From: Ornithinibacillus caprae
GTDB lineage: Bacteria > Bacillota > Bacilli > Bacillales > Amphibacillaceae
DNA length: 64,000 nucleotides
Assembly (NCBI RefSeq): GCF_009728145.1
Contig: NZ_WOCA01000007.1
Coordinates: 62,001 to 126,000, forward strand
Direction of reading: 5' to 3'
The translations under genes and the position numbers were made by a program. The stretch's first letter is position 1. The number at the start of each line of letters is the position of its first letter. Positions 1 through 64,000 of the stretch are shown here, one piece after another. Under the pieces are notes generated by a model, which saw only the letters and a program-made list of their open reading frames with translations, did not search any database and was not told the origin of the DNA.

Positions 1-1043
1 GCCATAATCGTAACAATAATACTGGAGAAAAAATTGGTAATCATTTCAGAATTAATACGATAGCTTAAAGCAGTAAGTAGTACTGTTACTCCTCCAACTG
101 CTATAGAAAAAAATACTGTTACAACTAAAAATGCTAATAAGTTTGGCCACGTTACACCAAATGCAATCCAAGCAAAAAGATAAATAATCATTAATTGCAT
201 AAATCCAAATAACGCTCCAGATAGAAATACACCTATAAAGTAAACCCATCTTGATACACCTGCTAAGATTACTCGATCAAATACTAAATTCTTTTTCTCA
301 TATAACGCCATCGAACCAATGGTTGCAGCAATAAACAATACATTCATCACCGCCATTCCTATACTGTAGTAATCTTTAGATGTAATTGAATTTTTCTGAT
401 TAATGGTAGTAACTTCACCAATTATTCCATCTTCATCCATTTGAAGAACGGATTGGTCGAGTTCATTTTTGTTTACAAATACACTTAAGGTAAACTGTTC
501 TTGAAACTGGGTAACAATACTCTCTACAATACTACCCCCTATTTGATGGGTATCATTATATAAAACGGAGAGGGACGGCTCTACATTTTTATCCAATATT
601 ATTTTTTCTAGCATGTTATACGTGAAGTTTTCAGGTACTTCAATTATTGCGGTAAAGGTATTGTCTTCTTTAAGTTGGTTAAGCATCGAAGGATTAGTTA
701 TATCAAGTTCAACAAATTCTTGAATCTCTTCATTACCAAAAATGTCGTTTTTCAACGTATCAATAACCATCAAATTCTCTACATTTCCACTTATAGATTC
801 TAGCTCTCCTGATGGCATCGTCTCTTTTAGTCCGTCTATAAATTGCTCCACTTGTTCTTTTTCATTTGAATGTTCAACAAAAGCAACCTTGGCACGGATA
901 TCTGGATTTTCACCATTCATCCAGCTGCTTAGTGCTGTTCCTAATATGGTAATTAAGATAATGGGTAACCCAATTAACAACAGTAATTGCTGAGGATTCC
1001 GAAGTAGCTGTAATCCTTGTTTTTTTATAATATTCCAGGTCAT
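1..1043 (-). CDS. ABC-2 type exporter permease (partial, C-terminus outside window)
   Basis: This is a membrane subunit of an ABC-2 exporter. The ATG at 1043 begins MTWNIIKKQG and follows a GAGGTGGG ribosome binding site. The frame stays open to base 1, so the C-terminus is missing. A first membrane helix lies at about residues 20-40. A long extracellular region follows, and several further helices then run to the edge. This is the usual ABC2_membrane_3 (YhgE/LnrM-type) layout. The gene starts 12 bp after the stop of the ATPase gene, so the two form an operon and probably one exporter. In Bacillus subtilis LnrLMN, a second permease follows this one; whether that holds here lies outside the window. 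Substrate is inferred only: linearmycin-type antibiotic or lipid export is possible. Confidence 0.85.
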   Translation of the reverse strand, partial: MTWNIIKKQGLQLLRNPQQLLLLIGLPIILITILGTALSSWMNGENPDIRAKVAFVEHSNEKEQVEQFIDGLKETMPSGELESISGNVENLMVIDTLKNDIFGNEEIQEFVELDITNPSMLNQLKEDNTFTAIIEVPENFTYNMLEKIILDKNVEPSLSVLYNDTHQIGGSIVESIVTQFQEQFTLSVFVNKNELDQSVLQMDEDGIIGEVTTINQKNSITSKDYYSIGMAVMNVLFIAATIGSMALYEKKNLVFDRVILAGVSRWVYFIGVFLSGALFGFMQLMIIYLFAWIAFGVTWPNLLAFLVVTVFFSIAVGGVTVLLTALSYRINSEMITNFFSSIIVTIM

Positions 1044-1055
1044 ACTACACCCACC

Positions 1056-1988
1056 TCAGTCCCTTAACGCTCTACCAGTTAAGTGAAGAAATACATCTTC
1101 AAGCGTAGGCGTTTTAATATTTACAGAACTCAATTCAAGTCCTGATTCTTCAGCTAGTTTAATTAGCCAAGAAAATATATTTACTTCTTTTGGAACTATG
1201 ATGGTGATTTCCATTTCACCTACAATTATGCGGTTTACTGTAGGGTTAGTCTTAATCGCATTCACAAATTCATCAGTTAGTCGATTTGCCTGAACTAAAA
1301 TAGTTTTTTCTGTGGAAAGAATGCTTTTTATTTGTTCCTGTGTTCCAGAGGCAATTAAATTTCCTTTATCCAAGATATAAATTCGGTCACAGAGATATTC
1401 TACTTCTTCCATATAATGACTTGTATACAATACTGTCATTTGTTTCTCTGAATTCAGCCTCTTTACCGTTTCTAAAATATAATTTCTTGATTGTGGATCA
1501 ATTCCAACAGTCGGTTCATCCATAATTAGTAGTTCTGGATCATGCAACATCGCAACTCCAATATTCAACCTTCTTTTCATTCCACCTGAAAATTTATTAA
1601 CCACTTCCTTCCGTCTATCTGTCAATCCTATTTGTTCTAAAACCTCGTCTATTTTCTTATTTAGCTCTGTTCCTCTCAGCCTGTATAACCTTCCAAAAAA
1701 TCGCAAGTTTTCTTCAGCGGTTAGTTCCGTATACAATGCTATCTCTTGTGGTACCATGCCAGTAACCTTGCGTAAAGGAGCAGGGTTTTTCAACATACTT
1801 TTATTTAAGTAACGTACATCCCCGCCTGTAGGCTCCATTAATGAAGATAACATTGAAATTGCCGTTGATTTTCCTGCTCCATTCGGTCCTAGTAAGCCGA
1901 CGATTTCACCTTTTTCAATGAACATGCTTACATTTTTCACAGCGTGTATTTGTTTAAATTTCTTTGTTAGTTCAACTAATTCAATCAT
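1056..1988 (-). CDS. ABC exporter ATPase, LnrL-like
   Basis: This is the ATP-hydrolysing subunit for the neighbouring ABC-2 permease. The Walker A motif GPNGAGKST lies at about residues 34-42. The signature FSGGMKRRLNIG lies near residue 133 and Walker B LLIMDEP near 154. The 310-residue length and the DrrA/NatA-like C-terminal extension match LnrL (YfiL) of B. subtilis linearmycin resistance. The ATG at 1988 follows GGGAGG. A two-component pair of the matching type (LuxR-family regulator and HisKA_3 kinase) lies 1.1 kb upstream. A terminator after the ctaG-like gene separates the two units, so the link is regulatory rather than one transcript. Function as an exporter ATPase is firm; antibiotic resistance is inference. 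Confidence 0.88.
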   Translation of the reverse strand: MIELVELTKKFKQIHAVKNVSMFIEKGEIVGLLGPNGAGKSTAISMLSSLMEPTGGDVRYLNKSMLKNPAPLRKVTGMVPQEIALYTELTAEENLRFFGRLYRLRGTELNKKIDEVLEQIGLTDRRKEVVNKFSGGMKRRLNIGVAMLHDPELLIMDEPTVGIDPQSRNYILETVKRLNSEKQMTVLYTSHYMEEVEYLCDRIYILDKGNLIASGTQEQIKSILSTEKTILVQANRLTDEFVNAIKTNPTVNRIIVGEMEITIIVPKEVNIFSWLIKLAEESGLELSSVNIKTPTLEDVFLHLTGRALRD

Positions 1989-2072
1989 CCGTATTCCTCC
2001 CTATATACTTAAATTACAATAATTGATCATTTACCAATACTAACCACAGTCACAACATTTCTATTTAAAACA

Positions 2073-2084
2073 TGACTTAAGTCA
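2073..2084. promoter_or_regulatory. Palindrome TGACTTAAGTCA upstream of the ABC exporter
   Basis: This is a perfect 12-bp palindrome about 90 bp upstream of the exporter ATPase start and downstream of the ctaG terminator. It sits where an activator such as the adjacent NarL-type response regulator could bind. The operator role is inference. Confidence 0.35.
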
Positions 2085-2135
2085 CTTTCTTAAAAAAGGC
2101 AGTTTTCTATTTGTTTTACAAGTAATGGACAAAAA

Positions 2136-2163
2136 ATAACCTTCTACCGAAATAGAAGGTTAT
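2136..2163 (-). terminator. Terminator after the ctaG-like gene
   Basis: The stem ATAACCTTCTA / TAGAAGGTTAT has 11 bp and a 6-nt loop. It is followed on the minus strand by a run of T. The hairpin overlaps the stop codon of the ctaG-like gene and separates that unit from the exporter operon. Confidence 0.85.
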
Positions 2164-2966
2164 CTTTTTACTCTACTTATAAGAATTACACTAACAAAAA
2201 TGATGAGTTGAGATATTAATAACATCATACCACCTTGCTTTTGCTCACCAATAGGATAAAAAGGTAGAAGCATTGCAAAGTATTCGGGAGATAATGTCTC
2301 ACCAGGCGGTAAACATAGCTCCATAGATGCTACAAAAGTAGTCATATCTGTATATACGGTATATAAACTTTCATTAATTAACCATAGAGCCAAGCTAAAT
2401 GGAACGATCAACATAATATTTAAGACAGAGTATAGGGTCTTTTGGGTAACCGTTAAGATATTCTGAGAAAGTAATGGGATCCATAATAATATTGCCGAAA
2501 TAAATAAACCCAGCATATAAAAATAATTAGCATAGAGTTCTATTCTTGCATGGTCAAATACTGCAGGTAGATGATACCCATATAACAATAGATAAAATAA
2601 ACCTATTGTTAAGATCGGATGACTAAGAATCTTTACTATATGGTGAAAGAAGGAAAGTGATAAGAGCTTTTCCAATGGTTTTTGTTTGAAACCTAGTAGT
2701 AGAAGGGGTGGTGCCACATATAATAATAAAATAATTTGAATGATATGTGTACTAAATTCTATTCTTCCGATAATATTAATAGGACTGCCAATACCTATAA
2801 ATAGTATGATAAGCCCTGCTAAATACAATAACGACTTCCAAATCGTATGACGTTGGTCATGTGGCAATAAAAACAAATAAATAATAGCTGCAAAACTTAG
2901 CAATAAGAAAATTCCACCATTCCATAATGACGAAAAGTGAAATTCTTCTAAAATGATATCGAGCAT
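2160..2966 (-). CDS. CtaG-like cytochrome c oxidase assembly / membrane protein
   Basis: This is a multi-pass membrane protein of the Caa3_CtaG family, with about seven hydrophobic segments and conserved histidines (for example HHIVKILSHP and LYGYHLPAVFDHA). Family members assist copper-dependent assembly of caa3 oxidase, although many Bacillaceae carry extra copies of unknown role. An earlier GTG at 2975 overlaps its own possible ribosome binding site. The ATG at 2966 is preferred because AAGGTG lies at normal distance before it. The gene lies about 90 bp after the response regulator and no oxidase genes are nearby, so it may be an orphan paralogue controlled by that two-component system. 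Confidence 0.75.
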   Translation of the reverse strand: MLDIILEEFHFSSLWNGGIFLLLSFAAIIYLFLLPHDQRHTIWKSLLYLAGLIILFIGIGSPINIIGRIEFSTHIIQIILLLYVAPPLLLLGFKQKPLEKLLSLSFFHHIVKILSHPILTIGLFYLLLYGYHLPAVFDHARIELYANYFYMLGLFISAILLWIPLLSQNILTVTQKTLYSVLNIMLIVPFSLALWLINESLYTVYTDMTTFVASMELCLPPGETLSPEYFAMLLPFYPIGEQKQGGMMLLISQLIIFVSVILISRVKR

Positions 2967-3059
2967 TACATTCACCTTCTTGTAAATCGTTCCTCATAAC
3001 TAAGTATAAAGGATTCAGATTTTACTGTGTGGCGAATATGTAACAATATGTTGAACACT

Positions 3060-3695
3060 TCAATCCGTTATATCATGTTTTACAGCATAAATAGCTAATT
3101 GTGTTCGATCACGTAGACCTGCTTTTTGCAATATATGGGTAATATGATTTTTTACCGTACCAACTGACAAATATAATTCTTCTGCTATCTCTTTATTCGT
3201 TCTCCCTTCCCCTACGAGCTTCGTTACAGCTAACTCACGTGTTGAAAGATCAATATCCAAGCTTGTATTTATTTTTGCATTCAATAAACGAGGCATTACT
3301 TTTGCAGCTACTTCATCATGAATGGTCATTCCACCCTGCATACAACTGTAAACCGCTTCGATGAGCTTTACAGATTCAGCAGTTTTTAGCATAAAACCAT
3401 TTGCACCTTCTTTTAACGCTTGTAACGCATATTCGTCATCATTAAATGTTGTTAACATTAATATTTTTATGTGTGGCCATTTTGTTTTAATGATTTTCGT
3501 AGTTTCTATGCCATTCATTACAGGCATTCTAATATCCATCATAACAAGATCTATCATATGCTTTTCCACTATCCTAATTGCTTCTTCACCATTTTCCGCT
3601 TGATGTGTAACCGTAATATTTGGATCCTGTTCTAAAATTACTTTTAAACCTTGCCTCACAATCGCTTGGTCTTCAACGATTATTACCCTCCACAT
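3060..3695 (-). CDS. NarL/LuxR-family response regulator
   Basis: This is a two-component response regulator. The receiver domain covers residues 1-120, with acidic pocket residues near 8-9 and a phosphorylatable Asp at about 54 in LVMMDIRMP. A LuxR-type helix-turn-helix covers about 145-205 (GRTNKEIAEELYLSVGTVKNH). The start overlaps the end of the histidine kinase gene by 13 bp, so translation is likely coupled. The ATG follows GGGGGAG. The closest known type is LnrK/LiaR/DesR, regulators that sense membrane stress or lipids. The nearby ABC exporter is the likely target; that is inferred from position. Confidence 0.9.
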   Translation of the reverse strand: MWRVIIVEDQAIVRQGLKVILEQDPNITVTHQAENGEEAIRIVEKHMIDLVMMDIRMPVMNGIETTKIIKTKWPHIKILMLTTFNDDEYALQALKEGANGFMLKTAESVKLIEAVYSCMQGGMTIHDEVAAKVMPRLLNAKINTSLDIDLSTRELAVTKLVGEGRTNKEIAEELYLSVGTVKNHITHILQKAGLRDRTQLAIYAVKHDITD

Positions 3696-4786
3696 ACATA
3701 CTCCCCCTGATCAATTGGAAAGCTTCCCTTTACAATAAACTGGCTGTTTGTTTGATAAACCTCAACTTTCCCACCTATCTCTTCCACTCGTTTTTTCATG
3801 CTGGTAAGTCCAAAACCATCGGTAAAATTTCTTACCTCATATATAGAATTTGTTATATCAAAGGAAATATCTCCTATTGCAGATTTACCTAGAATGATGT
3901 GTATTTCTCTTGATTGAGCATGACGCATAGCATTTGTCAGTGCTTCTTGAATTACTCGATATAAAACTACACTCTGATCGTTAGAAAGTTTAACAGATAA
4001 CACGCCTTGCTGCGTTGTAAATTGAACCCTAATATGGCTTTCTGCTTCTAATCTACGAATTAAATGTATTACCGTAGCAATACCCTCATTCTCATCCGAC
4101 TGTAATGCCTTTACTGCATGCCTAGTTTCCTCTAGGCTTTCATTAGCCATTCGCTTTAACTCTCGATAAGAATCTTTCTTTTCCTGTATGGCTAATATCT
4201 CTAGCTGCATAATCAAAGCTGTTAATCTATGTCCAACAGAGTCATGAATATCGCGTGCAATCCGATTACGTTCCTGTAGCCTGGTATCCTCTTCAGCAAC
4301 CAAATTCATCCGTTTAAACTTTCGATATTCGCTTAAAAGTTGATCGTAGATTTCGATTTGCTCTTGCCGTTCATTCGTTAATCGATTCAACGAAATGATA
4401 AAGAAGTAAAAAAGCGCGAGCATAAGGATAACCTCTATAAAATTACTTCTGTGATACAGAGCCAAGCCACCAATTATGATGAAATTAACTATGAGATAGT
4501 ACAGCTCTTGGCTACCCCTCAACTGAAATGCTGAAATAGCTGTAACAAATAGGATGATTAAAAACGTAATAAAAGTCTCATCCATTAATAGTATACTATG
4601 TATCATCGTGACTAATGATAGACCTATGTAAAGAAATAGCAGCATCCGTTCTAAGGATAAGAAGAAAAACAGAGTGACTGCTATTGAAAAAATGAATATA
4701 CTTAAAGAAAGTTGTGGGCTGTATTGCCAAATCATATAAGCCCACAATAGGACAAATAAGCTAAAACGAAGCAAAAAAATCTTCAC
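3683..4786 (-). CDS. Membrane sensor histidine kinase (HisKA_3 type)
   Basis: This is the sensor kinase partner of the overlapping response regulator. The first ~135 residues form five or six closely packed membrane helices with almost no extracellular loop. That is typical of intramembrane-sensing LnrJ/DesK/LiaS-like kinases. A coiled linker leads to the dimerisation domain with the phosphoryl-accepting His at about 181 (ARDIHDSVGHRLT). The ATPase domain follows, with an N box (EALTNAMRHA) near 282 and a DGFGLTSM glycine box. The start is GTG at 4786 with AAGGGTGG upstream. It lies 15 bp after the stop of the amidohydrolase gene, so both may be transcribed together. Confidence 0.9.
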   Translation of the reverse strand: MKIFLLRFSLFVLLWAYMIWQYSPQLSLSIFIFSIAVTLFFFLSLERMLLFLYIGLSLVTMIHSILLMDETFITFLIILFVTAISAFQLRGSQELYYLIVNFIIIGGLALYHRSNFIEVILMLALFYFFIISLNRLTNERQEQIEIYDQLLSEYRKFKRMNLVAEEDTRLQERNRIARDIHDSVGHRLTALIMQLEILAIQEKKDSYRELKRMANESLEETRHAVKALQSDENEGIATVIHLIRRLEAESHIRVQFTTQQGVLSVKLSNDQSVVLYRVIQEALTNAMRHAQSREIHIILGKSAIGDISFDITNSIYEVRNFTDGFGLTSMKKRVEEIGGKVEVYQTNSQFIVKGSFPIDQGEYVCGG

Positions 4787-4801
4787 GATAATAGGCCACC
4801 C

Positions 4802-6091
4802 TTACACTTGTAGACTCTCCACAAACTGCTTTAATACATGTACTGTCTCGACACAATCCTTAAGTTCAGACCATTCAGCAGGGTTGTGACTGATCCCATC
4901 CTTACTTTGGACAAAAAGCATCGCAATTGGTAGCTTTTCTCCAACAACCATTGCATCATGACCAGCACCACTTGGCAATTTATATGGTCTAATTCCTTTT
5001 TCCTTGAAAGATCTTTCTAACAACTTTTGTGTTTCTTCTTCGATAGGAACAGGATTCACACGCATATTTTCTTTCGATGTAACCGCTACATGATGTTTCT
5101 TTCCAACGGATTTTCCTGTATCTATAACGGCTTCAATAAGAGCATCTCTTGTATTCTTATAAATATCACGAATATCAACAAATAACGTTACAGCACCAGG
5201 AATTACATTGACCCCATTTGGTTCTACCTGAATTTTCCCAACCGTTGCCACAGCTGAATCACTAAACTGACTAGGTAGTTTATGAACCGCTTGAATAAAT
5301 TCACTAGCAGCCACTAATGCATCTTTACGATCGTTCATTGGGGTATTACCTGCATGACCTGCTTCTCCAATAAAGGTAAATTCTAACCAACAAGGACCTG
5401 CGATACCAGTAACAATTCCACAAGGAAGATTTTCTTTTTCCAGACGTTTTCCTTGTTCAATATGTACTTCCACAAACATTTCTATGTTATCCAGATTTCG
5501 ATTGGAAGCTGCGTAGCCATCTACCGTTAAACCGATTTCCTCTAACACTTCTGCAAAAGTTAAACCGTTTGTATCAACCTGTTTTTGTTTTTCATCTATA
5601 TCGGCAGTTCCCAGCATTGCTTCACTACCACCAAAGCCTCCATTAAATCGAGCACCTTCTTCATCCGTAAAAATAACTACTTCAAAGGGTTTCTCTGGTT
5701 GGTATCCAGTCTCTTTCCATGCTTCAACAACTTCTAAGGCAGATAAAACACCAAGTGGACCATCAAAATGTCCACCATTTGGAACACTATCCACGTGGGA
5801 TCCACTTAAGATTGCAGGCAAATCCTTTTTCCCTTCTAGGCGACCAATCACATTGCCCGCACCATCCATACGAACCTCTAACCCAGCTTCTCGCATCCAT
5901 TTCATCACAAGCTCTTTTGCTTGTTTTTCTTCATATGAAAATCCAGGACGATTGGAGCCGTAATCTGTAGTAAGTCCAATTTTAGAAATTTCTCCTAAGC
6001 GATGTGCTAACCTACTTCCTGAAACTCCTTCATAATCTTTATTTCCATCGTAAAGATCCATTAATTTTTTCTCTAAATTAAATGTACTCAT
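4802..6091 (-). CDS. M20-family N-carbamoyl-L-amino acid hydrolase / allantoate amidohydrolase
   Basis: This is a cytoplasmic zinc amidohydrolase that removes the carbamoyl group from N-carbamoyl amino acids or a related ureido compound. Visible motifs are GSHVDSVPNGGHFDG (first metal ligands and bridging Asp) and FTDEEGARFNG. A dimerisation domain includes AGHAGNTPMNDR, and a late metal site is PSGAGHDAM. The trimmed length of 429 residues is slightly longer than the usual 400-415. An upstream in-frame TTG lacks a good ribosome binding site. The ATG at 6091 follows AGAGGTGA and is preferred. It is the first gene of a possible unit with the two-component system, an unusual pairing. The exact substrate cannot be read from sequence. 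Confidence 0.88.
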   Translation of the reverse strand: MSTFNLEKKLMDLYDGNKDYEGVSGSRLAHRLGEISKIGLTTDYGSNRPGFSYEEKQAKELVMKWMREAGLEVRMDGAGNVIGRLEGKKDLPAILSGSHVDSVPNGGHFDGPLGVLSALEVVEAWKETGYQPEKPFEVVIFTDEEGARFNGGFGGSEAMLGTADIDEKQKQVDTNGLTFAEVLEEIGLTVDGYAASNRNLDNIEMFVEVHIEQGKRLEKENLPCGIVTGIAGPCWLEFTFIGEAGHAGNTPMNDRKDALVAASEFIQAVHKLPSQFSDSAVATVGKIQVEPNGVNVIPGAVTLFVDIRDIYKNTRDALIEAVIDTGKSVGKKHHVAVTSKENMRVNPVPIEEETQKLLERSFKEKGIRPYKLPSGAGHDAMVVGEKLPIAMLFVQSKDGISHNPAEWSELKDCVETVHVLKQFVESLQV

Positions 6092-6157
6092 TGTTTTCAC
6101 CTCTTTATCTAAGCCTACCAAAAATATTGCAAAAATTACATACTTTTGGTTGGAGTA

Positions 6158-6169
6158 CTAGTATACTAG
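6158..6169. promoter_or_regulatory. Palindrome CTAGTATACTAG in the divergent promoter region
   Basis: This is a perfect 12-bp palindrome in the 109-bp gap between the divergent amidohydrolase and SDR genes. It directly abuts AGTACT, another short palindrome. It may be an operator for both promoters; no regulator is identified. Confidence 0.3.
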
Positions 6170-6200
6170 GTTTAAACACTAAATTAGGAGTAGTGCATAT

Positions 6201-7301
6201 ATGAAGGATACTTATTTTATTACTGGTTATCCTGGCTTTCTAGCATCTAATTTGCTTCAACAACTCATCCAAGATCATCAGCAACATATTGACCAGATCT
6301 ATTTACTTGTTCTGCCTACCCTAAAAGAACAGGCGTTAGAAGAATTAAGTCGTATTTCTTCTAAGTGCGCATTAAACAACAAACAATTCACACTTATTAC
6401 TGGAGATATTACAAAGAAACAGCTTCATTTAGATGATAAGGTTAACCGTGTGCTACAACAATCTGTAACCCATGTATTTCATCTTGCTGCAATATATGAC
6501 TTAGCTGTACCAAAAAATATTGCTTTTACTGTAAATGTAAACGGTACTAAAAATATAAATGACTGGGTTATCACATTATCTGAATTAAAACGTTATATTT
6601 ATTTCAGCACAGCCTATGTATCTGGCAAACGTGAGGGGCGTATTTTTGAACATGAATTATCTAAAGGGCAATTATTTCGAAATCACTATGAACAAACGAA
6701 GTATGATGCCGAGATCTTAGTTCAACAAATAAAAAATAAGGTTCCCACTACCATCATTCGGCCAGGTGTTGTAAAAGGACACTCCAAAACTGGAGAAACC
6801 ATTAAATTTGACGGCCTTTATTTTATGTTGAATATTTTCGACAAGTTGAGGTTATTTCCTATTATTCCTTATTTCGGAGAGGGAACTGCAGAAGGAAATT
6901 TCGTTCCATCAGATTATGTCTTACAAGCAACAAGTTACTTATCTATTCATCCAAATGGAGAAGGGAAAACCTATCATTTAACAGATCCAAAGCCATATAA
7001 AATGTGGGAACTACAAAGAATGTTGTCAGAGCACTATTTAGGAAAAACACCAAAAGGAAAAATTCCTATTCCAGTAGCTAAAGCAACATTAGCAAGCAGT
7101 TCAATACGAAAATGGTTACAGATAGAACCTGAAGCATTGGATTATTTTACAGTCCATTCCTCATATGACTGCTCTCAAGCAGTAACTGACTTAGAAGGTT
7201 CTGGTATTACATGCCCTGATTTCAAAGCTACCATACAGCCAATGATTCAATTTTATCGAAAGTATAAACACGATAACTCAAGACAAATTAAAATCAATTG
7301 A
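6201..7301 (+). CDS. SDR-family oxidoreductase, NAD_binding_4 (fatty acyl-CoA reductase-like)
   Basis: This is an extended short-chain dehydrogenase with an N-terminal Rossmann fold. The nucleotide loop is TGYPGFLA near residue 8, with Ala in place of the usual third Gly. The active-site pair is YEQTK in mid-protein, preceded by FSTAYVSG. The C-terminal substrate domain resembles the male-sterility/NAD_binding_4 group, whose members act on acyl-CoA or carrier-bound acids. The 366-residue length is normal for stand-alone bacterial members. The ATG follows TAGGAG. It diverges from the amidohydrolase gene. The reaction beyond NAD(P)-dependent oxidoreduction is not certain. Confidence 0.82.
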   Translation: MKDTYFITGYPGFLASNLLQQLIQDHQQHIDQIYLLVLPTLKEQALEELSRISSKCALNNKQFTLITGDITKKQLHLDDKVNRVLQQSVTHVFHLAAIYDLAVPKNIAFTVNVNGTKNINDWVITLSELKRYIYFSTAYVSGKREGRIFEHELSKGQLFRNHYEQTKYDAEILVQQIKNKVPTTIIRPGVVKGHSKTGETIKFDGLYFMLNIFDKLRLFPIIPYFGEGTAEGNFVPSDYVLQATSYLSIHPNGEGKTYHLTDPKPYKMWELQRMLSEHYLGKTPKGKIPIPVAKATLASSSIRKWLQIEPEALDYFTVHSSYDCSQAVTDLEGSGITCPDFKATIQPMIQFYRKYKHDNSRQIKIN

Positions 7302-7393
7302 AAAAACATCTAGTAAATTTGTCATAACATACAGATTACAGTGAATATTGTACCATTTCTAATTAATTTCATATTAAAACTTTGAAAATATAG

Positions 7394-7399
7394 TATAAT
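7394..7399 (+). promoter_or_regulatory. -10 element for the type I toxin transcript
   Basis: A consensus TATAAT lies about 90 bp before the toxin start. No convincing -35 box is visible at the normal distance. The transcript would carry a long leader, as expected for this toxin class. Confidence 0.45.
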
Positions 7400-7491
7400 G
7401 GTGGGGACAGGAATTGTAGGGTGAATAAGACTTAAAAGCAAGAGGAGCAGTATCGGCGACTTTAAATCCCTTATGAAAGGGGTTGAAGTCT

Positions 7492-7578
7492 GTGATACCA
7501 ATTGATAAAGCGATTGAATTGATGCTGATGTTTTCAACGCTCATGTTGTTGGTTGTAAACAGCAAAGAAAAAAAGTAA
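7492..7578 (+). CDS. Type I toxin, small holin-like membrane peptide (TxpA/Hol_Tox type)
   Basis: This is a 28-residue peptide with a GTG start preceded by AAAGGGG at 9 nt. It reads (M)IPIDKAIELMLMFSTL followed by LLVV and a basic tail ending KEKK. A short N-terminus, the 'E-x-L-x-L-M-x-x-F-x-x-L' core and a lysine-rich end are typical of putative holin-like toxins in Bacillaceae and lactobacilli. The locus has the expected RNA architecture. An 11-nt complementary pair joins the 5' leader (7454-7464) to the 3' region (7632-7642), two terminators follow, and an opposing promoter lies downstream. The peptide probably damages the membrane when its antisense RNA is lost. Family membership is inferred from pattern, not from a search. 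Confidence 0.72.
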   Translation: MIPIDKAIELMLMFSTLMLLVVNSKEKK

Positions 7579-7620
7579 TCAGCCTGTCGGTATGGAAAAC
7601 CCAGGATAATTACCTTTTTT
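7575..7620. terminator. Bidirectional terminator inside the toxin-antitoxin locus
   Basis: GTAATCAGCCTG (7575-7586) pairs with CAGGATAATTAC (7602-7613), with one wobble and one mismatch. T runs follow on the plus strand, and an A run precedes the stem, giving T on the minus strand. It can end both toxin mRNA and antisense RNA. Confidence 0.7.
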
Positions 7621-7661
7621 CGCTCCCTAAATGAAGTCGCCGCATCTTACATGAACTGTCA

Positions 7662-7696
7662 GAGTCGTAAGTTGCCGCTTACGACTCGATTTTTAT
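7662..7696 (+). terminator. Second terminator of the toxin transcript
   Basis: A perfect 10-bp stem, GAGTCGTAAG / CTTACGACTC, has a 6-nt loop and is followed by GATTTTTATT. It would end the long form of the toxin mRNA, which includes the 3' segment complementary to the leader. Confidence 0.75.
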
Positions 7697-7928
7697 TGTA
7701 TTCAGCTCCATGTGAAAATAATACTGTAATTTTTTTTGAATGGTCGCTAAACACTCCCAAAAACTATTATACAAAATAAACCAAGCTAACTACAATATAT
7801 TTTTGTCAAAATTTTTAATCTTTTATTTCGATCCATGGAAGCAGGTAAATACTACATAGAATTTAATACTTGCTTCCACGTCTCAATCTTTCCTCTAAAT
7901 TATTTAATAGCTTGTCCTATTAGTTCTA

Positions 7929-8603
7929 TTATTTACTAACTTTATAGTGTAACCAAACCGAACCATTTCCAATTTTGTTCATGGTTTGTAATTCTAGCTT
8001 GGTTATATTTTCTAATTCCTTCAATTCATCACAATCAAAAATAGAAGGTGTAGTTCTTCCACCTACAGCTATTGGAGAAAGAACTAAGCTGATTTCATCA
8101 ATTAATCCATGTCTTAAAAACGCTCCATTTATAGCCCCACCACCACTTAATCCTAGCTTTCTAAAGCCTAATTCATATATCTTCTCTAGCGCAAGAGACA
8201 AATTTATATGTTCTCCCTTACCAGCTTGAATATATTGGATCCCTTTTTCCTTTAATTGATTGATATATTCCTGAGATACATCTTCCCGTGTTACAACTAA
8301 AAGCCCATCAGTTTGATACCAATTGACTCGCCCACGGCCGTCAAATACAATATACCCCTTCGATTTTTGCGGCTCATATATGGGGGCCTCTAGTTCCACC
8401 CAGTGCTCTCCGTATACCATTAATGTTTCACTACCGGAAATAAGTCCATCACAATTTAGTTCATCATACAAACGATACACCTGATCATGTGCATTCCCAT
8501 CAATACCTGCCACCGTCCACTCCGCTACATTCCGATTAGGTGCTGTTGTAATCTTTCCATCAACAGAAGAAAAAATGTTCAAGATTACCTCTGGTCTCTT
8601 CAA
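7929..8603 (-). CDS. RibD C-terminal / dihydrofolate reductase-like protein
   Basis: This is a stand-alone reductase of the RibD_C superfamily, which uses NADPH on pyrimidine or pterin-type substrates. Visible features are the N-terminal strand RPEVILNIFSSVDGKI and GLISGSETLMVYGEHW. The nucleotide-binding segment is FRKLGLSGGGAINGAFLRHGLIDEISL. A GTG at 8627 would lie at or before the predicted transcription start. The TTG at 8603 with AGAGGTGA upstream is therefore taken as the start, giving 224 residues. It has no deaminase domain and no riboflavin genes nearby, so true riboflavin synthesis is unlikely. Substrate is unknown. Confidence 0.82.
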   Translation of the reverse strand: MKRPEVILNIFSSVDGKITTAPNRNVAEWTVAGIDGNAHDQVYRLYDELNCDGLISGSETLMVYGEHWVELEAPIYEPQKSKGYIVFDGRGRVNWYQTDGLLVVTREDVSQEYINQLKEKGIQYIQAGKGEHINLSLALEKIYELGFRKLGLSGGGAINGAFLRHGLIDEISLVLSPIAVGGRTTPSIFDCDELKELENITKLELQTMNKIGNGSVWLHYKVSK

Positions 8604-8631
8604 AAAATCACCTCTCTTATAGCTCACTATA

Positions 8632-8661
8632 ATTATACAATAATTTCAAAAATTATGTCAT
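8632..8661 (-). promoter_or_regulatory. Promoter of the RibD-like gene
   Basis: On the minus strand, ATGACA (8656-8661) lies 18 bp from a perfect TATAAT (8632-8637). The predicted start of transcription is near 8625, which rules out the GTG at 8627 as a start codon. Confidence 0.6.
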
Positions 8662-8770
8662 TAAATGTTTGAAATTTTTAATTATTTGTAGAACGATCAC
8701 ATGATCTTCCGTTAATGAAATATAAAAATAGGGTGTTGTCTCATGAAATATATTGCCCTTTTTCTGAATA

Positions 8771-8805
8771 AAAAAAGGAGGTAACCATTGTCGGAAACCC
8801 TCCTT
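8771..8805 (-). terminator. Terminator after the DUF4352 lipoprotein
   Basis: The stem AAGGAGG / CCTCCTT is followed by a run of T on the minus strand, just after the lipoprotein stop codon. Confidence 0.7.
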
Positions 8806-8814
8806 CCACTATTT

Positions 8815-9408
8815 TTATTTACCAAGATCCTCTGATGTAATAATCCATACTGCTCTTCCGGAGTCAAACGGATCACTAAAATGAAGCTCGTACTCCCCTG
8901 ACTCTGGAACATCAAATGGTATTTCTCCACGCAATTTTTTATCAGGTGCTACCGTTCCGTCAAACTGTCCCTGTATTCCTTCTGTTAATATAGTAGTTGT
9001 ATAGCTATACCCCTCTTCGTCATATAACTCAACGTTCATAATAGAACTAACCACTATTTCTTCATCTGAATTATTTTCAGCAGTTAAATTAACCACCACA
9101 AATTGGTCATTTTCCGGTTCATCGAATTCTCCGCCTGGCTCTACACGTACTTCATTAAGTGTGACCTTTAAACCTTCTAAGTCAGCAGAGTCACCCACAC
9201 TCAGTTCTTCTGTATCTTTATCCTCTTGTTTATCACCATTTTTTTCATCTTCAGCAGCATCTTCTTCATTATCATCACCGTTTTCTTCGGTGCCCTGATC
9301 TTGGCTTTCCTTATCGTTACCGTTGTCTGCATCGTCTCCACCACAGCCTGATAACACTAGTATAAAAGCAATCAATAAATATAATGTAATACTACTTATT
9401 TTGTTCAA
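8815..9408 (-). CDS. DUF4352-type lipoprotein with acidic linker
   Basis: This is a secreted lipoprotein. A signal peptide ends in the lipobox LVLSGC at about residues 17-22. A low-complexity stretch rich in Asp, Glu and Asn runs to about residue 70 and probably acts as a flexible spacer. The remaining part is a beta-sandwich of the DUF4352 (telokin-like) type, with VTLNEVRVEPGGEF and FVVVNLTAENNSDEEI. The start is TTG at 9408 with GGAGGG at good spacing. It has its own terminator. The acidic composition fits a salt-adapted cell surface. The function of DUF4352 proteins is not established. Confidence 0.82.
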   Translation of the reverse strand: MNKISSITLYLLIAFILVLSGCGGDDADNGNDKESQDQGTEENGDDNEEDAAEDEKNGDKQEDKDTEELSVGDSADLEGLKVTLNEVRVEPGGEFDEPENDQFVVVNLTAENNSDEEIVVSSIMNVELYDEEGYSYTTTILTEGIQGQFDGTVAPDKKLRGEIPFDVPESGEYELHFSDPFDSGRAVWIITSEDLGK

Positions 9409-9463
9409 TTTGTTCCCTCCAAATAAGTTTTATCACATCTATTTATTTCCAAAAGCTTTGAAA

Positions 9464-9925
9464 CTATACGATCCTACCTAATTCAACTTGTTTCTTAAAA
9501 TACTTCTTCGTATCCTTATGTGTTAAGTAACAGAATGCGGTCTCCCTATCTACAAATTGCACATCTTTTATTTCATCATCATGTGGAATCAACTTGTCTT
9601 TATCTCCTATATACTTAACATGAAACATAGTCGTTTCTTGACGATCATAACCAATCTCCCCCCGAATTTTTTCAGGAAAATGAAAACATAACTTCTCATC
9701 AAATTGATTTAATATTTTGTAGCTCTTTGTCCCTGTTTCCTCTTCCAATTCACGAATAAGTGCGCTCTCTAGATCAGCATCACGTAATTTTACACCCCCC
9801 TTAACAAAATCCCATTCACTCTCCATATCTTGTTTACCGTTTTTCGTATTAATTTTTGATTTATGTACAAGCAAAAACTGATCTCCACATGTTACAATCG
9901 CGCCAACTGCTATTCGTATCATCAC
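9464..9925 (-). CDS. Nudix hydrolase family protein
   Basis: This Nudix fold carries the catalytic helix RELEEETGT, which fits the second half of the Nudix box. The first conserved Glu of the box is replaced by Ala (GVKLRDADLESALI-RE). Catalysis may therefore be altered, or it may use nearby acids. The protein is 153 residues long. The GTG at 9925 or the ATG at 9922 can serve as start. It lies 1 bp after the stop of the Clp-N/GNAT gene, so the two are co-transcribed and probably translationally coupled. Substrate is unknown; a nucleoside diphosphate derivative is the family norm. Confidence 0.85.
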   Translation of the reverse strand: MMIRIAVGAIVTCGDQFLLVHKSKINTKNGKQDMESEWDFVKGGVKLRDADLESALIRELEEETGTKSYKILNQFDEKLCFHFPEKIRGEIGYDRQETTMFHVKYIGDKDKLIPHDDEIKDVQFVDRETAFCYLTHKDTKKYFKKQVELGRIV

Positions 9926-9926
9926 A

Positions 9927-10781
9927 TCACCACTTTTTAGGAATAACTACTGCGTCACAAGCTTTTTCATAGAACTCCATCGGCCCTGCCCCACCAATTA
10001 TTGCGTATTCATAGCCTATTTCCTTCATATCTTTTAAACAATGATGCAGTAAGGAATAACCAATTCCTTTCACTCTATTTCGTTTTGCAACTCCCATCGG
10101 TCCGAAATAACATTTTTTATGTTGATATACATCGTAAGCAGCAAATCCTATTATTTTCTCAGCATCATCAATAGCAATAAAAATAGACGGATGTTCATCC
10201 TGCATACCAGATTCAATGGTACGCATCCACTCACTAGAGAACTCCTTTTCAATAAAAGAAAGTAAATGATCGCTATCAGACTTCATCGCTTTTCTAATCT
10301 GTTGAGTATGGGCATCTCTCGGTAAGTTGTAATCCGCTAAATGGGTAATCATATCTCTCGCTGTGGTACCAAGGTTTAATAACAACTGTTTCTGTTGTTC
10401 CGTAAAAATACTGTTTATCATAGGATCATTTAATAATGCTTTCAACACATGTCCCTCGTTTATCATGATTTGATTATAACGATGCATGTACTTCTCTGCT
10501 TGCTCCAACACAGTTTGTACTCCAGCAGTTAAAGTTGTTTGAAGTTGTTCATGGTATATTGTGGTCTCTTCATCGTTTGGAAAATGAATACTTCGAAGGC
10601 TCTCTAAATCTACGCCTACTTTAAGGCTGATTTCAGCTAGAGCTCCTGTTTTTTCTTCAAAAAAACTAATCAATATATGCTCTAGTCTTATAGACTTTTG
10701 ATTATTCCGATTCATCTCCTCTATTGCTAGGTCAAGTACTCTCCTTAATCGATCGGTATACTTTACAGGTGAATGGTTCAA
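9927..10781 (-). CDS. Clp N-domain fused to GNAT acetyltransferase
   Basis: This is a two-domain protein. Residues ~5-130 resemble the Clp N (double ClpA/B repeat) fold, with TDRLRRVLDLAIEEM and RLEHILISFFEE in the first half and VLEQAEKYMHRYNQ and GHVLKALLNDP in the second. Residues ~185-284 form a GNAT domain with acetyl-CoA motif RNRVKGIG and C-terminal GPMEFYEKACDA. No ATPase domain is present. The true start is TTG at 10781 with AGGAGGG at 6 nt. The reading frame continues upstream into a tandem repeat, but that part is not needed for translation. The Clp N domain normally binds adaptors or substrates, so it may select a protein target for acetylation. That is inference. Confidence 0.78.
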   Translation of the reverse strand: MNHSPVKYTDRLRRVLDLAIEEMNRNNQKSIRLEHILISFFEEKTGALAEISLKVGVDLESLRSIHFPNDEETTIYHEQLQTTLTAGVQTVLEQAEKYMHRYNQIMINEGHVLKALLNDPMINSIFTEQQKQLLLNLGTTARDMITHLADYNLPRDAHTQQIRKAMKSDSDHLLSFIEKEFSSEWMRTIESGMQDEHPSIFIAIDDAEKIIGFAAYDVYQHKKCYFGPMGVAKRNRVKGIGYSLLHHCLKDMKEIGYEYAIIGGAGPMEFYEKACDAVVIPKKW

Positions 10782-10824
10782 TAATTTCCCTCCTACTTTG
10801 AATTTGGATGGTGTGGGAGAGCTT

Positions 10825-11496
10825 GTGTCCGATGTTCCCACTCTTGTGTCCGATATTCCCGCTCTTGCGTCCGATATTCCCGCTCTTGCGTCCGATATTC
10901 CCGCTCTTGTGTCCGATATTCCCGCTCTTGCGTCCGATGTTCCCACTCTTGTGTCCGATGTTCCCACTCTTGTGTCCGATGTTCTCGCTCATGTGTCCGA
11001 TGTTTCTGCTCTTGTGTCCGATGTTCCCACTCTTGTGTCCGATGTTCCCACTCTTGTGTCCGATGTTCCCGCTCTTGTGTCCGATGATTCCGCTCTTGTG
11101 TCCGATGATTCCGCTCCTGTGTCCGATGTTCCCGCTCTTGCGTCCGATATTCCCGCTCTTGTGTCCGATGATTCCGCTCCTGTGTCCGATGTTCCCGCTC
11201 TTGTGTCCGATGTTCCCACTCTTGTGTCCGATATTCCTGCTTTTGTGTCCGATGTTCCCGCTCTTGTGTCCGATATTCCTGCTCTTGTGTCCGATATTCC
11301 TGCTCTTGTGTCCGATATTCCCGCTCTTGCGTCCGATGTTCCTGCTCTTGCGTCCGATATTCCCGCTCTTGCGTCCGATATTCCCGCTCTTGCGTCCGAT
11401 ATTCCCGCTCTTGCGTCCGATGTTCCCGCTCTTGCGTCCGATGTTCCCGCTCTTGTGTCCGATATTCTCACGCTTCTGTCCGATGATATAACTTTA
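10825..11496. repeat. 21-bp tandem repeat, about 31 copies
   Basis: The unit contains TCCGATRTTCCCGCTCTT plus G[TC]G, exactly 21 bp, with 31 complete copies and one degenerate copy. Variation is mostly single transitions. As the period is a multiple of three and the unit lacks stops, several frames stay open across it (VSDIPAL on plus, AGTSDTR-like on minus). These are unlikely to be real proteins: they lack their own ribosome binding sites, and one copy holds an in-frame stop on the minus strand. The array ends about 30 bp before the ribosome binding site of the Clp-N/GNAT gene. Confidence 0.95.
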
Positions 11497-11565
11497 CTGA
11501 CTCTCTTCTACATTATCATTCGACACATTTCCGCTCTTCTCCTACTTAACTTAATCATTTTCTCC

Positions 11566-11615
11566 TTAGATAACTCGGCTTTTGCCAAGGCTTTATAGCA
11601 ATTGCCTTAAATGAC
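11566..11615 (+). repeat. Dispersed hairpin repeat, copy D (short)
   Basis: This begins TTAGATAACTCGGCTTTTGC and shares its left half with copies near 29405, 34210 and 44795. Only the first hairpin, GGCTTTTGCC-type, is recognisable. Confidence 0.5.
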
Positions 11616-11623
11616 AGCACATA

Positions 11624-11656
11624 AAACCCCCTTCTAACAAGTAAAAAGGGGGGTGC
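11624..11656 (-). terminator. Terminator after the small oxidase-like gene
   Basis: The stem ACCCCCTT / AAGGGGGGT lies just after the stop of the minus-strand gene and is followed by TTTTAT on that strand. Confidence 0.7.
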
Positions 11657-11659
11657 TTA

Positions 11660-12028
11660 CTATTGCTCTAAATTCTTAATCATGTTATAACCAAAAAAAT
11701 ATATACCTAGAACAGTTACTACGCCGCCTATTGCTACAAAAGTAAGGAAAATGTCTCCTGCACCTAGAATTGCTAACGCTAATGCACCCATCATTACTGG
11801 TAATCCTATATTGTGTAGCCAAAAGTGAATCTTAGCAGATACTGTTTCAACAAGATGTGGATAAAGATTATAAAAGATACCAGCAATGGCTAATGATACC
11901 CAACCTAACAAATTCACATGGACATGCACACCAGTAAGATTATAGTTATGAGCCATAGACATATACAGTCCTAAAGTCACTCCCACAATAAAGTACCAAA
12001 TTGATATTTTAATTAATGTATTACCCAT
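11660..12028 (-). CDS. Small four-helix haem-copper oxidase subunit I-like membrane protein
   Basis: This 122-residue protein has four membrane helices. It carries histidines in the pattern MAHNYNLTGVHVHVNLLGW and HFWLHNIGLP, which resembles part of subunit I of haem-copper oxidases. Such short proteins are often annotated cytochrome-c oxidase in Bacillus, but they cannot form a full catalytic centre alone. The ATG follows GGAGGGGG. It is monocistronic with its own terminator. A haem- or copper-binding role is plausible; real function is unknown. Confidence 0.7.
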   Translation of the reverse strand: MGNTLIKISIWYFIVGVTLGLYMSMAHNYNLTGVHVHVNLLGWVSLAIAGIFYNLYPHLVETVSAKIHFWLHNIGLPVMMGALALAILGAGDIFLTFVAIGGVVTVLGIYFFGYNMIKNLEQ

Positions 12029-12157
12029 CGATATCCCCCTCCTTTCAATTTGTTCGTTATAAAGTATATGAAAAGAGTAGAATACAAAAGACTATATTTT
12101 TTTCAAATCAAGAAAAATACATTACAATTATCCTAAAAGTCACTGGAGGAATTTTTC

Positions 12158-12733
12158 ATGTCTAACAAATTAATATTAGCCTCATCCTCACCAAGGAGAC
12201 AAGAACTATTACAACAAGCAATGATTCCATTTTCCACACGAAAACAATCTGTTGATGAAACGCAAATTATTTCAGATGACCCCGTGGAAAAAGTAAGAAA
12301 ACTAGCAACTCTAAAGGGGAAGAATGCAGTAATTCATCATGATGATGAAGTAATTCTAGCTGCTGATACCGTAGTGTCTTTTAAGCAAAGAATTTTTGAA
12401 AAGCCAGTTAACCAAGATAATGCATTTCAGATGCTCACTGCATTAAGTGGAAATACACACGAGGTGTATACTGGTGTTATGATCCGAAGCTTGGAAAAAG
12501 AGATAGTATTTGTTGAAAAAACATCGGTCGAGTTTTGGACATTATCAGAAGAAGATATTAATTGGTACATATCCACTCAGGAGCCGTACGACAAGGCAGG
12601 TGCATATGGGATACAGAGTATGGGGGCAATATTAGTCAAGAAAATCATTGGAGATTATTACAACGTTGTTGGTTTGCCTATATCACGGGTAGTAAGAGAA
12701 CTCAGAAGCTTCTCTATATACCCCCAAAAATAA
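12158..12733 (+). CDS. maf: Maf-family nucleoside triphosphate pyrophosphatase
   Basis: This enzyme hydrolyses dTTP, UTP or modified nucleotides to the monophosphate. The N-terminal signature LILASSSPRRQELL, the substrate segment EKPVNQDNAFQMLTALSG and the Asp-rich AADTVV are all present. The 191-residue length equals the family norm. The ATG follows GGAGG. In B. subtilis, maf sits beside radC and mreB; here it stands alone, so it could be a second copy. Confidence 0.92.
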   Translation: MSNKLILASSSPRRQELLQQAMIPFSTRKQSVDETQIISDDPVEKVRKLATLKGKNAVIHHDDEVILAADTVVSFKQRIFEKPVNQDNAFQMLTALSGNTHEVYTGVMIRSLEKEIVFVEKTSVEFWTLSEEDINWYISTQEPYDKAGAYGIQSMGAILVKKIIGDYYNVVGLPISRVVRELRSFSIYPQK

Positions 12734-12803
12734 CTTTCCCCTCCTAAAAATACCTGTTATGATAAATATTAGATTCGAATTATTCTAAATTTTGGAGGGA
12801 ACA

Positions 12804-13751
12804 ATGAAGGCGATTCTACTAGGTATTTTATCTGCATTCTTTTTCTCTGTTACTTTTGTCTTAAACCGTTCCATGGAGCTAGACGGGGGAAGTTGGGTAT
12901 GGAGTGCTTCCCTTCGTTTTATATTTATGCTTCCCATGTTACTAATTATTGTTGGATATAAAAAGAATATGAAGCCTGTACTCCAACATATAAAAAACAA
13001 TCCACTTTCATGGTTCCTTTGGAGTACCATTGGTTTTGGTTTATTTTATGCACCTTTAACATTTGCTACGATTTACGGACCAGGGTGGCTTGTTGCGGCA
13101 ACCTTCCAAATCACCATTATTGCTGGTTCATTATTAGTTCCATTGTTATATAAAAATGCTAAACAAGGCATTCCCATTCAAAGTGTTTTTATTTCATTGG
13201 TTATTCTAGCAGGTGTATTCCTTATGCAGTTGGAACATGCCTCAGCTGTTCCAATTACTAGTGTTGTATTATGTGTCATTCCATTAATTATCTCAGCTTT
13301 TTGCTATCCACTGGGAAATCGAAAAATGATGCAGGTTGTTGATGGAAGTTTAAACACGTTTCAACGAATCTTAGGAATGACTATTGCATCCATGCCATTT
13401 TGGTTAATTCTCTCAATCTATGGTGCTATTGCACATGGCGCACCAAGTTCTAGTCAACTTACGCAAACCTTTATCGTTGCTGTTTCTTCTGGGATAATAG
13501 CCACTGTCTTATTCTTTTATGCAACGGAACTCGTACGGAATGATAACCAAAAGTTAGCAGGAGTAGAGGCGACACAATCTGGTGAAGTCGTGTTTGCTTT
13601 AGTTGGTGAGTTAATCGTTCTAAATATTGCTTTTCCAACAGTTATTTCTTTTATTGGAATGTTTCTTGTAATTTTCGGGATGATATTGCATAGTGTGGTA
13701 TCATCACATGTTAATAAGAAAAAAAGTGAACTAACCCAACAAGTTTCATAA
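12804..13751 (+). CDS. DMT-superfamily exporter (EmrE/PF13536 type)
   Basis: This ten-helix membrane protein starts AILLGILSAFFFSVTFVLNRSMEL, a pattern of the 'putative multidrug resistance efflux transporter' group of the drug/metabolite superfamily. A second internal half begins near ISVVLCVIPLIISAF. The ATG at 12804 follows GGAGGG. The longer frame from TTG at 12792 would include the ribosome binding site and is rejected. It ends at a bidirectional terminator shared with the convergent DHA2 exporter. Substrate is unknown. Confidence 0.85.
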   Translation: MKAILLGILSAFFFSVTFVLNRSMELDGGSWVWSASLRFIFMLPMLLIIVGYKKNMKPVLQHIKNNPLSWFLWSTIGFGLFYAPLTFATIYGPGWLVAATFQITIIAGSLLVPLLYKNAKQGIPIQSVFISLVILAGVFLMQLEHASAVPITSVVLCVIPLIISAFCYPLGNRKMMQVVDGSLNTFQRILGMTIASMPFWLILSIYGAIAHGAPSSSQLTQTFIVAVSSGIIATVLFFYATELVRNDNQKLAGVEATQSGEVVFALVGELIVLNIAFPTVISFIGMFLVIFGMILHSVVSSHVNKKKSELTQQVS

Positions 13752-13762
13752 TTTATTACGTA

Positions 13763-13798
13763 GAAAAGGTGCCCATTAACATGAAAGGCACCTTTTCT
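13763..13798. terminator. Bidirectional terminator between two convergent exporters
   Basis: The stem GAAAAGGTGCC / GGCACCTTTTC has 11 perfect pairs. T runs are available on both strands. Confidence 0.85.
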
Positions 13799-13861
13799 AT
13801 ATAAAACGATCAACCAACTTCATACCTGATATTTATAAGAAGTGAAGGATTGAAGATTACC

Positions 13862-15304
13862 TTATGACTTACTCTCTGCTTCAGCAATTGTTGCTCGTTC
13901 TTCTGCAGGTGTTGTTCCTTTGATCAAGAAAGCTAGCCCAAGAGCAATTAAAGATAAAATAGCTGAAACGAAAAAAGCAACATTTACCCCTTGAATTTGT
14001 TCAACTAATCCAGGAGAGTTTGATGTTAAAAATGCTTTACTTGTCATTACCGTAACAAGAATTCCCGTACCAATTGATGCGGCAACTTGTCGCATTGTAT
14101 TATTCATTGCTGTACCATGAGGAATTAGTCGATTGGGCAACTGATTTAACCCTGCTGTTGTTGCCGGCATCATGACCATCGATATCCCTAGCATTCGAAT
14201 AGTAAATACGATCGCAAGAAAACTTAAAGAAGTTGTTGGTGTAAGCTGTGTGTATAAGAAAGAAGTTACGGTTAATAACGTTAATCCAATGATCACTAGC
14301 CAACGTGCTCCAAATTTATCAAAGATTCGTCCATTAATTGGCGACATTAACCCCATTAATAATGCTCCTGGAAAAAGTACTAGCCCCGTATCAAGTGGTG
14401 AGTACCCTGCCATGTTTTGCATGTAGATTGGTAATATGGTCTCTGCCGAAATTAGACCTAAAAAGGCAATCATCCCGATGATCGTAGTTATACGAAATGT
14501 TTGATTTTTAAATACACGGAATTCCAATATCGGCTGCCTTAATTTGAATTGTCTTTGAATAAATAAGATTAAGGTTACGGCACCAACCATAATTGAAGCG
14601 ATTACTGATAAACTAGACCATCCATAATTTCCAGCACTACTAAACCCATATAATAAACCTCCAAAGCCAAAGGTGGATAAGATAATAGACAGGACATCAA
14701 CCTTAGGAAATGTTCTAGTAGTTACATTCTTCATTACAAAGTAAGCGATAATCATATCAATAATTGCTAATGGCAATACGATATAAAATAGTACCGGCCA
14801 TGTATATTTTTCTAATAACCATCCCGATAGTGTAGGTCCAATTGCTGGAGCAAAACCAATAACTAAACCAACTGTTCCCATGGCAGTTCCTCTTTTTTCA
14901 ATAGGAAAAATCAGTAAAAATACAGTCATCATTAACGGCATCATTATGCCAGCACCTGATGCCTGAATAATCCGTCCAATCATAAGTATTGTAAAATTTG
15001 GTGACACCGCACATACAGCCGTTCCTAACGCAAACAAGGTCATGGCAAACAGAAATAGCCTTCTCGTTGTAAATGTCTCAATTAAAAAAGCGGTAATCGG
15101 AATCATAATACCATTCACTAACATAAATATGGTCATTACCCATTGAGCTGTGTTTTCCGTAATATGTAAATCGTCCATCATTATTGGAATCGCCGGAGCT
15201 AATAATGTTTGGTTTAAGATAGCTAAAAATGCACCTGGTAGCAATACAGCAACGATCGGAAATTTTTTCATTTGATGAATATCTACTGTAGAAGGTTGCT
15301 TCAA
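13862..15304 (-). CDS. MFS exporter, DHA2 (EmrB/QacA) family
   Basis: This is a proton-driven drug/solute exporter with about 14 helices. Motif A-like loops are visible (NGRIFDKFGARWLV), and the antiporter motif C region reads GFAPAIGPTLSGWLLE. The TTG at 15304 is favoured because AAGGAG lies 9 nt upstream and the length then matches the paralogue at 47464. The GTG at 15322 overlaps the site. The two DHA2 proteins in this window are clearly paralogous along their whole length (both start with FLAILNQTLLA-type helices), which points to a duplication. Substrate is unknown. Confidence 0.88.
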   Translation of the reverse strand: MKQPSTVDIHQMKKFPIVAVLLPGAFLAILNQTLLAPAIPIMMDDLHITENTAQWVMTIFMLVNGIMIPITAFLIETFTTRRLFLFAMTLFALGTAVCAVSPNFTILMIGRIIQASGAGIMMPLMMTVFLLIFPIEKRGTAMGTVGLVIGFAPAIGPTLSGWLLEKYTWPVLFYIVLPLAIIDMIIAYFVMKNVTTRTFPKVDVLSIILSTFGFGGLLYGFSSAGNYGWSSLSVIASIMVGAVTLILFIQRQFKLRQPILEFRVFKNQTFRITTIIGMIAFLGLISAETILPIYMQNMAGYSPLDTGLVLFPGALLMGLMSPINGRIFDKFGARWLVIIGLTLLTVTSFLYTQLTPTTSLSFLAIVFTIRMLGISMVMMPATTAGLNQLPNRLIPHGTAMNNTMRQVAASIGTGILVTVMTSKAFLTSNSPGLVEQIQGVNVAFFVSAILSLIALGLAFLIKGTTPAEERATIAEAESKS

Positions 15305-15475
15305 TCTCCTCATCTCCTTCACGAATGCCGTTTAAATACTCTCTTTAGTCGAATGTTTATTATACCATTTTCTCACGTATATCTACATCCAAATATTTTG
15401 TGTTATTTTTCGAAAATTTCATATATAATTTAAACAGCTTCATATAAAACAAGATTACAAGTCGGTGGTGTATAA

Positions 15476-16006
15476 ATGATCCAGTCAAAAAAACTTATAC
15501 TCTCTTTATCTCTATTTATTTTTCTAGTGATACCTGCATTATTTATATTTGTTGTAAAACAAGGAGAGTTTTCTAAATGGAACCATACTTGGCCAGGCGA
15601 GGAAGCTATAGAAAGTCATGAAGCCCTTTATTTGGGATATACATTACATTGGGATGGAATAACCACACCGACTATTCATCATATCTCCTTTATCAAAAAA
15701 GATGGATTAATGTTGGGGACAGATGATCAACAGCTTACCATAATACCTTACATGGAGACAGGTGAACTTATCACTGGTGCTATCGATGAAGAGTATGCAA
15801 TAAGTGAAGGTTTTACTGATTTTTATGTCCCCGTAAACGACTATAGGATGGAAGAAAGCGAATTAAGACTTATACTAAAAGTTCAATTCAAGGATTTCAA
15901 CCACGATCATGATATTCATCAAATCTTGATCGAATATGAGACACTTGGATTGAAGCAAGAGCAATACATTGATTTTGAGGGCTTTGTGAAAAAAGAAGAC
16001 GAATAA
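15476..16006 (+). CDS. Membrane-anchored hypothetical protein
   Basis: I do not recognise this 176-residue protein. Residues 7-27 form one hydrophobic helix that is either an anchor or an uncleaved signal. The rest is hydrophilic, with aromatic-rich strands (NHTWPGEEAIESHEALYLG), and is probably exported. The ATG follows a GGTGGTG site. It is monocistronic and ends at a strong hairpin shared with the convergent hydrolase gene. Confidence 0.65.
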   Translation: MIQSKKLILSLSLFIFLVIPALFIFVVKQGEFSKWNHTWPGEEAIESHEALYLGYTLHWDGITTPTIHHISFIKKDGLMLGTDDQQLTIIPYMETGELITGAIDEEYAISEGFTDFYVPVNDYRMEESELRLILKVQFKDFNHDHDIHQILIEYETLGLKQEQYIDFEGFVKKEDE

Positions 16007-16011
16007 TTTAT

Positions 16012-16046
16012 GAAGCACCCCACTTTGGAAAGTGCTTCTAATTTTT
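16012..16046. terminator. Bidirectional terminator
   Basis: The stem GAAGCAC / GTGCTTC is followed by TAATTTTTATT on the plus strand. It lies between convergent genes. Confidence 0.7.
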
Positions 16047-16998
16047 ATTCTGTACTATTATTTAAAAATTCGCTCAAACGCTCTTGAAATTCTACTGTTG
16101 CAACAGTATAAGCTTTTGTATGACCTGCATTTGGAACAATCCATAATTCTTTTTCTCCACCAGCAGCATCAAAAAGCTCATATGCCATTTCGGTTGGGAC
16201 TAACTCATCCGAATCCCCATGAATAATAAATAAGGGTTTCGTATTTTTCGTTACTTGATCAATAGCTGAAGCTTCCCCAAAGGTATATCCTGCTCTGATT
16301 TTTGTAATCATACTTGTTATATCTAGAAGCGGAAACGGAGGTAAATTATATAGGTGCTTCAATTGATGGTTTAGCTCCTCTTTCACCGTTGTATAACCGC
16401 TATCAGCTACAATACCTTTCACTTCTTGCGGTAAATCTTCTCCACTAACCATTAGCACTAATGATGCTCCCATCGAATTACCGTGTAGAATGATTTGTTC
16501 AGCTTGGTAATCTTCAATGATCAAATCAATCCACTCTAAATAATCTAGTCGATCATGCCAGCCGTAGCCAATATAATCTCCTTCACTCTCTCCATGACCT
16601 CTAGCATCCGGCATTAAAATATCATAGCCTTGATCATAATAAAATTTAACCAAGTCATCCATATGATCTCGATTTCCTCGGTATCCATGTGCTAAAATTA
16701 CTGCTTTCCCTGTATCCGCTTCATTTTCAATGAAACCAGCTACTAACTTCAACTGATCATAAGAAGTTATTTCAAGAACCTGTGGTTGTTGATTACTATA
16801 CCATTCTATTGCATCCTTAATAATAGATTGCGCTTCTTCACCTACTGTCGCATTTACCGCTTCTGATTCCTGATGTAATTGTACTTCCGTTCCACGTTTT
16901 ATTCCTTCATTGTAAAAATAATTACCTGCAAATATCGTAGCTATTATAAAGATCCCAGCTATTATTCCTGAAATCATTATGATTCGCTTTTTCATCAT
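16045..16998 (-). CDS. Membrane-anchored alpha/beta hydrolase
   Basis: This 317-residue hydrolase has an N-terminal membrane helix at residues 5-25 and an extracellular catalytic domain. The oxyanion region is LAHGYRGNRDHM. The nucleophile elbow is GNSMG, with Asp in HGDSDELVP and His in NAGHTKAY completing the triad. It resembles the Bacillus YqkD/'alpha/beta hydrolase of the cell surface' group. The ATG follows GGGGGAAG. The physiological ester or amide substrate is unknown. Confidence 0.85.
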   Translation of the reverse strand: MMKKRIIMISGIIAGIFIIATIFAGNYFYNEGIKRGTEVQLHQESEAVNATVGEEAQSIIKDAIEWYSNQQPQVLEITSYDQLKLVAGFIENEADTGKAVILAHGYRGNRDHMDDLVKFYYDQGYDILMPDARGHGESEGDYIGYGWHDRLDYLEWIDLIIEDYQAEQIILHGNSMGASLVLMVSGEDLPQEVKGIVADSGYTTVKEELNHQLKHLYNLPPFPLLDITSMITKIRAGYTFGEASAIDQVTKNTKPLFIIHGDSDELVPTEMAYELFDAAGGEKELWIVPNAGHTKAYTVATVEFQERLSEFLNNSTE

Positions 16999-17073
16999 CT
17001 TCCCCCATCTCTATGACACGCCCCCTACTACTATTCTATCATTATTTATACTCACATAATTTTTAGTAACAAC

Positions 17074-17098
17074 AAAAAAGAGACCCAAACTAGGTCTC
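17074..17098 (-). terminator. Terminator after the VOC gene
   Basis: The stem GAGACC / GGTCTC is followed by six T on the minus strand, 6 bp after the VOC stop codon. Confidence 0.8.
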
Positions 17099-17104
17099 CT
17101 AAAG

Positions 17105-17473
17105 TCACTCCCATTCTAGAAATTCCAGTCTATTTCCAAAAGGATCGGTTACATAAAACCGATTTGCTCCAGGTAAATTTGTGTCATTTAGAAAAGAAAC
17201 TCCCATCTTAGCTAAATACTTTTTCAGACCTTCAATATTTTTCACATGAATGGCAGGATGGGCTTTCTTAGCTGGGGTAAAAGGTTCCTCAACACCAATA
17301 TGTAGATGGACAGTTCCAGCTTGAAACCAAACGCCTCCACGTCTTCGTAAGGTATCGGGCTTCTCCACTTCTTTGAACCCCAAAATATGTTGATAAAAAT
17401 CACGTGCTTTCTGCTCCCCACCAATCGGAGCTGCTAATTGAACATGATCAATTCTATCGTATTCAAATTCCAT
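17105..17473 (-). CDS. VOC / glyoxalase-like protein
   Basis: This single vicinal-oxygen-chelate domain has 122 residues. The first beta-alpha-beta-beta-beta module begins YDRIDHVQLAAPIGGEQKARDFY, and metal-type residues occur at His in IDHVQL, His in VHLHIGV and Glu in LEFLEWE. The ATG at 17473 is chosen because GGGAGGA precedes it; the frame upstream would include that site. Members include glyoxalases, dioxygenases and resistance proteins, so the reaction cannot be stated. Confidence 0.82.
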   Translation of the reverse strand: MEFEYDRIDHVQLAAPIGGEQKARDFYQHILGFKEVEKPDTLRRRGGVWFQAGTVHLHIGVEEPFTPAKKAHPAIHVKNIEGLKKYLAKMGVSFLNDTNLPGANRFYVTDPFGNRLEFLEWE

Positions 17474-17617
17474 ACCATTTCCTCCCATAATCTTTATAGT
17501 TCTAGCTTATGGGAAATACGTACGTTTGCATAATACAAATTACAAATCAAGGATGAAAAGAATTCCTTATATGTACTACAAAAAAATCCTTTGATACTCT
17601 CACAGCTTAACGGGAAT

Positions 17618-18206
17618 GAGTTACCGTTTTACGTTTTCCGACCAGCGTTTGGGCTCTCATAACTCCTATGAGTTACCGTTTTACGTTTTCCGATCAGCGT
17701 TTGGGCTCTCATAACGTCTATGAGTTACCGTTTTACGTTTTCCGACCAGCGTTTGGGCTCTCATAACGTCTATGAGTTACCGTTTTACGTTTTCCGGCAA
17801 GCGTTTGGGCTCTCATAACGTCTATGAGTTACCGTTTGGACTTTTCCGACCAGTGTTTGGGCTCTCATAACTCCATTGAGTTACCGTTTGGCGTTTTCCG
17901 ATCAGCGTTTGGGCTCTCATAACGTCTATGAGTTACCGTTTGGACTTTTCCGATCAGCGTTTGGGCTCTCATTACTCCCTTGAGTTACCGTTTTACGTTT
18001 TCCGATCAGTGTTTGGGCTCTCATAACATCCATGAGTTACCGTTTTACGTTTTCCTGCAAGCGTTTGGGCTCTCATTACTCCCATTAGTTACCGTTTTGC
18101 GTTTTCCAACGAGCGTTTGGGCTCTCATTACTCCCTTGAGTTACCGTTTGGACTTTTCCGACCAGCGTTTGGGCTCTCATAACATCGATGAGTTACCGTC
18201 TTGCGT
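17618..18206. repeat. 52-bp tandem hairpin array, first copy (about 11 units)
   Basis: Units start at GGGCTCTCAT positions 17651, 17703, 17755 and so on to 18171, at an exact 52-bp period. Each unit holds an inverted pair CTCAT-N8-ATGAG, then GTTACCGTTT, then a variable half such as TACGTTTTCCGATCAGCG. The hairpin half is more conserved than the rest. It fills the gap between the VOC gene and the sspL-csgA pair and holds no credible gene. The same family recurs at 45078-45632. Confidence 0.95.
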
Positions 18207-18290
18207 AACCATTTCAAATTAATTATTCATCCCATATCTGAAGAAATGGCTTACTATCTCTTAAAATCTGTAAGTTAAACATAAAAGTTA

Positions 18291-18440
18291 AAGACCAACC
18301 TCCTAAAGGAAGTTGGTCAGCCAATTTAGTATTCAATAGCCACCTATGCCGTATTTTCATAAAAAGTTTTAAACCACCACTTCACCAAAGTGGGTGTTTG
18401 CAGAAACCTTCCTGCCTTCCGCTCTTGACGGCACGACATT
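18291..18440. other. Non-coding stretch with hairpins, possible transposon end remnant
   Basis: After the array, GACCAAC / GTTGGTC (18291-18317) forms one hairpin. On the minus strand, CCACTT-N5-AAGTGG near 18380 lies beside a purine-rich GAGCGGAAGGCAGGAAGG. This looks like the 3' end of an IS200/IS605-type element, but no transposase fragment is visible and the match is from memory only. No gene is seen from 18207 to 18596. Confidence 0.2.
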
Positions 18441-18596
18441 AGAGCTTCAATGTAAAACTCCCTATTATCTCATTAGAGGTTAAAACTTAAATAAATACGA
18501 ACATCGTAGCTTGTTTATATATTACTATGGTTAGGGACATATATCAATGTTAATTCCAACCAATACTGGAAAATGAGTGAATCAGCCTATATTCAC

Positions 18597-18854
18597 TTAA
18601 AAAAGTAGTTCAAATACCTCAGTTAATTGGTCAATTCTGGTATCATCTCCAACGTTTTTAGCATAATTCAACTCTCTTTCCAATAATGAATCCAAATAAG
18701 CCATTTCTTTGTCATCTAAATCCTCAATAAATTCTTCTTCACTTTCATAGTGATTGGACTCTATTTTACGGTAAATTTCCTTACACAAATCATTTTCAAT
18801 ATAGTTTGCTAACGATTCTCTCAAATAAAGTAATGTATTGTCGATGATATTCAC
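18597..18854 (-). CDS. CsgA-like sporulation protein
   Basis: This acidic, helical protein has 85 residues (NTLLYLRESLANYIEN and LTEVFELLF). It resembles the sigma-G-controlled spore protein CsgA of B. subtilis in length and in its start and end patterns; this is from memory of the family, not a search. It follows the SspL-like gene by 14 bp. The start is unclear. The GTG at 18854 is part of the AGGTG that would act as ribosome binding site. The spacing from AGGTG instead favours an ATC codon 9 nt later, which aligns with the family N-terminus. Confidence 0.6.
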   Translation of the reverse strand: MNIIDNTLLYLRESLANYIENDLCKEIYRKIESNHYESEEEFIEDLDDKEMAYLDSLLERELNYAKNVGDDTRIDQLTEVFELLF

Positions 18855-18868
18855 CTACTTTGTCACAA

Positions 18869-19009
18869 CTAAATTTTCGTATTCTTCTTTTTTGTCCGCT
18901 GCTCTAATTGGGACCTTGGTTGTTGATCTGCAACATCATCTGTCAATCCTTGGGGGTTTACACTCGTATCTACCCGCTTCTTACTCCAATTTTCATTTTT
19001 TTTACTCAT
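18869..19009 (-). CDS. sspL: SspL-like small acid-soluble spore protein
   Basis: This 46-residue hydrophilic protein has the start ATG at 19009 with GGAGGTG upstream. The pattern VNPQGLTDD, then QLEQRTKKKNTKI, matches the 'TPQG...ELEERAKKSNTK' layout of B. subtilis SspL. Such proteins are packed in the spore core and made in the forespore under sigma-G. The next gene, 14 bp on, is the CsgA-like protein, another forespore product, which supports the call. No promoter was scored. Confidence rests on pattern memory. Confidence 0.7.
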   Translation of the reverse strand: MSKKNENWSKKRVDTSVNPQGLTDDVADQQPRSQLEQRTKKKNTKI

Positions 19010-19129
19010 GAAACTACACCTCCACTAATTATTGTTTCAAAATAGTTTGCTTTTATCCTTGTAAAATATGTAGATTATCGTTGTGAAAATTAACTTAGTT
19101 AGGATAAACTTAGATGAGGAGTTGATTTT

Positions 19130-20374
19130 ATGAAAAAGTTTTTACATGTGTGTTTTGCGTTAGCTCTTACTCTCATATTAGTTGCATGTCAATCAGAAGA
19201 GACCCTATCTTTTTCTGATGAAAGGTTGGAAGATGCGATACGAGGAGAGATTGAAAAGCAAAATGAAGAGGAACTATATGAATCTGATGTTAACGAAGTT
19301 ACAGAACTGGATCTCTCAGGATTAGAGATTGAAGAATTGGAAGGACTAGAATTCTTCGATGCATTAGAGACATTAAATTTACAAGATAATAACATTCAAG
19401 ACTTTTCCATACTAGAACAGCTAGATAATCTAAAAGAAGTAATCATTGTAGGTAACCCTTTTGATGAAACATCAAATCTATTGAGTAAACTGAGTGAACA
19501 AGGTATTGAAGTTATTACTACACTCGATGTTGAAGTCGTTGGTTCACCAGATGGCCCAGGTGGATTCCTGTGGAAAGTAGAAAATGGGGATACAATTGTA
19601 TATTTACAAGGAACTATTCATGCTGGAACAGAAGATTTCTATCCGCTTAATGAAAAAATTGAACAGGCATATGCAGAATCCAATGTAGTGGTGCCTGAGA
19701 TCGACTTAAACAATGTCAACCCATTTGAAATGCAGGGGATTACAATGGAACTTGCTACATATGAAGATGGCACTACAATAGAAGACCATATTCCTGAGGA
19801 TTTGTATGGCCTATTAGATGAAACATTACAGGAATTAGGACTGCCTCTCCAAATGTTAAATAACTTTAAACCATGGTTTTTATCTTCTACCATACAGCAG
19901 CTAATGACGGAACAATTAGGTTATGTCCACGGTGTTGATGAATACTTTTTAAACAGAGCAGATCAGGATAACAAGAAGGTAATTGGACTAGAAACGGTTG
20001 AAGAACAATTACGTATTTTTTCTGATACAAGCCCTGAATATCAAATTCAAATGCTAGAAGAATCCTTAATCGATATAGAAGCGTTCGATCAACAGATGCA
20101 AGATATGTTTTCCATGTATAAGCAAGGTGATCCAGAAGAACTACTGAATTATCTAGTTGCAGAAGATGTAGAAGCTAGTGATGAAGAACAAGCATTTATG
20201 GAAGCTTTAAATGATAATCGAAATTATGGCATGGCTGAGACGATTATAGAATTTTTAGAAGAAGATAGTGGAGAAACGTATTTCGTAATCGTAGGTAGTC
20301 TACATCTAATCCTTGAACCACATGTAATCTCCATTTTAGAAGATGAAGGTTACGAGGTAGAACCAGTTCTTTAG
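19130..20374 (+). CDS. LRR-TraB/GumN-family lipoprotein
   Basis: This is a lipoprotein with lipobox LILVAC at about residues 15-20. Residues ~55-120 form two or three leucine-rich repeats (ELDLSGLEIEELEGL, LETLNLQDNNIQDFSIL). The C-terminal ~270 residues are a TraB/GumN domain, with the GTIHAG motif near the start and VGSLHLI near the end; these hold the conserved histidines of this suspected metalloprotease fold. The ATG follows GAGGAG. The protein is strongly acidic, fitting an exposed surface in salt. Fusion of LRR to TraB in one lipoprotein is not usual. Substrate is unknown. Confidence 0.8.
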   Translation: MKKFLHVCFALALTLILVACQSEETLSFSDERLEDAIRGEIEKQNEEELYESDVNEVTELDLSGLEIEELEGLEFFDALETLNLQDNNIQDFSILEQLDNLKEVIIVGNPFDETSNLLSKLSEQGIEVITTLDVEVVGSPDGPGGFLWKVENGDTIVYLQGTIHAGTEDFYPLNEKIEQAYAESNVVVPEIDLNNVNPFEMQGITMELATYEDGTTIEDHIPEDLYGLLDETLQELGLPLQMLNNFKPWFLSSTIQQLMTEQLGYVHGVDEYFLNRADQDNKKVIGLETVEEQLRIFSDTSPEYQIQMLEESLIDIEAFDQQMQDMFSMYKQGDPEELLNYLVAEDVEASDEEQAFMEALNDNRNYGMAETIIEFLEEDSGETYFVIVGSLHLILEPHVISILEDEGYEVEPVL

Positions 20375-20378
20375 TAGA

Positions 20379-20411
20379 CAAAAACACAAGTCGTCGGGAC
20401 TTGTGTTTTTG
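20379..20411. terminator. Bidirectional terminator
   Basis: CAAAAACACAAGTC pairs perfectly with GACTTGTGTTTTTG, with a 5-nt loop, between convergent genes. T-rich tails lie on both strands. Confidence 0.9.
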
Positions 20412-20421
20412 TTTTGAATGA

Positions 20422-22041
20422 TTATTGCTCTTCATTTCCCCCTAAATCCTCATATTGATCTCGCAATGAACGCTTCAATACTTTTCCGCTAGGGTTCTTT
20501 GGTAAAGAATCTGTAAAATCAACATATTTCGGAACTTTGAATGAGGAAAGCTTTTGCTTACAATAATCAATAACGTCCTCTTTGGTTAGAACTGCCCCGT
20601 CCTTTGGAACAATAATTGCCGTAACTGCTTCGATCCAGTATTTATCTGGAATACTAATTACAGCTACTTCAGATACTCCTTCTAACTGGTATATCGTTTC
20701 TTCTACTTCACGACTGGATACATTGACACCACCAGTATTAATCATATCTTTTTTACGATCAATAATGGTGATATACCCTTCTTCATCCATCACACCAAGA
20801 TCTCCACTGTGAAACCAGCCACCTTTAAAGGCTTCTGCTGTTTTCTCTGGATCATGTAAATAACCTTTCATCGCATGTGGTGTACGATGAACAATTTCAC
20901 CTACTTCTCCTCTTGGAAGTTCTACATCATTTTCATCAACAATTTTTGTTTGCATATTTAGTGTTGGTTTTCCAGCTGAACCTAGTTTACTTAACTGATC
21001 CCCTGGTTGAAGAGCAGTCGCTAATGGAGCTACTTCTGTCTGACCATAAAAATTCCAAAACCTCGCATTTGGTAATCGTTCTGAGAGCTCCTTCAAAATT
21101 TCTCTTGGCATGATTGCAGCTCCATAGTAACATTTTTCTAAAGTAGAAAGATTACGTTTATCAAAATCAGGATGACGCAATAAAGCAATCCATACGGTTG
21201 GAGGACAGAAAAGCTGGGTTGCTGCTTCCTTTTCAATTGTCTCCAAAATCAATTCCGGACTTGCACCCGGCAGAATAATACCACTCGATCCTAAATAGAT
21301 GCTTGGTCCTAAGAAACAATGAAGCTGTGCACTATGATAAAGTGGTAGTGCGTGAATTAAAACATCACTTTCAGACATGTGGCCATCGATAATACAGCTC
21401 ATGTATTCACTGATAATACTTTTGTGCGTTAGCATAACGCCCTTTGGACGAGATTCAGTACCACTGGTATATAATACATGTGCTAAATCATCATCTGCTA
21501 TCTCTGCGTCAACTAAATCAGTTGATTGTCCTTGTCTAGCTGTTATTAATGGTTTCCATGAAGATAAGTTGTCTGCTAGTTTATCTACAGATACTACATC
21601 CATTAAATAACGATATTTAATTACTAATCGTCCTGTCGCTTCATCAAGTATTGGTGCATATTCCTCTGATGCAATAAATCCATCTACCTCTGCATGCTCT
21701 AAAATATATGCTACATCTTCCACAGTCAGCATGTAATTTATCGGGATCATTACCGCCCCAATCCGAGCCAAAGCAAAATTAACGATAGTAAAATCCAAAC
21801 TGTTCTTCGACATTACTGTAATCATGTCACCTTTTTTCATACCATCATTCATAAATGCATGAGCAGTTTGATTCACAAAGTCATCTAATTCAGCATAGTT
21901 TAGGCGATGATCCTTATATGCTAAAGCAAATTTTTCAGGCATTCGTTCTCTTGATCTAGCAAGTAAATCACCTAACGTATTTCTCCTTACCCGTTCCAAC
22001 ACCTTATCAAGACCATCAAGTACGTTTGTATTTGTGTTCAT
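20422..22041 (-). CDS. AMP-forming acyl-CoA ligase
   Basis: This ANL-superfamily enzyme activates a carboxylic acid with ATP and joins it to CoA. The P-loop-like motif YTSGTESRPKGVMLTH and the A5-like YGQTEV are visible. The hinge region is GWFHSGDLG...IIDRKKD, and the catalytic Lys lies in PKNPSGKVLKR. The 539-residue length fits medium- or long-chain fatty acid ligases. The ATG at 22041 follows AGGAG; a GTG 12 nt upstream overlaps the site. It is monocistronic and shares a terminator with the lipoprotein gene. Acid chain length cannot be read. Confidence 0.88.
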   Translation of the reverse strand: MNTNTNVLDGLDKVLERVRRNTLGDLLARSRERMPEKFALAYKDHRLNYAELDDFVNQTAHAFMNDGMKKGDMITVMSKNSLDFTIVNFALARIGAVMIPINYMLTVEDVAYILEHAEVDGFIASEEYAPILDEATGRLVIKYRYLMDVVSVDKLADNLSSWKPLITARQGQSTDLVDAEIADDDLAHVLYTSGTESRPKGVMLTHKSIISEYMSCIIDGHMSESDVLIHALPLYHSAQLHCFLGPSIYLGSSGIILPGASPELILETIEKEAATQLFCPPTVWIALLRHPDFDKRNLSTLEKCYYGAAIMPREILKELSERLPNARFWNFYGQTEVAPLATALQPGDQLSKLGSAGKPTLNMQTKIVDENDVELPRGEVGEIVHRTPHAMKGYLHDPEKTAEAFKGGWFHSGDLGVMDEEGYITIIDRKKDMINTGGVNVSSREVEETIYQLEGVSEVAVISIPDKYWIEAVTAIIVPKDGAVLTKEDVIDYCKQKLSSFKVPKYVDFTDSLPKNPSGKVLKRSLRDQYEDLGGNEEQ

Positions 22042-22245
22042 ATAAATTCCCACTCCTCAAAAGTATTTTGATGACTACAAACAAAAGGAAAATTCTATTT
22101 TTTATTATAATTCAGAAAAATATTCATCGCAAGTGTAATTCAACCTTCTCTTATCTGTGATGCATGCCTATTTTCATATGGTCAAGTCCCTAAAAATTTT
22201 CATGTGAATATAGTGAAAATGACTATATATTAGGAGGAACTCAAT

Positions 22246-22749
22246 ATGGATACGACAGAGAATAGACAGCCACGTCATTTAGCATGGCATGAAACACTAG
22301 AAATACATGAATTGGTAGCGTTTCAATCGGTGGGATTAATGAAGATAAAGAATTCAGTTGGCAAAATCAGTGATAAAAAACTACATGCTTTATATGTGCA
22401 GACCATTAAGGATCTTGAAAATAATATTAATGATTTATTAAAATTTTATTCCTTGGCACCTAGAGCAGAGGTGGATGAAGATTCTGCTAGGCTCGATCAA
22501 GGATTTTTTGCAGGAGACCTACTAGCATTTTGTAAGACTGCGGTGCGGAATTATGCCATTGCAATTACAGAAACAGCAACTCCCGAAGTCCGTAAGACAT
22601 TAACAAATCACCTTCAAAAAGCAATTAACTGCCACGCTAATGTATTCAACTATATGTATGCAAACGGTCTTTACCCAGCTTATGATATACAAAAGTTATT
22701 ACAAAATGATATGAACCTAGCTAATAAGGCGTTAAAAATGGGGTATTAA
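22246..22749 (+). CDS. CotF-family spore coat protein
   Basis: This 167-residue helical protein belongs to the Coat_F family. The sequence LAWHETLEIHELVAFQSVGLMKIKNS is followed by four-helix ferritin-like segments and an aromatic NVFNYMYANGLYPAYD region before the C-terminus, as in CotF, YhcQ and YraF. The ATG follows TTAGGAGGAA. It is probably made in the mother cell late in sporulation and built into the coat. A specific sigma-K promoter was not confirmed. Confidence 0.82.
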   Translation: MDTTENRQPRHLAWHETLEIHELVAFQSVGLMKIKNSVGKISDKKLHALYVQTIKDLENNINDLLKFYSLAPRAEVDEDSARLDQGFFAGDLLAFCKTAVRNYAIAITETATPEVRKTLTNHLQKAINCHANVFNYMYANGLYPAYDIQKLLQNDMNLANKALKMGY

Positions 22750-22782
22750 CGCCTTTACAATTAAACTCAAACAGTTAATCGC

Positions 22783-22815
22783 ACAGTTCAACTCAGAGTG
22801 AACTGTATGTTTTTA
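22783..22815 (+). terminator. Terminator after the CotF-like gene
   Basis: ACAGTTCA pairs with TGAACTGT (8 bp) and is followed by ATGTTTTTATG. Confidence 0.7.
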
Positions 22816-22854
22816 TGTTGTATAAAGATGACTGACCCATGAACGTTATGCATT

Positions 22855-22913
22855 AGAAAAAACGGAATAAGGATCCGATCGGATAAATCAGTAGAGTGGA
22901 TCCTCATTCCGTT
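22855..22913 (-). terminator. Long terminator hairpin after sppI
   Basis: AACGGAAT..GGATCC (22861-22876) pairs with GGATCC..ATTCCGTT (22898-22913) around a 21-nt loop. On the minus strand it is followed by TTTTTTC, just downstream of the RDD gene. Confidence 0.75.
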
Positions 22914-22977
22914 AAAATTCACTTTTAATGGGTAGTCAATCCATTAGTTTGAAAGATAATGTTCTTCCAATTTTATT

Positions 22978-23445
22978 TTACTCATCAAATACGACTCTCG
23001 TGTTTCCGATTATATCGTGTAACCCTTGTTTTTCCTTTGTGAAACCAACAATAATATAAAGCAAGGCTAAAAATCCAAAAATACGGTGAAGAAACCTTCC
23101 AACTACCTCCCGGAATAGTAAATCACTCCACTCTAATGGCTGGTCATCTTCTCGTATAACTTTGATGCCTAAGATCATTTTCCCTAAAGTTTGACCAAAC
23201 TTTCTTGTCATTAATAAAAAGTATAAATAGAAAATAATCGAACCTATAATCCCTGTTAACGTCCAAAATCCGATATTAATGACTGTACCATCATTAATAA
23301 ATTTAAATGGAACAAACAGAATACCGTTTATACTAAATACAACAATTAAATCTAGTATGTAGGCCCAGAATCGCATCCAAAACCCTGCATATCGTTTTGT
23401 CGGCATTAGATGATCTGTTGCTGTATGAGCATTTTCCTCACCCAT
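22978..23445 (-). CDS. sppI: RDD-family membrane protein, SppI (YteJ) type inhibitor of SppA
   Basis: This membrane protein has 155 residues and an RDD domain with about three helices (RYAGFWMRFWAYILDLIVV; Arg then Asp in the first helix). The C-terminal tail is KQGLHDIIGNTRVVF. It lies 15 bp after sppA, the same order as sppA-yteJ in B. subtilis. There, YteJ was renamed SppI because it binds SppA and inhibits its protease activity. The ATG follows GGAGGTG. The assignment rests mainly on conserved gene order and the RDD fold. Confidence 0.82.
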   Translation of the reverse strand: MGEENAHTATDHLMPTKRYAGFWMRFWAYILDLIVVFSINGILFVPFKFINDGTVINIGFWTLTGIIGSIIFYLYFLLMTRKFGQTLGKMILGIKVIREDDQPLEWSDLLFREVVGRFLHRIFGFLALLYIIVGFTKEKQGLHDIIGNTRVVFDE

Positions 23446-23460
23446 GATGATGGCACCTCC

Positions 23461-24453
23461 TTAATTCGAATATAAGTACATAGCACGTGGTGCATTGGAT
23501 TCTCTAATCATATCCATCATGCTAAAAAATTCTGTTTCCTTGGCAAATAGACTTTGCATAGACATACCAAGGAATTGTTCAAATCCTAATTGGTTATTAT
23601 ATCTCACTACCTGTACATCATTCCATTCATAGTCCTCACTCATAATCGAGATGGCATCCTGTAATGAACCAAGCTCATCTACAAGCCCATTCTCCTGAGC
23701 CTGTCTACCAGTGTACACTCGTCCATCTCCTAATTGTCTAACAGTAGCTTCTGACATATCTCTACCGTCAACAATTACTTGAACAAAATCATCGTACATA
23801 TCATCAATCATTGTTTGCAGTAGTTCACGCTCTTCATCCGTCATTTCTCGTGATATAGACATGATATCCTTAAATTCTCCACTCTTAATCGTATTAAATT
23901 CGACTCCTAATTCCTCAGCTAGGCCAGAAAGGTCATATCCTTCCATAATAACACCTATGGATCCAGTTAATGTCGCTGGGTGTGCAACAACTTTATTGGC
24001 TGGTGCTGAAATGTAATATCCGCCAGAAGCTGCAGTATTCCCCATAGATACATAGATCGGTTTATTGTACTCTTCCTGTATGTCTACGATTTTGTCATGG
24101 ATTTCTGCACTTTCTACTACTCCACCACCAGGTGTGTTGATACGTAAAATAATCCCATCGACACTACGATCTTCCCCTGCTTCTTCTAGCATTTCTAAGA
24201 ATCGTTTATGGTTATATGAAGTAGTGTTTATGAGAGTACTTGGTGCTGTATCCTGAATAACACCATCAAGATGAAGAACAACTATTTTGTTTCCAAGACC
24301 TTCTTCGATTACCTCTTCATTGAATTTCTTGTCTTGAAGCGCAAATATCTGTTCAAAGTTAGAAGTAGCAAAACTACTTATAAATTGAAAGCCGACAGAT
24401 ACAATTAATAGAACTGCGGCTGCAAGTAGTGCATACCAACGCTTTGCATTCAT
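23461..24453 (-). CDS. sppA: Signal peptide peptidase SppA
   Basis: This membrane-bound serine-lysine protease cleaves leftover signal peptides and takes part in envelope stress and lantibiotic tolerance. One N-terminal helix lies at residues ~5-25. The catalytic domain includes VILRINTPGGGVVESAEI, the serine region NTAASGGYYISAPA and the lysine region NTIKSGEFKDIM. The ATG at 24453 follows GGAGGAG; the frame upstream is only leader. The 330-residue length matches the short single-domain Gram-positive form. It forms an operon with sppI. Confidence 0.93.
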   Translation of the reverse strand: MNAKRWYALLAAAVLLIVSVGFQFISSFATSNFEQIFALQDKKFNEEVIEEGLGNKIVVLHLDGVIQDTAPSTLINTTSYNHKRFLEMLEEAGEDRSVDGIILRINTPGGGVVESAEIHDKIVDIQEEYNKPIYVSMGNTAASGGYYISAPANKVVAHPATLTGSIGVIMEGYDLSGLAEELGVEFNTIKSGEFKDIMSISREMTDEERELLQTMIDDMYDDFVQVIVDGRDMSEATVRQLGDGRVYTGRQAQENGLVDELGSLQDAISIMSEDYEWNDVQVVRYNNQLGFEQFLGMSMQSLFAKETEFFSMMDMIRESNAPRAMYLYSN

Positions 24454-24552
24454 TCTATCTCCTCCAAATTCTTCCAAGTTGATTTTATACATAAAATGAT
24501 ACACTATTTTATAGCTTATCTCTAATATGACCACCTAAAACAAAAGATAATA

Positions 24553-24590
24553 AAAAACATGGAAATCTTTCTTGAAGATCCCATGTTTTT
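24553..24590. terminator. Bidirectional terminator upstream of sppA
   Basis: AAAAACATGG pairs with CCATGTTTTT, with an inner ATCTT / AAGAT. It separates the YdbC-like gene from sppA. Confidence 0.8.
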
Positions 24591-24682
24591 AGTAAAGAAC
24601 ATATAGTTCGTATTATAAAGATATGAGTGAATGTTCCCTGCTTATTGAAGAAATTTGTGGCACTCAATCAAAAATCCTGCAT

Positions 24683-24901
24683 TTAGTTAATGTTTTCTAA
24701 TGCTACTTTTAAATTCTGAACATCTTCTTTCGAAAGGGTAATACCTTTGCCCATCTTTTCATGATCTGGTGACCAATCTCTAATATCATACTTCGGATCA
24801 CGGCCATTCCAGCTCACTAGATTTAATTCCTTTTTCCATCCTTTAGGAGATTCAGATAATACCGCAATCGTTTCTACGATTTCATATTTTATTTCCGCCA
24901 T
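24683..24901 (-). CDS. YdbC/PC4-family single-stranded DNA-binding protein
   Basis: This 72-residue protein has the PC4-like fold typical of YdbC: VETIAVLSESPKGWKKELNLVSWNG, then PKYDIRDW, and a C-terminal helix SKEDVQNLKVAL. Family members bind single-stranded DNA and may influence transcription. It follows the small membrane gene by 2 bp, and its weak site AAAGGATG lies inside that gene's end. Translational coupling is likely. Confidence 0.8.
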   Translation of the reverse strand: MAEIKYEIVETIAVLSESPKGWKKELNLVSWNGRDPKYDIRDWSPDHEKMGKGITLSKEDVQNLKVALENIN

Positions 24902-24903
24902 AT

Positions 24904-25077
24904 TTACATCCTTTCATTACTTTCACGTTTTTCAAAAAGAACTAAAGACAGTGTAGCGATTGGCCCTAATAATAGGGAAAGTAGGAACCAATTTAATCCA
25001 CTCCGATTCTTCCCTTGTGCAATACCAGCATTAATTAAAGCTAACGTTCCCCAGCCAACATAATAAGATCCATCCAT
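24904..25077 (-). CDS. Small two-helix membrane protein
   Basis: I do not recognise this 57-residue protein. It begins MDGSYYVGWGTLALINAG and has two hydrophobic stretches, near residues 6-20 and 30-48, separated by a basic loop (QGKNRSGLN). The ATG at 25077 follows TAGGAG closely. Its stop lies 2 bp before the YdbC-like start, so both are in one unit. Confidence 0.6.
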   Translation of the reverse strand: MDGSYYVGWGTLALINAGIAQGKNRSGLNWFLLSLLLGPIATLSLVLFEKRESNERM

Positions 25078-25115
25078 TCTCCTATACCCTCGATTCTTCC
25101 CTCATTTTTTAAAAT

Positions 25116-25736
25116 TTATAGTTGCAGATATATTTTCGTCGTTTGTTTTTTCGCGCGTTTTACTTTTGGCGGATAATAGCCTCGTTCAAAAATTCTACCC
25201 TTAGTAATTTTACTTTTTTCTAAAAAGGTATCAATCGAATCCGCTTCATATGCTTCTAGTGCCTTTAAAAAGACTTTTGCCGCTACCCGAGCATCCTCTA
25301 AAGCATGGTGATGATCAAATGAAATTCCATGATAATCAGCAAGCGTATTTAATTTATGATTATGTAAATCAGGCCACACGCTTTTAGCAATGTTTGCGGT
25401 ACAAAGATAGTCCAGTTCAGGATATTGGATTCTATTGCGGTCTAGTGTTTGGCGTATGACACTCATATCAAAACTAGCGTTGTGAGCAATTGCTAGACTG
25501 TTTGACAAAAAGTGGTTTAATGTTGGCCATACTTCTTCAAACGTGGGTGCTTCTTTTACATCATCCTCCGTAATTCCGTGGATTCGAGTATTAAATGAAC
25601 TGAAATACATATTTGGATTAATTAAGCTGTAATATTCATCGATAATACCCGTTTCATTAGCTACTACAATCCCCACAGCGCATGGACTAAACCTTTTTTC
25701 ATTTGCTGTTTCAAAGTCTATTGAAATATATTCCAA
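25116..25736 (-). CDS. DEDDh-type 3'-5' exonuclease (DnaQ-like)
   Basis: This exonuclease resembles the proofreading subunit epsilon. ExoI has SIDFETA with the first Asp and Glu. ExoII is HNASFDMSV, and ExoIII is HHALEDARVAA with the catalytic His and Asp. The ATG at 25745 touches the ribosome binding site directly, so the TTG at 25736 is preferred; AAAGGG then lies at normal spacing. The 206-residue protein has a basic C-terminal tail (PPKVKRAKKQTTK). It is probably a stand-alone DNA repair or RNA-processing nuclease. Confidence 0.85.
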   Translation of the reverse strand: MEYISIDFETANEKRFSPCAVGIVVANETGIIDEYYSLINPNMYFSSFNTRIHGITEDDVKEAPTFEEVWPTLNHFLSNSLAIAHNASFDMSVIRQTLDRNRIQYPELDYLCTANIAKSVWPDLHNHKLNTLADYHGISFDHHHALEDARVAAKVFLKALEAYEADSIDTFLEKSKITKGRIFERGYYPPKVKRAKKQTTKIYLQL

Positions 25737-25847
25737 TCTAAACATCCCTTTATAAGCATTAATTTCTTCTATCGTATCATAGATTTTGGCGACAGTCCCT
25801 TAACAAATACATTAGAAGCACCCCTATACATGAACTGCTCTCTGATG

Positions 25848-28800
25848 TTATTCCCACTTCCTTACCTTTTGAACAACTTTTCTATTAAACTTCGTTAACA
25901 AGGTTTCTTTTCCATCAGATGTTTTTTGTTTATGCCACTCATTGTAACTAGCTACTGAAATCAGGATTGACCCAGCGATTAATAAATAGCCCCACCATGG
26001 AAGATTCCCCCAATATGGTCGTGTTTGTAGAAAGACATTAAGCAGTAATACACCCGCTCCAATAAAGAAGAAAGATTTAAGTTGATAAACCATTCCTCCT
26101 ACCATGGAGGCAAGTGATAATCCCCCAACAATTAAAGCATCATAAATCGTATTACTTGCTAATCCATCCTGAACAAGTAATAAGGAAACAATTACTAAAA
26201 CCACCCATTGTATGTTGTTCACTAATGCTTTATTATTCTCAGTAATTATTTTTTTCAACAGTACAATGTAAATGACCCATGGAAGTACATATAGTTCTCG
26301 CTCAAACAACTCTGGTAGTGCGTAATGATCTAAGAGAACATAGTATGGCTGTAATAGATAAATTCCTCCTGCAAAGATGAACCACCTTGCCGAGAGCAAC
26401 GGTATACGATTTCTTTGTAATACGATATATATAGAAATCAGTATACCAGGTAGTAATCTAGTCCAAAGCCCAGCCCAACTATATTCATAAAGTATAAATA
26501 AGACAAATAAGCCCACTATGGAATACCAATCTATTGTTTTTAACTGTAGTTTACTAGAAGAAGACTTTTCAATTATGGATGGATACATTACAAATCCAAC
26601 TATGATTAAAATTACTGCAAAGGCAGCGATTAATATTATTTGCCCTTCCCAGCCTAGTCTTTCATAACCAAAATTTTGAGTAGAAATAAAAACCAGCATT
26701 AATGGAATTACATTTAATATCGTCCACATTTGTTTATGCAAAATCACTAACAACCCAATGGCATATAAAATAGTTACTACCAGCATGGTTAAATCGATTG
26801 GATATGCCCCCGTAAAAACAGCTATTCCAATACTTGAAAAAGGAACGAGATAATATGTAATTCTTTTATTCCATTCAGGCTTACTTATATAGTAGAAAAA
26901 AGCAATTACAACACTTGTAATTAAAAATCCATAATGGCTATAGGAATCATATTCTATTAACCATATCAATAAGCTGATCACAGACCAAAAAGACGTAAAA
27001 CAAGCATACAGAAATGTTCTAATCAACCATTCATGCTTTATAAATTGAGTTGTTACACCATATATGATAGTAGCAACTAAAAATGACCAAACAGCATTTT
27101 CTTCATATAGAAATAAGCTAATTAGTAATGCAAAAGGCATGTAAAGATGTCCGACCCATTGATAAGCTTTCATAAGCCTTGTATCTTTATCATTAAAAAA
27201 GCCACTAGTAATCAGTAATAATACAGTCCCTAAGGCAAACTGTAGCCAGTTAAAATAGTCAGGAAGTTGTTCCATATAATTGTGAACCGCAATTAACAGG
27301 GCAAAATAACTTACAAGTGTTAATCCGCTCATTACAAAAGGAGTTGACGACCATTTTGTTTTTCTATATAAAAGATAAGCCATCCCAACTCCGCCAATCA
27401 GAATAATAACTCTCATCCATTCCTCAGTAAATATCGTTAATAACATTCCATATCCATAAATGATTTGTGCACTAAAAAATCCAGCCTTAAATTTTTCAGT
27501 TTGTTTAACATACCTCCATAGAAAACTAACTCCTAATAAAACCAAGCTCCCCAACACATACCCTTCAGCCTCTAAAGGGAATATATAGACATACATCCAA
27601 TCCCAATAAATAAACGAAGCATATAAAGAAACAATGGAAAGTGCGATACCGATAGCATGAATCCAAGGAGCTAACGCAATAAATGGTGGACGATCTTCAA
27701 ATTTTTCCATCCATAAACCGATAAAACTCAAGAGCAACAACATCGTCGCTACGTGCCACCAATCCATGGATTGAATACTTGCTAATAAGCATATCAGCAT
27801 GATCACACTGCTTATATCACGAGTACTTTGTTTAATAACGCGAAAAAATGATGTTCTTATTAAACAGCCGATCCCAATATATAACAACAAATTAAGCCCA
27901 AATAATGGCAAGCTGATTTTTTCATATCCAAACCACACTTCCCCCAGTAAGGCGATTTCGAATAAAGCAGTTACCATAAAAATAGGACTCAAATACATAA
28001 ATAGTCGCTGTTTTACTAGGTTGGATAAAAATAAGAAATTCAATGAAATAATGATATAAGCAATGACTAAAACAATAGAAGCTTCATTCATTCGAAGTAA
28101 GATACCTTCAAAGCTGATATAAATAAATGCTAAAAAGGATACAATCGCACTCGTATATTGAAATGACTTCTTTAAATCATTTCTATCTTGCAACCACTTA
28201 GGAATTACTATAAATAAGAACCCAAGCAACGCATATAAAATGTTTCCAACTTCATGTATCCCAGCGAACTCAATCAATTGGTATACACCATAAACGAGCA
28301 TGACCGTAAATACAAAGTGATAGGATTTTTGATTTGTCACATAAATCATTGCCAAATATAATACGGCTGTTAACATTAAATTGAAACTGTAAAGTAATTC
28401 ATGATTAGAAAAGAACAACATGAACAAGGTTGACAGAATTAGATTAGCTTGAATAAAAGGAATAAATTCCTTTGTAAACGCCTGTAACAATTTATGCTTT
28501 TTTAAATAACCGTAACCAAACATGAGAACTGCATTATATACCATTAGACCCAAATAAAAACCGTCGATTGGCAAATATAGCGCACCAATTACGAAGCTAA
28601 CAAAAACACTTATGGTCATATAAGAAAACCAAACAAATAAACGTGAACCAAGCTTATACGAAAAGTATAGATAAAGTGGTAAGATTGCTAAACTTCCAAG
28701 GGCTCCATAAATATACCTTCCTTCTCCAAAGAACGAAAAATATGTACCAAACAATTGAAAATACCCTGCAGATATTAGTACGATTGGTAAAAATAAACTA

Positions 28801-29270
28801 CCTAGCACTACAAACGCATAAGCTGTTTTTTCTATGTTTAAGACTCGCTTCGAAATCCATGCGAGACCAAAAAACAACACTGAAACAAGCGCAATCATTC
28901 CTGTTTTCGTCCAATTTCCGAGCGTCTCCCATGTACTAGTAGCTAATACTAATCCTCCAAGCAATAATAAAATGACCCCAAGATTTAGAGCCCATGTAAT
29001 ATTTCGTTCTCTAATTTGCTGAGGAGTCAATACCTTCTTCTCTTTTTTGGGTTGAACCGGCTGTTTTACAATCGGTTGTTCAACTGATTTTTCCACCTGT
29101 TCTTTTTCTTTCGGTACGATACGTTCTTTCTTTGCTAGATCATTATAATATTGCCTATGTCCATTAAGTACTTCCTGATAGATCGATTCTGAAATTAAAT
29201 TTTCATATACTAATTTTTTCAACTCTTCTTTTACTATATCCTGTTTATCATTCGGGTTTAAACGGTCCAT
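25848..29270 (-). CDS. Giant polytopic membrane protein of unknown function
   Basis: This is a 1140-residue protein. A short soluble N-terminal part (residues 1-85) contains a helical region and a Lys/Gln/Pro-rich linker (KQPVQPKKEKK). Roughly 30 hydrophobic helices then run to a basic C-terminus. The opening helices (NLGVILLLLGGLVLATSTWETLG) resemble DUF2157-like membrane proteins found in Bacillaceae. It has no recognised motif for transport or catalysis. The ATG follows AAGGTGGG. It is monocistronic. Function is unknown. Confidence 0.8.
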   Translation of the reverse strand: MDRLNPNDKQDIVKEELKKLVYENLISESIYQEVLNGHRQYYNDLAKKERIVPKEKEQVEKSVEQPIVKQPVQPKKEKKVLTPQQIRERNITWALNLGVILLLLGGLVLATSTWETLGNWTKTGMIALVSVLFFGLAWISKRVLNIEKTAYAFVVLGSLFLPIVLISAGYFQLFGTYFSFFGEGRYIYGALGSLAILPLYLYFSYKLGSRLFVWFSYMTISVFVSFVIGALYLPIDGFYLGLMVYNAVLMFGYGYLKKHKLLQAFTKEFIPFIQANLILSTLFMLFFSNHELLYSFNLMLTAVLYLAMIYVTNQKSYHFVFTVMLVYGVYQLIEFAGIHEVGNILYALLGFLFIVIPKWLQDRNDLKKSFQYTSAIVSFLAFIYISFEGILLRMNEASIVLVIAYIIISLNFLFLSNLVKQRLFMYLSPIFMVTALFEIALLGEVWFGYEKISLPLFGLNLLLYIGIGCLIRTSFFRVIKQSTRDISSVIMLICLLASIQSMDWWHVATMLLLLSFIGLWMEKFEDRPPFIALAPWIHAIGIALSIVSLYASFIYWDWMYVYIFPLEAEGYVLGSLVLLGVSFLWRYVKQTEKFKAGFFSAQIIYGYGMLLTIFTEEWMRVIILIGGVGMAYLLYRKTKWSSTPFVMSGLTLVSYFALLIAVHNYMEQLPDYFNWLQFALGTVLLLITSGFFNDKDTRLMKAYQWVGHLYMPFALLISLFLYEENAVWSFLVATIIYGVTTQFIKHEWLIRTFLYACFTSFWSVISLLIWLIEYDSYSHYGFLITSVVIAFFYYISKPEWNKRITYYLVPFSSIGIAVFTGAYPIDLTMLVVTILYAIGLLVILHKQMWTILNVIPLMLVFISTQNFGYERLGWEGQIILIAAFAVILIIVGFVMYPSIIEKSSSSKLQLKTIDWYSIVGLFVLFILYEYSWAGLWTRLLPGILISIYIVLQRNRIPLLSARWFIFAGGIYLLQPYYVLLDHYALPELFERELYVLPWVIYIVLLKKIITENNKALVNNIQWVVLVIVSLLLVQDGLASNTIYDALIVGGLSLASMVGGMVYQLKSFFFIGAGVLLLNVFLQTRPYWGNLPWWGYLLIAGSILISVASYNEWHKQKTSDGKETLLTKFNRKVVQKVRKWE

Positions 29271-29404
29271 CCTATCCCACCTTTTAATTCTTTTATTTAG
29301 GTGTTTTCATGATATTTCCATCATACCAATATATGGATACAAATCAATCCTAATTTTATATCTTTTCGGAAATTTCAAGTAGTGGGTTCCTCCGATTTAT
29401 ACTC

Positions 29405-29484
29405 TTTTTAGATAACTAAGGCTTTTGCCAATTATTTATGACAAAAGCCTTAATTGCGCACAAGAGAGCTCTCATATGCGCAAA
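29405..29484 (+). repeat. Dispersed hairpin repeat, copy C
   Basis: This begins TTTTTAGATAACTAAGGC. The first hairpin is a perfect TAAGGCTTTTG / CAAAAGCCTTA. The second is GCGCA / TGCGC. It shares layout and left end with copies near 34210 and 44795. Confidence 0.6.
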
Positions 29485-29489
29485 ATCAA

Positions 29490-29516
29490 ACAGTCCCCAA
29501 GCCTTGGGGACTGTTT
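29490..29516 (-). terminator. Terminator after the P-type ATPase
   Basis: The stem ACAGTCCCC / GGGGACTGT has 9 perfect pairs and lies 3 bp after the ATPase stop codon. The T tail on the minus strand is interrupted (TTGATTTTG). Confidence 0.65.
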
Positions 29517-29517
29517 T

Positions 29518-32157
29518 CTATTTACTTCTATGCATAAACACTTTAACTACCTCCATAAGCAATACGGAACCTATAGCTAAGCCTGTAGCAACTATCCATT
29601 CATTCCAGCCAAATGTTGTTGGAATAGCAAATACCTCACGCGCAAATGGCATAATGGTAATACTATATAAAACGAAACATACTGCAACAGCACCAAGTAC
29701 ATATTTATTACTAAACACCCCAACTCCAACAATGGACTGGGAGTTGGAACGTGCCGTAAAAGTCTGTAATGTTCTAGCTAATATTAATGTAGTAAATGCC
29801 ATCGCTACACCCATCTCAGCGGAGTGCTGTAATCCAATATAATGAGATATAATAACAGCAATCCCAATTAAAATACCTCTTGTTAAAACAGCTCTCATTG
29901 TTCCGCCTGCAAAAATTCCTTCATCAACATGGCGTGGTTTTCTTTTCATAACATCTGGTTCTGATTTCTCCATTCCTAAAGCGATTGCCGGAAGCGAATC
30001 ATTCACTAGGTTGATAAATAACAATTGCAGTGCAGTAAATGGATTTGACCAGTTCAGAATGACTGCAAATAAGATGGCAATAATCGCACCGAGGTTACCA
30101 GCAAATAAATAACCGATTGCTTTTTTAATATTATCAAATACCGTACGTCCAACACCTACTGCATTAACAATAGATACGAAATTATCATCCGTTAAAATCA
30201 TAGCTGATGAATCCTTCGCAACATCTGTTCCACTACCCATAGCAATTCCTATATCAGCTTGTTTTAATGCGGGTGCATCGTTAACACCATCGCCTGTCAT
30301 CGCGGTAATTTTTCCATTTTTCTGCCAAGCTCGTACAATTCGTATTTTATTTTCAGGAGAAACACGTGCATATACGGATATTTGTCCAAGTTTTTCTTCT
30401 AATTCCTTATCAGACATCGCATCTAGTTCTTGACCTGTAACTGCGATGTCATCTTCTTCCATCAATCCAATATCTCGACCAATTGCTTGAGCAGTGGTCT
30501 TATGGTCACCTGTAATCATAATGGTACGGATACCTGCTTTTTTCGACTCCTCAATAGAATCATACACCGCTTCTCTAGGAGGATCGATCATTGCAGTAAG
30601 TCCAACTAGTACTAAATCATATTCATCTTCTTCGGAAATGGTTGATTGGTCCTGTGGGATTTGTTTATATCCAAAAGCAAGTACTCGCAAAGCATGATTT
30701 GAATAATCCTCATTTGCTTGTTCAAATAGGTTCAATAGTTCGTCATCAATCGATTCTTCTTTACCATCCCAAAAAACATGGGATGCACGACGATACATAA
30801 CATCGGGCCCACCTTTGGTAAGCATTAACCGCTTACCATCTATCGTATGCACTGTTGACATTAGCTTTCGGTCGGAATCAAAGGGTATTTCCACTTCCCG
30901 TTCATACTTATCTCTAATTTCCTGGTAGTTTTTATTATTTTTATTAACAAAATTAATTAATGCTACCTCTGTTGGATCACCGATCTCTTTTTCATCCTTA
31001 TTGATATAAGAATCATTACAAAGTGCAGCGATATGGACTAATATTTTTTCTGCTTCCGACCAATCATCAGGATTTTCTGGTAATTTTTCTTTTTGATTAC
31101 CGGGTAAAAAATGATTGGTAACGGTCATCTTATTCTGGGTTAATGTTCCAGTCTTGTCCGTACAGATGACACTCGTTGAGCCAAGCGTTTCCACTGCTGG
31201 CAGTTTCCGAATTATGGCATGCTGTTTGGCCATTTTATTTGTTCCAACAGAAAGTACAATTGTTACAATGGAAGAAAGTGCCTCCGGAATGGCAGCAACT
31301 GCAACAGCAACTGCGAACATTAATGCATTTAAAATAGCTGTCGTTGTGTCTACTGTATCTCCACCAAACCATATTCTTCCTACCTGTAAAGCAAAAATCA
31401 GAATACACAAAAGTAATATCCCTAAACCTAATCTCTTACTAAATACCTCTAGTTTTTGTTGAAGTGGGGTTTGTTTTGCCTCAGCAGTTGCAATCAATCC
31501 TGCAATTTTACCAATCTCTGTTTTCTCAGCGGTCCCTGTTACAACAAATGTTCCTCGACCATAAACTACAAGTGAACTACTAAAAACCATATTGAAACGA
31601 TCACCTAAAGCTACTTCGTCTGGGATCGCATCCACACTCTTTTCAACTGCTTCGGATTCTCCAGTTAACATCCCCTCATTCACTTTTAGTGAGCCACTAT
31701 CAATAATTCTTCCATCAGCTGGAACATAATCACCAGCCTCTAAAAACACAATATCTCCAGGTACTAATTCTCTAGCTGGAATCGATTGCTTCGTTCCATT
31801 ACGAATAACTTTCGCTTCTGGAGCAGACATATCTCTCAATGCATCTAGTGAACTCTCAGCCTTTTTCGTTTGTACAACACTAATAACGGAATTTAATATT
31901 AAGACTAAAAAGATAATGACAGATTCAACGATCTCACCTAAAACAAGCTGTACCCCTGCTGCAATTAACAGTACAATTACCATGGGATCTTTAAATGTTT
32001 CTAAAAATAGCTTCCAGGTTGATACTTTTTCTTTATCTGCAATTTCATTGTATCCTTCTTGCTCTATTCTTTTTTGCACTTCTTCATTGGTGAGACCTTT
32101 TTCCGAAGCGTTAACTGTATCTAATACTTCAGCGGCAGTTCTACGATAAAATTCCAT
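29518..32157 (-). CDS. P-type calcium-transporting ATPase (LMCA1/YloB-like)
   Basis: This cation pump of the P2A group has 879 residues and ten expected helices. The phosphorylation site is ICTDKTGTLTQNKMTV, with the actuator loop LTGESEAVEK, nucleotide domain KGGPDVMYRRA and hinge MTGDGVNDAPALKQADIGIAMG. Helix 4 carries IPEALSSIVTIVLSVGTN, the form seen in the Listeria calcium pump LMCA1. Calcium export is therefore the best guess. The ATG follows AAAGGAG. It is preceded by a long structured leader with its own terminator, so expression is probably controlled by attenuation, perhaps by a metal. Confidence 0.9.
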   Translation of the reverse strand: MEFYRRTAAEVLDTVNASEKGLTNEEVQKRIEQEGYNEIADKEKVSTWKLFLETFKDPMVIVLLIAAGVQLVLGEIVESVIIFLVLILNSVISVVQTKKAESSLDALRDMSAPEAKVIRNGTKQSIPARELVPGDIVFLEAGDYVPADGRIIDSGSLKVNEGMLTGESEAVEKSVDAIPDEVALGDRFNMVFSSSLVVYGRGTFVVTGTAEKTEIGKIAGLIATAEAKQTPLQQKLEVFSKRLGLGILLLCILIFALQVGRIWFGGDTVDTTTAILNALMFAVAVAVAAIPEALSSIVTIVLSVGTNKMAKQHAIIRKLPAVETLGSTSVICTDKTGTLTQNKMTVTNHFLPGNQKEKLPENPDDWSEAEKILVHIAALCNDSYINKDEKEIGDPTEVALINFVNKNNKNYQEIRDKYEREVEIPFDSDRKLMSTVHTIDGKRLMLTKGGPDVMYRRASHVFWDGKEESIDDELLNLFEQANEDYSNHALRVLAFGYKQIPQDQSTISEEDEYDLVLVGLTAMIDPPREAVYDSIEESKKAGIRTIMITGDHKTTAQAIGRDIGLMEEDDIAVTGQELDAMSDKELEEKLGQISVYARVSPENKIRIVRAWQKNGKITAMTGDGVNDAPALKQADIGIAMGSGTDVAKDSSAMILTDDNFVSIVNAVGVGRTVFDNIKKAIGYLFAGNLGAIIAILFAVILNWSNPFTALQLLFINLVNDSLPAIALGMEKSEPDVMKRKPRHVDEGIFAGGTMRAVLTRGILIGIAVIISHYIGLQHSAEMGVAMAFTTLILARTLQTFTARSNSQSIVGVGVFSNKYVLGAVAVCFVLYSITIMPFAREVFAIPTTFGWNEWIVATGLAIGSVLLMEVVKVFMHRSK

Positions 32158-32221
32158 GAAAAAACTCCTTTCATTATGTAGTATCCCAATTTTTCACAAA
32201 TCTATCTTCCATGTAAACAAA

Positions 32222-32500
32222 AAGACCTCTACCCTAAAAATGGGCGAGGTCTCACTAAGTGAATCTTTAATCATTGGGAGTTCTTTCAACCCACCGATTA
32301 TTTAGAGATGAACGAATCGGATATTTACTGGCTGTTAATCCTCACCTAGCTCGCTTTAAAGTCCATATTTTCGGATCACACAGCCTTTTATATTTAATGG
32401 ACACGTCATGTAAATGACTTTATATTTGGGAGTTAATAACCCAAACGTTACTCTACAATGACAATCGTCAAGGTTTATTCGGATATATCCATATTATACC
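32222..32500 (-). ncRNA. Structured 5' leader of the P-type ATPase, candidate riboswitch
   Basis: On the minus strand an extended -10 box, TGGTATAAT, near 32490 would start a leader of about 330 nt. Strong pairings are visible. TTTGGG / CCCAAA lies near 32430, and GTCAT / ATGAC near 32410. A long stem of GGCTGT..GATCC with GGATT.ACAGCC joins 32373-32385 with 32330-32341. CCGATT / AATCGG follows, then a competing GCGAG / CTCGC. The last hairpin, AGACCTC / GAGGTCT followed by TTTTTG (32220-32254), is a terminator about 65 nt before the start codon. CTCGC overlaps the 5' arm of that terminator, so two folds compete. GCUAGGUGAGG recalls the M-box, but the rest does not fit. Confidence 0.5.
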
Positions 32501-32594
32501 ATTAGTATTTTACAAAAGCATAATTCTAATTTCCCCTTGACATCTTTATTTAAGAAGTGTAAGTTAATTATTATAATTTAATATTTTTACAATT

Positions 32595-32743
32595 CTTATC
32601 CAGAGAGGTGGAGGGACTGGCCCTTTGAAGCCTCAGCAACAGACCATAATGGGTACTGTGCTAATTCCAGAAGCATTATGCTTGAAGATAAGAAGAGCGA
32701 TCGGTGTAAAATCAACCTCTTCTTATCTAAGAAGAGGTTTTTT
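32595..32743 (+). ncRNA. SAM-I (S-box) riboswitch with terminator
   Basis: The conserved core reads CTTATCCAGAGAGGTGGAGG, then GGGACTGGCCC, GAAGCCTCAGCAAC, GTGCTAATTCC and closing GATAAG. The palindromic terminator AACCTCTTCTTA / TAAGAAGAGGTT (32714-32739) with T tail follows. When S-adenosylmethionine is high, transcription stops before the downstream methionine synthase gene. A TTGACA box at 32537 is the likely -35 element; its -10 (TAAGTT) is weak. Confidence 0.95.
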
Positions 32744-32782
32744 ATTTTATATAAACACTAATAGGAAAAGGAGCGTTTACTA

Positions 32783-33889
32783 ATGACAACAACTCTAACA
32801 AAGGCACCATACCGTGCCGACCATGTAGGAAGTTTACTAAGACCTGAGGTTTTACACCAAGCCAGAAAGGATTATAAAGACGGTAAAATTTCAGCTTCCG
32901 AGTTACGTGAAGTTGAAAATCAAGAAATTAAACGTGTCGTAGACAAACAAATTGAAATTGGACTAGACGTCGTTACAGATGGGGAGTTTAGACGAACATG
33001 GTTCCACTTAGACTTCTTAGAACACCTAAACGGAATCGAAGGCTATGTACCAGAACAAGGATATCAATTTGAAGGATTAGAAACAGAAAAGTATGACGTA
33101 AGAAACACAGGAAAAATCTCCTTTAATCCGGATCACCCTTTTATCAAGGACTTTGCTGAATTAAATCATTTTGTGGATGGACGCGCAATTGCAAAACAAA
33201 CTATTCCAAGTCCAAACCAACTGTTTAACAAAGGCATTTACAACCCTGACATTTATCCAGACATTGAAGATTATGCAGCTGATATTATTACGACCTATCA
33301 AGATGCAATCCAAGCTTTCTATAATGCTGGAGTACGTTACTTACAATTAGATGACGTGTATATAGCTGGACTATCATCTCCGAAAATTCCATTTAACGAT
33401 GGAAAGTATACTAGAGAATACTTAATTGATCTTGCATTACGGGTTGCTAATGGTGCACTAGAAAATAAACCAGCGGATTTAGTTGTTACGACACATCTTT
33501 GTCGTGGTAACTATCAATCTACTTGGGCATTTGAAGGAAGTTATGCACTTATAGCACCAACTCTATTAGCTAAAGAAAATGTCGATGGTTTCTTCCTTGA
33601 ATATGATGATGAAAGATCAGGAACATTCCAGCCATTAGAACATATTCCAACAGAAGGACCTCGTGTTGTCCTTGGCCTAATTACATCGAAAAGTGGAGAA
33701 TTAGAAGATAAAGAATTAATTAAAGCACGTATTAATGAAGCAGCAAAATATGTACCATTAGATCAATTATGCCTAAGCCCACAGTGCGGATTTGCTTCTA
33801 CACACCATGGAAACAAACTAACTGAAGATGAGCAATGGGCTAAATTAAAATTCGTAGTAGACATAGCTGAGGAAATATGGAATAAGTAA
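32783..33889 (+). CDS. Short MetE-like methionine synthase (YxjG/YxjH type)
   Basis: This protein resembles the catalytic C-terminal half of cobalamin-independent methionine synthase. It probably transfers a methyl group to homocysteine or a related thiol. Zinc ligands are visible as His and Cys in TTHLCRGNY and Cys in LSPQCGFAST. The N-terminus YRADHVGSLLRPEVL is typical of YxjG/YxjH. The 368-residue length matches that group (about 375) and lacks the MetE N-terminal half. The ATG follows AAAGGAG. Control by the SAM-I riboswitch is the same as for yxjG and yxjH in B. subtilis. Confidence 0.92.
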   Translation: MTTTLTKAPYRADHVGSLLRPEVLHQARKDYKDGKISASELREVENQEIKRVVDKQIEIGLDVVTDGEFRRTWFHLDFLEHLNGIEGYVPEQGYQFEGLETEKYDVRNTGKISFNPDHPFIKDFAELNHFVDGRAIAKQTIPSPNQLFNKGIYNPDIYPDIEDYAADIITTYQDAIQAFYNAGVRYLQLDDVYIAGLSSPKIPFNDGKYTREYLIDLALRVANGALENKPADLVVTTHLCRGNYQSTWAFEGSYALIAPTLLAKENVDGFFLEYDDERSGTFQPLEHIPTEGPRVVLGLITSKSGELEDKELIKARINEAAKYVPLDQLCLSPQCGFASTHHGNKLTEDEQWAKLKFVVDIAEEIWNK

Positions 33890-33898
33890 TTGAAGCTT

Positions 33899-33936
33899 CA
33901 ATCAGTCAGGGGGTTCTTCATCCCCCACTGATTGTT
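33899..33936 (+). terminator. Probable terminator after the methionine synthase gene
   Basis: The stem CAATCAGT..GGGG / CCCC..ACTGATTG is strong, but the T tail is short (TTTGC). Confidence 0.55.
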
Positions 33937-33975
33937 TGCACCTTAATGCTATGACCTAAAGGCCACTGAACAAAT

Positions 33976-34065
33976 CGGACATTTACGGGTAGCCCGCGCC
34001 CCAAGTTAACCTTCTTAGTTTTACCTCGTAGGTTTGAAGTGGGGGGGCTTACGACGCACAGGACG
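33976..34065. other. Structured non-coding element sharing a motif with the ATPase leader
   Basis: This contains AAATCGGACATTTACGGG, also found with small changes at 32314-32332, in the same orientation. In both places a long imperfect hairpin follows. Here CCCCAAGTTAACC pairs with GGTTTGAAGTGGGG (to 34053). A GCAC..GTGC hairpin lies downstream near 34065. No gene is seen from 33890 to 34318. The element may be the end of an old mobile element or an RNA. Confidence 0.4.
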
Positions 34066-34209
34066 TGCTAGTGACGATAATGCGATAGGACTTGGCCAGT
34101 TATATGCGGGACAAATAACCTCAGCAAGCTTTTTAAATCTAGTAAAAAAACATTCACTTTTCTAGTAATGATTGGTATTCTTTAGTATATAATATATAAT
34201 GTGAAATTA

Positions 34210-34306
34210 TTTAGAAAACTTGGCTTTTGCCAAAACCTTTTATGGTAAAAGACTTAGTTGTACTTTATCAGGATCGGAAATATTGTACGTTCCGTTCTGC
34301 CAAAAA
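34210..34306 (+). repeat. Dispersed hairpin repeat, copy A (full length)
   Basis: This begins TTTAGAAAACTTGGC. It has two hairpins: GCTTTTGCC with GGTAAAAGACTT, and CGGAA / TTCCG near the end. It lies directly before the ribosome binding site of the next small gene. It is most like copy B at 44795. Confidence 0.65.
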
Positions 34307-34318
34307 GGAGAAATACAT

Positions 34319-34507
34319 ATGTGGTGGTACTGGATAATCGGCATTATTATTCTACTAATTGTTATTGAAGAAACCATTTACTATCTAGAAAATCGCATTG
34401 CCTTTGGAAAAAGACAAAGCAGAATAATCGATTGGTTTAAAAGTTTAAAAAGGAAAGAAGAAATTCCTGCAGGTGATAAACCTACACGAAGAAGGAAACG
34501 CGAGTAA
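34319..34507 (+). CDS. Small membrane-anchored basic protein
   Basis: I do not recognise this 62-residue protein. It begins MWWYWIIGIIILLIVI, a single N-terminal helix. A charged tail rich in Lys and Arg ends TRRRKRE. The ATG at 34319 follows AAAAGGAGAAA. The frame upstream runs into the dispersed repeat and is not real. Its start lies 12 bp after the repeat, which may supply or disturb its promoter. Confidence 0.6.
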   Translation: MWWYWIIGIIILLIVIEETIYYLENRIAFGKRQSRIIDWFKSLKRKEEIPAGDKPTRRRKRE

Positions 34508-34628
34508 TTTTTTCTTGCGACTCCTTCTTTTTATATGATTTAATTTTCGTAAAATTCAGTGGATTATCCAAAGAATCTTATGTAAAATGGATTCATTACT
34601 TATCGCATAAAGAGAGGAGAAATCATTC

Positions 34629-35786
34629 ATGCTATCTGATCAACAATTTTTACGTATTCCTGGCCCAACTCCTATTCCCCCTAGTGTTCAGCGCGCAATG
34701 AGTCAACCTATGGTTGGCCATCGAGATCAAGAAACTAAACATTTACTTCAAACAATAAAACCAAAGCTCAAACCGATATTTGATACTAAAAATGATATTG
34801 CCATCATCGCTGGAAGTGGAACTGCTGGATTAGAAACAGCTGTTATAAATAGTGTACAGCCTAATGATGAAGTATTAGTGATTGTTACTGGAGCATTTGG
34901 TGATCGCTTTGCGCAAATCTGTGAAACCTACCACCTAAGAACACACCGAATCAATGTTACATGGGGAGAAGCCGTTCCCCTTGATTTAGTTGAATCATAT
35001 CTAAATAATCATCCAGCTATTAAAGCTGTATTCGCTACCTTTTGTGAAACATCTACTGGGATATTAAATCCAGTTGAGAAGCTTGCTAACATTATACGTC
35101 GTACCTCAGAAGCATTGTTTATTGTTGATGGAGTTTCTTCTGTGGGGGCCGTACCAACCAAAATGGATGAATGGGATGTAGATATCGTAGTTACTGGATC
35201 GCAAAAAGCATTCATGTTGCCACCTGGCTTAACCTTCATTGCGATTAGTGATCGAGCTTGGCAAGCTATTAATGCCAACCAACAACCACGCTTTTATTTA
35301 GACTTAAGAAAGTACAGAGATAATAGCTTACTAGATTCTACACCATTCACTCCTTCTCTCTCTTTGTTATATGGCTTAAAACAGGTTCTAGAGCTCTTCG
35401 AAAATGAAGGTCTTAAAAATGTTTTTGCTAGACATCAGCTCATGATGCACATGACAAGAGCAGCATTCCGAAATCTAAACATTCCATTACTAACAAATGA
35501 CACGAACGCCTCACCAACCGTTACTGCTATACAACCTGTTGATTTTCAAGCAGACTCACTACGGAAAATAGTAAAGGAACATTTTCATACCGTTTTAGCT
35601 GGTGGCCAAGCAAATTTAAAAGGGAAAATATTTCGAATCGGTCATATGGGGTATTGCTCCCCTGCTGATGTTTTGCAAACGATAAGCAGTATTGAAATAG
35701 GATTACAAATGATTGGTAAAAAGATTACGCTTGGTGCGGGAACACAAGCAGCTCAAGAGGTTTATCTAGGAGGTTTTCGTAAGTGA
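34629..35786 (+). CDS. Class V PLP aminotransferase, probable phosphoserine-type or alanine-glyoxylate aminotransferase
   Basis: This pyridoxal-phosphate enzyme has 385 residues. It has the N-terminal FLRIPGPTPIPPSVQRAM, cofactor-binding GSGTAGLETA, VDGVSSVGAV and the Schiff-base lysine in VTGSQKAFMLPPG. The closest families are serine-pyruvate/alanine-glyoxylate aminotransferases. The stop codon overlaps the start of serA, so the two are translated together. The pair probably forms the serine route from 3-phosphoglycerate, with this enzyme in the place of SerC. That role is inferred from the operon. The ATG follows AGAGAGGAG. Confidence 0.88.
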   Translation: MLSDQQFLRIPGPTPIPPSVQRAMSQPMVGHRDQETKHLLQTIKPKLKPIFDTKNDIAIIAGSGTAGLETAVINSVQPNDEVLVIVTGAFGDRFAQICETYHLRTHRINVTWGEAVPLDLVESYLNNHPAIKAVFATFCETSTGILNPVEKLANIIRRTSEALFIVDGVSSVGAVPTKMDEWDVDIVVTGSQKAFMLPPGLTFIAISDRAWQAINANQQPRFYLDLRKYRDNSLLDSTPFTPSLSLLYGLKQVLELFENEGLKNVFARHQLMMHMTRAAFRNLNIPLLTNDTNASPTVTAIQPVDFQADSLRKIVKEHFHTVLAGGQANLKGKIFRIGHMGYCSPADVLQTISSIEIGLQMIGKKITLGAGTQAAQEVYLGGFRK

Positions 35787-37369
35787 TGTACAACGTATTA
35801 ATTGCTGATCCATTAAACGCAGTTGGCATTTTACCATTAAAGAATGCAAAGAATATACATGTCGTTGTGGATACTGGATTATCAGCAATACAATTACATG
35901 ACAAAATTTCAGAGTTTGATGCGTTAATCGTTAGAAGTCAAACTCAGGTAACGAGATTATTATTGGAGAATGCTAGTCGTTTAAAAATTATAGGGCGTGC
36001 TGGTGTCGGAGTTGATAATATTGACATCGAAGCAGCCACAGAGCTAGGAATCATGGTCGTAAATGCTCCAAATGCAAATACCAATTCAGCAGCGGAACAT
36101 ACCATGGCAATGATTCTAGCTTTATCTCGTAAAATTCCTCAGGCCTATTACGCATTAAAAAATCATCAATGGGATCGAAAGAAATACATTGGTGTAGAAG
36201 TCAGAGGAAAGACATTAGGAATTGTTGGACTCGGAAGAATTGGAGCCGAGGTTGCCTCCCGTGCTAAAGGACAGCGAATGAAGGTTATTGCATATGATCC
36301 ATTTTTAAGTCCAGAAAAAGCGGCTAAAATGGGCATTGAATATGGAATGTTGGAAGAAGTATTACGTGTAAGTGACTTTATAACGGTACATACTCCGTTA
36401 TTAAAGGAAACAAGGCACTTAATTAATGCTCAAGCTTTTGAGCTTATGAAGCCAGGCGTACAAATTATAAACTGTGCTCGTGGGGGAATTATCGATGAAG
36501 ATGCTCTTTACGAAGCGATTCTTTCTAACAAGGTAGCAGGCGCTGCTTTAGATGTATTTGAAGAAGAACCCATTTCCCATCACAAGCTTTTAGATTTACC
36601 AGAAGTAATTGCTACTCCCCATTTAGGTGCTAGCACAATTGAAGCACAAGAAAATGTTGCAGTTGATGTAAGTGAAGATATCCTAAATTTCTTTAGTGGT
36701 TCAATTGTTCGACACCCTGTTAATCTACCATCTGTCCCTAAAGAGATTATGAATAAAATCGAACCGTATTTTAATCTCGCAGAAAAACTTGGAACATTTT
36801 TAATTCACTTGATTGATGAAGCAGTGGAAGAAGTAACCATTACCTATGCAGGAGAATTATCCAAATTGGAAGTTGCTCCCCTTACAAGAAATACAATGAA
36901 AGGAATTTTAAAACGGCATCTTGGAACACATGTAAACAATGTAAATGCTATGTATCTTGCAAATAAAAGAGGTATCACCATACAAGAAAGTAAAACAACT
37001 CAGAAAAAAGGATTTACCAACCTGATGACTTGTGAAATAAAGACAAAATCTGATACAAGAAATATCTCTGGAACATTACTAAATGGGTTAGGATCACGAA
37101 TTGTTAAGGTAGATAATTACCGGGTAGACGTTATTCCAAAAGGACATATTGTCTTCATTCACCATAATGACCAACCTGGGGTTATCGGGAGAATGGGTAG
37201 TCTACTTGCTGAATACCAGATTAATATTGCAACCATGCAAGTGGATCGTTCCGATATGGGTGGAGATGCGATTATGGTACTAAAAATTGATAAGCATCTA
37301 GAGAATGATGAACTTAAGGCTTTAAAAGATTTAGACGAAATAAAAGATGTGAAAGCGATCGATTTGTAG
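35783..37369 (+). CDS. serA: D-3-phosphoglycerate dehydrogenase SerA
   Basis: This enzyme makes the first step of serine synthesis. The NAD-binding motif GIVGLGRIGAEVA and catalytic segments NCARGGIIDE and ATPHLGAST are visible. An intermediate domain and a C-terminal ACT domain (HHNDQPGVIGRMGSLLAEY) follow, which may allow feedback by serine. The 528-residue length is normal for the long form. GTG at 35783 (9 nt from AGGAGG) or ATG at 35786 may be the start. It overlaps the aminotransferase stop. Confidence 0.95.
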   Translation: MMYNVLIADPLNAVGILPLKNAKNIHVVVDTGLSAIQLHDKISEFDALIVRSQTQVTRLLLENASRLKIIGRAGVGVDNIDIEAATELGIMVVNAPNANTNSAAEHTMAMILALSRKIPQAYYALKNHQWDRKKYIGVEVRGKTLGIVGLGRIGAEVASRAKGQRMKVIAYDPFLSPEKAAKMGIEYGMLEEVLRVSDFITVHTPLLKETRHLINAQAFELMKPGVQIINCARGGIIDEDALYEAILSNKVAGAALDVFEEEPISHHKLLDLPEVIATPHLGASTIEAQENVAVDVSEDILNFFSGSIVRHPVNLPSVPKEIMNKIEPYFNLAEKLGTFLIHLIDEAVEEVTITYAGELSKLEVAPLTRNTMKGILKRHLGTHVNNVNAMYLANKRGITIQESKTTQKKGFTNLMTCEIKTKSDTRNISGTLLNGLGSRIVKVDNYRVDVIPKGHIVFIHHNDQPGVIGRMGSLLAEYQINIATMQVDRSDMGGDAIMVLKIDKHLENDELKALKDLDEIKDVKAIDL

Positions 37370-37393
37370 ATGTGGGTAATATTGAAGTGGAGT

Positions 37394-37484
37394 GGGCGGA
37401 TGATATTTTGGGATGAATGCTGATAGTTTGTGCTGACGGCCGATTCTTCATCCTGAACGCCGATTGTTTGCTCTGACGGCCGAT
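37394..37484. repeat. Degenerate 20-bp tandem repeat, about five copies
   Basis: The core TGACGGCCGAT recurs with changes at 37394, 37414, 37434, 37454 and 37474. The period is exactly 20 bp. The rightmost three are closest to each other. It lies between the convergent serA and ypiP-like genes. Confidence 0.7.
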
Positions 37485-37491
37485 AATTAGG

Positions 37492-37516
37492 AGGTACAGC
37501 ATTCTAACCTGTACCT
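37492..37516. terminator. Hairpin between serA and the ypiP-like gene
   Basis: AGGTACAG pairs with CTGTACCT (8 bp) around a 9-nt loop and is followed by CATCTCTTCTTT on the plus strand. It is probably a weak terminator for serA. Confidence 0.45.
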
Positions 37517-38304
37517 CATCTCTTCTTTAATGTTAATTCGATTGTTCCATAATGAAACAATGATGTTTTTCGCTTATGCTGCGTAAACCCAAGTTGATCA
37601 AACCTTTCACTTTTCCAATGATCTTTTATAACTACTCGTTTTCTCGCTACACGTTTTGCTTCATTAATTACATCTACGGAAATATTTGTAGTAAGCGCTT
37701 GTTTCCTGATTACATTGATTCCAGTTGACGTGTTTATACCTGTGTGGAACATCGGATCAAAGTATACAACATCGAAAGAACCAGTTTCTGCTCCTAGCAA
37801 AAATGAATAATGGTCATTGTGAATAACATTAATTCTTCTCATAGCTTGATTAAAGAAATCGTTTCCACTAACAAATGATGCCAATCCTTCTCTAGCTAAA
37901 AAATATAGCAGCTGATTACCTTCAATTCCGGTAATAGAACCACTAGCCCCTACCGCAATACTAGCAATTATACTATCTGATGCTAACCCTAACGTACAGT
38001 CAAGAAAGGACATTCCTTCTTTGAGCTTTGCAGTCGAAATCAGCGGTTCTTCTTCACCTTTAAATACGCGCTTCGCTCTAACCATTGCTAAATTCGGGTG
38101 AAAAAACAGTTTTTCTTCACCTTGTAGTGGAGAAATAAATAAACGTTCCTTACCAACAACAACAATATCTTCCTGGTATTGTCTCTTTAATCTCTCAATG
38201 GGGGCACCGTTTCTTTCCAAGTAAGGCAAACCGTATGAATGAGACAGTCTTTTTGCTTGGGATACTAATTCACTTTGTGAACGCCCTGCTGTTGTAATAA
38301 TCAT
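37516..38304 (-). CDS. RsmJ/YpiP-like SAM-dependent methyltransferase
   Basis: This class I methyltransferase has 262 residues. The SAM-binding region is FLDCTLGLASDSIIA followed by GIEGNQLL. The catalytic motif is VVYFDPMFHTG, typical of the RsmJ group that methylates 16S rRNA; YpiP is the Bacillus relative. An N-terminal extension of about 90 residues carries GRSQSELVSQAKRLS. The ATG follows TAGGAA. It is monocistronic. Confidence 0.82.
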   Translation of the reverse strand: MIITTAGRSQSELVSQAKRLSHSYGLPYLERNGAPIERLKRQYQEDIVVVGKERLFISPLQGEEKLFFHPNLAMVRAKRVFKGEEEPLISTAKLKEGMSFLDCTLGLASDSIIASIAVGASGSITGIEGNQLLYFLAREGLASFVSGNDFFNQAMRRINVIHNDHYSFLLGAETGSFDVVYFDPMFHTGINTSTGINVIRKQALTTNISVDVINEAKRVARKRVVIKDHWKSERFDQLGFTQHKRKTSLFHYGTIELTLKKR

Positions 38305-38425
38305 GATTATTCGTTCCTATTCTATTTTGTATGACTTCTGATCTAAAAATTTATAATATAACATAACGTAGCAAAATATTTCTTAATAATAACTATATAA
38401 GAAAACCCAATCCTAGGTACATAAA

Positions 38426-39403
38426 TTAACTTTGAATTACCTTCACATACATTCCTTTTGAAGCTTTTTCAAATGCCTCTTTGCTCATTTCTCTTACATT
38501 CTCTGAAAGAATAGATGATTTTACTAATTCCTGGCCATTAAAAACAGATGGATCAATGAGGCGAATCTTCTTTTTCAGGTGTATATCGTAGTTAGTTGAA
38601 TCCTCCCTAACCTTCACATGATGATTAAGTTGGCTTAATAGACCCTGGAGTTCTTTATCATTAGAAGATTTTATTTTATTTAATAGATTCTCATCGTCTT
38701 CCAGAAAATCTTTAAGCGTAATAACTTCTTTATCTATCGATAACTTTAGTACCTTTGCCAACATATCATAGCCATATATATTTAAAGGATCTAAAAAGAA
38801 GTCAATGACCTCTTTATAATATGTTCTTACAAACCACTCAGCTATATCAACGTTTTGCAGATACATTTTTCCATCCATAACGATTAAGTTACTTAAAAAC
38901 GTACGAACCTCTTCCATAGAAATATGCCCATATTCATACATATCCCGTAAAGTATAATCTACTCTATCTGCACATAGTTCAGGAGCTGATTGTTCTAGCA
39001 ATGTCCATTTGGAGTCATCCAGCAACATATCCTCATATCTATAATTATATTTTTCTAGGATGGTTGGAATATCAGAGTTTTTTATAACAGATTCATAAAT
39101 CACTTCATGATAATCCTCATTTTGATGGTCTAAAACAAAATCCACCACATGAGAGAAGGCTGTGTGTGATACATCGTGTAATAGCCCAGCAATTTGTTCT
39201 TCAATGGAACCACCTAGTTTTTTAATTAGTAACATGACTCCAATGGAATGATCGTACCGAGTAACATTCCATTTTTCATTCACTAAATAACTTGCCCCTC
39301 CTTGGTGTATCCCCTTCAACCTTTGTACTGGCTTACTTAAAATTAATTCTTCTATTACTTTTTCGACCTTAACCTTTCCATAAAGCTTGTCTGAAATAAT
39401 CAT
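38426..39403 (-). CDS. HD-domain phosphohydrolase (SAMHD1/dGTPase-like)
   Basis: This is a metal-dependent phosphohydrolase. The HD signature is seen as YDHSIGVM, then LLHDVSHTAFSHVVD, and DRVDYTLRDM provides the last Asp. That set is typical of the dGTPase/SAMHD1-like group. The ATG at 39403 follows GAGGAGG; an upstream start would extend the protein by 16 residues without a site. The trimmed length is 325. Substrate, perhaps a dNTP or another nucleotide, is unknown. Confidence 0.85.
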   Translation of the reverse strand: MIISDKLYGKVKVEKVIEELILSKPVQRLKGIHQGGASYLVNEKWNVTRYDHSIGVMLLIKKLGGSIEEQIAGLLHDVSHTAFSHVVDFVLDHQNEDYHEVIYESVIKNSDIPTILEKYNYRYEDMLLDDSKWTLLEQSAPELCADRVDYTLRDMYEYGHISMEEVRTFLSNLIVMDGKMYLQNVDIAEWFVRTYYKEVIDFFLDPLNIYGYDMLAKVLKLSIDKEVITLKDFLEDDENLLNKIKSSNDKELQGLLSQLNHHVKVREDSTNYDIHLKKKIRLIDPSVFNGQELVKSSILSENVREMSKEAFEKASKGMYVKVIQS

Positions 39404-39535
39404 TATATTCCTCCTCGTATCACTGGAACTTGGACTAATTAAGGCGTTCATTTTTTGTATCCAAAATAATTTAAGAGTTAGTTAAGAAATTTCTAATGGG
39501 TAGTTAAGATGTATGGATTATGATCATGTTAGTCA

Positions 39536-39590
39536 ATTTAAAAGCTTAGCTTTTGCAGCATAAGAAAGCTTATACTTTCTCATCTCTCTA
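39536..39590 (+). repeat. Dispersed hairpin repeat, copy E (degenerate)
   Basis: It contains AAAGCTTAGCTTTTGC and AGAAAGCTTATACTTTCT. The second hairpin, AGAAAG / CTTTCT, resembles that of copy B (GATTATACTTTCCTATCTG). The relation is weaker than for the other copies. Confidence 0.4.
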
Positions 39591-39616
39591 AAAAAACTCC
39601 CATGGGAGTTTTTTTT
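39591..39616. terminator. Palindromic bidirectional terminator
   Basis: AAAAAACTCCCATGGGAGTTTTTT is palindromic, with T runs on both strands. It lies after the YdeI-like gene. Confidence 0.8.
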
Positions 39617-39645
39617 GTTTACATATACTTCACAGCAAGGAATCC

Positions 39646-40296
39646 CTATTTCTTATCCAAACGATATAAGTCAATTGATTTATACCCTTGTGATAAGATA
39701 TCTATCATTTGTTGTTGGCGTTTGTCACGTGTTTTTTGCTGTTTAGCAGAAAATATATAACGTGCCCAATCCCTTTGATAGCCAGGTGTTAGCGATCGAT
39801 AAAATTCCAACTCATTAATATGGCCTGCCAATAGTTTTTCTACATCCTTCACATTGTCCTCATAATCTGCAACACATTGACTTGCAGTAGACGACTTTTT
39901 GGCATTCTTTTTCTCATGTTTTAAACCGACAGCTGTAAAAACATCATCCATACTTACCATCCGCGAAAATTTCAAGTGGCTATTTTCTACATACCCATCT
40001 TCACCTACGTTCAATGTTGGAAATATTTCATCTCTATGAACATAGGTTTGATATCTCTTGTTACCTTTTTTCGGATATGCGAAGAATAAGTAACCTTTTT
40101 CTAATAGATGTTGCTCGTTAATAATATGTTTTGTATGCTCAACCATCTCATCAATCGATTCTACAAAAATAAAAATAGCATCATGATTTCCAGATAGTGT
40201 TGTCTGATGATCCGTAAAAATATTATAATCACTTGGTTGATTAATAACCGGCATATTTGTGTATTTAGTAAGGTTTAACTTATTAATGATTGTCAT
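39646..40296 (-). CDS. YdeI/OmpD-associated (OmdA) family protein
   Basis: This 216-residue protein has an N-terminal DUF1801-like domain. A C-terminal segment, LTPGYQRDWARYIFSAKQ, is typical of the YdeI/OmdA group, sometimes called bacteriocin-protection proteins. The ATG at 40296 follows AAGGAGAAG. The frame extends upstream by 28 codons without a site. Function is poorly known, and the name should not be taken as proof of bacteriocin resistance. Confidence 0.75.
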   Translation of the reverse strand: MTIINKLNLTKYTNMPVINQPSDYNIFTDHQTTLSGNHDAIFIFVESIDEMVEHTKHIINEQHLLEKGYLFFAYPKKGNKRYQTYVHRDEIFPTLNVGEDGYVENSHLKFSRMVSMDDVFTAVGLKHEKKNAKKSSTASQCVADYEDNVKDVEKLLAGHINELEFYRSLTPGYQRDWARYIFSAKQQKTRDKRQQQMIDILSQGYKSIDLYRLDKK

Positions 40297-40511
40297 AAAA
40301 CGTCTTCTCCTTATTATAGTTCTTATTGAAAGAACGGAATAATTTATATGATGGACCCTATTTTCTGTATCTATATCCATGTTAGCATAATATCATATTT
40401 CCGTAATCGAAATTTCAGAATTTTTCTAAATGAGTCCTGCTTCTACAATCCGTAAAAGCAGATGCTATGGAGTACTGATCTAGATTTGATTTTCCTCAGA
40501 GAAGAATAAAA

Positions 40512-41195
40512 TCATTCAACATTTATATTAAAAAGTTTCTGTAGTTCGGTTTTACCTTTCGATGTTACTTTAACAGCACGTATGTTAGGTATACGTGTTA
40601 TCCATTGTAATTCAAGTATTTTTACTAACAATGCATTACCCAAAGCTCCTGCAATATGATGTTGTCGTTCACTCCAATCTAAACAACAACGTGCAAATGC
40701 TCTTCGTTTATTTTTTTGTTCTTCTAAATCAATTCCGAACTCTCGAAAGAAGTTTGAACCTTCAGGTGTTACCTCAAAGTTTAAATCTACCTTATTGACA
40801 AAACCTTGTTGTATTAAAGAATTTGTAATCTGCACACCCATATAACCAGCTAAATGGTCATAACACGTTCTAGCGAAATGGATGGCACTTTTTTCTCTTG
40901 AATTTTTTAATGAAGTTACTGGAGAGTTAGGTGAAATGCTTAAGATTTGTTCTATCACTTTTGCTACATCACTATTTATTAATTTATAATAACGATGTCT
41001 TCCGTGTTTTTCTACGCTGATAAGATTTGCCTCAAGCATTTTATGTAGATGGAAACTTGCTGTCTGGGGTTTTACTTTTGCAATAAAAGCCAATTCACTG
41101 GCAGGATGTATTCTACCATCCATTAAACTTAATAATATAGCAGATCGAGTTGGATCAGATAATAGAGAAGCAACTTTCGAAACATTTGGATTCAT
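40512..41195 (-). CDS. ArsR-family transcriptional regulator
   Basis: This winged-helix repressor has the HTH in residues ~5-85 (LSDPTRSAILLSLMDGR, then KPQTASFHLHKMLEANLISVEKHGRHRYYKL). The C-terminal 140 residues are longer than in metal-sensing ArsR and carry paired Cys (ARTCYDHLAGY and ARCCLDW). It diverges from a flavin reductase gene, and the shared promoter holds an inverted repeat. It is likely to control that gene and itself. The effector is unknown. Confidence 0.87.
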   Translation of the reverse strand: MNPNVSKVASLLSDPTRSAILLSLMDGRIHPASELAFIAKVKPQTASFHLHKMLEANLISVEKHGRHRYYKLINSDVAKVIEQILSISPNSPVTSLKNSREKSAIHFARTCYDHLAGYMGVQITNSLIQQGFVNKVDLNFEVTPEGSNFFREFGIDLEEQKNKRRAFARCCLDWSERQHHIAGALGNALLVKILELQWITRIPNIRAVKVTSKGKTELQKLFNINVE

Positions 41196-41230
41196 ATTTT
41201 CCCCTCCTTACATTCATATTTCGATGATAG

Positions 41231-41261
41231 TTGAAATTTTAAACATTTACAATATAAATGT
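41231..41261 (+). promoter_or_regulatory. Promoter and operator of the flavin reductase gene
   Basis: TTGAAA (41231-41236) lies 16 bp from TATAAA (41253-41258). A perfect inverted repeat, ACATTTA-caata-TAAATGT (41243-41261), covers the -10 box, as expected for an ArsR repressor site. Confidence 0.55.
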
Positions 41262-41290
41262 AATACATTAAAGGGAGGAAAAAACGGAAA

Positions 41291-41908
41291 ATGATGAAAA
41301 TGGATACGCATAACTTTAAAGAAATTAAACCAAAGATTATGTATTATGGGACACCAACACTACTTCTAAACACGTTAAATGAAGATGGAACAACAAACAT
41401 AAGCCCTATGTCTTCATCTTGGGCTTTAGGTGACTGTATTGTTCTTGGAATTGGACTTGGAGGAAAGGCAATAGAGAACTTAGAAAGACATAGAGAATGT
41501 GTCATCAATTTACCTAGTCCAAACCTTTGGGGAAATATTGAAAAAATATCATCTTACACTGGTAAAAAGGAGATACCACCTTATAAAAAAGAGATAGGGT
41601 TCTCTTATAATAAAGAAAAATACGAATCAGCTGAGTTAACACCTTTATATTCGAAATCGGTATTACCCACTCGTATTAAAGAATGCCCTATTCATATGGA
41701 AGCAGTAGTTAAAACTATTCGCATACCTGAATATAACTCATTGTTTGCTATTGTTGAAACACAAGTAATACACTTCCATGCAAACGACAGTATTATACAA
41801 AATGAAAATTATATCGATCCATCAAAATGGAGTCCTTTAATTTATAATTTTAGACATTACTTTGGATTGGGTCAGGAGCTAGGAAAGACCTTTCGTTCAG
41901 AAACTTGA
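41291..41908 (+). CDS. Flavin reductase-like (FMN-binding split barrel) protein
   Basis: This 205-residue protein belongs to the flavoredoxin/flavin reductase group. The sequence TTNISPMSSSWALGDCIVLGIG and the downstream RECVINLPSPNLW are typical of the FMN site. Members supply reduced flavin to monooxygenases or reduce small molecules. The ATG follows GGGAGGA at 11 nt. It diverges from the ArsR regulator, so it is probably induced by a compound or redox signal. Confidence 0.82.
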   Translation: MMKMDTHNFKEIKPKIMYYGTPTLLLNTLNEDGTTNISPMSSSWALGDCIVLGIGLGGKAIENLERHRECVINLPSPNLWGNIEKISSYTGKKEIPPYKKEIGFSYNKEKYESAELTPLYSKSVLPTRIKECPIHMEAVVKTIRIPEYNSLFAIVETQVIHFHANDSIIQNENYIDPSKWSPLIYNFRHYFGLGQELGKTFRSET

Positions 41909-42027
41909 TCATTTACTCCTTATAAATATAAGAATGAATATAATTTACTAACCAACTTTGTACTAAGAAACGCTTGAGTTCATCTTCTGTATTTTTATAA
42001 TAACTACTATATTCAAAACAGAAAAAT

Positions 42028-42069
42028 GCTGACTCCAAAAGCCATTGATTTATGGTCTTTTGGGTCAGC
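42028..42069 (-). terminator. Terminator after the 152-residue hypothetical gene
   Basis: GCTGACTCCAAAAGCC pairs with GGTCTTTTGGGTCAGC, with a few mismatches. On the minus strand it is followed by ATTTTTCTG. Confidence 0.65.
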
Positions 42070-42105
42070 CACGTTTAATACATGTATACTTTAAAAATGA
42101 TTAAT

Positions 42106-42564
42106 TTAGTAAAGTTCATTTTCAACTTCCATATCTAATCCCATTTGTCCTAGAAGCTGCTGGACAATAGCTAAACTTTGCTCTGTTTGCTGCTGCCAGC
42201 CTATAACTGAGTCCATAAATCCCTTATAGTTATTTGGAGCATTTTCCTTCATAACAGTTAACCATTTTGTTATTTCCTCGTCTTCCTTTAATCCATTCTG
42301 AACACATGCTATAAGAGTTTTAATAATGGATTCATGATCTTCTCCACTCTGCAATCGATTTGCACAGCCTAGTGCAGTAACCCTATGGTAGGAGGCTGGA
42401 ACAAGGTGATTATGCATTTCTGCATTTCCTTCAAGATTTTCAGTTTCAGGAATATGAAATAATTGTGACGTCATGGAACAAACCATTTGTTCACCGTTCA
42501 AACTGTAGTTTAAATACTGTACTACAGAAGACCAGTCTTGTCGGTATGGATAGTAATAATTCAA
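42106..42564 (-). CDS. Hypothetical helical protein
   Basis: I do not recognise this 152-residue protein. It starts with a tyrosine-rich MNYYYPYRQDWSSVVQYLNY and is otherwise helical. The TTG at 42564 is chosen because AGGTGA lies at normal spacing; the earlier GTG forms part of that site. It is monocistronic with its own terminator. Confidence 0.6.
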   Translation of the reverse strand: MNYYYPYRQDWSSVVQYLNYSLNGEQMVCSMTSQLFHIPETENLEGNAEMHNHLVPASYHRVTALGCANRLQSGEDHESIIKTLIACVQNGLKEDEEITKWLTVMKENAPNNYKGFMDSVIGWQQQTEQSLAIVQQLLGQMGLDMEVENELY

Positions 42565-42713
42565 TACATTCACCTACTTTTTAAAAATATATAACATACT
42601 ATGTATCGTTTGGGTTTTTGTCCTTAAAGCCTGTTAAATTACAAAAACTATACTTTAAAATAAGAAAAAACGACCCTTCGTATGGAAGAATCGCATCTAT
42701 TAATAAAAGAGAA

Positions 42714-42750
42714 CAAAAAAACACCAAGCACCTTATGGTAGCCTGGTGTT
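42714..42750 (-). terminator. Terminator after the C45 hydrolase gene
   Basis: The stem ACACCAAGC / GCCTGGTGT is followed by seven T on the minus strand, 7 bp after the stop codon. Confidence 0.8.
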
Positions 42751-42756
42751 CGTACT

Positions 42757-43773
42757 TCACTTTTCTACTATTCCTCCCTGTATAAAATCTCGATCTATAT
42801 CTTCACCTTGCACCCAATCTTTAAAATTAATATCTAAAACCTGATTACTGTGTGCAATGGTAGTAAGAATTCTTGATTTATTATAGGAGTATGAAAATGT
42901 ATGAAGGGTCCCAAATAATTCTTCATAGTTAGTAAAAAAAATTGGTGAATCTCCCCTTCTAAAATGATCAAACATTTCATCATGTGTTAATTTACTTTTA
43001 AATAAATCTTGTAGGTGTCTATTCCGTTGTACCGATCCTCCAATTGATACTCTATTCTTATCTTTAAGTCTATCGTCCTGAAAATGATTAACACAAGATA
43101 ATACTTCTCCTCTTCTCACATGTACTTTTTCTGGACTTGCCTCTACAACAGCTATACTACCTTTTTTATCTCCGAGCGAAAAATTGTAACAGGCCGCATG
43201 AGGCATTTCTTTCAGCATATTAATTGCATCATCAACTGAAGAACATTGGTCCAATATGACCCTTATTGCAACCCAAGGAGAAATACCAGTTGTATATCCG
43301 TTATTACTTACAAAGTGCAATCCTGCCACTAATCCTTCTTGGTTTACCCCATCATGCCTTCCCAATAGTTGAAGATTATACCCTGCTGAGGCGAAAGAGG
43401 TATTCGATTGAATTAAGCTAAATATCCCATCATAAAAATCTGGTGAAAAATCATAGTTCCTGACATAATAATCTTTTGTAATGATGGAAGAACATCCCAT
43501 CGATTCCATTTTTGGAACATCATATCCACTAAATAAAGCAGCTGCTTTACTAGATGAAATCTCTAAACCTTGTGATAATCCTTCTAACTCGTCTAGTAAA
43601 TGTGGAGCAAAGGAAGAATATATACATTTCATATTTTGATAATCGATCTCTGTTCTTGTAATAGCTTCCAAGAGCTTTACTATTGGTTTATTTCGAATAT
43701 ATTCTCCCATATTTAGCCCAATCCTAAATGAACTTTCTCTCATTTGAAGTACTTGAACTGTAAATTCCCGCAA
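42757..43773 (-). CDS. C45-family N-terminal-nucleophile amidohydrolase
   Basis: This enzyme resembles acyl-CoA:6-aminopenicillanate acyltransferase and related linear amide hydrolases. The nucleophile Cys lies in MGCSSIITKDYYVRNYDF, where the motif [G]CS and the downstream RNYDF pair define the family. Activation by cleavage before that Cys is expected. VNQEGLVAGLHFVSNNG and CVNHFQDDRL are also typical. The TTG at 43773 follows GGGGG at 7 nt; the ATG at 43797 would include that site. Substrate is unknown; N-acyl compounds, peptides or antibiotics are possible. Confidence 0.82.
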   Translation of the reverse strand: MREFTVQVLQMRESSFRIGLNMGEYIRNKPIVKLLEAITRTEIDYQNMKCIYSSFAPHLLDELEGLSQGLEISSSKAAALFSGYDVPKMESMGCSSIITKDYYVRNYDFSPDFYDGIFSLIQSNTSFASAGYNLQLLGRHDGVNQEGLVAGLHFVSNNGYTTGISPWVAIRVILDQCSSVDDAINMLKEMPHAACYNFSLGDKKGSIAVVEASPEKVHVRRGEVLSCVNHFQDDRLKDKNRVSIGGSVQRNRHLQDLFKSKLTHDEMFDHFRRGDSPIFFTNYEELFGTLHTFSYSYNKSRILTTIAHSNQVLDINFKDWVQGEDIDRDFIQGGIVEK

Positions 43774-43942
43774 AATCAGTCCCCCTTCCTTATCCATACT
43801 CTTTATTGGAAGTATATACGGAATGTTTTTATCTAGCTTGATATTTTGTGCTTTATTTGGACTGATTTGATTTTTTTACAATTTTGATTATATAAAACTT
43901 TTTCGTTTAACATTAAAGAAATTGCGGAGAGAATTAATAACT

Positions 43943-44797
43943 TTATAGTGTGCTAATCACAAACTCCCTAAACTTATCTTCCTCCTCTGAAAATGGATTA
44001 TGATTACTCTCCTTAAAAATCGTTAATCTAGCATTCGGAATTAATTCTGCAATTTCGACTCCGAACTTCATTGGACATTGAACATCATATTTCCCAGTAT
44101 AGATATAACTTGGTAGAGTTACAGTTTTTAATTCTTCCCTAACGTCATAGGTAGGATATTCAACCTTCCTAAAATAATCCAGCCGCTCTCCAACAGTTTT
44201 TCCACTATTTGGTTTTGTCATCGCAAGTTGGAGTTTCTCCTCCGAGTGATAAGACATTAGATCCCATTCATAGCCTAATTTTCTGCGTTTCTCAATAGGG
44301 GTTGTCGGATCATTTAATTTATCCATGATTTCAACTATTCGTTTAAAATTAGAATTTTTACTACAGTAAATACATTCAGGGTCTGCTCCATACTCATAAC
44401 TTGCAGCTGCTCCACCCGCAATAATTTTCGTTAACGATGGGGATCGCTTAATCGCATATGTTAATGCCAACATTCCACCTGTTGAATGACCTGCGAATGC
44501 CCACCTGTTTATGTCGAGGGTTTCTCTAATCGCTTCTAGATCGTTCACTGCATGATCCATACTATATTCATGATCATCTATTGCTTTTTCTGAATTACCC
44601 GCTCCTTTTAAATTAATCAAATACACGTGATAAAATTCTGTAAAAGGATTGGCAAAGGAATTTCCCCGCTCATCAAAAGCACTATAATGATGTGTTACTG
44701 CTAATGGTTCTCCCTCTCCTTTTTCAAAGATTTCAAAAATTCCTCTATTGGTATCAATATATCTTTTCGTCCACCTAATTTTATCCTTCCATGGTTT
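43943..44797 (-). pseudogene. Alpha/beta hydrolase that has lost its start codon
   Basis: The hydrolase frame is open from 44797 to the stop at 43943. It reads WKDKIRWTKRYIDTNRG, then EGEPLAVTHHYSAFDERG, then the nucleophile elbow GHSTGG and a late His in NHNPF. Relatives start with M just before the W. Here the codon before W is CCA, and a stop lies two codons further up. The first possible start is a GTG at 44626, which removes about 55 residues. The break coincides with the left end of dispersed repeat copy B, so insertion of that element probably removed the start and promoter. Confidence 0.65.
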
Positions 44798-44892
44798 TTA
44801 GAAAACTCGGCATTCGACAAGTCTTATGAAGAATGACAAGTTGCACTTATGTAGGATAGAAAAGATTATACTTTCCTATCTGACCAAAAACT
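44795..44892 (+). repeat. Dispersed hairpin repeat, copy B (full length)
   Basis: This begins TTTTTAGAAAACTCGGC. The second hairpin is AGGATAGAAAAG with CTTTCCTATCT. Between them it reads AGTTGCACTTATG, close to AGTTGTACTTTAT in copy A. It abuts the broken hydrolase gene. Confidence 0.65.
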
Positions 44893-45077
44893 TTATCCTA
44901 TTTTATATGTACCGTGAATAACGTAGGGATACTTACTGCTTCCCAGTATCCATTATCATTTTTCTTTTATCTTTATGTAAAAAAACTAAGTTCATAGAAC
45001 GGAATCCCTGCTTACTCTTCTCTTGTACAGATTTATTTTTTAACGTAATATTCTAAATTTTTTCATTGCGCATGGAT

Positions 45078-45632
45078 GTTACCGTTTGTGGGATTCCTTG
45101 CTTCATTTGGGCACTCATCGGCTCTATGAGTTACCGTTTGAGTGCTTCCTTACTTCATTTGGGCTCTCATCAACTCTATGAGTTACCGTTTGTGGGCTTC
45201 CTTACTTCATTTGGGCACTCATCGGCTCTATGAGTTACCGTTTGTGGGCTTCCTTGCTTCATTTGGGCACTCATCGGCTCTATGAGTTACCGTTTGAGTG
45301 CTTCCTTGCTTCATTTGGGCACTCATCGGCTCTATGAGTTACCGTTTGAGTGCTTCCTCGCTTCATTTGGGCACTCATCAACTCTATGAGTTACCGTTTA
45401 AGTGCTTCCTCGCTTCATTTGGGCTCTCATCAACTCTATGAGTTACCGTTTGAGTGCTTCCTCGCTTCATTTGGGCACTCATCGGCTCTATGAGTTACCG
45501 TTTGAGTGCTTCCTCGCTTCATTTGGGATCTCATCACTTCGATGAGTTACCGTTTTGCATTTTCCCATCAGCGTTTGGGCTCTCATCACTTCGATGAGTT
45601 ACCGTTTTGAGTTTTCCGATATGCTTTTGGGT
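45078..45632. repeat. 52-bp tandem hairpin array, second copy (about 10 units)
   Basis: Units start at GGG positions 45109, 45161, 45213 and so on to 45577, at an exact 52-bp period. Each has CTCAT-N8-ATGAG, GTTACCGTTT and a variable half, mostly GAGTGCTTCCTCGCTTCA. The last two units carry the variable half of the array at 17618 (TTTTCCCATCAGCG-like), so both arrays are one family. No gene is seen from 44893 to 45672. Confidence 0.95.
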
Positions 45633-45672
45633 AAAAAGAATAAAGGTCGCATCCCGAATGACTGGCACCTCA

Positions 45673-46455
45673 TTATATTTGGGGTAAAATAGTCAAAAGT
45701 TCCTCAAGTCTTTCAATCTCATAACTAGGCTTTATATTTGTTGATTCTTTTAATTTTCGGTTGATCCATACAGATTTTATTCCCGCTCTTGTCGCACCAA
45801 GGATATCTGTATGTAGGTTATCCCCTACCATAATTGCTTCATCTTTATTTGCAGAACCTAACTCTAGTGCATGATCAAATATATTAGGATCTGGTTTACC
45901 ACTTCCAAAGTCACCGGAAATCACCACATACTCAAAATAATCTTTTAACTGTGGAGTAATCCTTAATTTTGTCTGTTGTAGGCTTGGTGAACCATTCGTT
46001 AGAAGTAGTAGCTGATAATTTTCTTTTACCTTTTCTAAAACCTCGAACGTATCCTCAAAAACAAATGGATTATTCTTCCGTTCCTCTGGAAATTTATTAG
46101 ACATTTCCTCGACCAATGATGCATCGTCAACACCTATCTCTTTTAATCCTCTTGTCCACGCTTCATTTTGATAGGATGGAGCAAGTTTCCTTAATTCACG
46201 AAACGATTCTCCTTCATCGTCGAACTCTCCCCAAAGCCCCTCGAATGGGTTAATTCCAATTTTCTTAGTAAAGGAATATGTATCATAAGACGCATAAAGT
46301 TCCCTGGCATGTAGTCTTACTTTTTCTTCCAACAAGGATGGAGCTACCCCATACTTCTCTTCAGCAATGGAGCAAGTATTATGAAAAGCAGCATTTACAC
46401 TTTTCTCATCCCAGATCAACGTATCATCTAGATCAAATATAATAGTTTTAATCAT
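45673..46455 (-). CDS. HAD-superfamily hydrolase (YjjG/YfnB-like)
   Basis: This is a phosphatase of the haloacid dehalogenase fold. Motif I is IIFDLDDTLIWDE, motif II LLLTNGSPS, motif III a Lys in GSGKPDPNIF, and motif IV VGDNLHTDILGA. The helical cap between residues ~15 and 115 fits the subfamily that cleaves nucleotide or sugar phosphates. The ATG at 46455 or the GTG at 46458 follows AAGGGGG. It is monocistronic. Confidence 0.88.
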   Translation of the reverse strand: MIKTIIFDLDDTLIWDEKSVNAAFHNTCSIAEEKYGVAPSLLEEKVRLHARELYASYDTYSFTKKIGINPFEGLWGEFDDEGESFRELRKLAPSYQNEAWTRGLKEIGVDDASLVEEMSNKFPEERKNNPFVFEDTFEVLEKVKENYQLLLLTNGSPSLQQTKLRITPQLKDYFEYVVISGDFGSGKPDPNIFDHALELGSANKDEAIMVGDNLHTDILGATRAGIKSVWINRKLKESTNIKPSYEIERLEELLTILPQI

Positions 46456-46530
46456 CACTTCAGCCCCCTTCTTTCACTATATTACATGTTACGTATTAAA
46501 TCACGGCTTCAAATAAAAATTTACAAAAAT

Positions 46531-46561
46531 AAAGAGACGCCTATTAGTAGACGTCTCTTTA
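46531..46561. terminator. Bidirectional terminator
   Basis: AAAGAGACG pairs with CGTCTCTTT. It lies between the SDR gene and the HAD gene. Confidence 0.75.
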
Positions 46562-46704
46562 TACGTATATTTGTGGCGAAGAATCATGTGGTTCACATGC
46601 ACATGTATTACGTTATTCCTCGACTTACACAAATCAGCTCATCGCTATACTAGGATAACATGATTTTCGCTAACAAGATACTGGATTATTCTGGTTAACT
46701 AAAA

Positions 46705-47304
46705 TTAATACACTTCAAAATTTTGCCCAGTTTGCTTTCCAACAACACTTTTCTTAAATGCACGAGCTACTCGTTGAACTGGAACAGGTTCAAATCCTGC
46801 AAAAAAGGTTCCCAATCGATCCCAGGATTCCTGCACAATGTTAGGACTAACACTATTGATTCTAATTCCCCTTGGCATTTCAATAGATGCAGCTTTAACA
46901 AAGGCCTTTACACCACCATTTGCCATCGCTGCGGATGCACCGAGCGGGATAGGATCATCCATCATGACACCAGTTGTTAACGTAAAGCTCCCTCCATCAT
47001 TAACGTAGTCTAACCCTAGTAAAACAAGGTTTACCTGTCCCTTTAGCTTACTCTGGATGCCCCGTTCATTTAATTCTGGAGTCAGTTCAGATAGAGAGGC
47101 AAAATTAGCACCACCAGCCGCATTCACCACTGCATCTATTTTTCCAACTTGTTGATACATGTTTTTTATACTTTCTACAGAAGTATGATCAACGGAAACA
47201 TCTGCCCCATTTCTTCCTGCACGTATAATTTCATGTTCTCCTTCTAACTCTTTAGCAATTGTACTTCCAATTGTTCCACTTGCACCGACGAGAAGTATCC
47301 TCAC
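46705..47304 (-). CDS. Short-chain dehydrogenase (SDR)
   Basis: This 199-residue SDR has the Rossmann motif VGASGTIGSTIA at the N-terminus and NAAGGANFASL in the middle. A PRGIRINSVSPNIV segment follows the usual active-site region. The usual Tyr-x-x-x-Lys is not clear (ASAAMANGGVKAFVKAA), so it may be an atypical member. The GTG at 47304 is chosen because AAGGGG lies 9 nt upstream; earlier codons have no site. Substrate is unknown. Confidence 0.82.
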   Translation of the reverse strand: MRILLVGASGTIGSTIAKELEGEHEIIRAGRNGADVSVDHTSVESIKNMYQQVGKIDAVVNAAGGANFASLSELTPELNERGIQSKLKGQVNLVLLGLDYVNDGGSFTLTTGVMMDDPIPLGASAAMANGGVKAFVKAASIEMPRGIRINSVSPNIVQESWDRLGTFFAGFEPVPVQRVARAFKKSVVGKQTGQNFEVY

Positions 47305-47421
47305 GCATAACAGCCCCTTTTTACGAATTAGAGATACTATTGTCATATTATGTTTTATAAAATCCTCTATATAAAAACATATCCACTAACTGCTGTTCAT
47401 ATGCCATATAATTATAGTAAT

Positions 47422-47450
47422 AAAAAGCAACCCGCTGGGTCGCTTTTTTA
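47422..47450. terminator. Terminator after the second DHA2 exporter
   Basis: The stem AAAAAGC..ACCC / GGGT..GCTTTTT has T tails on both strands. Confidence 0.8.
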
Positions 47451-47463
47451 AATTTGCCTTCGA

Positions 47464-48885
47464 TTAAGTGGTATTCTCTTGCTCAGGTTTTTTGTATTTT
47501 ATTAGGATAGCAATTATTAACCCCAGTACAGATGTAATACCTGCCACAATAAAGGATACATTTACCCCATGAATAGCACCTTGAATCCCTTCTTTCGGTA
47601 TTGCTGCAGACGTCATCACGGACACAAGTAAGGCTGTACCTACTGCACCTGCTATTTGACGCATTGTATTACTCATTGCAGTACCATGAGGAAGTAGATC
47701 GTTAGGTAATAAATTTAAACCAGCAGTTGTAACTGGCATCATAACCATTGCAACGCCCAGCATACGGAATGCATGAACGACTGTTAAATAAGTAAATGTT
47801 GTTTCTTCCGTTAAAATCGCAAACATAAATGTTGTGACAGTTAAAATTATAAATCCAATAATGGATAACCATTTCGCACCAAATTTATCAAATAATCTCC
47901 CAGTTATAGGATTCATGAATCCCATAACAAGTGCACCTGGTAACAATATTAACCCAGACTCAAATGCAGTAAATCCAAGCATATTCTGAACATATAGCGG
48001 TAAAATGACAGCTCCACCAATCATTGCAATAAATACAACCATACCCAGTATCGTTGTCAATGTAAAGACAGGATACTTAAAGATTCGAAATTCAAGGATT
48101 GGTTCATCGATTTTCAACTGTCTTAAGATAAACCATGTTAATGTGATTGCTCCAACAATTAGAGAAATTAATACATGTGTACTAGTCCAGCCGGTACTTC
48201 CTGCCGTACTAAACGCATATAGAAGTCCCCCAAATCCAAATGTAGATAAGATAATCGATAAAACATCGACCTTCGGAAAGGTTTGCTTCGTCACATTTTT
48301 AAGAATGAAATAAGCAACAATAATATCAACAACAACTATTGGAAAAATGACATAAAATAAACTACGCCACGGAAAATGTTCTACAAGATAACCAGATAGT
48401 GTTGGACCAATTGCTGGTGCAAAGGAAATGATCAACCCAAACATTCCCATTGCTTGCCCTCGCTTTTCTATTGGGAAAATCAAAAACATGATCGTTTGCA
48501 TTAGCGGCATGAGAATCCCTGCACCGGCTGCCTGGAGTACCCTACCCATTAATAGAAACGTAAAGTTTGGTGATAACGCTGCAACTAATGTTCCTAAAGC
48601 AAATAATCCCATTGCAGTGAGAAAAAGTCTACGAGTCGTAAATCGACCAATTAAAAACGCTGTAACTGGAATCATGATCCCGTTAACTAGCATGAAAATT
48701 GATTGTAACCATTGGGCTGTATTTTCTGTTAATTGTAAATCAGCCATGATATGAGGCAATGCAGTGGCTAAAAGTGTCTGATTTAAAATAGCTACAAAAG
48801 CCCCTGAAAGCAATACAATCATCAGTGGTGTTTTGTTTATAGTGGTTTGATCTCCTGGTTGTTCAGGAACTTGACTTTTAACCAT
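47464..48885 (-). CDS. MFS exporter, DHA2 (EmrB/QacA) family, second copy
   Basis: This is a 473-residue exporter with about 14 helices. It matches the protein at 13862 over its full length: AILNQTLLATALPHIMADL at the start, GRLFDKFGAKWLS in the middle, and HGTAMSNTMRQIAGAVGTALLVSVMTS late. The ATG follows AAGGAAGG. Multidrug or solute export is the family role. The two paralogues lie 33 kb apart with different neighbours. Confidence 0.9.
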   Translation of the reverse strand: MVKSQVPEQPGDQTTINKTPLMIVLLSGAFVAILNQTLLATALPHIMADLQLTENTAQWLQSIFMLVNGIMIPVTAFLIGRFTTRRLFLTAMGLFALGTLVAALSPNFTFLLMGRVLQAAGAGILMPLMQTIMFLIFPIEKRGQAMGMFGLIISFAPAIGPTLSGYLVEHFPWRSLFYVIFPIVVVDIIVAYFILKNVTKQTFPKVDVLSIILSTFGFGGLLYAFSTAGSTGWTSTHVLISLIVGAITLTWFILRQLKIDEPILEFRIFKYPVFTLTTILGMVVFIAMIGGAVILPLYVQNMLGFTAFESGLILLPGALVMGFMNPITGRLFDKFGAKWLSIIGFIILTVTTFMFAILTEETTFTYLTVVHAFRMLGVAMVMMPVTTAGLNLLPNDLLPHGTAMSNTMRQIAGAVGTALLVSVMTSAAIPKEGIQGAIHGVNVSFIVAGITSVLGLIIAILIKYKKPEQENTT

Positions 48886-49056
48886 ATTCTTCCTTCTTTC
48901 CTCTATTTCTGTTACTATATTGATACCACAACAAGCATTTTTTATGAATGCTTATTGTGACCTTTAACTGTATAACAATAGGTTATTGTATCACAAATGA
49001 AAAAGTAACGAAAAGAAAGATGCTTATATAAATAATCTAAAATAGGAGTCTATCAA

Positions 49057-49839
49057 ATGTGCTTAATAAACTTCCAATTTCATGAGCATCCAGCATATAA
49101 ACTAATTGTTGCAGCAAATCGTGATGAATTTTATAATCGACCTACTGCTCAAGCAACGTTTTGGGAAGACCACCCGAATATTTTAGCTGGACGTGATCTA
49201 TTGCAAATGGGAACATGGCTTGGAATAACAAAGCAAGGAAAATTTGCTGCATTAACCAATTATCGAGACCCAGCACATATGGGAGTAGGAAAGCGTTCAC
49301 GCGGAGAAATCGTAAGTAATTACTTAGCAAGTCATACTCTACCAAGCGATTATCTTCAAGATATACAAGACAAGAAAGATCATTATATTGGATTCAATGT
49401 ACTAGTAGGCAATCTTGACCAACTATATTACTATAATAATATTGAAGATGAAATTAAAGAAATCGAACGTGGCCAGACCTATGGCTTGAGCAACCATTTC
49501 TTAAATACTCCCTGGCCAAAAGTGATTAAAGGGAAAAATAATTTGCAACAATATGTTAAAAATAAGAAAGAGTTAAGCATAGACGAGCTTTTTCACATTC
49601 TAATGGATGCAGAAGAAGCAAAAGATGAAGAACTTCCTGACACTGGAGTGGGGTCAAAACTAGAACGGAAGCTGTCCCCACTCTTCATCGATATGCCTGA
49701 CTACGGTACTCGTTGTTCAACGATTTTACTCGTTAATCAAGATAATCAAGTGACCTTTGTAGAGCGTACCTATAAAAGCGGGAAATACGTTGATGAGAAG
49801 AAATATACCTTTCAGATTGAAAAATACCGACAGATATAA
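49057..49839 (+). CDS. NRDE (TANGO2-like) family protein
   Basis: This 260-residue protein has Cys at position 2 (MCLINFQF), followed by the family signature AANRDEFYNRPT and the downstream GTWLGITKQGKFAALTNYRDP. The eukaryotic relative TANGO2 is linked to haem or lipid handling; bacterial function is unclear. A second-position Cys suggests an N-terminal nucleophile hydrolase fold. The ATG follows TAGGAG. A hairpin, ACCGACAG / CTGTCGGT, overlaps the end of the gene. Confidence 0.85.
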   Translation: MCLINFQFHEHPAYKLIVAANRDEFYNRPTAQATFWEDHPNILAGRDLLQMGTWLGITKQGKFAALTNYRDPAHMGVGKRSRGEIVSNYLASHTLPSDYLQDIQDKKDHYIGFNVLVGNLDQLYYYNNIEDEIKEIERGQTYGLSNHFLNTPWPKVIKGKNNLQQYVKNKKELSIDELFHILMDAEEAKDEELPDTGVGSKLERKLSPLFIDMPDYGTRCSTILLVNQDNQVTFVERTYKSGKYVDEKKYTFQIEKYRQI

Positions 49840-49853
49840 CCCTGTCGGTATGT

Positions 49854-50549
49854 TCATGATTGAATCCCCATCATATCCCAGGATGTGATAATACCTAATA
49901 GTTCCTCAGAATTCTTACCATTTTCTGTAATAAGTAATGCATCAATTCGATTTCCTTTTTCAATTTGATCTTTAAAGATGCCAATCGCTTCATATACAGT
50001 TGTATCCCTACCAATAAATTTAAAATTACTGTTCTTTTGATATGGTAATATTTCCTCTATTAAAGTTTCTGAACCCGAAGAAAATTTATTATCCGCTAAC
50101 CACTTTGTAATAGCACTTTCTGTAAAAAGCCCTTTAAATTCATCCTCGTAATAAACAGGAAATTTTGAAAAACCTTTTTCATGAATTGCCTCTAAAACGT
50201 CGGATAATGAATCTTTAACCTGAAAGGATACTACCCTTCTAGAAAACATAGGGATGACTACTTTTGGTTGTGTAATATCTTTTTCAATTTTTTCAATATG
50301 CTTAACTACTGAGTCATGAGGTTCAGCAATAGCATGCATCGTATCAATCTTATCGTGAACAATAGCGTTACGTAGCTCCGCATACTCTAACAGATCATCA
50401 CTGTATTTACTTACAATAGAATTATATTTCGCAAGAATCTTGACTGCTTTTGCAAACCCTATTCCTTTACTATTTTGCAATTCCTGTCTTAATGCTTTTT
50501 CAATTCGATTAAAAGCCGCTAAAAATTTTTCTGAATTCTTATACATCAT
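49854..50549 (-). CDS. HEPN-like domain plus CBS pair
   Basis: This 231-residue protein has two parts. Residues 1-95 are helical and contain LRNAIVHDK, an R-N-x3-H motif typical of HEPN RNase folds. Residues ~100-231 form two CBS motifs (VKDSLSDVLEAIHEKGFSKFPVYY and DTTVYEAIGIFKDQ), which bind adenine nucleotides. The ATG at 50549 follows GAAGGAG; a start further up is not supported. The combination suggests an RNA-binding or RNA-cleaving domain controlled by nucleotide level, but this is inference. Confidence 0.72.
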   Translation of the reverse strand: MMYKNSEKFLAAFNRIEKALRQELQNSKGIGFAKAVKILAKYNSIVSKYSDDLLEYAELRNAIVHDKIDTMHAIAEPHDSVVKHIEKIEKDITQPKVVIPMFSRRVVSFQVKDSLSDVLEAIHEKGFSKFPVYYEDEFKGLFTESAITKWLADNKFSSGSETLIEEILPYQKNSNFKFIGRDTTVYEAIGIFKDQIEKGNRIDALLITENGKNSEELLGIITSWDMMGIQS

Positions 50550-50624
50550 ATTTACTCCTTCGAAAAAAATAGAGACTCTCACTTGAGACCCTAGTATGAT
50601 GTTACGATAATTTTATAGAATCAA

Positions 50625-51569
50625 TTATTTCTCTAATAAGTCTATTAAAAGATCTGGTCTATCAGTAATAATGCCGTCTGCGCCTAGTTCGATTAAGTCA
50701 GTCATTAGATTTTGTTCATTGATTGTCCAATAATGAACATCCAATCCGATTCGTTCTGCACCTTTAATCAGTTTCGGATCCATTAAATCAAAGCTGCCTT
50801 CTTGTGTTGGTATTTGAACCGCTTCTACAGTTGGCCAATATAATCCATTAAGTAAAAATTTGTGAAAGGCAACAAACTTGGTAACTTCCTTTCTTCCACC
50901 ACTAACTAAAGCTTCTTCATTGGAAATTTCCTTAACCATATCCATTATTTCTTGATCAAAAGATGCAATCAGAACATGCTCTTCTAGATCATACTGCTGA
51001 ATTAAACTCCAAAGTTTTTCAGCGATTGGTAGGTACAACTCAGGATAATTAGAATCCTTTATTTCAATATTCCAACGCATATTGGGGATTTCATCAAAAA
51101 TTTCTTCCACGGTCGGTATATACACATCTTGGTCGTGATACCTATTCTCTCCATTTATATCCGTAAAATACGTTGCTGCATCAAGGGATTGTACTTCTGC
51201 TAATGTCATATCGTTGACTATTCCCTCGCCATTTGTTGTGCGATCAACCGTAGGATCATGAATGGCTACTAGGTGACCATCCTTCGTTATATGCACATCG
51301 AATTCAATGACATCTACTCCCAAATCCGCAGCATTACGGAATGCCTCTAACGTACTAGATGGCGCTAAATGCTCTCCACCTTGATGTGCTATTACTAGAG
51401 GACGATCATTCTCAAAGTAGGGATGTTCTGAAATTTTAGGTACTGGAAAAAAATAAAGAATACCCCATAGTAATACCAATCCCCCGAGAATTATCCCTAT
51501 TATTTTCAACAAAGATTTCTTTTTTGTTTTGTTTGCTGTTGTTTTTAGTTCAACATTCCCATTCAATGA
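50625..51569 (-). CDS. Membrane-anchored glycerophosphodiester phosphodiesterase
   Basis: This enzyme hydrolyses glycerophosphodiesters to glycerol-3-phosphate and an alcohol. An N-terminal helix at residues ~20-42 anchors it outside. The catalytic signature IAHQGGEHLAPSSTLEAF has Gln in place of the usual Arg of HRG. VIEFDVHITKDGHLVAIHD gives the metal and second His ligands. The C-terminal GADGIITDRPDL is standard. The TTG at 51569 is preferred, since GGGGGG lies 9 nt upstream; the ATG at 51584 would include it. Confidence 0.88.
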   Translation of the reverse strand, partial: SLNGNVELKTTANKTKKKSLLKIIGIILGGLVLLWGILYFFPVPKISEHPYFENDRPLVIAHQGGEHLAPSSTLEAFRNAADLGVDVIEFDVHITKDGHLVAIHDPTVDRTTNGEGIVNDMTLAEVQSLDAATYFTDINGENRYHDQDVYIPTVEEIFDEIPNMRWNIEIKDSNYPELYLPIAEKLWSLIQQYDLEEHVLIASFDQEIMDMVKEISNEEALVSGGRKEVTKFVAFHKFLLNGLYWPTVEAVQIPTQEGSFDLMDPKLIKGAERIGLDVHYWTINEQNLMTDLIELGADGIITDRPDLLIDLLEK

Positions 51570-51615
51570 AGTAATCCCCCCCATTTTTAATAAGCGTAGA
51601 CATGGATATCCATTA

Positions 51616-51948
51616 TTAAGAGATTTTTGTCCCGTTCTCTACATCCTCATCTGGTTTTAATAGAACGACATCACCCTCTTTAGGTACTCCTCCAATGATT
51701 AGAACTTCCGACTTATATCCAGCAATTCGCATTGGTGGAAAATTTACTACTCCTACTACTTGTCGACCAATCAGTTGATCGGCTTCATATCGTTTGGTAA
51801 TCTGTGCGGAAGATTGTTTAATCCCCAATTCCTCACCAAAATCAACCTCCAACTTGATAGCAGGTTTCCGAGCTTCTGGAAATGGCTCTGCCTTGACTAC
51901 TGTTCCAATCCGTAAATCCAACTTCATAAAATCATCAAACGTTGCCAT
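51616..51948 (-). CDS. csaA: CsaA, tRNA-binding-domain chaperone
   Basis: This 110-residue protein has a single tRNA-binding OB fold (DLRIGTVVKAEPFPEARKPA, then GRQVVGVVNFPPMRIAGYKSEVL) as in B. subtilis CsaA. CsaA helps protein export by binding preproteins, and its fold also binds tRNA. The ATG follows GGAGGGAAG. A perfect 43-nt palindrome lies about 40 bp upstream. Confidence 0.93.
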   Translation of the reverse strand: MATFDDFMKLDLRIGTVVKAEPFPEARKPAIKLEVDFGEELGIKQSSAQITKRYEADQLIGRQVVGVVNFPPMRIAGYKSEVLIIGGVPKEGDVVLLKPDEDVENGTKIS

Positions 51949-51989
51949 AAACTTCCCTCCAACTAAATATTTTGCTTATATCATACCAA

Positions 51990-52032
51990 TGGTGCCTGTC
52001 ACTTGTCGAATTTCGACAAGTGACAGGCACCA
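51990..52032. repeat. Perfect 43-nt palindrome in the csaA/yuaF intergenic region
   Basis: Two 21-nt arms start TGGTGCCTGTCAC and end GTGACAGGCACCA around a single T. It lies between divergent csaA and yuaF. It is followed by seven A on the plus strand. That puts the T run before the hairpin on the minus strand, so it is not an ordinary terminator. GGTGCC..GGCACC palindromes are common in Bacillaceae as dispersed repeats. Confidence 0.85.
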
Positions 52033-52057
52033 AAAAAATAAAATAATTTTGATTTTT

Positions 52058-52084
52058 TGAAACTATTTCTTTATGATGAACGTA
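52058..52084 (+). promoter_or_regulatory. Sigma-W-like promoter of the yuaF-floT operon
   Basis: TGAAAC (52058-52063) and CGTA (52081-52084) are the sigma-W consensus boxes, 17 nt apart here against the usual 16. In B. subtilis, yuaF-floT is a sigma-W operon, which supports the call. Confidence 0.7.
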
Positions 52085-52132
52085 TAGTATGTCATAACAT
52101 ACGAGATTTTCAGATGATAAGGATGGATGCAT

Positions 52133-52672
52133 ATGACTGTTTTTGGAATGGATATTCACTCATTTTATTTAACAATACTACTTGTTTCAGGATGTATCAC
52201 TGTTCTATATATTTTCTTTGGAGATGTGTTGGACGCCGTAGGAGAAGGTATTGTCTTCTTAAATCCTGCCCTAATTTTATCCTTTATTACGTTTTTTTCT
52301 GCATCTGGTTATATATTAGAAGTAATTACCTCACTATCTAGCATTCTAATAATTGTTATCTCAGTAATTACCGCTTTTATACTAGATACCATTCTACATT
52401 TCTTTGTACTTGTTCCTCTATCATCAGCGGAAGAATCTTTAAGTTACACTGAAGAATCCCTGAAAGGAAGGGTAGGAAAAATTATCATTCCGATCCCAGA
52501 TGATGGATTTGGTGAAATCATTATCGAAAGTAAAAGTGGTACCATTTCCAAACCAGTAGCTAGCTATGAAAATACACCCATAGAAGAAGGTACACAAGTA
52601 CTTGTAATCGAAGTTGAAAAAGGTGTCCTACACGTTGTTCCCTATGAAGACTTGGATACTGAGCAATCTTAA
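52133..52672 (+). CDS. yuaF: NfeD-family membrane protein YuaF
   Basis: This 179-residue protein has four membrane helices in its first 100 residues. A soluble OB-like domain (GRVGKIIIPIPDDGFGEIII and VLVIEVEKGVLHVVPY) follows, as in NfeD/YuaF. It partners the flotillin encoded 62 bp downstream in membrane microdomains. The ATG at 52133 lies 9 nt from AAGGA; the first ATG at 52127 is only 3 nt away and is less likely. It is expressed from the sigma-W-like promoter. Confidence 0.88.
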   Translation: MTVFGMDIHSFYLTILLVSGCITVLYIFFGDVLDAVGEGIVFLNPALILSFITFFSASGYILEVITSLSSILIIVISVITAFILDTILHFFVLVPLSSAEESLSYTEESLKGRVGKIIIPIPDDGFGEIIIESKSGTISKPVASYENTPIEEGTQVLVIEVEKGVLHVVPYEDLDTEQS

Positions 52673-52734
52673 TAATTATGCAATCCCATTAGGGTCTGTA
52701 TATTTATAAATAATTATTTTAAAGGAGGAAATAC

Positions 52735-54300
52735 ATGTTTACAGATGGCTTGACAGGCATATCAATTGTAATAGGTATTGTCGTATTCTTATTAATTGCA
52801 TTAGTAGCAGTATTTGTTAAGAAATATCGAACTGCCGGTCCTGATGAAGCACTTATTGTAACTGGTAGTTACCTAGGTGGAAAAACCGTACATACGGATG
52901 AATCTGGTAATAAAATTAAAATCATTCGTGGTGGAGGTACGTTTGTATTACCAGTTTTCCAACAAGCAGAACCTCTAAGCTTACTATCTAGCAAACTAGA
53001 TGTTACAACCCCAGAAGTTTATACGGAACAAGGGGTTCCAGTAATGGCTGATGGAACAGCTATTATTAAAATTGGTGGTTCCATTGGTGAAATTGCAACA
53101 GCAGCAGAACAATTTTTAGGTAAATCAAAAGAAGACCGTGAAAACGAGGCTAGAGAAGTATTAGAAGGGCATCTTCGTTCTATTCTAGGTTCAATGACAG
53201 TCGAAGAAATTTATAAAAACCGTGAGAAGTTCTCTCAAGAGGTACAACGTGTAGCCTCTCAAGACTTAGCGAAAATGGGACTTATTATTGTCTCCTTTAC
53301 CATAAAAGATGTACGAGATAAAAATGGTTATTTGGAATCATTAGGTAAACCAAGAATCGCTCAAGTAAAACGAGATGCCGATATCGCAACTGCGGAAGCA
53401 GATAAAGAAACACGTATTAAACAAGCTGAAGCAGCAAAAGATGCGAAAAAAGCAGAATTAGAACGTGCAACTGAAATAGCAGAAGCTGAAAAAGAAAATC
53501 AAATGAAAACTGCCGATTATCGTCGTGAACAAGATGTCGCAAGAGCACGTGCAGACCAAGCCTATGATCTTGAATCAGCACGTTCTAAGCAGGAAGTTAC
53601 CGAGCACGAAATGCAAGTTAAAATTATCGAGCGACAAAAACAAATCGAATTGGAAGAAAAAGAGATTCTACGTCGTGAGAGACAATACGATTCTGAAGTT
53701 AAGAAGAAAGCAGACGCAGACCGTTACGCTGTCGAGCAAGCTGCCATTGCAGAAAAAGCGAAACAAATTGCTGATGCAGATGCGAATCAATACCGAATTG
53801 AATCACAAGCAAAAGCTGAAGCGGAACAAGTTCGAGTGGATGGTCTTGCAAAAGCCGATTCCCAAAGAGCTCAAGGGGAATCCGAAGCAGAGGTTATCCG
53901 CCTAAAAGGTCTAGCAGAAGCAGAAGCGAAACGAAAAATTGCCGAGGCATTCGATCAATATGGTCAAGCAGCGATCCTCGATATGATTGTCAAAATGCTT
54001 CCTGAGTATGCTAAAGAAGTGGCAAGTCCATTATCTAATATTGATAAGATTACAGTTGTTGATACTGGTAGCAGTGGTAGCGATGGTGGTGCGAATAAAG
54101 TATCTGGCTATGCCACAGACTTAATGGCTACATTACAAGAGTCTCTAAAAGCATCATCCGGCATCGATGTTAAAGAATTACTAGAAAATATCGTAGGAAA
54201 AAAGAATTTACCAGATGATATCGATTTTAATCGAATTCGATACGAAAATGAAAACAACGAAAAACAAATGGTAACCACAGAAGTCGAGAGTGAAAATTAA
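52735..54300 (+). CDS. floT: Flotillin FloT (YuaG)
   Basis: This SPFH scaffold protein organises lipid-raft-like membrane domains and affects signalling and sporulation. An N-terminal hydrophobic segment (IVIGIVVFLLIALVAVFV) is followed by the SPFH/PHB domain to about residue 190. A long Ala/Glu-rich coiled coil (repeats such as AEADKETRIKQAEAAKDAKK) runs to about 420. The 521-residue length compares with 509 in B. subtilis. The ATG follows AAAGGAGG. It forms an operon with yuaF and ends at a perfect hairpin. Confidence 0.95.
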   Translation: MFTDGLTGISIVIGIVVFLLIALVAVFVKKYRTAGPDEALIVTGSYLGGKTVHTDESGNKIKIIRGGGTFVLPVFQQAEPLSLLSSKLDVTTPEVYTEQGVPVMADGTAIIKIGGSIGEIATAAEQFLGKSKEDRENEAREVLEGHLRSILGSMTVEEIYKNREKFSQEVQRVASQDLAKMGLIIVSFTIKDVRDKNGYLESLGKPRIAQVKRDADIATAEADKETRIKQAEAAKDAKKAELERATEIAEAEKENQMKTADYRREQDVARARADQAYDLESARSKQEVTEHEMQVKIIERQKQIELEEKEILRRERQYDSEVKKKADADRYAVEQAAIAEKAKQIADADANQYRIESQAKAEAEQVRVDGLAKADSQRAQGESEAEVIRLKGLAEAEAKRKIAEAFDQYGQAAILDMIVKMLPEYAKEVASPLSNIDKITVVDTGSSGSDGGANKVSGYATDLMATLQESLKASSGIDVKELLENIVGKKNLPDDIDFNRIRYENENNEKQMVTTEVESEN

Positions 54301-54303
54301 ACG

Positions 54304-54337
54304 AAAAGGAACAATCCGAAAGTGGATTGTTCCTTTT
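54304..54337. terminator. Bidirectional terminator after floT
   Basis: AAAAGGAACAATCC pairs perfectly with GGATTGTTCCTTTT (14 bp) around a 6-nt loop. It is shared with the convergent DUF819 gene. Confidence 0.9.
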
Positions 54338-54338
54338 C

Positions 54339-55559
54339 TTAATACAACCCAAACCAATAACCAATTACAGCCCCAATATAGTTTCCAATAATATATCCAA
54401 GTGTACCAACGATTAATATCGGTGCTACTAACTTACTCCAGCCTTTTGAAATAGCCATTGCTGCTGCCGTAGTTGGTCCACCAATATTGGCATTACTCGC
54501 AATAATTACTTCTTCTAGGTTGAACTTAAAGATTTTACCGAGTACAAATGAAATAATCATATTCATCGAAACCATAATAAACACCAGTACAAGTAACAAC
54601 GGCGCATTTTGTAAAATGATTGGAAGAGATGCTGGAACACCGATAACAACAAAGAAAATATAAATCAAATACGTCCCAATTTCATGTGCTCCATTAATAC
54701 GTTCAAAATACCGAGAAAAAATTGTAACTGATAGTAATGTAATCGTAGTAAGCATTAGATAATTATCGCCCAAAATCCCACTTATAGCATTCAATAGAAA
54801 TGGAGCATCTACACCCGATGGTATGATCCTTCCGAAAAGCTCAGCTAATTTAAAGGAAATCGCTACAAGTACAAATGCTGTCCCAACAGCTAGTCCGATA
54901 TCTTTTAAAGAAATCTCTTTCCCTTTCCAATAGGAAGCAGCTAGATTACTATTTCCATCCTCACTATTTTGTTCCAACTCATCAATATACGGCGTCTTAA
55001 ATCTTTTTCGAAAGAAGCTTAATGCTGGAATTAAGATCAGTACAAGGAAATATAATGCCATCATCAAATTATCAGCTACTACAGCCGAAGAAACTAACTC
55101 ACCAGGTGTATCAAACCTAGCAGATAAAGCCGCCAAGTTCACACTTCCCCCAATATATGAGCCTGTCATCATTGCGGTTACTTTATCCAAAACTGGAATT
55201 AGATCTTTTAATAGGAAGAAACCAACAATTGCTCCAACTACTGTTCCAATTGCACTAATTAAAAACATCAATAATAGCCTTCCGCTTTCATTCCATATCT
55301 TTAGAATGTTAGATTGAAATAATAGTAGCGGAATTGCCAGCGGAACAACATAACTCCATACCGTATCATATACCGGGGAATCAGTTGGAATAACATTGAA
55401 GTTAGCTAATAGCATTGCTCCAACTAGTGCAATGATTGCTCCTGAAATTTTCGATGCCCACTCGTATTTCTGTTCTAAGTAAATACTCACTGCTGCCCAA
55501 CCAGCTAAAAACGCCCAAAGAATCCATGTATCATCGGGTTGAATAATTGTATGTACCAT
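54339..55559 (-). CDS. DUF819-family membrane protein (YjcL-like)
   Basis: This 406-residue protein has about 12 helices. The sequences LLLFQSNILKIWNESGRLL, MMTGSYIGGSVNLAALSARF and the late SNANIGGPTTAAAMAISKGW are typical of DUF819/YjcL. The family is related to sodium-linked transporters, with discontinuous helices at the GG motifs. The ATG at 55559 follows GAGGGGAA; the 26 residues before it lack a site. Substrate is unknown. Confidence 0.85.
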   Translation of the reverse strand: MVHTIIQPDDTWILWAFLAGWAAVSIYLEQKYEWASKISGAIIALVGAMLLANFNVIPTDSPVYDTVWSYVVPLAIPLLLFQSNILKIWNESGRLLLMFLISAIGTVVGAIVGFFLLKDLIPVLDKVTAMMTGSYIGGSVNLAALSARFDTPGELVSSAVVADNLMMALYFLVLILIPALSFFRKRFKTPYIDELEQNSEDGNSNLAASYWKGKEISLKDIGLAVGTAFVLVAISFKLAELFGRIIPSGVDAPFLLNAISGILGDNYLMLTTITLLSVTIFSRYFERINGAHEIGTYLIYIFFVVIGVPASLPIILQNAPLLLVLVFIMVSMNMIISFVLGKIFKFNLEEVIIASNANIGGPTTAAAMAISKGWSKLVAPILIVGTLGYIIGNYIGAVIGYWFGLY

Positions 55560-55673
55560 TTTCTTCCCCTCTGCTTTATTGATTTTTAGAAAAATTATAA
55601 ACCTAGTTATTCTTGTTAAATTATACAAAAACATCATTAATATAACAATTGACCCGTTTCTAAAATAAAGAAA

Positions 55674-55701
55674 GACAAGCTATTAGAAAAAAGCTTGTCC
55701 A
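55674..55701 (-). terminator. Terminator after a possible small membrane peptide
   Basis: GACAAGCT pairs with AGCTTGTC and is followed by TTTCTTTATTTT on the minus strand. Confidence 0.65.
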
Positions 55702-55735
55702 TTTAAAATACATTCTTTATTTTACCATGTTAATC

Positions 55736-55813
55736 CTAACTAAGTTTTCCCAAATAATACAGGAATCCAACTGATGATAAAAGTGTTAATAGTGCAATTG
55801 CAAATCCCAACAA
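55736..55813 (-). CDS. Possible 25-residue membrane peptide
   Basis: A TTG at 55813 preceded by AAAGGG at 5 nt opens a frame for a hydrophobic peptide (LGFAIALLTLLSSVGFLYYL plus a short tail). A terminator follows about 35 bp later. I do not recognise it. It could be a small membrane regulator or toxin, or chance. Apart from this the stretch 55560-55906 holds no gene. Confidence 0.35.
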   Translation of the reverse strand: MLGFAIALLTLLSSVGFLYYLGKLS

Positions 55814-55906
55814 AAACACCCTTTCATGGAATAGTCCTATACATTGCATTTTTCTATGACCTAATCATATTAATTCAATAGCACAAAAGAACAAATCGTT
55901 ACATTC

Positions 55907-56824
55907 TTACGGCAACATATTACCAGCTGCTAAATAGATACCATACCATTCTTCTCTTGTTAATTCTACCTCAGCTGCTTTAGCAATCTCTGACAGACGT
56001 TCTGGATTCATCGTACCTACTACAGGCTGAATCTTCGCTGGATGCCGTAAAATCCATGCAATAGCTACTGCTGATTTAGAAATGTTATATTTATCACCGA
56101 TCTCTGCAAGCTTATTGTTTAACTCAGGAAATTTGTCATTATCTACAAATACACCTTCAAAAAAGCCATATTGGAATGGAGACCATGCTTGAATAGTTAT
56201 ATTATGTAACCTGCTATAATCTAATACACTTCCATCCCGATCCACTCCATTTTCATGCTTCATATTTACAAGTAAACCTGTGTCAATCATACCCGTATGC
56301 ATAATACTAAATTGCAATTGATTTACAATTAAATCCTGCTCTACATATTTCTTTAACAGCTCAATTTGCATCGGATTATGATTACTTACGCCAAAGTGAT
56401 GAACTTTTCCACTTTCCTTTAATGTAGCAAATGCTTCTGCTACTTCTTCTGGTTCAACAAGTGTATCCGGACGATGAAGAAGTAATACATCAATATAATC
56501 TGTTTTTAAACGCTGTAAGCTTTTATCAACTGATCCTATAATATGTTCTTTTGAAAAATCAAAATACCCTTTTCGAATACCAGTCTTAGTTTGCAAAACC
56601 ATCTTCTCTCTAATAGAAGGATTCATACCAATTGCTTCAGCAAAAATTTCCTCTGATTTACCACCAGCGTAAATATCTGCATGATCAAAGAAATCAATTC
56701 CTAACTCTAAGGCTTGATTCATTACAACTGCTGCTTTTGAGCTCGACAACTCCCCCATTCTCATACAACCTAAAGCTATATTAGATACGGGTATATTACT
56801 TGTTCCTAATTTAATTTTTTTCAT
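55907..56824 (-). CDS. Aldo/keto reductase (YcsN-like)
   Basis: This 305-residue NADPH-dependent reductase has the barrel fold. The catalytic residues appear as Asp and Tyr in FFDHADIYAGG, Lys in VLQTKTGI and His in VLLLHRPD. The C-terminal cofactor segment is VVGTMNPERL. The closest type is YcsN/YdhF, whose substrates are sugars or carbonyls. The ATG follows GAGGTG. It diverges from the peptide transporter operon. Confidence 0.9.
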   Translation of the reverse strand: MKKIKLGTSNIPVSNIALGCMRMGELSSSKAAVVMNQALELGIDFFDHADIYAGGKSEEIFAEAIGMNPSIREKMVLQTKTGIRKGYFDFSKEHIIGSVDKSLQRLKTDYIDVLLLHRPDTLVEPEEVAEAFATLKESGKVHHFGVSNHNPMQIELLKKYVEQDLIVNQLQFSIMHTGMIDTGLLVNMKHENGVDRDGSVLDYSRLHNITIQAWSPFQYGFFEGVFVDNDKFPELNNKLAEIGDKYNISKSAVAIAWILRHPAKIQPVVGTMNPERLSEIAKAAEVELTREEWYGIYLAAGNMLP

Positions 56825-57053
56825 ATAAGCACCTCATTTAGTGTTTACTCCTGTATGTTATCTATTATAACTCTTGAGTACCACTATTACCAATATCGCC
56901 CAATTGGAGGGCAAGTTTATCTTCTTGACTTTTCAATTCATACTAAATATAGTGGGATTATTGGTTTTTGTTAATTTTGTCAAATTATATTTTTTGAAAC
57001 AAATAAATTTGATAAATTCAGCAACCTATTTTTTAGTAAATTGGGGTGATTTC

Positions 57054-57968
57054 TTGGGCTATTTAAAGCGATCTATGTTACAAATAATACCTAGTTTATT
57101 GATATTAACGCTTATTATATTTGCACTCGTCTACGTTGCTGGTGATCCTGTATCACAAATGCTCCCAGAAAATGCAACTGCAGAGGATCGTGCAATACTT
57201 AGTGAATCGCTTGGTCTAGATCAACCATTTCATATTCAATATTTTCAATACGTAGGTGACCTAATCCGTGGTGATTTTGGTATGTCCTACCAATACCAAG
57301 AGCCAGCATTGGAATTAGTTACAGAACGGCTTACTGCTACAATTGCTCTTTCTTTAATGGCTATGCTAGTCGCGATTTTTATTTCGATTCCATTGGGAAT
57401 ACTTGCTGCCATAAAACGAAATACCATTATTGATTTTCTTGTTTCTGGTGTTTCCGTTGTTGGGAAAGCGATGCCTAATTTTTGGATTGGAATCATGTTA
57501 ATTCTTTTCTTTGCTGTAACACTACCTATTTTCCCTGTGTCTGGGGCAGATACCCCACTCCATTTCATTTTACCTTCTATTACACTAGGTGTTGCACTTG
57601 CAGCAGAAATGACTAGACTAGTACGAGCTAGTGTATTAGAGGTAATTGAACAGGAATATGTACAAACAGCTAGAAGCAAAGGACAAAAAGAGTCCATTGT
57701 TATTGGAAAACATGTTTTTCTAAATTCACTCATCCCTATTGTAACCATCATTGGATTGCAATTCCCACAGCTAATAGGTGGAGCAATCGTTGTTGAGACT
57801 GTTTTTGCATGGCCAGGTATTGGCAGGCTACTGTTAACAGCTATTGAAACTAGTGATATGGCAGTCGTACAGGCCATCGTATTTGTGATTGCTATAATTA
57901 CTATTCTAGCAAACATGTTAACTGACATTATTTACCGTGTACTAGATCCTAAAATTAAGTATAACTAG
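57054..57968 (+). CDS. Peptide/nickel-type ABC importer permease (DppB/OppB)
   Basis: This is the first inner-membrane subunit of a five-gene importer, with about six helices. The N-terminal pattern YLKRSMLQIIPSLLILTLIIF is followed by GDPVSQMLPENAT. The EAA-loop region VRASVLEVIEQEYVQTARSKGQKE contacts the ATPases. The start is TTG at 57054 with GGGGTGA upstream; the in-frame extension from 56874 is not credible. An inverted AATTT..AAATT at 56973-56986 in the leader loosely recalls a CodY box. Dipeptide, oligopeptide or nickel may be the substrate. Confidence 0.9.
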   Translation: MGYLKRSMLQIIPSLLILTLIIFALVYVAGDPVSQMLPENATAEDRAILSESLGLDQPFHIQYFQYVGDLIRGDFGMSYQYQEPALELVTERLTATIALSLMAMLVAIFISIPLGILAAIKRNTIIDFLVSGVSVVGKAMPNFWIGIMLILFFAVTLPIFPVSGADTPLHFILPSITLGVALAAEMTRLVRASVLEVIEQEYVQTARSKGQKESIVIGKHVFLNSLIPIVTIIGLQFPQLIGGAIVVETVFAWPGIGRLLLTAIETSDMAVVQAIVFVIAIITILANMLTDIIYRVLDPKIKYN

Positions 57969-57996
57969 ATCAGAAACAGATTAGGAGCGTCTTACG

Positions 57997-58905
57997 TTGA
58001 ATAACAATCTATCACATTTAAGCAAAATCAAGAAAGTTCGCTCCCGGTTGATGGAACTTTCCACACCATTAGGGATTATAGGTTTTATTACTGTTAGTAT
58101 CATTGTATTAATGGCAATATTTGCTCCGTGGATTGTTCCACATGATCCATTTGTAATTGACGCAACTAAGCGCTTGACCCCACCTGCATGGATAGATGGT
58201 GGATCAAGCACGTATATATTAGGAACAGATCATGTTGGACGTGATATCCTTAGCAGACTAATATATGGAAGTCGTGTGTCCTTATTGGTAGGAATACTTT
58301 CAGTACTTATTGCTGGAGCGATTGGGTTATTTCTCGGACTAATATCCGGTTATTTTGGAGGGACTTTGGTTGACCAAGCAATCATGCGAATTGTAGATGC
58401 TATGCTTGCCATTCCTACTCTATTATTAGTTTTAGTAGCCATCGTTGTGTTTGACCCAGGATTAGTTACTTTAATTCTAGTAATCGGTCTTACGAGCTGG
58501 GCTCAATATACTAGATTAGTACGCGGAGAAGTACTAAGTGTGAAAGAAAGAGAATTTGTTCAATCTGCTAAAACATTAGGAGCTAGTAATACCCATATTA
58601 TTCGAAAGCATATTATTCCCAATGTATTATCTTCCTTTATTGTAGTTGCTACTATTGGGATCGCAACAGCGATTATGACAGAATCCTCCCTAAGTTTCTT
58701 AGGTCTAGGTGTACAACCACCTGACATTACTTGGGGAAGCATGCTGAATGATGGAAGAAACTATATTGCAACAAGTTGGTGGATTGCTACATTTCCAGGA
58801 CTTGCAATAACCATTACCGTTTTAGCGATTACATTTCTAGGAGATTGGTTACGCGATATACTTGATCCTAAATTAAAAAAAGGAGGGGACGAAGATGACT
58901 CATGA
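57997..58905 (+). CDS. Peptide/nickel-type ABC importer permease (DppC/OppC)
   Basis: This is the second permease, with an extended N-terminus (LGIIGFITVSIIVLMAIFAPWIVPHDP) and the extracytoplasmic segment ILGTDHVGRDILSRLIYGSR typical of DppC. The EAA loop is VLSVKEREFVQSAKTLGAS. It starts at TTG 57997 after TAGGAG. It overlaps the next gene by 11 bp. Confidence 0.92.
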   Translation: MNNNLSHLSKIKKVRSRLMELSTPLGIIGFITVSIIVLMAIFAPWIVPHDPFVIDATKRLTPPAWIDGGSSTYILGTDHVGRDILSRLIYGSRVSLLVGILSVLIAGAIGLFLGLISGYFGGTLVDQAIMRIVDAMLAIPTLLLVLVAIVVFDPGLVTLILVIGLTSWAQYTRLVRGEVLSVKEREFVQSAKTLGASNTHIIRKHIIPNVLSSFIVVATIGIATAIMTESSLSFLGLGVQPPDITWGSMLNDGRNYIATSWWIATFPGLAITITVLAITFLGDWLRDILDPKLKKGGDEDDS

Positions 58906-59905
58906 TTCACATCAAGATGCCCTTCTTTCGGTAAACCATTTAGTTACCCAATTTCCAGCAAAAGGAAAGAAAAACATCACAGTAGTCGATGATATCTCCT
59001 TCGATGTGAAACCTGGAGAAATTGTTGCGATTGTCGGAGAATCTGGAAGTGGAAAAAGCATAACCTCTCAATCTATTATGGGGCTGTTAAAGAGTGGTGG
59101 AACAATTGCTAATGGGGAAATCCTGTATCAAGGACATAATTTGGTAGAGATGTCAAAAAAAGAACGCAGAAAATTACGAGGCAAAGAAATGTCTATGATT
59201 TTTCAAGAGCCAATGTCCTCTCTAAATCCGATGTTACGAGTAAAAACGCAAATAGCTGAAGCATTGAAAATCCATGTCCCAAAGCAATCACCAAAAGAAA
59301 GAATGGAAAAAGTAATTGAGCTACTTAAACAGGTAGAGATTCCTAATGCAGAAACGGTAGCGACCTATTTCCCCCACCAGTTATCTGGCGGGATGCGTCA
59401 ACGAGTAATGATTGCCATTGCATTAGCAGGAGAACCCAATTTATTAATTGCAGATGAACCAACAACAGCTTTAGATGTTACCACTCAAGCGCAAATACTT
59501 GCCTTAATAAAAGACTTAAACAGTCGTAACGGTACCGGAGTCATTTTTATTACGCATGACCTTAGTGTTGTTGCTGATATCGCTGACCGAGTACTTGTTA
59601 TGTATGCTGGAAAGATAGTAGAAGAAGCAACAGTGTACGACCTATTTGAGAACCCACAACACCCATATACGATGGGGCTCATGAAGGCAATGCCAACACT
59701 AGAGACACAATCGGACTTATTAGATCCCATACCAGGAAATGCCCCTGATATTGCTAATAAGCCGAAAGGATGTCCTTTTCATCCAAGATGTCCATTAGCA
59801 ACGGAAAAATGTGTAGAAAAGATACCGGAATTAAATCCCATATTAAATGATCATTCTGCCCGCTGTATATACCCTGGGAAGGGAGGCAATAACCATGAGC
59901 AATGA
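58895..59905 (+). CDS. Peptide/nickel-type ABC importer ATPase (DppD/OppD)
   Basis: This is the first ATPase. Walker A is VGESGSGKS, the signature LSGGMRQRVMIA and Walker B LLIADEPTTALD. The C-terminal oligopeptide extension holds Cys in GCPFHPRCP and further on, a pattern known to bind an iron-sulphur cluster in this family. The ATG follows AAAGGAGGGG. It overlaps both neighbours by 11 bp. Confidence 0.94.
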   Translation: MTHDSHQDALLSVNHLVTQFPAKGKKNITVVDDISFDVKPGEIVAIVGESGSGKSITSQSIMGLLKSGGTIANGEILYQGHNLVEMSKKERRKLRGKEMSMIFQEPMSSLNPMLRVKTQIAEALKIHVPKQSPKERMEKVIELLKQVEIPNAETVATYFPHQLSGGMRQRVMIAIALAGEPNLLIADEPTTALDVTTQAQILALIKDLNSRNGTGVIFITHDLSVVADIADRVLVMYAGKIVEEATVYDLFENPQHPYTMGLMKAMPTLETQSDLLDPIPGNAPDIANKPKGCPFHPRCPLATEKCVEKIPELNPILNDHSARCIYPGKGGNNHEQ

Positions 59906-60890
59906 AGATGCCTTGCTAAAAGTTACAGATTTGAAAAAGCATTTCCCACTCCCAAGAAAAAAGAAGAAACAGGAACAAGCTTATGTAAAAGCGGTGGATG
60001 GTGTTAATTTTTATATAAATGCCGGTGAAACCCTTGGGATAGTTGGGGAATCAGGATCAGGAAAATCAACCGTTGCTAAATTAATCATGCAATTACTACA
60101 GCCCACAGATGGACAAGTTGTTTTTCATGGTAATGATGTGTTTACACAATCTAAAAAAGATAGAAAGCAAACCCAGAAAAAGTTACAGATGGTATTTCAA
60201 GACCCATATGGCTCCCTAAATCCAAGAATGACTGCCAAAGAAATTGTAACAGAGCCACTACTTATTCATGAAAAACTATCAAAAAAGGAATTGGAATTGC
60301 GAGCTCTAGGACTACTAGAGGAAGTTGGACTTGGCATGCAGCATCTAAATCGCTATCCCCATCAATTTAGTGGTGGACAAAGGCAGCGATTAAGCATTGC
60401 TAGGGCAATTGCTTTAAAACCAGATCTAATAGTATGTGATGAGGCAGTATCCGCTTTAGATGTATCTATCCAAGCGCAAATCCTAAACCTGCTTAAACAA
60501 TTACAGAAAAACTACGGGATCGCCTTTATCTTTATCGCACATGGTTTACCAGCCGTTAAACATATTAGTGATCGTATTGCCATAATGTACGCAGGGAAAA
60601 TTGTAGAAATTGCGGATAAGGAGGAAATTTTTAAAAACCCTAAGCATCCGTATACAAAAGCTTTACTTAACGCGGTTCCCCCGTCTCACCCACGTTTACG
60701 TAAAGAAAAAACGCTTGTTCAAGGGGAAACACCAAGCTTTGATATTACCACTAGCGGTTGTCCCTTTTACAATCGCTGTATGAATGCAAAAGAAGATTGT
60801 AAGACAAATGCTCCAGAGCTTATAGAGCATGAGAAACATCATGAATATGCTTGTCATTATCCTGAACAAGCTAGCAATAGAGAAAACTAG
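59895..60890 (+). CDS. Peptide/nickel-type ABC importer ATPase (DppF/OppF)
   Basis: This is the second ATPase, 331 residues from the ATG at 59895, which follows GGGAGG. Walker A is VGESGSGKST, the signature FSGGQRQRLSIA and Walker B LIVCDEAVSALD. The C-terminal Cys motif is GCPFYNRCMNAKEDC. It works as a heterodimer with the preceding ATPase. An upstream ATG at 59847 lies inside the previous gene and lacks a site. Confidence 0.94.
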   Translation: MSNEDALLKVTDLKKHFPLPRKKKKQEQAYVKAVDGVNFYINAGETLGIVGESGSGKSTVAKLIMQLLQPTDGQVVFHGNDVFTQSKKDRKQTQKKLQMVFQDPYGSLNPRMTAKEIVTEPLLIHEKLSKKELELRALGLLEEVGLGMQHLNRYPHQFSGGQRQRLSIARAIALKPDLIVCDEAVSALDVSIQAQILNLLKQLQKNYGIAFIFIAHGLPAVKHISDRIAIMYAGKIVEIADKEEIFKNPKHPYTKALLNAVPPSHPRLRKEKTLVQGETPSFDITTSGCPFYNRCMNAKEDCKTNAPELIEHEKHHEYACHYPEQASNREN

Positions 60891-60903
60891 GAGGAATAAT
60901 TTC

Positions 60904-62427
60904 ATGAAAAAATTATCTATCATTAGCACCATGCTATTTATCACTTTATTTATTTCAGCATGTGGATTTTCTGATCCAGACTCAGATTCTACAGAAAAAG
61001 AAGGAAATGGTTATGAACTACTAACTGTTGCAAATCCAGCAGACATTACAACATTAGATCCACATAACAATAGTGTAATTACTACCTCTGCTGTACTTGT
61101 AAATATCTATAACAAGTTAGTAAAACGAGATGAAACAGGAGAGATTGTTTCTGATCTTGCTACTTCTTGGGAAAAAATTGATGATAATACATGGGAATTT
61201 AACTTAGAGCCAAACGTAACATTCCATAATGGAGATACGTTTACTGCTGAGGATGTAAAATTCTCTCTTGAACGTGTTGCAACCGATACAACACTACAAC
61301 AAAATTCAACATTTAGACAAATTGAAGAAGTAAATATTATCGATGACGCGACGGTACAAGTGGTGACAACAGAACCAGATCCACAGCTTCTAAGCCGGCT
61401 ATCTACACCTGCTGCAAGTATTCTTCCATCCACTTATTTCAACGAAGTTGGAGCTGACGAATTCTTCAATAACCCAGTAGGTACTGGTCCTTATGAATTT
61501 AGCACATGGGAACGTGATGACCATGTAGAGCTTGTTAAGTATGATGATTATTTTGAAGGTGAACCTAAATGGGAAACGGTACATTTCTCAGTCGTACCGG
61601 AAGATTCTACTCGTGTATCAGAATTATTAACAGATGGAATCGATATTGCATTCAACATTCCTACTGCAGACATGAACCGTATCAATGAAAATGATGGTAC
61701 ACATGTAGCTCTTGCACCAATCCAACGTGTTATACAATTATGGCTTTCTACTGAAGAGGGTGCAGCAACCGCTGATCCAGCTGTTAGAGAAGCAATTGAT
61801 TTAGCAATTGATAACCAAGTAATTATTGATGAAATTTTACTAGGTTCTGCAACTGCAACAAGAACACATGTAACACCAGGAAACTTCGGAGCAGATGAAT
61901 CATTATATGACACGTATCGTTATGACCCAGAACGAGCGAAGGAAGTCTTAGCAGAGTCTGGCTATGAAGATGGTGTCACTGTTGAGATTTCTGTGAATAA
62001 CTACTACACAGAGATGGCAGAGGTAGTTGTCGGAATGCTTGCAGAAGTTGGAATTACTGCTGACATTGAACTAATTGAACAAAGTCAGTTCGCAAACCGC
62101 CTGTTTAACGAAGACCTTCGTGAAGGAGTATTCGTTGGTTGGGGGAATGACATGTTTGATGGAAGTATTCTTGAACTTTTTAAAGAAGATAATGTAACTA
62201 GCTATTCGAATGAAAAAGTCGAAGAATTACTTGATGCTGCAGCATATAACATGGATGAAGAAGAAAGAGCGGCACAATACCAAGAAATTCAACAAATCTT
62301 TGCCGATGAACTTCCTGTAGTTTATCTATTCCAATTAGAGGGACGTTACGGTGTGAATGACCGCATCAATTATACACCTAGATTGGACGAGCTTTATTAT
62401 GTTGATGAGATTACTCTAAGTGAATAA
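60904..62427 (+). CDS. Extracellular solute-binding lipoprotein, family 5
   Basis: This is the receptor of the importer, 507 residues. A signal peptide ends at lipobox FISAC (about residues 16-20). The family signature runs through LATSWEKIDDNTWEFNLEPN and FHNGDTFTAEDVKFSLERV. The ATG at 60904 follows GGAGGAA. The ligand cannot be read; peptides, nickel chelates and opines are all known in SBP_bac_5. The mature part is very acidic. Confidence 0.92.
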   Translation: MKKLSIISTMLFITLFISACGFSDPDSDSTEKEGNGYELLTVANPADITTLDPHNNSVITTSAVLVNIYNKLVKRDETGEIVSDLATSWEKIDDNTWEFNLEPNVTFHNGDTFTAEDVKFSLERVATDTTLQQNSTFRQIEEVNIIDDATVQVVTTEPDPQLLSRLSTPAASILPSTYFNEVGADEFFNNPVGTGPYEFSTWERDDHVELVKYDDYFEGEPKWETVHFSVVPEDSTRVSELLTDGIDIAFNIPTADMNRINENDGTHVALAPIQRVIQLWLSTEEGAATADPAVREAIDLAIDNQVIIDEILLGSATATRTHVTPGNFGADESLYDTYRYDPERAKEVLAESGYEDGVTVEISVNNYYTEMAEVVVGMLAEVGITADIELIEQSQFANRLFNEDLREGVFVGWGNDMFDGSILELFKEDNVTSYSNEKVEELLDAAAYNMDEEERAAQYQEIQQIFADELPVVYLFQLEGRYGVNDRINYTPRLDELYYVDEITLSE

Positions 62428-62448
62428 TATTTTAAAGGAGGAATTCCA

Positions 62449-62889
62449 GTGACTCCAGCTATTTCTTTGTGGGAATCCTATATGGTTGAAACACTACTTG
62501 CTAAAGGAATGAGTAGCTCAACATTAATCAGCTATCTACAAAACGAAGATAGTAAAGCATTAAATGATTTTGATGACACGTTTGATTATGCAGAGTTAAT
62601 ACAAGCAAGTAATAAGGCAAACGCAACAATTATCGAGGCAATTCAATCAGATTATAGAATTAAATATGTATCTAAATTTGGGATTAAAAAACTTCTTGAT
62701 TTAAAATTTTCACTACAAGAAGGTACAAATTATCGAATGGAAGATGCAAAGTTCTATGACATTCCGTTGAATGAAGATCAACTTGAAACGTTGGAAAAGA
62801 TGTTTGAACCACATTGGAAGTTTATAAATAAGCGGCAAACAGAATCTGGTTATCTAGTTGATTTGCTACATGTAACCGAATTAGAATAA
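62449..62889 (+). CDS. Unknown protein in the importer operon
   Basis: I do not recognise this 146-residue soluble protein. It is mainly helical, acidic and lacks a signal peptide (LWESYMVETLLAKGMSSSTL at the start, KRQTESGYLVDLLHVTELE at the end). The GTG at 62449 follows AAAGGAGG, one of the strongest sites in the window. It lies 21 bp after the binding-protein gene and before the operon terminator, so it is made with the importer. It may regulate or assist it. Confidence 0.7.
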   Translation: MTPAISLWESYMVETLLAKGMSSSTLISYLQNEDSKALNDFDDTFDYAELIQASNKANATIIEAIQSDYRIKYVSKFGIKKLLDLKFSLQEGTNYRMEDAKFYDIPLNEDQLETLEKMFEPHWKFINKRQTESGYLVDLLHVTELE

Positions 62890-62900
62890 CGATTGAGTCA

Positions 62901-62950
62901 AGAGGCTGTCCAAAAGTCATGAAATTTGCTTTGGACAGACCTCTTTTTTA
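62901..62950 (+). terminator. Terminator of the importer operon
   Basis: AGAGGCTGTCCAAA pairs with TTTGGACAG..CCTCT around a 15-nt loop and is followed by six T. Confidence 0.85.
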
Positions 62951-62989
62951 TTGATAAAGTTAATTACTATTTTCCCTATGAGCAATTCA

Positions 62990-64000
62990 TTACTCCTTCT
63001 TCCAAACTTTGCGATAATCTACCCTTCCATTACTATCAAGTTTAATATTCATATATTGACTATTATTTGGCTCATACACCGTATGTGTCCGATGATTTAA
63101 AAAGAAGATAGCATGATTTGATTTTAAATAGTCTTCAATCGCAACATACATTTGCCATTGTCTAGTCGTATCATGAAGCTTTTTTAATGCAGAAACTTGT
63201 TGATCCACTTCATTTCTCATCTGTTCATTCAAACTTGGGTATATGGTTAGCTGACTGGATTGGATAGCTGTTAATACAGACAGTAAACGATCTTCTGTTA
63301 AAGCAATTCCAGCAACAACAATATCAAATTTATTCAACACTTGTGGATTCCCTAAATCTTGGGCATTAACTATTTCAACAGATGAAGAAATACCAGCTCT
63401 TTCAAGCTGACTTTGTAAAATCAAAGCCTCTCTTTTGTGATTCACACCTTCTCGGATTTGCTGAGCAGCAATTTGTAAAAACATATCTTCATTTACATTG
63501 TCATGTACTTTCGTTTTACTTGTCTTTTCCTTCGATCTTTCTGTTAAAAAACTATGTGCTACTGATTCGTTCTCATGATTACTATGAAGGCAAAATTCCT
63601 TCTCATCAATCAAATTACATAATAATCGACGATAATAAATATTTTTCAATGGGCCATCTTTTCGACAGTTAAACGTAATATAATCCGCCCCCTCCTCTTG
63701 TACTTTTATTCCCTTCCAAGATGAGTCTGGTGCTGACAATAGAAATGGGTGTGATTGATTGCCCACTAACTTCTCAGGCGTTTTTATAATCTCGATTCGA
63801 TCTAACCATGGCCGATATCCATAGTAATCTAAAAATACATCAAGTTGAACTTTCTCTTGGTCATGCCTTGTTAATTGATAAGGTCCACTTCCGATTGGTT
63901 TTTTTCGAAAATTGATTTCGTTTTGTTCGACCATTTCTATTGGAATAATGGATGCTTTCATAGTTGCTAAATATCTGGGGAATAGATAATCTGTTTCCTT
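62990..64000 (-). CDS. SgrR-like regulator, C-terminal solute-binding part (partial)
   Basis: The visible 337 residues form the C-terminal part of a protein with a family-5 solute-binding domain: PIGSGPYQLTRHDQEKVQLDV, then DYYGYRPWLDRIEII. It has no signal peptide in view. Proteins with this half and an N-terminal helix-turn-helix are SgrR-type regulators. The frame stays open to base 64000, so the N-terminus is outside. It faces the importer operon and may sense the same ligand. Confidence 0.8.
   Translation of the reverse strand, partial: KETDYLFPRYLATMKASIIPIEMVEQNEINFRKKPIGSGPYQLTRHDQEKVQLDVFLDYYGYRPWLDRIEIIKTPEKLVGNQSHPFLLSAPDSSWKGIKVQEEGADYITFNCRKDGPLKNIYYRRLLCNLIDEKEFCLHSNHENESVAHSFLTERSKEKTSKTKVHDNVNEDMFLQIAAQQIREGVNHKREALILQSQLERAGISSSVEIVNAQDLGNPQVLNKFDIVVAGIALTEDRLLSVLTAIQSSQLTIYPSLNEQMRNEVDQQVSALKKLHDTTRQWQMYVAIEDYLKSNHAIFFLNHRTHTVYEPNNSQYMNIKLDSNGRVDYRKVWKKE

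Follow-up and report, generated by a model that had tools for sequence, protein, structure and literature searches.

A probable degenerate yybP-ykoY (Mn2+) riboswitch, apparently interrupted by a small bcr1-like mobile repeat, in the leader of a P-type ATPase gene in Ornithinibacillus caprae

The window (i.e., the whole analyzed stretch of 64,000 nucleotides from one Ornithinibacillus caprae contig) carries on its minus strand a P-type ATPase gene with a leader that lies between an extended -10 promoter (32501-32493) and the ATPase ATG at 32157 (Table 1). The 879-amino-acid product contains the Pfam domains E1-E2_ATPase, Cation_ATPase_N, and Cation_ATPase_C. Among the NCBIfam models, HAD-IC P-type ATPase scored above its cutoff, and the SERCA-, PMR1-, and PMCA-type Ca models scored below theirs. 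The ATPase shares 86% amino acid identity with its same-genus ortholog (L032), which has the same divergent SAM-riboswitch neighbor, in support of synteny. Between the two genes, pN was 0.09 and pS was 0.75 (near saturation), with no internal stops; at codons whose amino acid agreed in three orthologs, 26 of 648 were changed in the window and 15 of 637 on the L032 branch. The extended -10 promoter proposed in an earlier sequence-only reading is present as TGGTATAAT, and 14 bases at the promoter (ATGGTATAATATGG) are identical in L032.

Table 1. Features of the ATPase locus, with strand and supporting evidence
Feature	Position	Strand	Evidence
Cation-transporting P-type ATPase, intact, 879 aa	29518..32157	-	ORF, Pfam, NCBIfam
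Riboswitch-derived 3' flank with intrinsic terminator (TTAGTGAGACCTCGCCC...GGGTAGAGGTCTTTTT)	32219..32258	-	Flank alignment, hairpin z
Worn copy of ~155-bp bcr1-like dispersed repeat	32254..32401	-	blastn, covariance model R1
Degenerate 5' half of yybP-ykoY (Mn2+) riboswitch	32398..32475	-	Leader alignments, R2 match
Extended -10 promoter TGGTATAAT	32493..32501	-	Sequence
SAM riboswitch of divergent metE-like gene	32593..32694	+	RF00162, 93.9 bits

Three Rfam matches reached gathering level in the window, all outside the leader (SAM, 32593-32694; BsrF, 46534-46645; 6S, 18333-18515). The leader itself had no match at the gathering score, including to the M-box (RF00380), yybP-ykoY (RF00080), and NiCo (RF02683), the three families against which the sequence-only reading had proposed a check, and all three were also absent when 501 bases around the leader were searched to an E value of 10. 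The sole names returned by the latter search (His_leader, HIV_GSL3, and RsaA) were far below their cutoffs and were rejected as unrelated. The string GCUAGGUGAGG, in which the sequence-only reading saw a resemblance to part of the M-box, sits within the repeat described below. The intrinsic terminator placed about 65 nt upstream of the start codon was borne out: a hairpin of 11 predicted pairs (32252-32223) finishes at a distance of 65 nt from the ATG. Together with its U-run, it reached -16.3 kcal/mol (z, -5.4), a stability that 0 of 200 shuffles matched, and was the sole strongly nonrandom structure among those tested in the leader. The whole leader (32158-32498) folded at -82.8 kcal/mol (z, -2.1), which 3 of 100 shuffles equalled.

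The class of the leader became apparent from its orthologs. In a search of 101 genomes, 92 had a match to the ATPase at an E value of 1e-150, and 30 loci were among the matches listed; from this set, we used the window's own locus and 25 others at 67 to 86% identity, leaving out L057 to L060 (49 to 52%). A search of named genomes gave 17 loci, of which we used the closest one, L091 from Oceanobacillus piezotolerans (80% identity). A yybP-ykoY (Mn2+) leader was present in 16 of the 26 ATPase orthologs, 15 being recognized by the motif GGGGAGUAGC and one (L055), whose leader lay outside the stretch cut for the motif search, through Rfam and a covariance model of our own (R2; see below). The motif was positive at 15 of 27 loci and negative at the window locus. 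For RF00080 itself, a match immediately preceding the ATPase ortholog was found in 13 genomes (G004, G029, G065, G014, G081, G030, G027, G084, G018, G017, G064, G070, and G012). The leaders of L032 and L091 exceeded the RF00080 gathering score, and those of L049 and L050 were missed by Rfam and found by the motif and R2 only. The remaining 10 orthologs (L036, L038, and L041 to L048) lacked a yybP-ykoY leader. On the basis of the riboswitches of its orthologs, the ATPase is probably a Mn2+ (or Ca2+/Mn2+) exporter. The only RF00080 match of the O. caprae genome lies elsewhere and not before the window ATPase; a yybP-ykoY-like leader before a TerC-family gene in this genome scored 31.7 bits with Rfam (gathering score, 45) and 62 bits with R2. 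By eye, a UUGAC...GUCAA hairpin (with a U-G pair in L040) was read just before GGGGAGUAGC in the leaders of L032, L033, L040, and L091. This hairpin would mask part of the AAAGG strand of P1.1 and is a possible extra layer of control in that clade.

Both flanks of the window leader proved to be similar to these riboswitch leaders. The left flank (32398-32475) had alignment scores of 52, 52, 44, and 38 against L033, L091, L032, and L040, respectively (0 of 500 shuffles as good in each case), and 1 of 500 shuffles was as good for L035 and for L039; against the remaining 9 of 15 leaders the scores were at shuffle level, and significant likeness was thus confined to the closer leaders. The right flank (32219-32258) scored 43 against L091 and 36 against L033 (0 of 500 shuffles each). 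The stretch between them had no clear similarity to any of the 15 leaders (best, L051, with 5 of 500 shuffles). Covariance model R2, built from six leaders (L032, L033, L035, L039, L040, and L091), had its best match in the 64 kb at the window leader (32208-32476; 27.7 bits; E value, 8.3e-7), split by a long insertion, and its second match had 8.7 bits (E value, 0.42). The same model gave 53.7 to 77 bits on ten other riboswitch-bearing loci and left the leaders of the ten riboswitch-less orthologs empty (an 18-bit match in L044 lies inside the gene). With filters off over 2 kb, the window match splits into pieces of 18.2 bits (E value, 1.8e-5) and 8.1 bits (E value, 0.02), of which the latter overlaps the repeat and is outranked by two matches at the terminator of the SAM leader. 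The sequence-only reading had named yybP-ykoY and set it aside; the orthologous leaders and the R2 match identify it as the ancestral class.

Much of the riboswitch has been lost. The 15 leaders share 52 invariant columns, of which the window leader with its flanks joined retains 29 and has altered 15; the other 8, CGGC among them, are missing. Four of seven letters survive in GUCGUCA, which we take to be the metal-binding loop. The conserved yybP-ykoY motif set (GGGGAGUAGC, GUCGUCA, and CGGC) is not preserved in the window leader; a terminator overlapping the 3' strand of P1.1, also a yybP-ykoY feature, is found there. In the P1.1 register, the window has one of five pairs, compared with five of five in 14 orthologs and four of five in one (n = 15). 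If the leader were still a working Mn2+ riboswitch in which the insertion is tolerated, its yybP-ykoY descent, the retained invariant positions, and the intact terminator would all be expected, but the loss of P1.1 pairs, of CGGC, and of three letters of GUCGUCA makes this very unlikely. The idea of a ligand-switch leader therefore stands as to its ancestry and falls as to a new or intact switch, given the loss of core positions and P1.1 and the inserted repeat.

The inserted stretch belongs to a dispersed repeat family. Its part at 32257-32348 is well supported by blastn to dispersed copies, and its left boundary is uncertain. When 61 genomes were searched with window positions 32100-32560, the full-length match was in the own genome only, and 13 genomes had some match at an E value of 0.001; 11 of these (own included) matched the dispersed stretch 32257-32348, and the other two (G040 and G042) matched the terminator stretch only, at a site that in G040 coincides with an RF00080 match. 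We chose 18 copies with recognizable ends (copies with nested inserts or unclear ends were not among them) and aligned 17, leaving out a 129-nt copy from L008. Sixteen of the 18 begin with TTTAT and all 18 finish with CACTTTAT, these ends being selection criteria; the window copy itself has lost both TTTAT ends. The aligned copies form three covarying helices with 94.7% of cells paired, and in 14 of 31 pairs both partners have changed; for each of the five measures used, 0 of 500 shuffles did as well. A covariance model (R1) of these 17 copies, in which the window copy was not used for training, matched positions 32254-32401 with 69.1 bits (E value, 1e-15). Folded by itself, this copy did not stand out from shuffles (z, -0.75), 47 of 200 of which equalled it. 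In the own genome, R1 had at least 45 matches over many contigs at an E value of 0.001 (150 of 1,403 candidates scored); the window copy ranks 29th among the matches listed, the best of which has 175.2 bits. Matches occurred in at least 53 of 101 genomes at an E value of 1e-4 (at most 29 candidates scored per genome) and, at an E value of 1e-6, in at least 19 of 151 genomes sampled from the class (at most 19 scored), with the own genome included in both counts. A blastn search of 72,556 plasmids with one repeat copy found partial relatives in five records (from Peribacillus, Cytobacillus, Niallia, and Pseudalkalibacillus), and five loci with intact copies (L002, L004, L014, L016, and L024) had no Rfam match at gathering level. 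These data also bear on the view that the leader is a new, unrelated riboswitch for a metal or another ligand. Such a switch would fit the lack of a noteworthy Rfam match to an E value of 10 and a leader fold better than most shuffles; it is nevertheless extremely unlikely, because the leader aligns to yybP-ykoY leaders on either side of a middle part that belongs to a repeat matched so many times in the genome.

Several further observations concern the repeat family. A second, more worn copy (33885-34072, minus strand; 26.9 bits; E value, 8e-5) lies next to where the metE-like gene ends. Copies in L017, L025, L012, L022, and L020 contain small nested insertions, which are palindromic in L017 and L025. 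At two sites of the own genome (C5:116669-116723 and C35:95218-95272), both end patterns of the repeat occur 55 bp apart from end to end, apparently marking derivatives that keep little besides the ends. Runs of repeat matches with a period of about 153 to 156 bp, overlapping through the TTTAT end, were seen in G020 and G078. An autonomous partner was sought in two genomes via unpaired ends. In the own genome, no such ends formed a long pair; in G020, the pattern used for the left end misfits the ends of the copies and had no match. Searches of the open-licence PMC literature with selected terms showed, by title or opening of the abstract, neither a MITE in a riboswitch nor such a repeat family.

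The left junction of the insert is less sharply drawn. On sequence alone, the left arm was matched as well by 178 of 300 shuffles when compared with the repeat and by 126 of 300 when compared with the riboswitch, and the loop piece by 133 of 300 and 17 of 300, respectively. Because the left arm is not significant and the loop piece is slightly riboswitch-like, the left junction is unsure. R2 aligns AUGGACUUUAAAG to the riboswitch, in competition with its assignment to the left arm of the repeat; since the right arm offers pairing partners for both GGCUGU and GAUCC, we judge that AUGGACUUUAAAG is better regarded as the repeat left arm than as riboswitch. Where the window departs from the riboswitch, 5 of the 15 leaders (L033, L035, L039, L040, and L091) read CGGCTTTATTG, and L032 does not. 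As CGGCTTTATTG contains TTTAT, like the ends of the repeat, the repeat likely inserted at TTTAT in the CGGCUUUAUUGG segment. In G020 (L014), a tandem of two identical copies, spaced 153 bp apart in the same orientation, has one TTTAT common to both, which is consistent with a target duplication of TTTAT. The insertion into the aptamer of the ATPase leader was seen in one genome only.

Two hairpins had been described as mutually exclusive. This exclusivity did not rise above chance. Upstream of the terminator arm CCUCGCC, its best partner is GGUGAGG, the right arm of the repeat, with seven contiguous pairs at -13.0 kcal/mol; in tests of duplex energy and arm pairing that also miss 15 genuine riboswitch leaders run as controls, and so weigh little either way, this energy was equalled in 93 of 1,000 shuffled leaders, and upstream pairing of the arm was 0.40, a value reached or exceeded by 146 of 200 shuffles. 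The equilibrium fold of the full leader pairs the arm downstream with a probability of 0.87 to 1 per base. On this partner, the intact terminator, and the purifying selection on the ATPase one could build a co-option of the repeat, in which GGUGAGG with CCUCGCC forms a new antiterminator and the leader acts as a rewired switch or a tuned attenuator. We consider this unlikely: besides the shuffle result and the preference of the equilibrium fold for the other arm of the terminator, GGTGAGG also occurs in the repeat copy of L007, making it an ordinary arm variant that need not have arisen here, and the arrangement is known from one genome. It is likewise improbable that the repeat replaced the ligand-binding part of the Mn riboswitch and supplies GGUGAGG as the antiterminator of a differently controlled attenuator. 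If true, this would be an RNA switch rewired by transposition, from a metal switch to such an attenuator.

The order of events could also have been the reverse, with the repeat entering an already dead leader and with the remnant and terminator irrelevant to present regulation (e.g., the repeat affecting mRNA stability only). Absence of the riboswitch is common (10 of 26 orthologs), no repeat was found in those 10 leaders at an E value of 0.01 (by a search to which the worn copy in L056 also escaped notice), and bcr repeats often form part of UTRs (PMC3446304). The terminator and the -10 element are still well preserved, however, and this course is highly improbable. In L042 and L043, the same search of ortholog loci placed repeat copies some 1 kb upstream. 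Separately, in L056, from another genus (G064), a decayed repeat (4198-4339, plus strand; 20.4 bits; E value, 4e-5 in 601 bases) lies between the riboswitch and the ATPase start, in the orientation opposite to that of the gene, and a further copy lies downstream of the gene (1302-1454).

The homology of the flanks to orthologous riboswitch leaders, the identity of the insert, the loss of P1.1 complementarity, and the retention of the terminator are direct observations. Taken together, they make it most likely that the leader descends from a yybP-ykoY (Mn2+) riboswitch that has degenerated and into which a small bcr1-like mobile repeat has been inserted, against which it can be said that RF00080 itself is unmatched in the leader and that many orthologs have no riboswitch anyway. 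The yoaB gene encodes a P-type ATPase. In the yoaB-type riboswitch of Lactococcus lactis, Mn2+ stabilizes P1.1 and thereby prevents the terminator, for which the invariable A41 is needed (PMC9190785, PMC11087558); the metal site of yybP-ykoY, at the docked L1 and L3 loops, requires this A41 (PMC9190785). By this mechanism, and with P1.1 lost, the window leader should terminate regardless of Mn2+. We infer the following course for the degenerate riboswitch. Ancestrally, Mn2+ binding would have stabilized P1.1 (AAAGG with CCUUU) and blocked the terminator, so that the exporter ATPase was made at high Mn2+. The repeat would then have entered the aptamer within its 3' half, probably at TTTAT of the CGGCUUUAUUGG segment, after which adjoining riboswitch sequence would have been lost and both halves would have drifted. 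The promoter, terminator, and ribosome-binding site survive, with P1.1 and the invariant CGGC gone, and the present behavior would most likely be partial termination independent of Mn2+, with a constant low read-through. Given a worn repeat copy and an ATPase under purifying selection, expression of the ATPase probably continued, by read-through or from another promoter.

The locus illustrates a possible death of a regulatory RNA: once a repeat has entered the aptamer, the sensor is lost before the promoter and the terminator are. It also serves as a warning that strong structure and a terminator before a transporter gene can be the wreckage of a known riboswitch plus a repeat. Furthermore, it draws attention to a family of repeats in Bacilli that occurs in two ATPase leaders (those of the window and L056) and for which the five loci searched had no Rfam match.

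Bcr repeats of the Bacillus cereus group were reportedly the subject of a 2004 study by Okstad. Other papers give a length of 147 to 167 bp for bcr1 (PMC2267715), link its mobility in this group to a TTTAT motif (PMC6542083), and call bcr1 to bcr3 MITE-like and often located in UTRs (PMC3446304). The window repeat resembles bcr1 and the group A bcr repeats in its length of about 155 bp, TTTAT motif, stem-loops, tens of copies, and UTR location. Whereas published descriptions confine bcr1 to the B. cereus group, the window repeat occurs in the window's family and other Bacilli. With regard to yybP-ykoY (RF00080; transcriptional, yoaB type), the window leader differs in its lost P1.1 pairing, absent CGGC, altered GUCGUCA, and mobile repeat in the 3' half, and in the Rfam model being unmatched to an E value of 10. 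It agrees with yybP-ykoY in its position before an ATPase gene, the remnants of the 5' motif, the terminator hairpin, the placement of the promoter, and the GAGACC strand common to P1.1 and the terminator.
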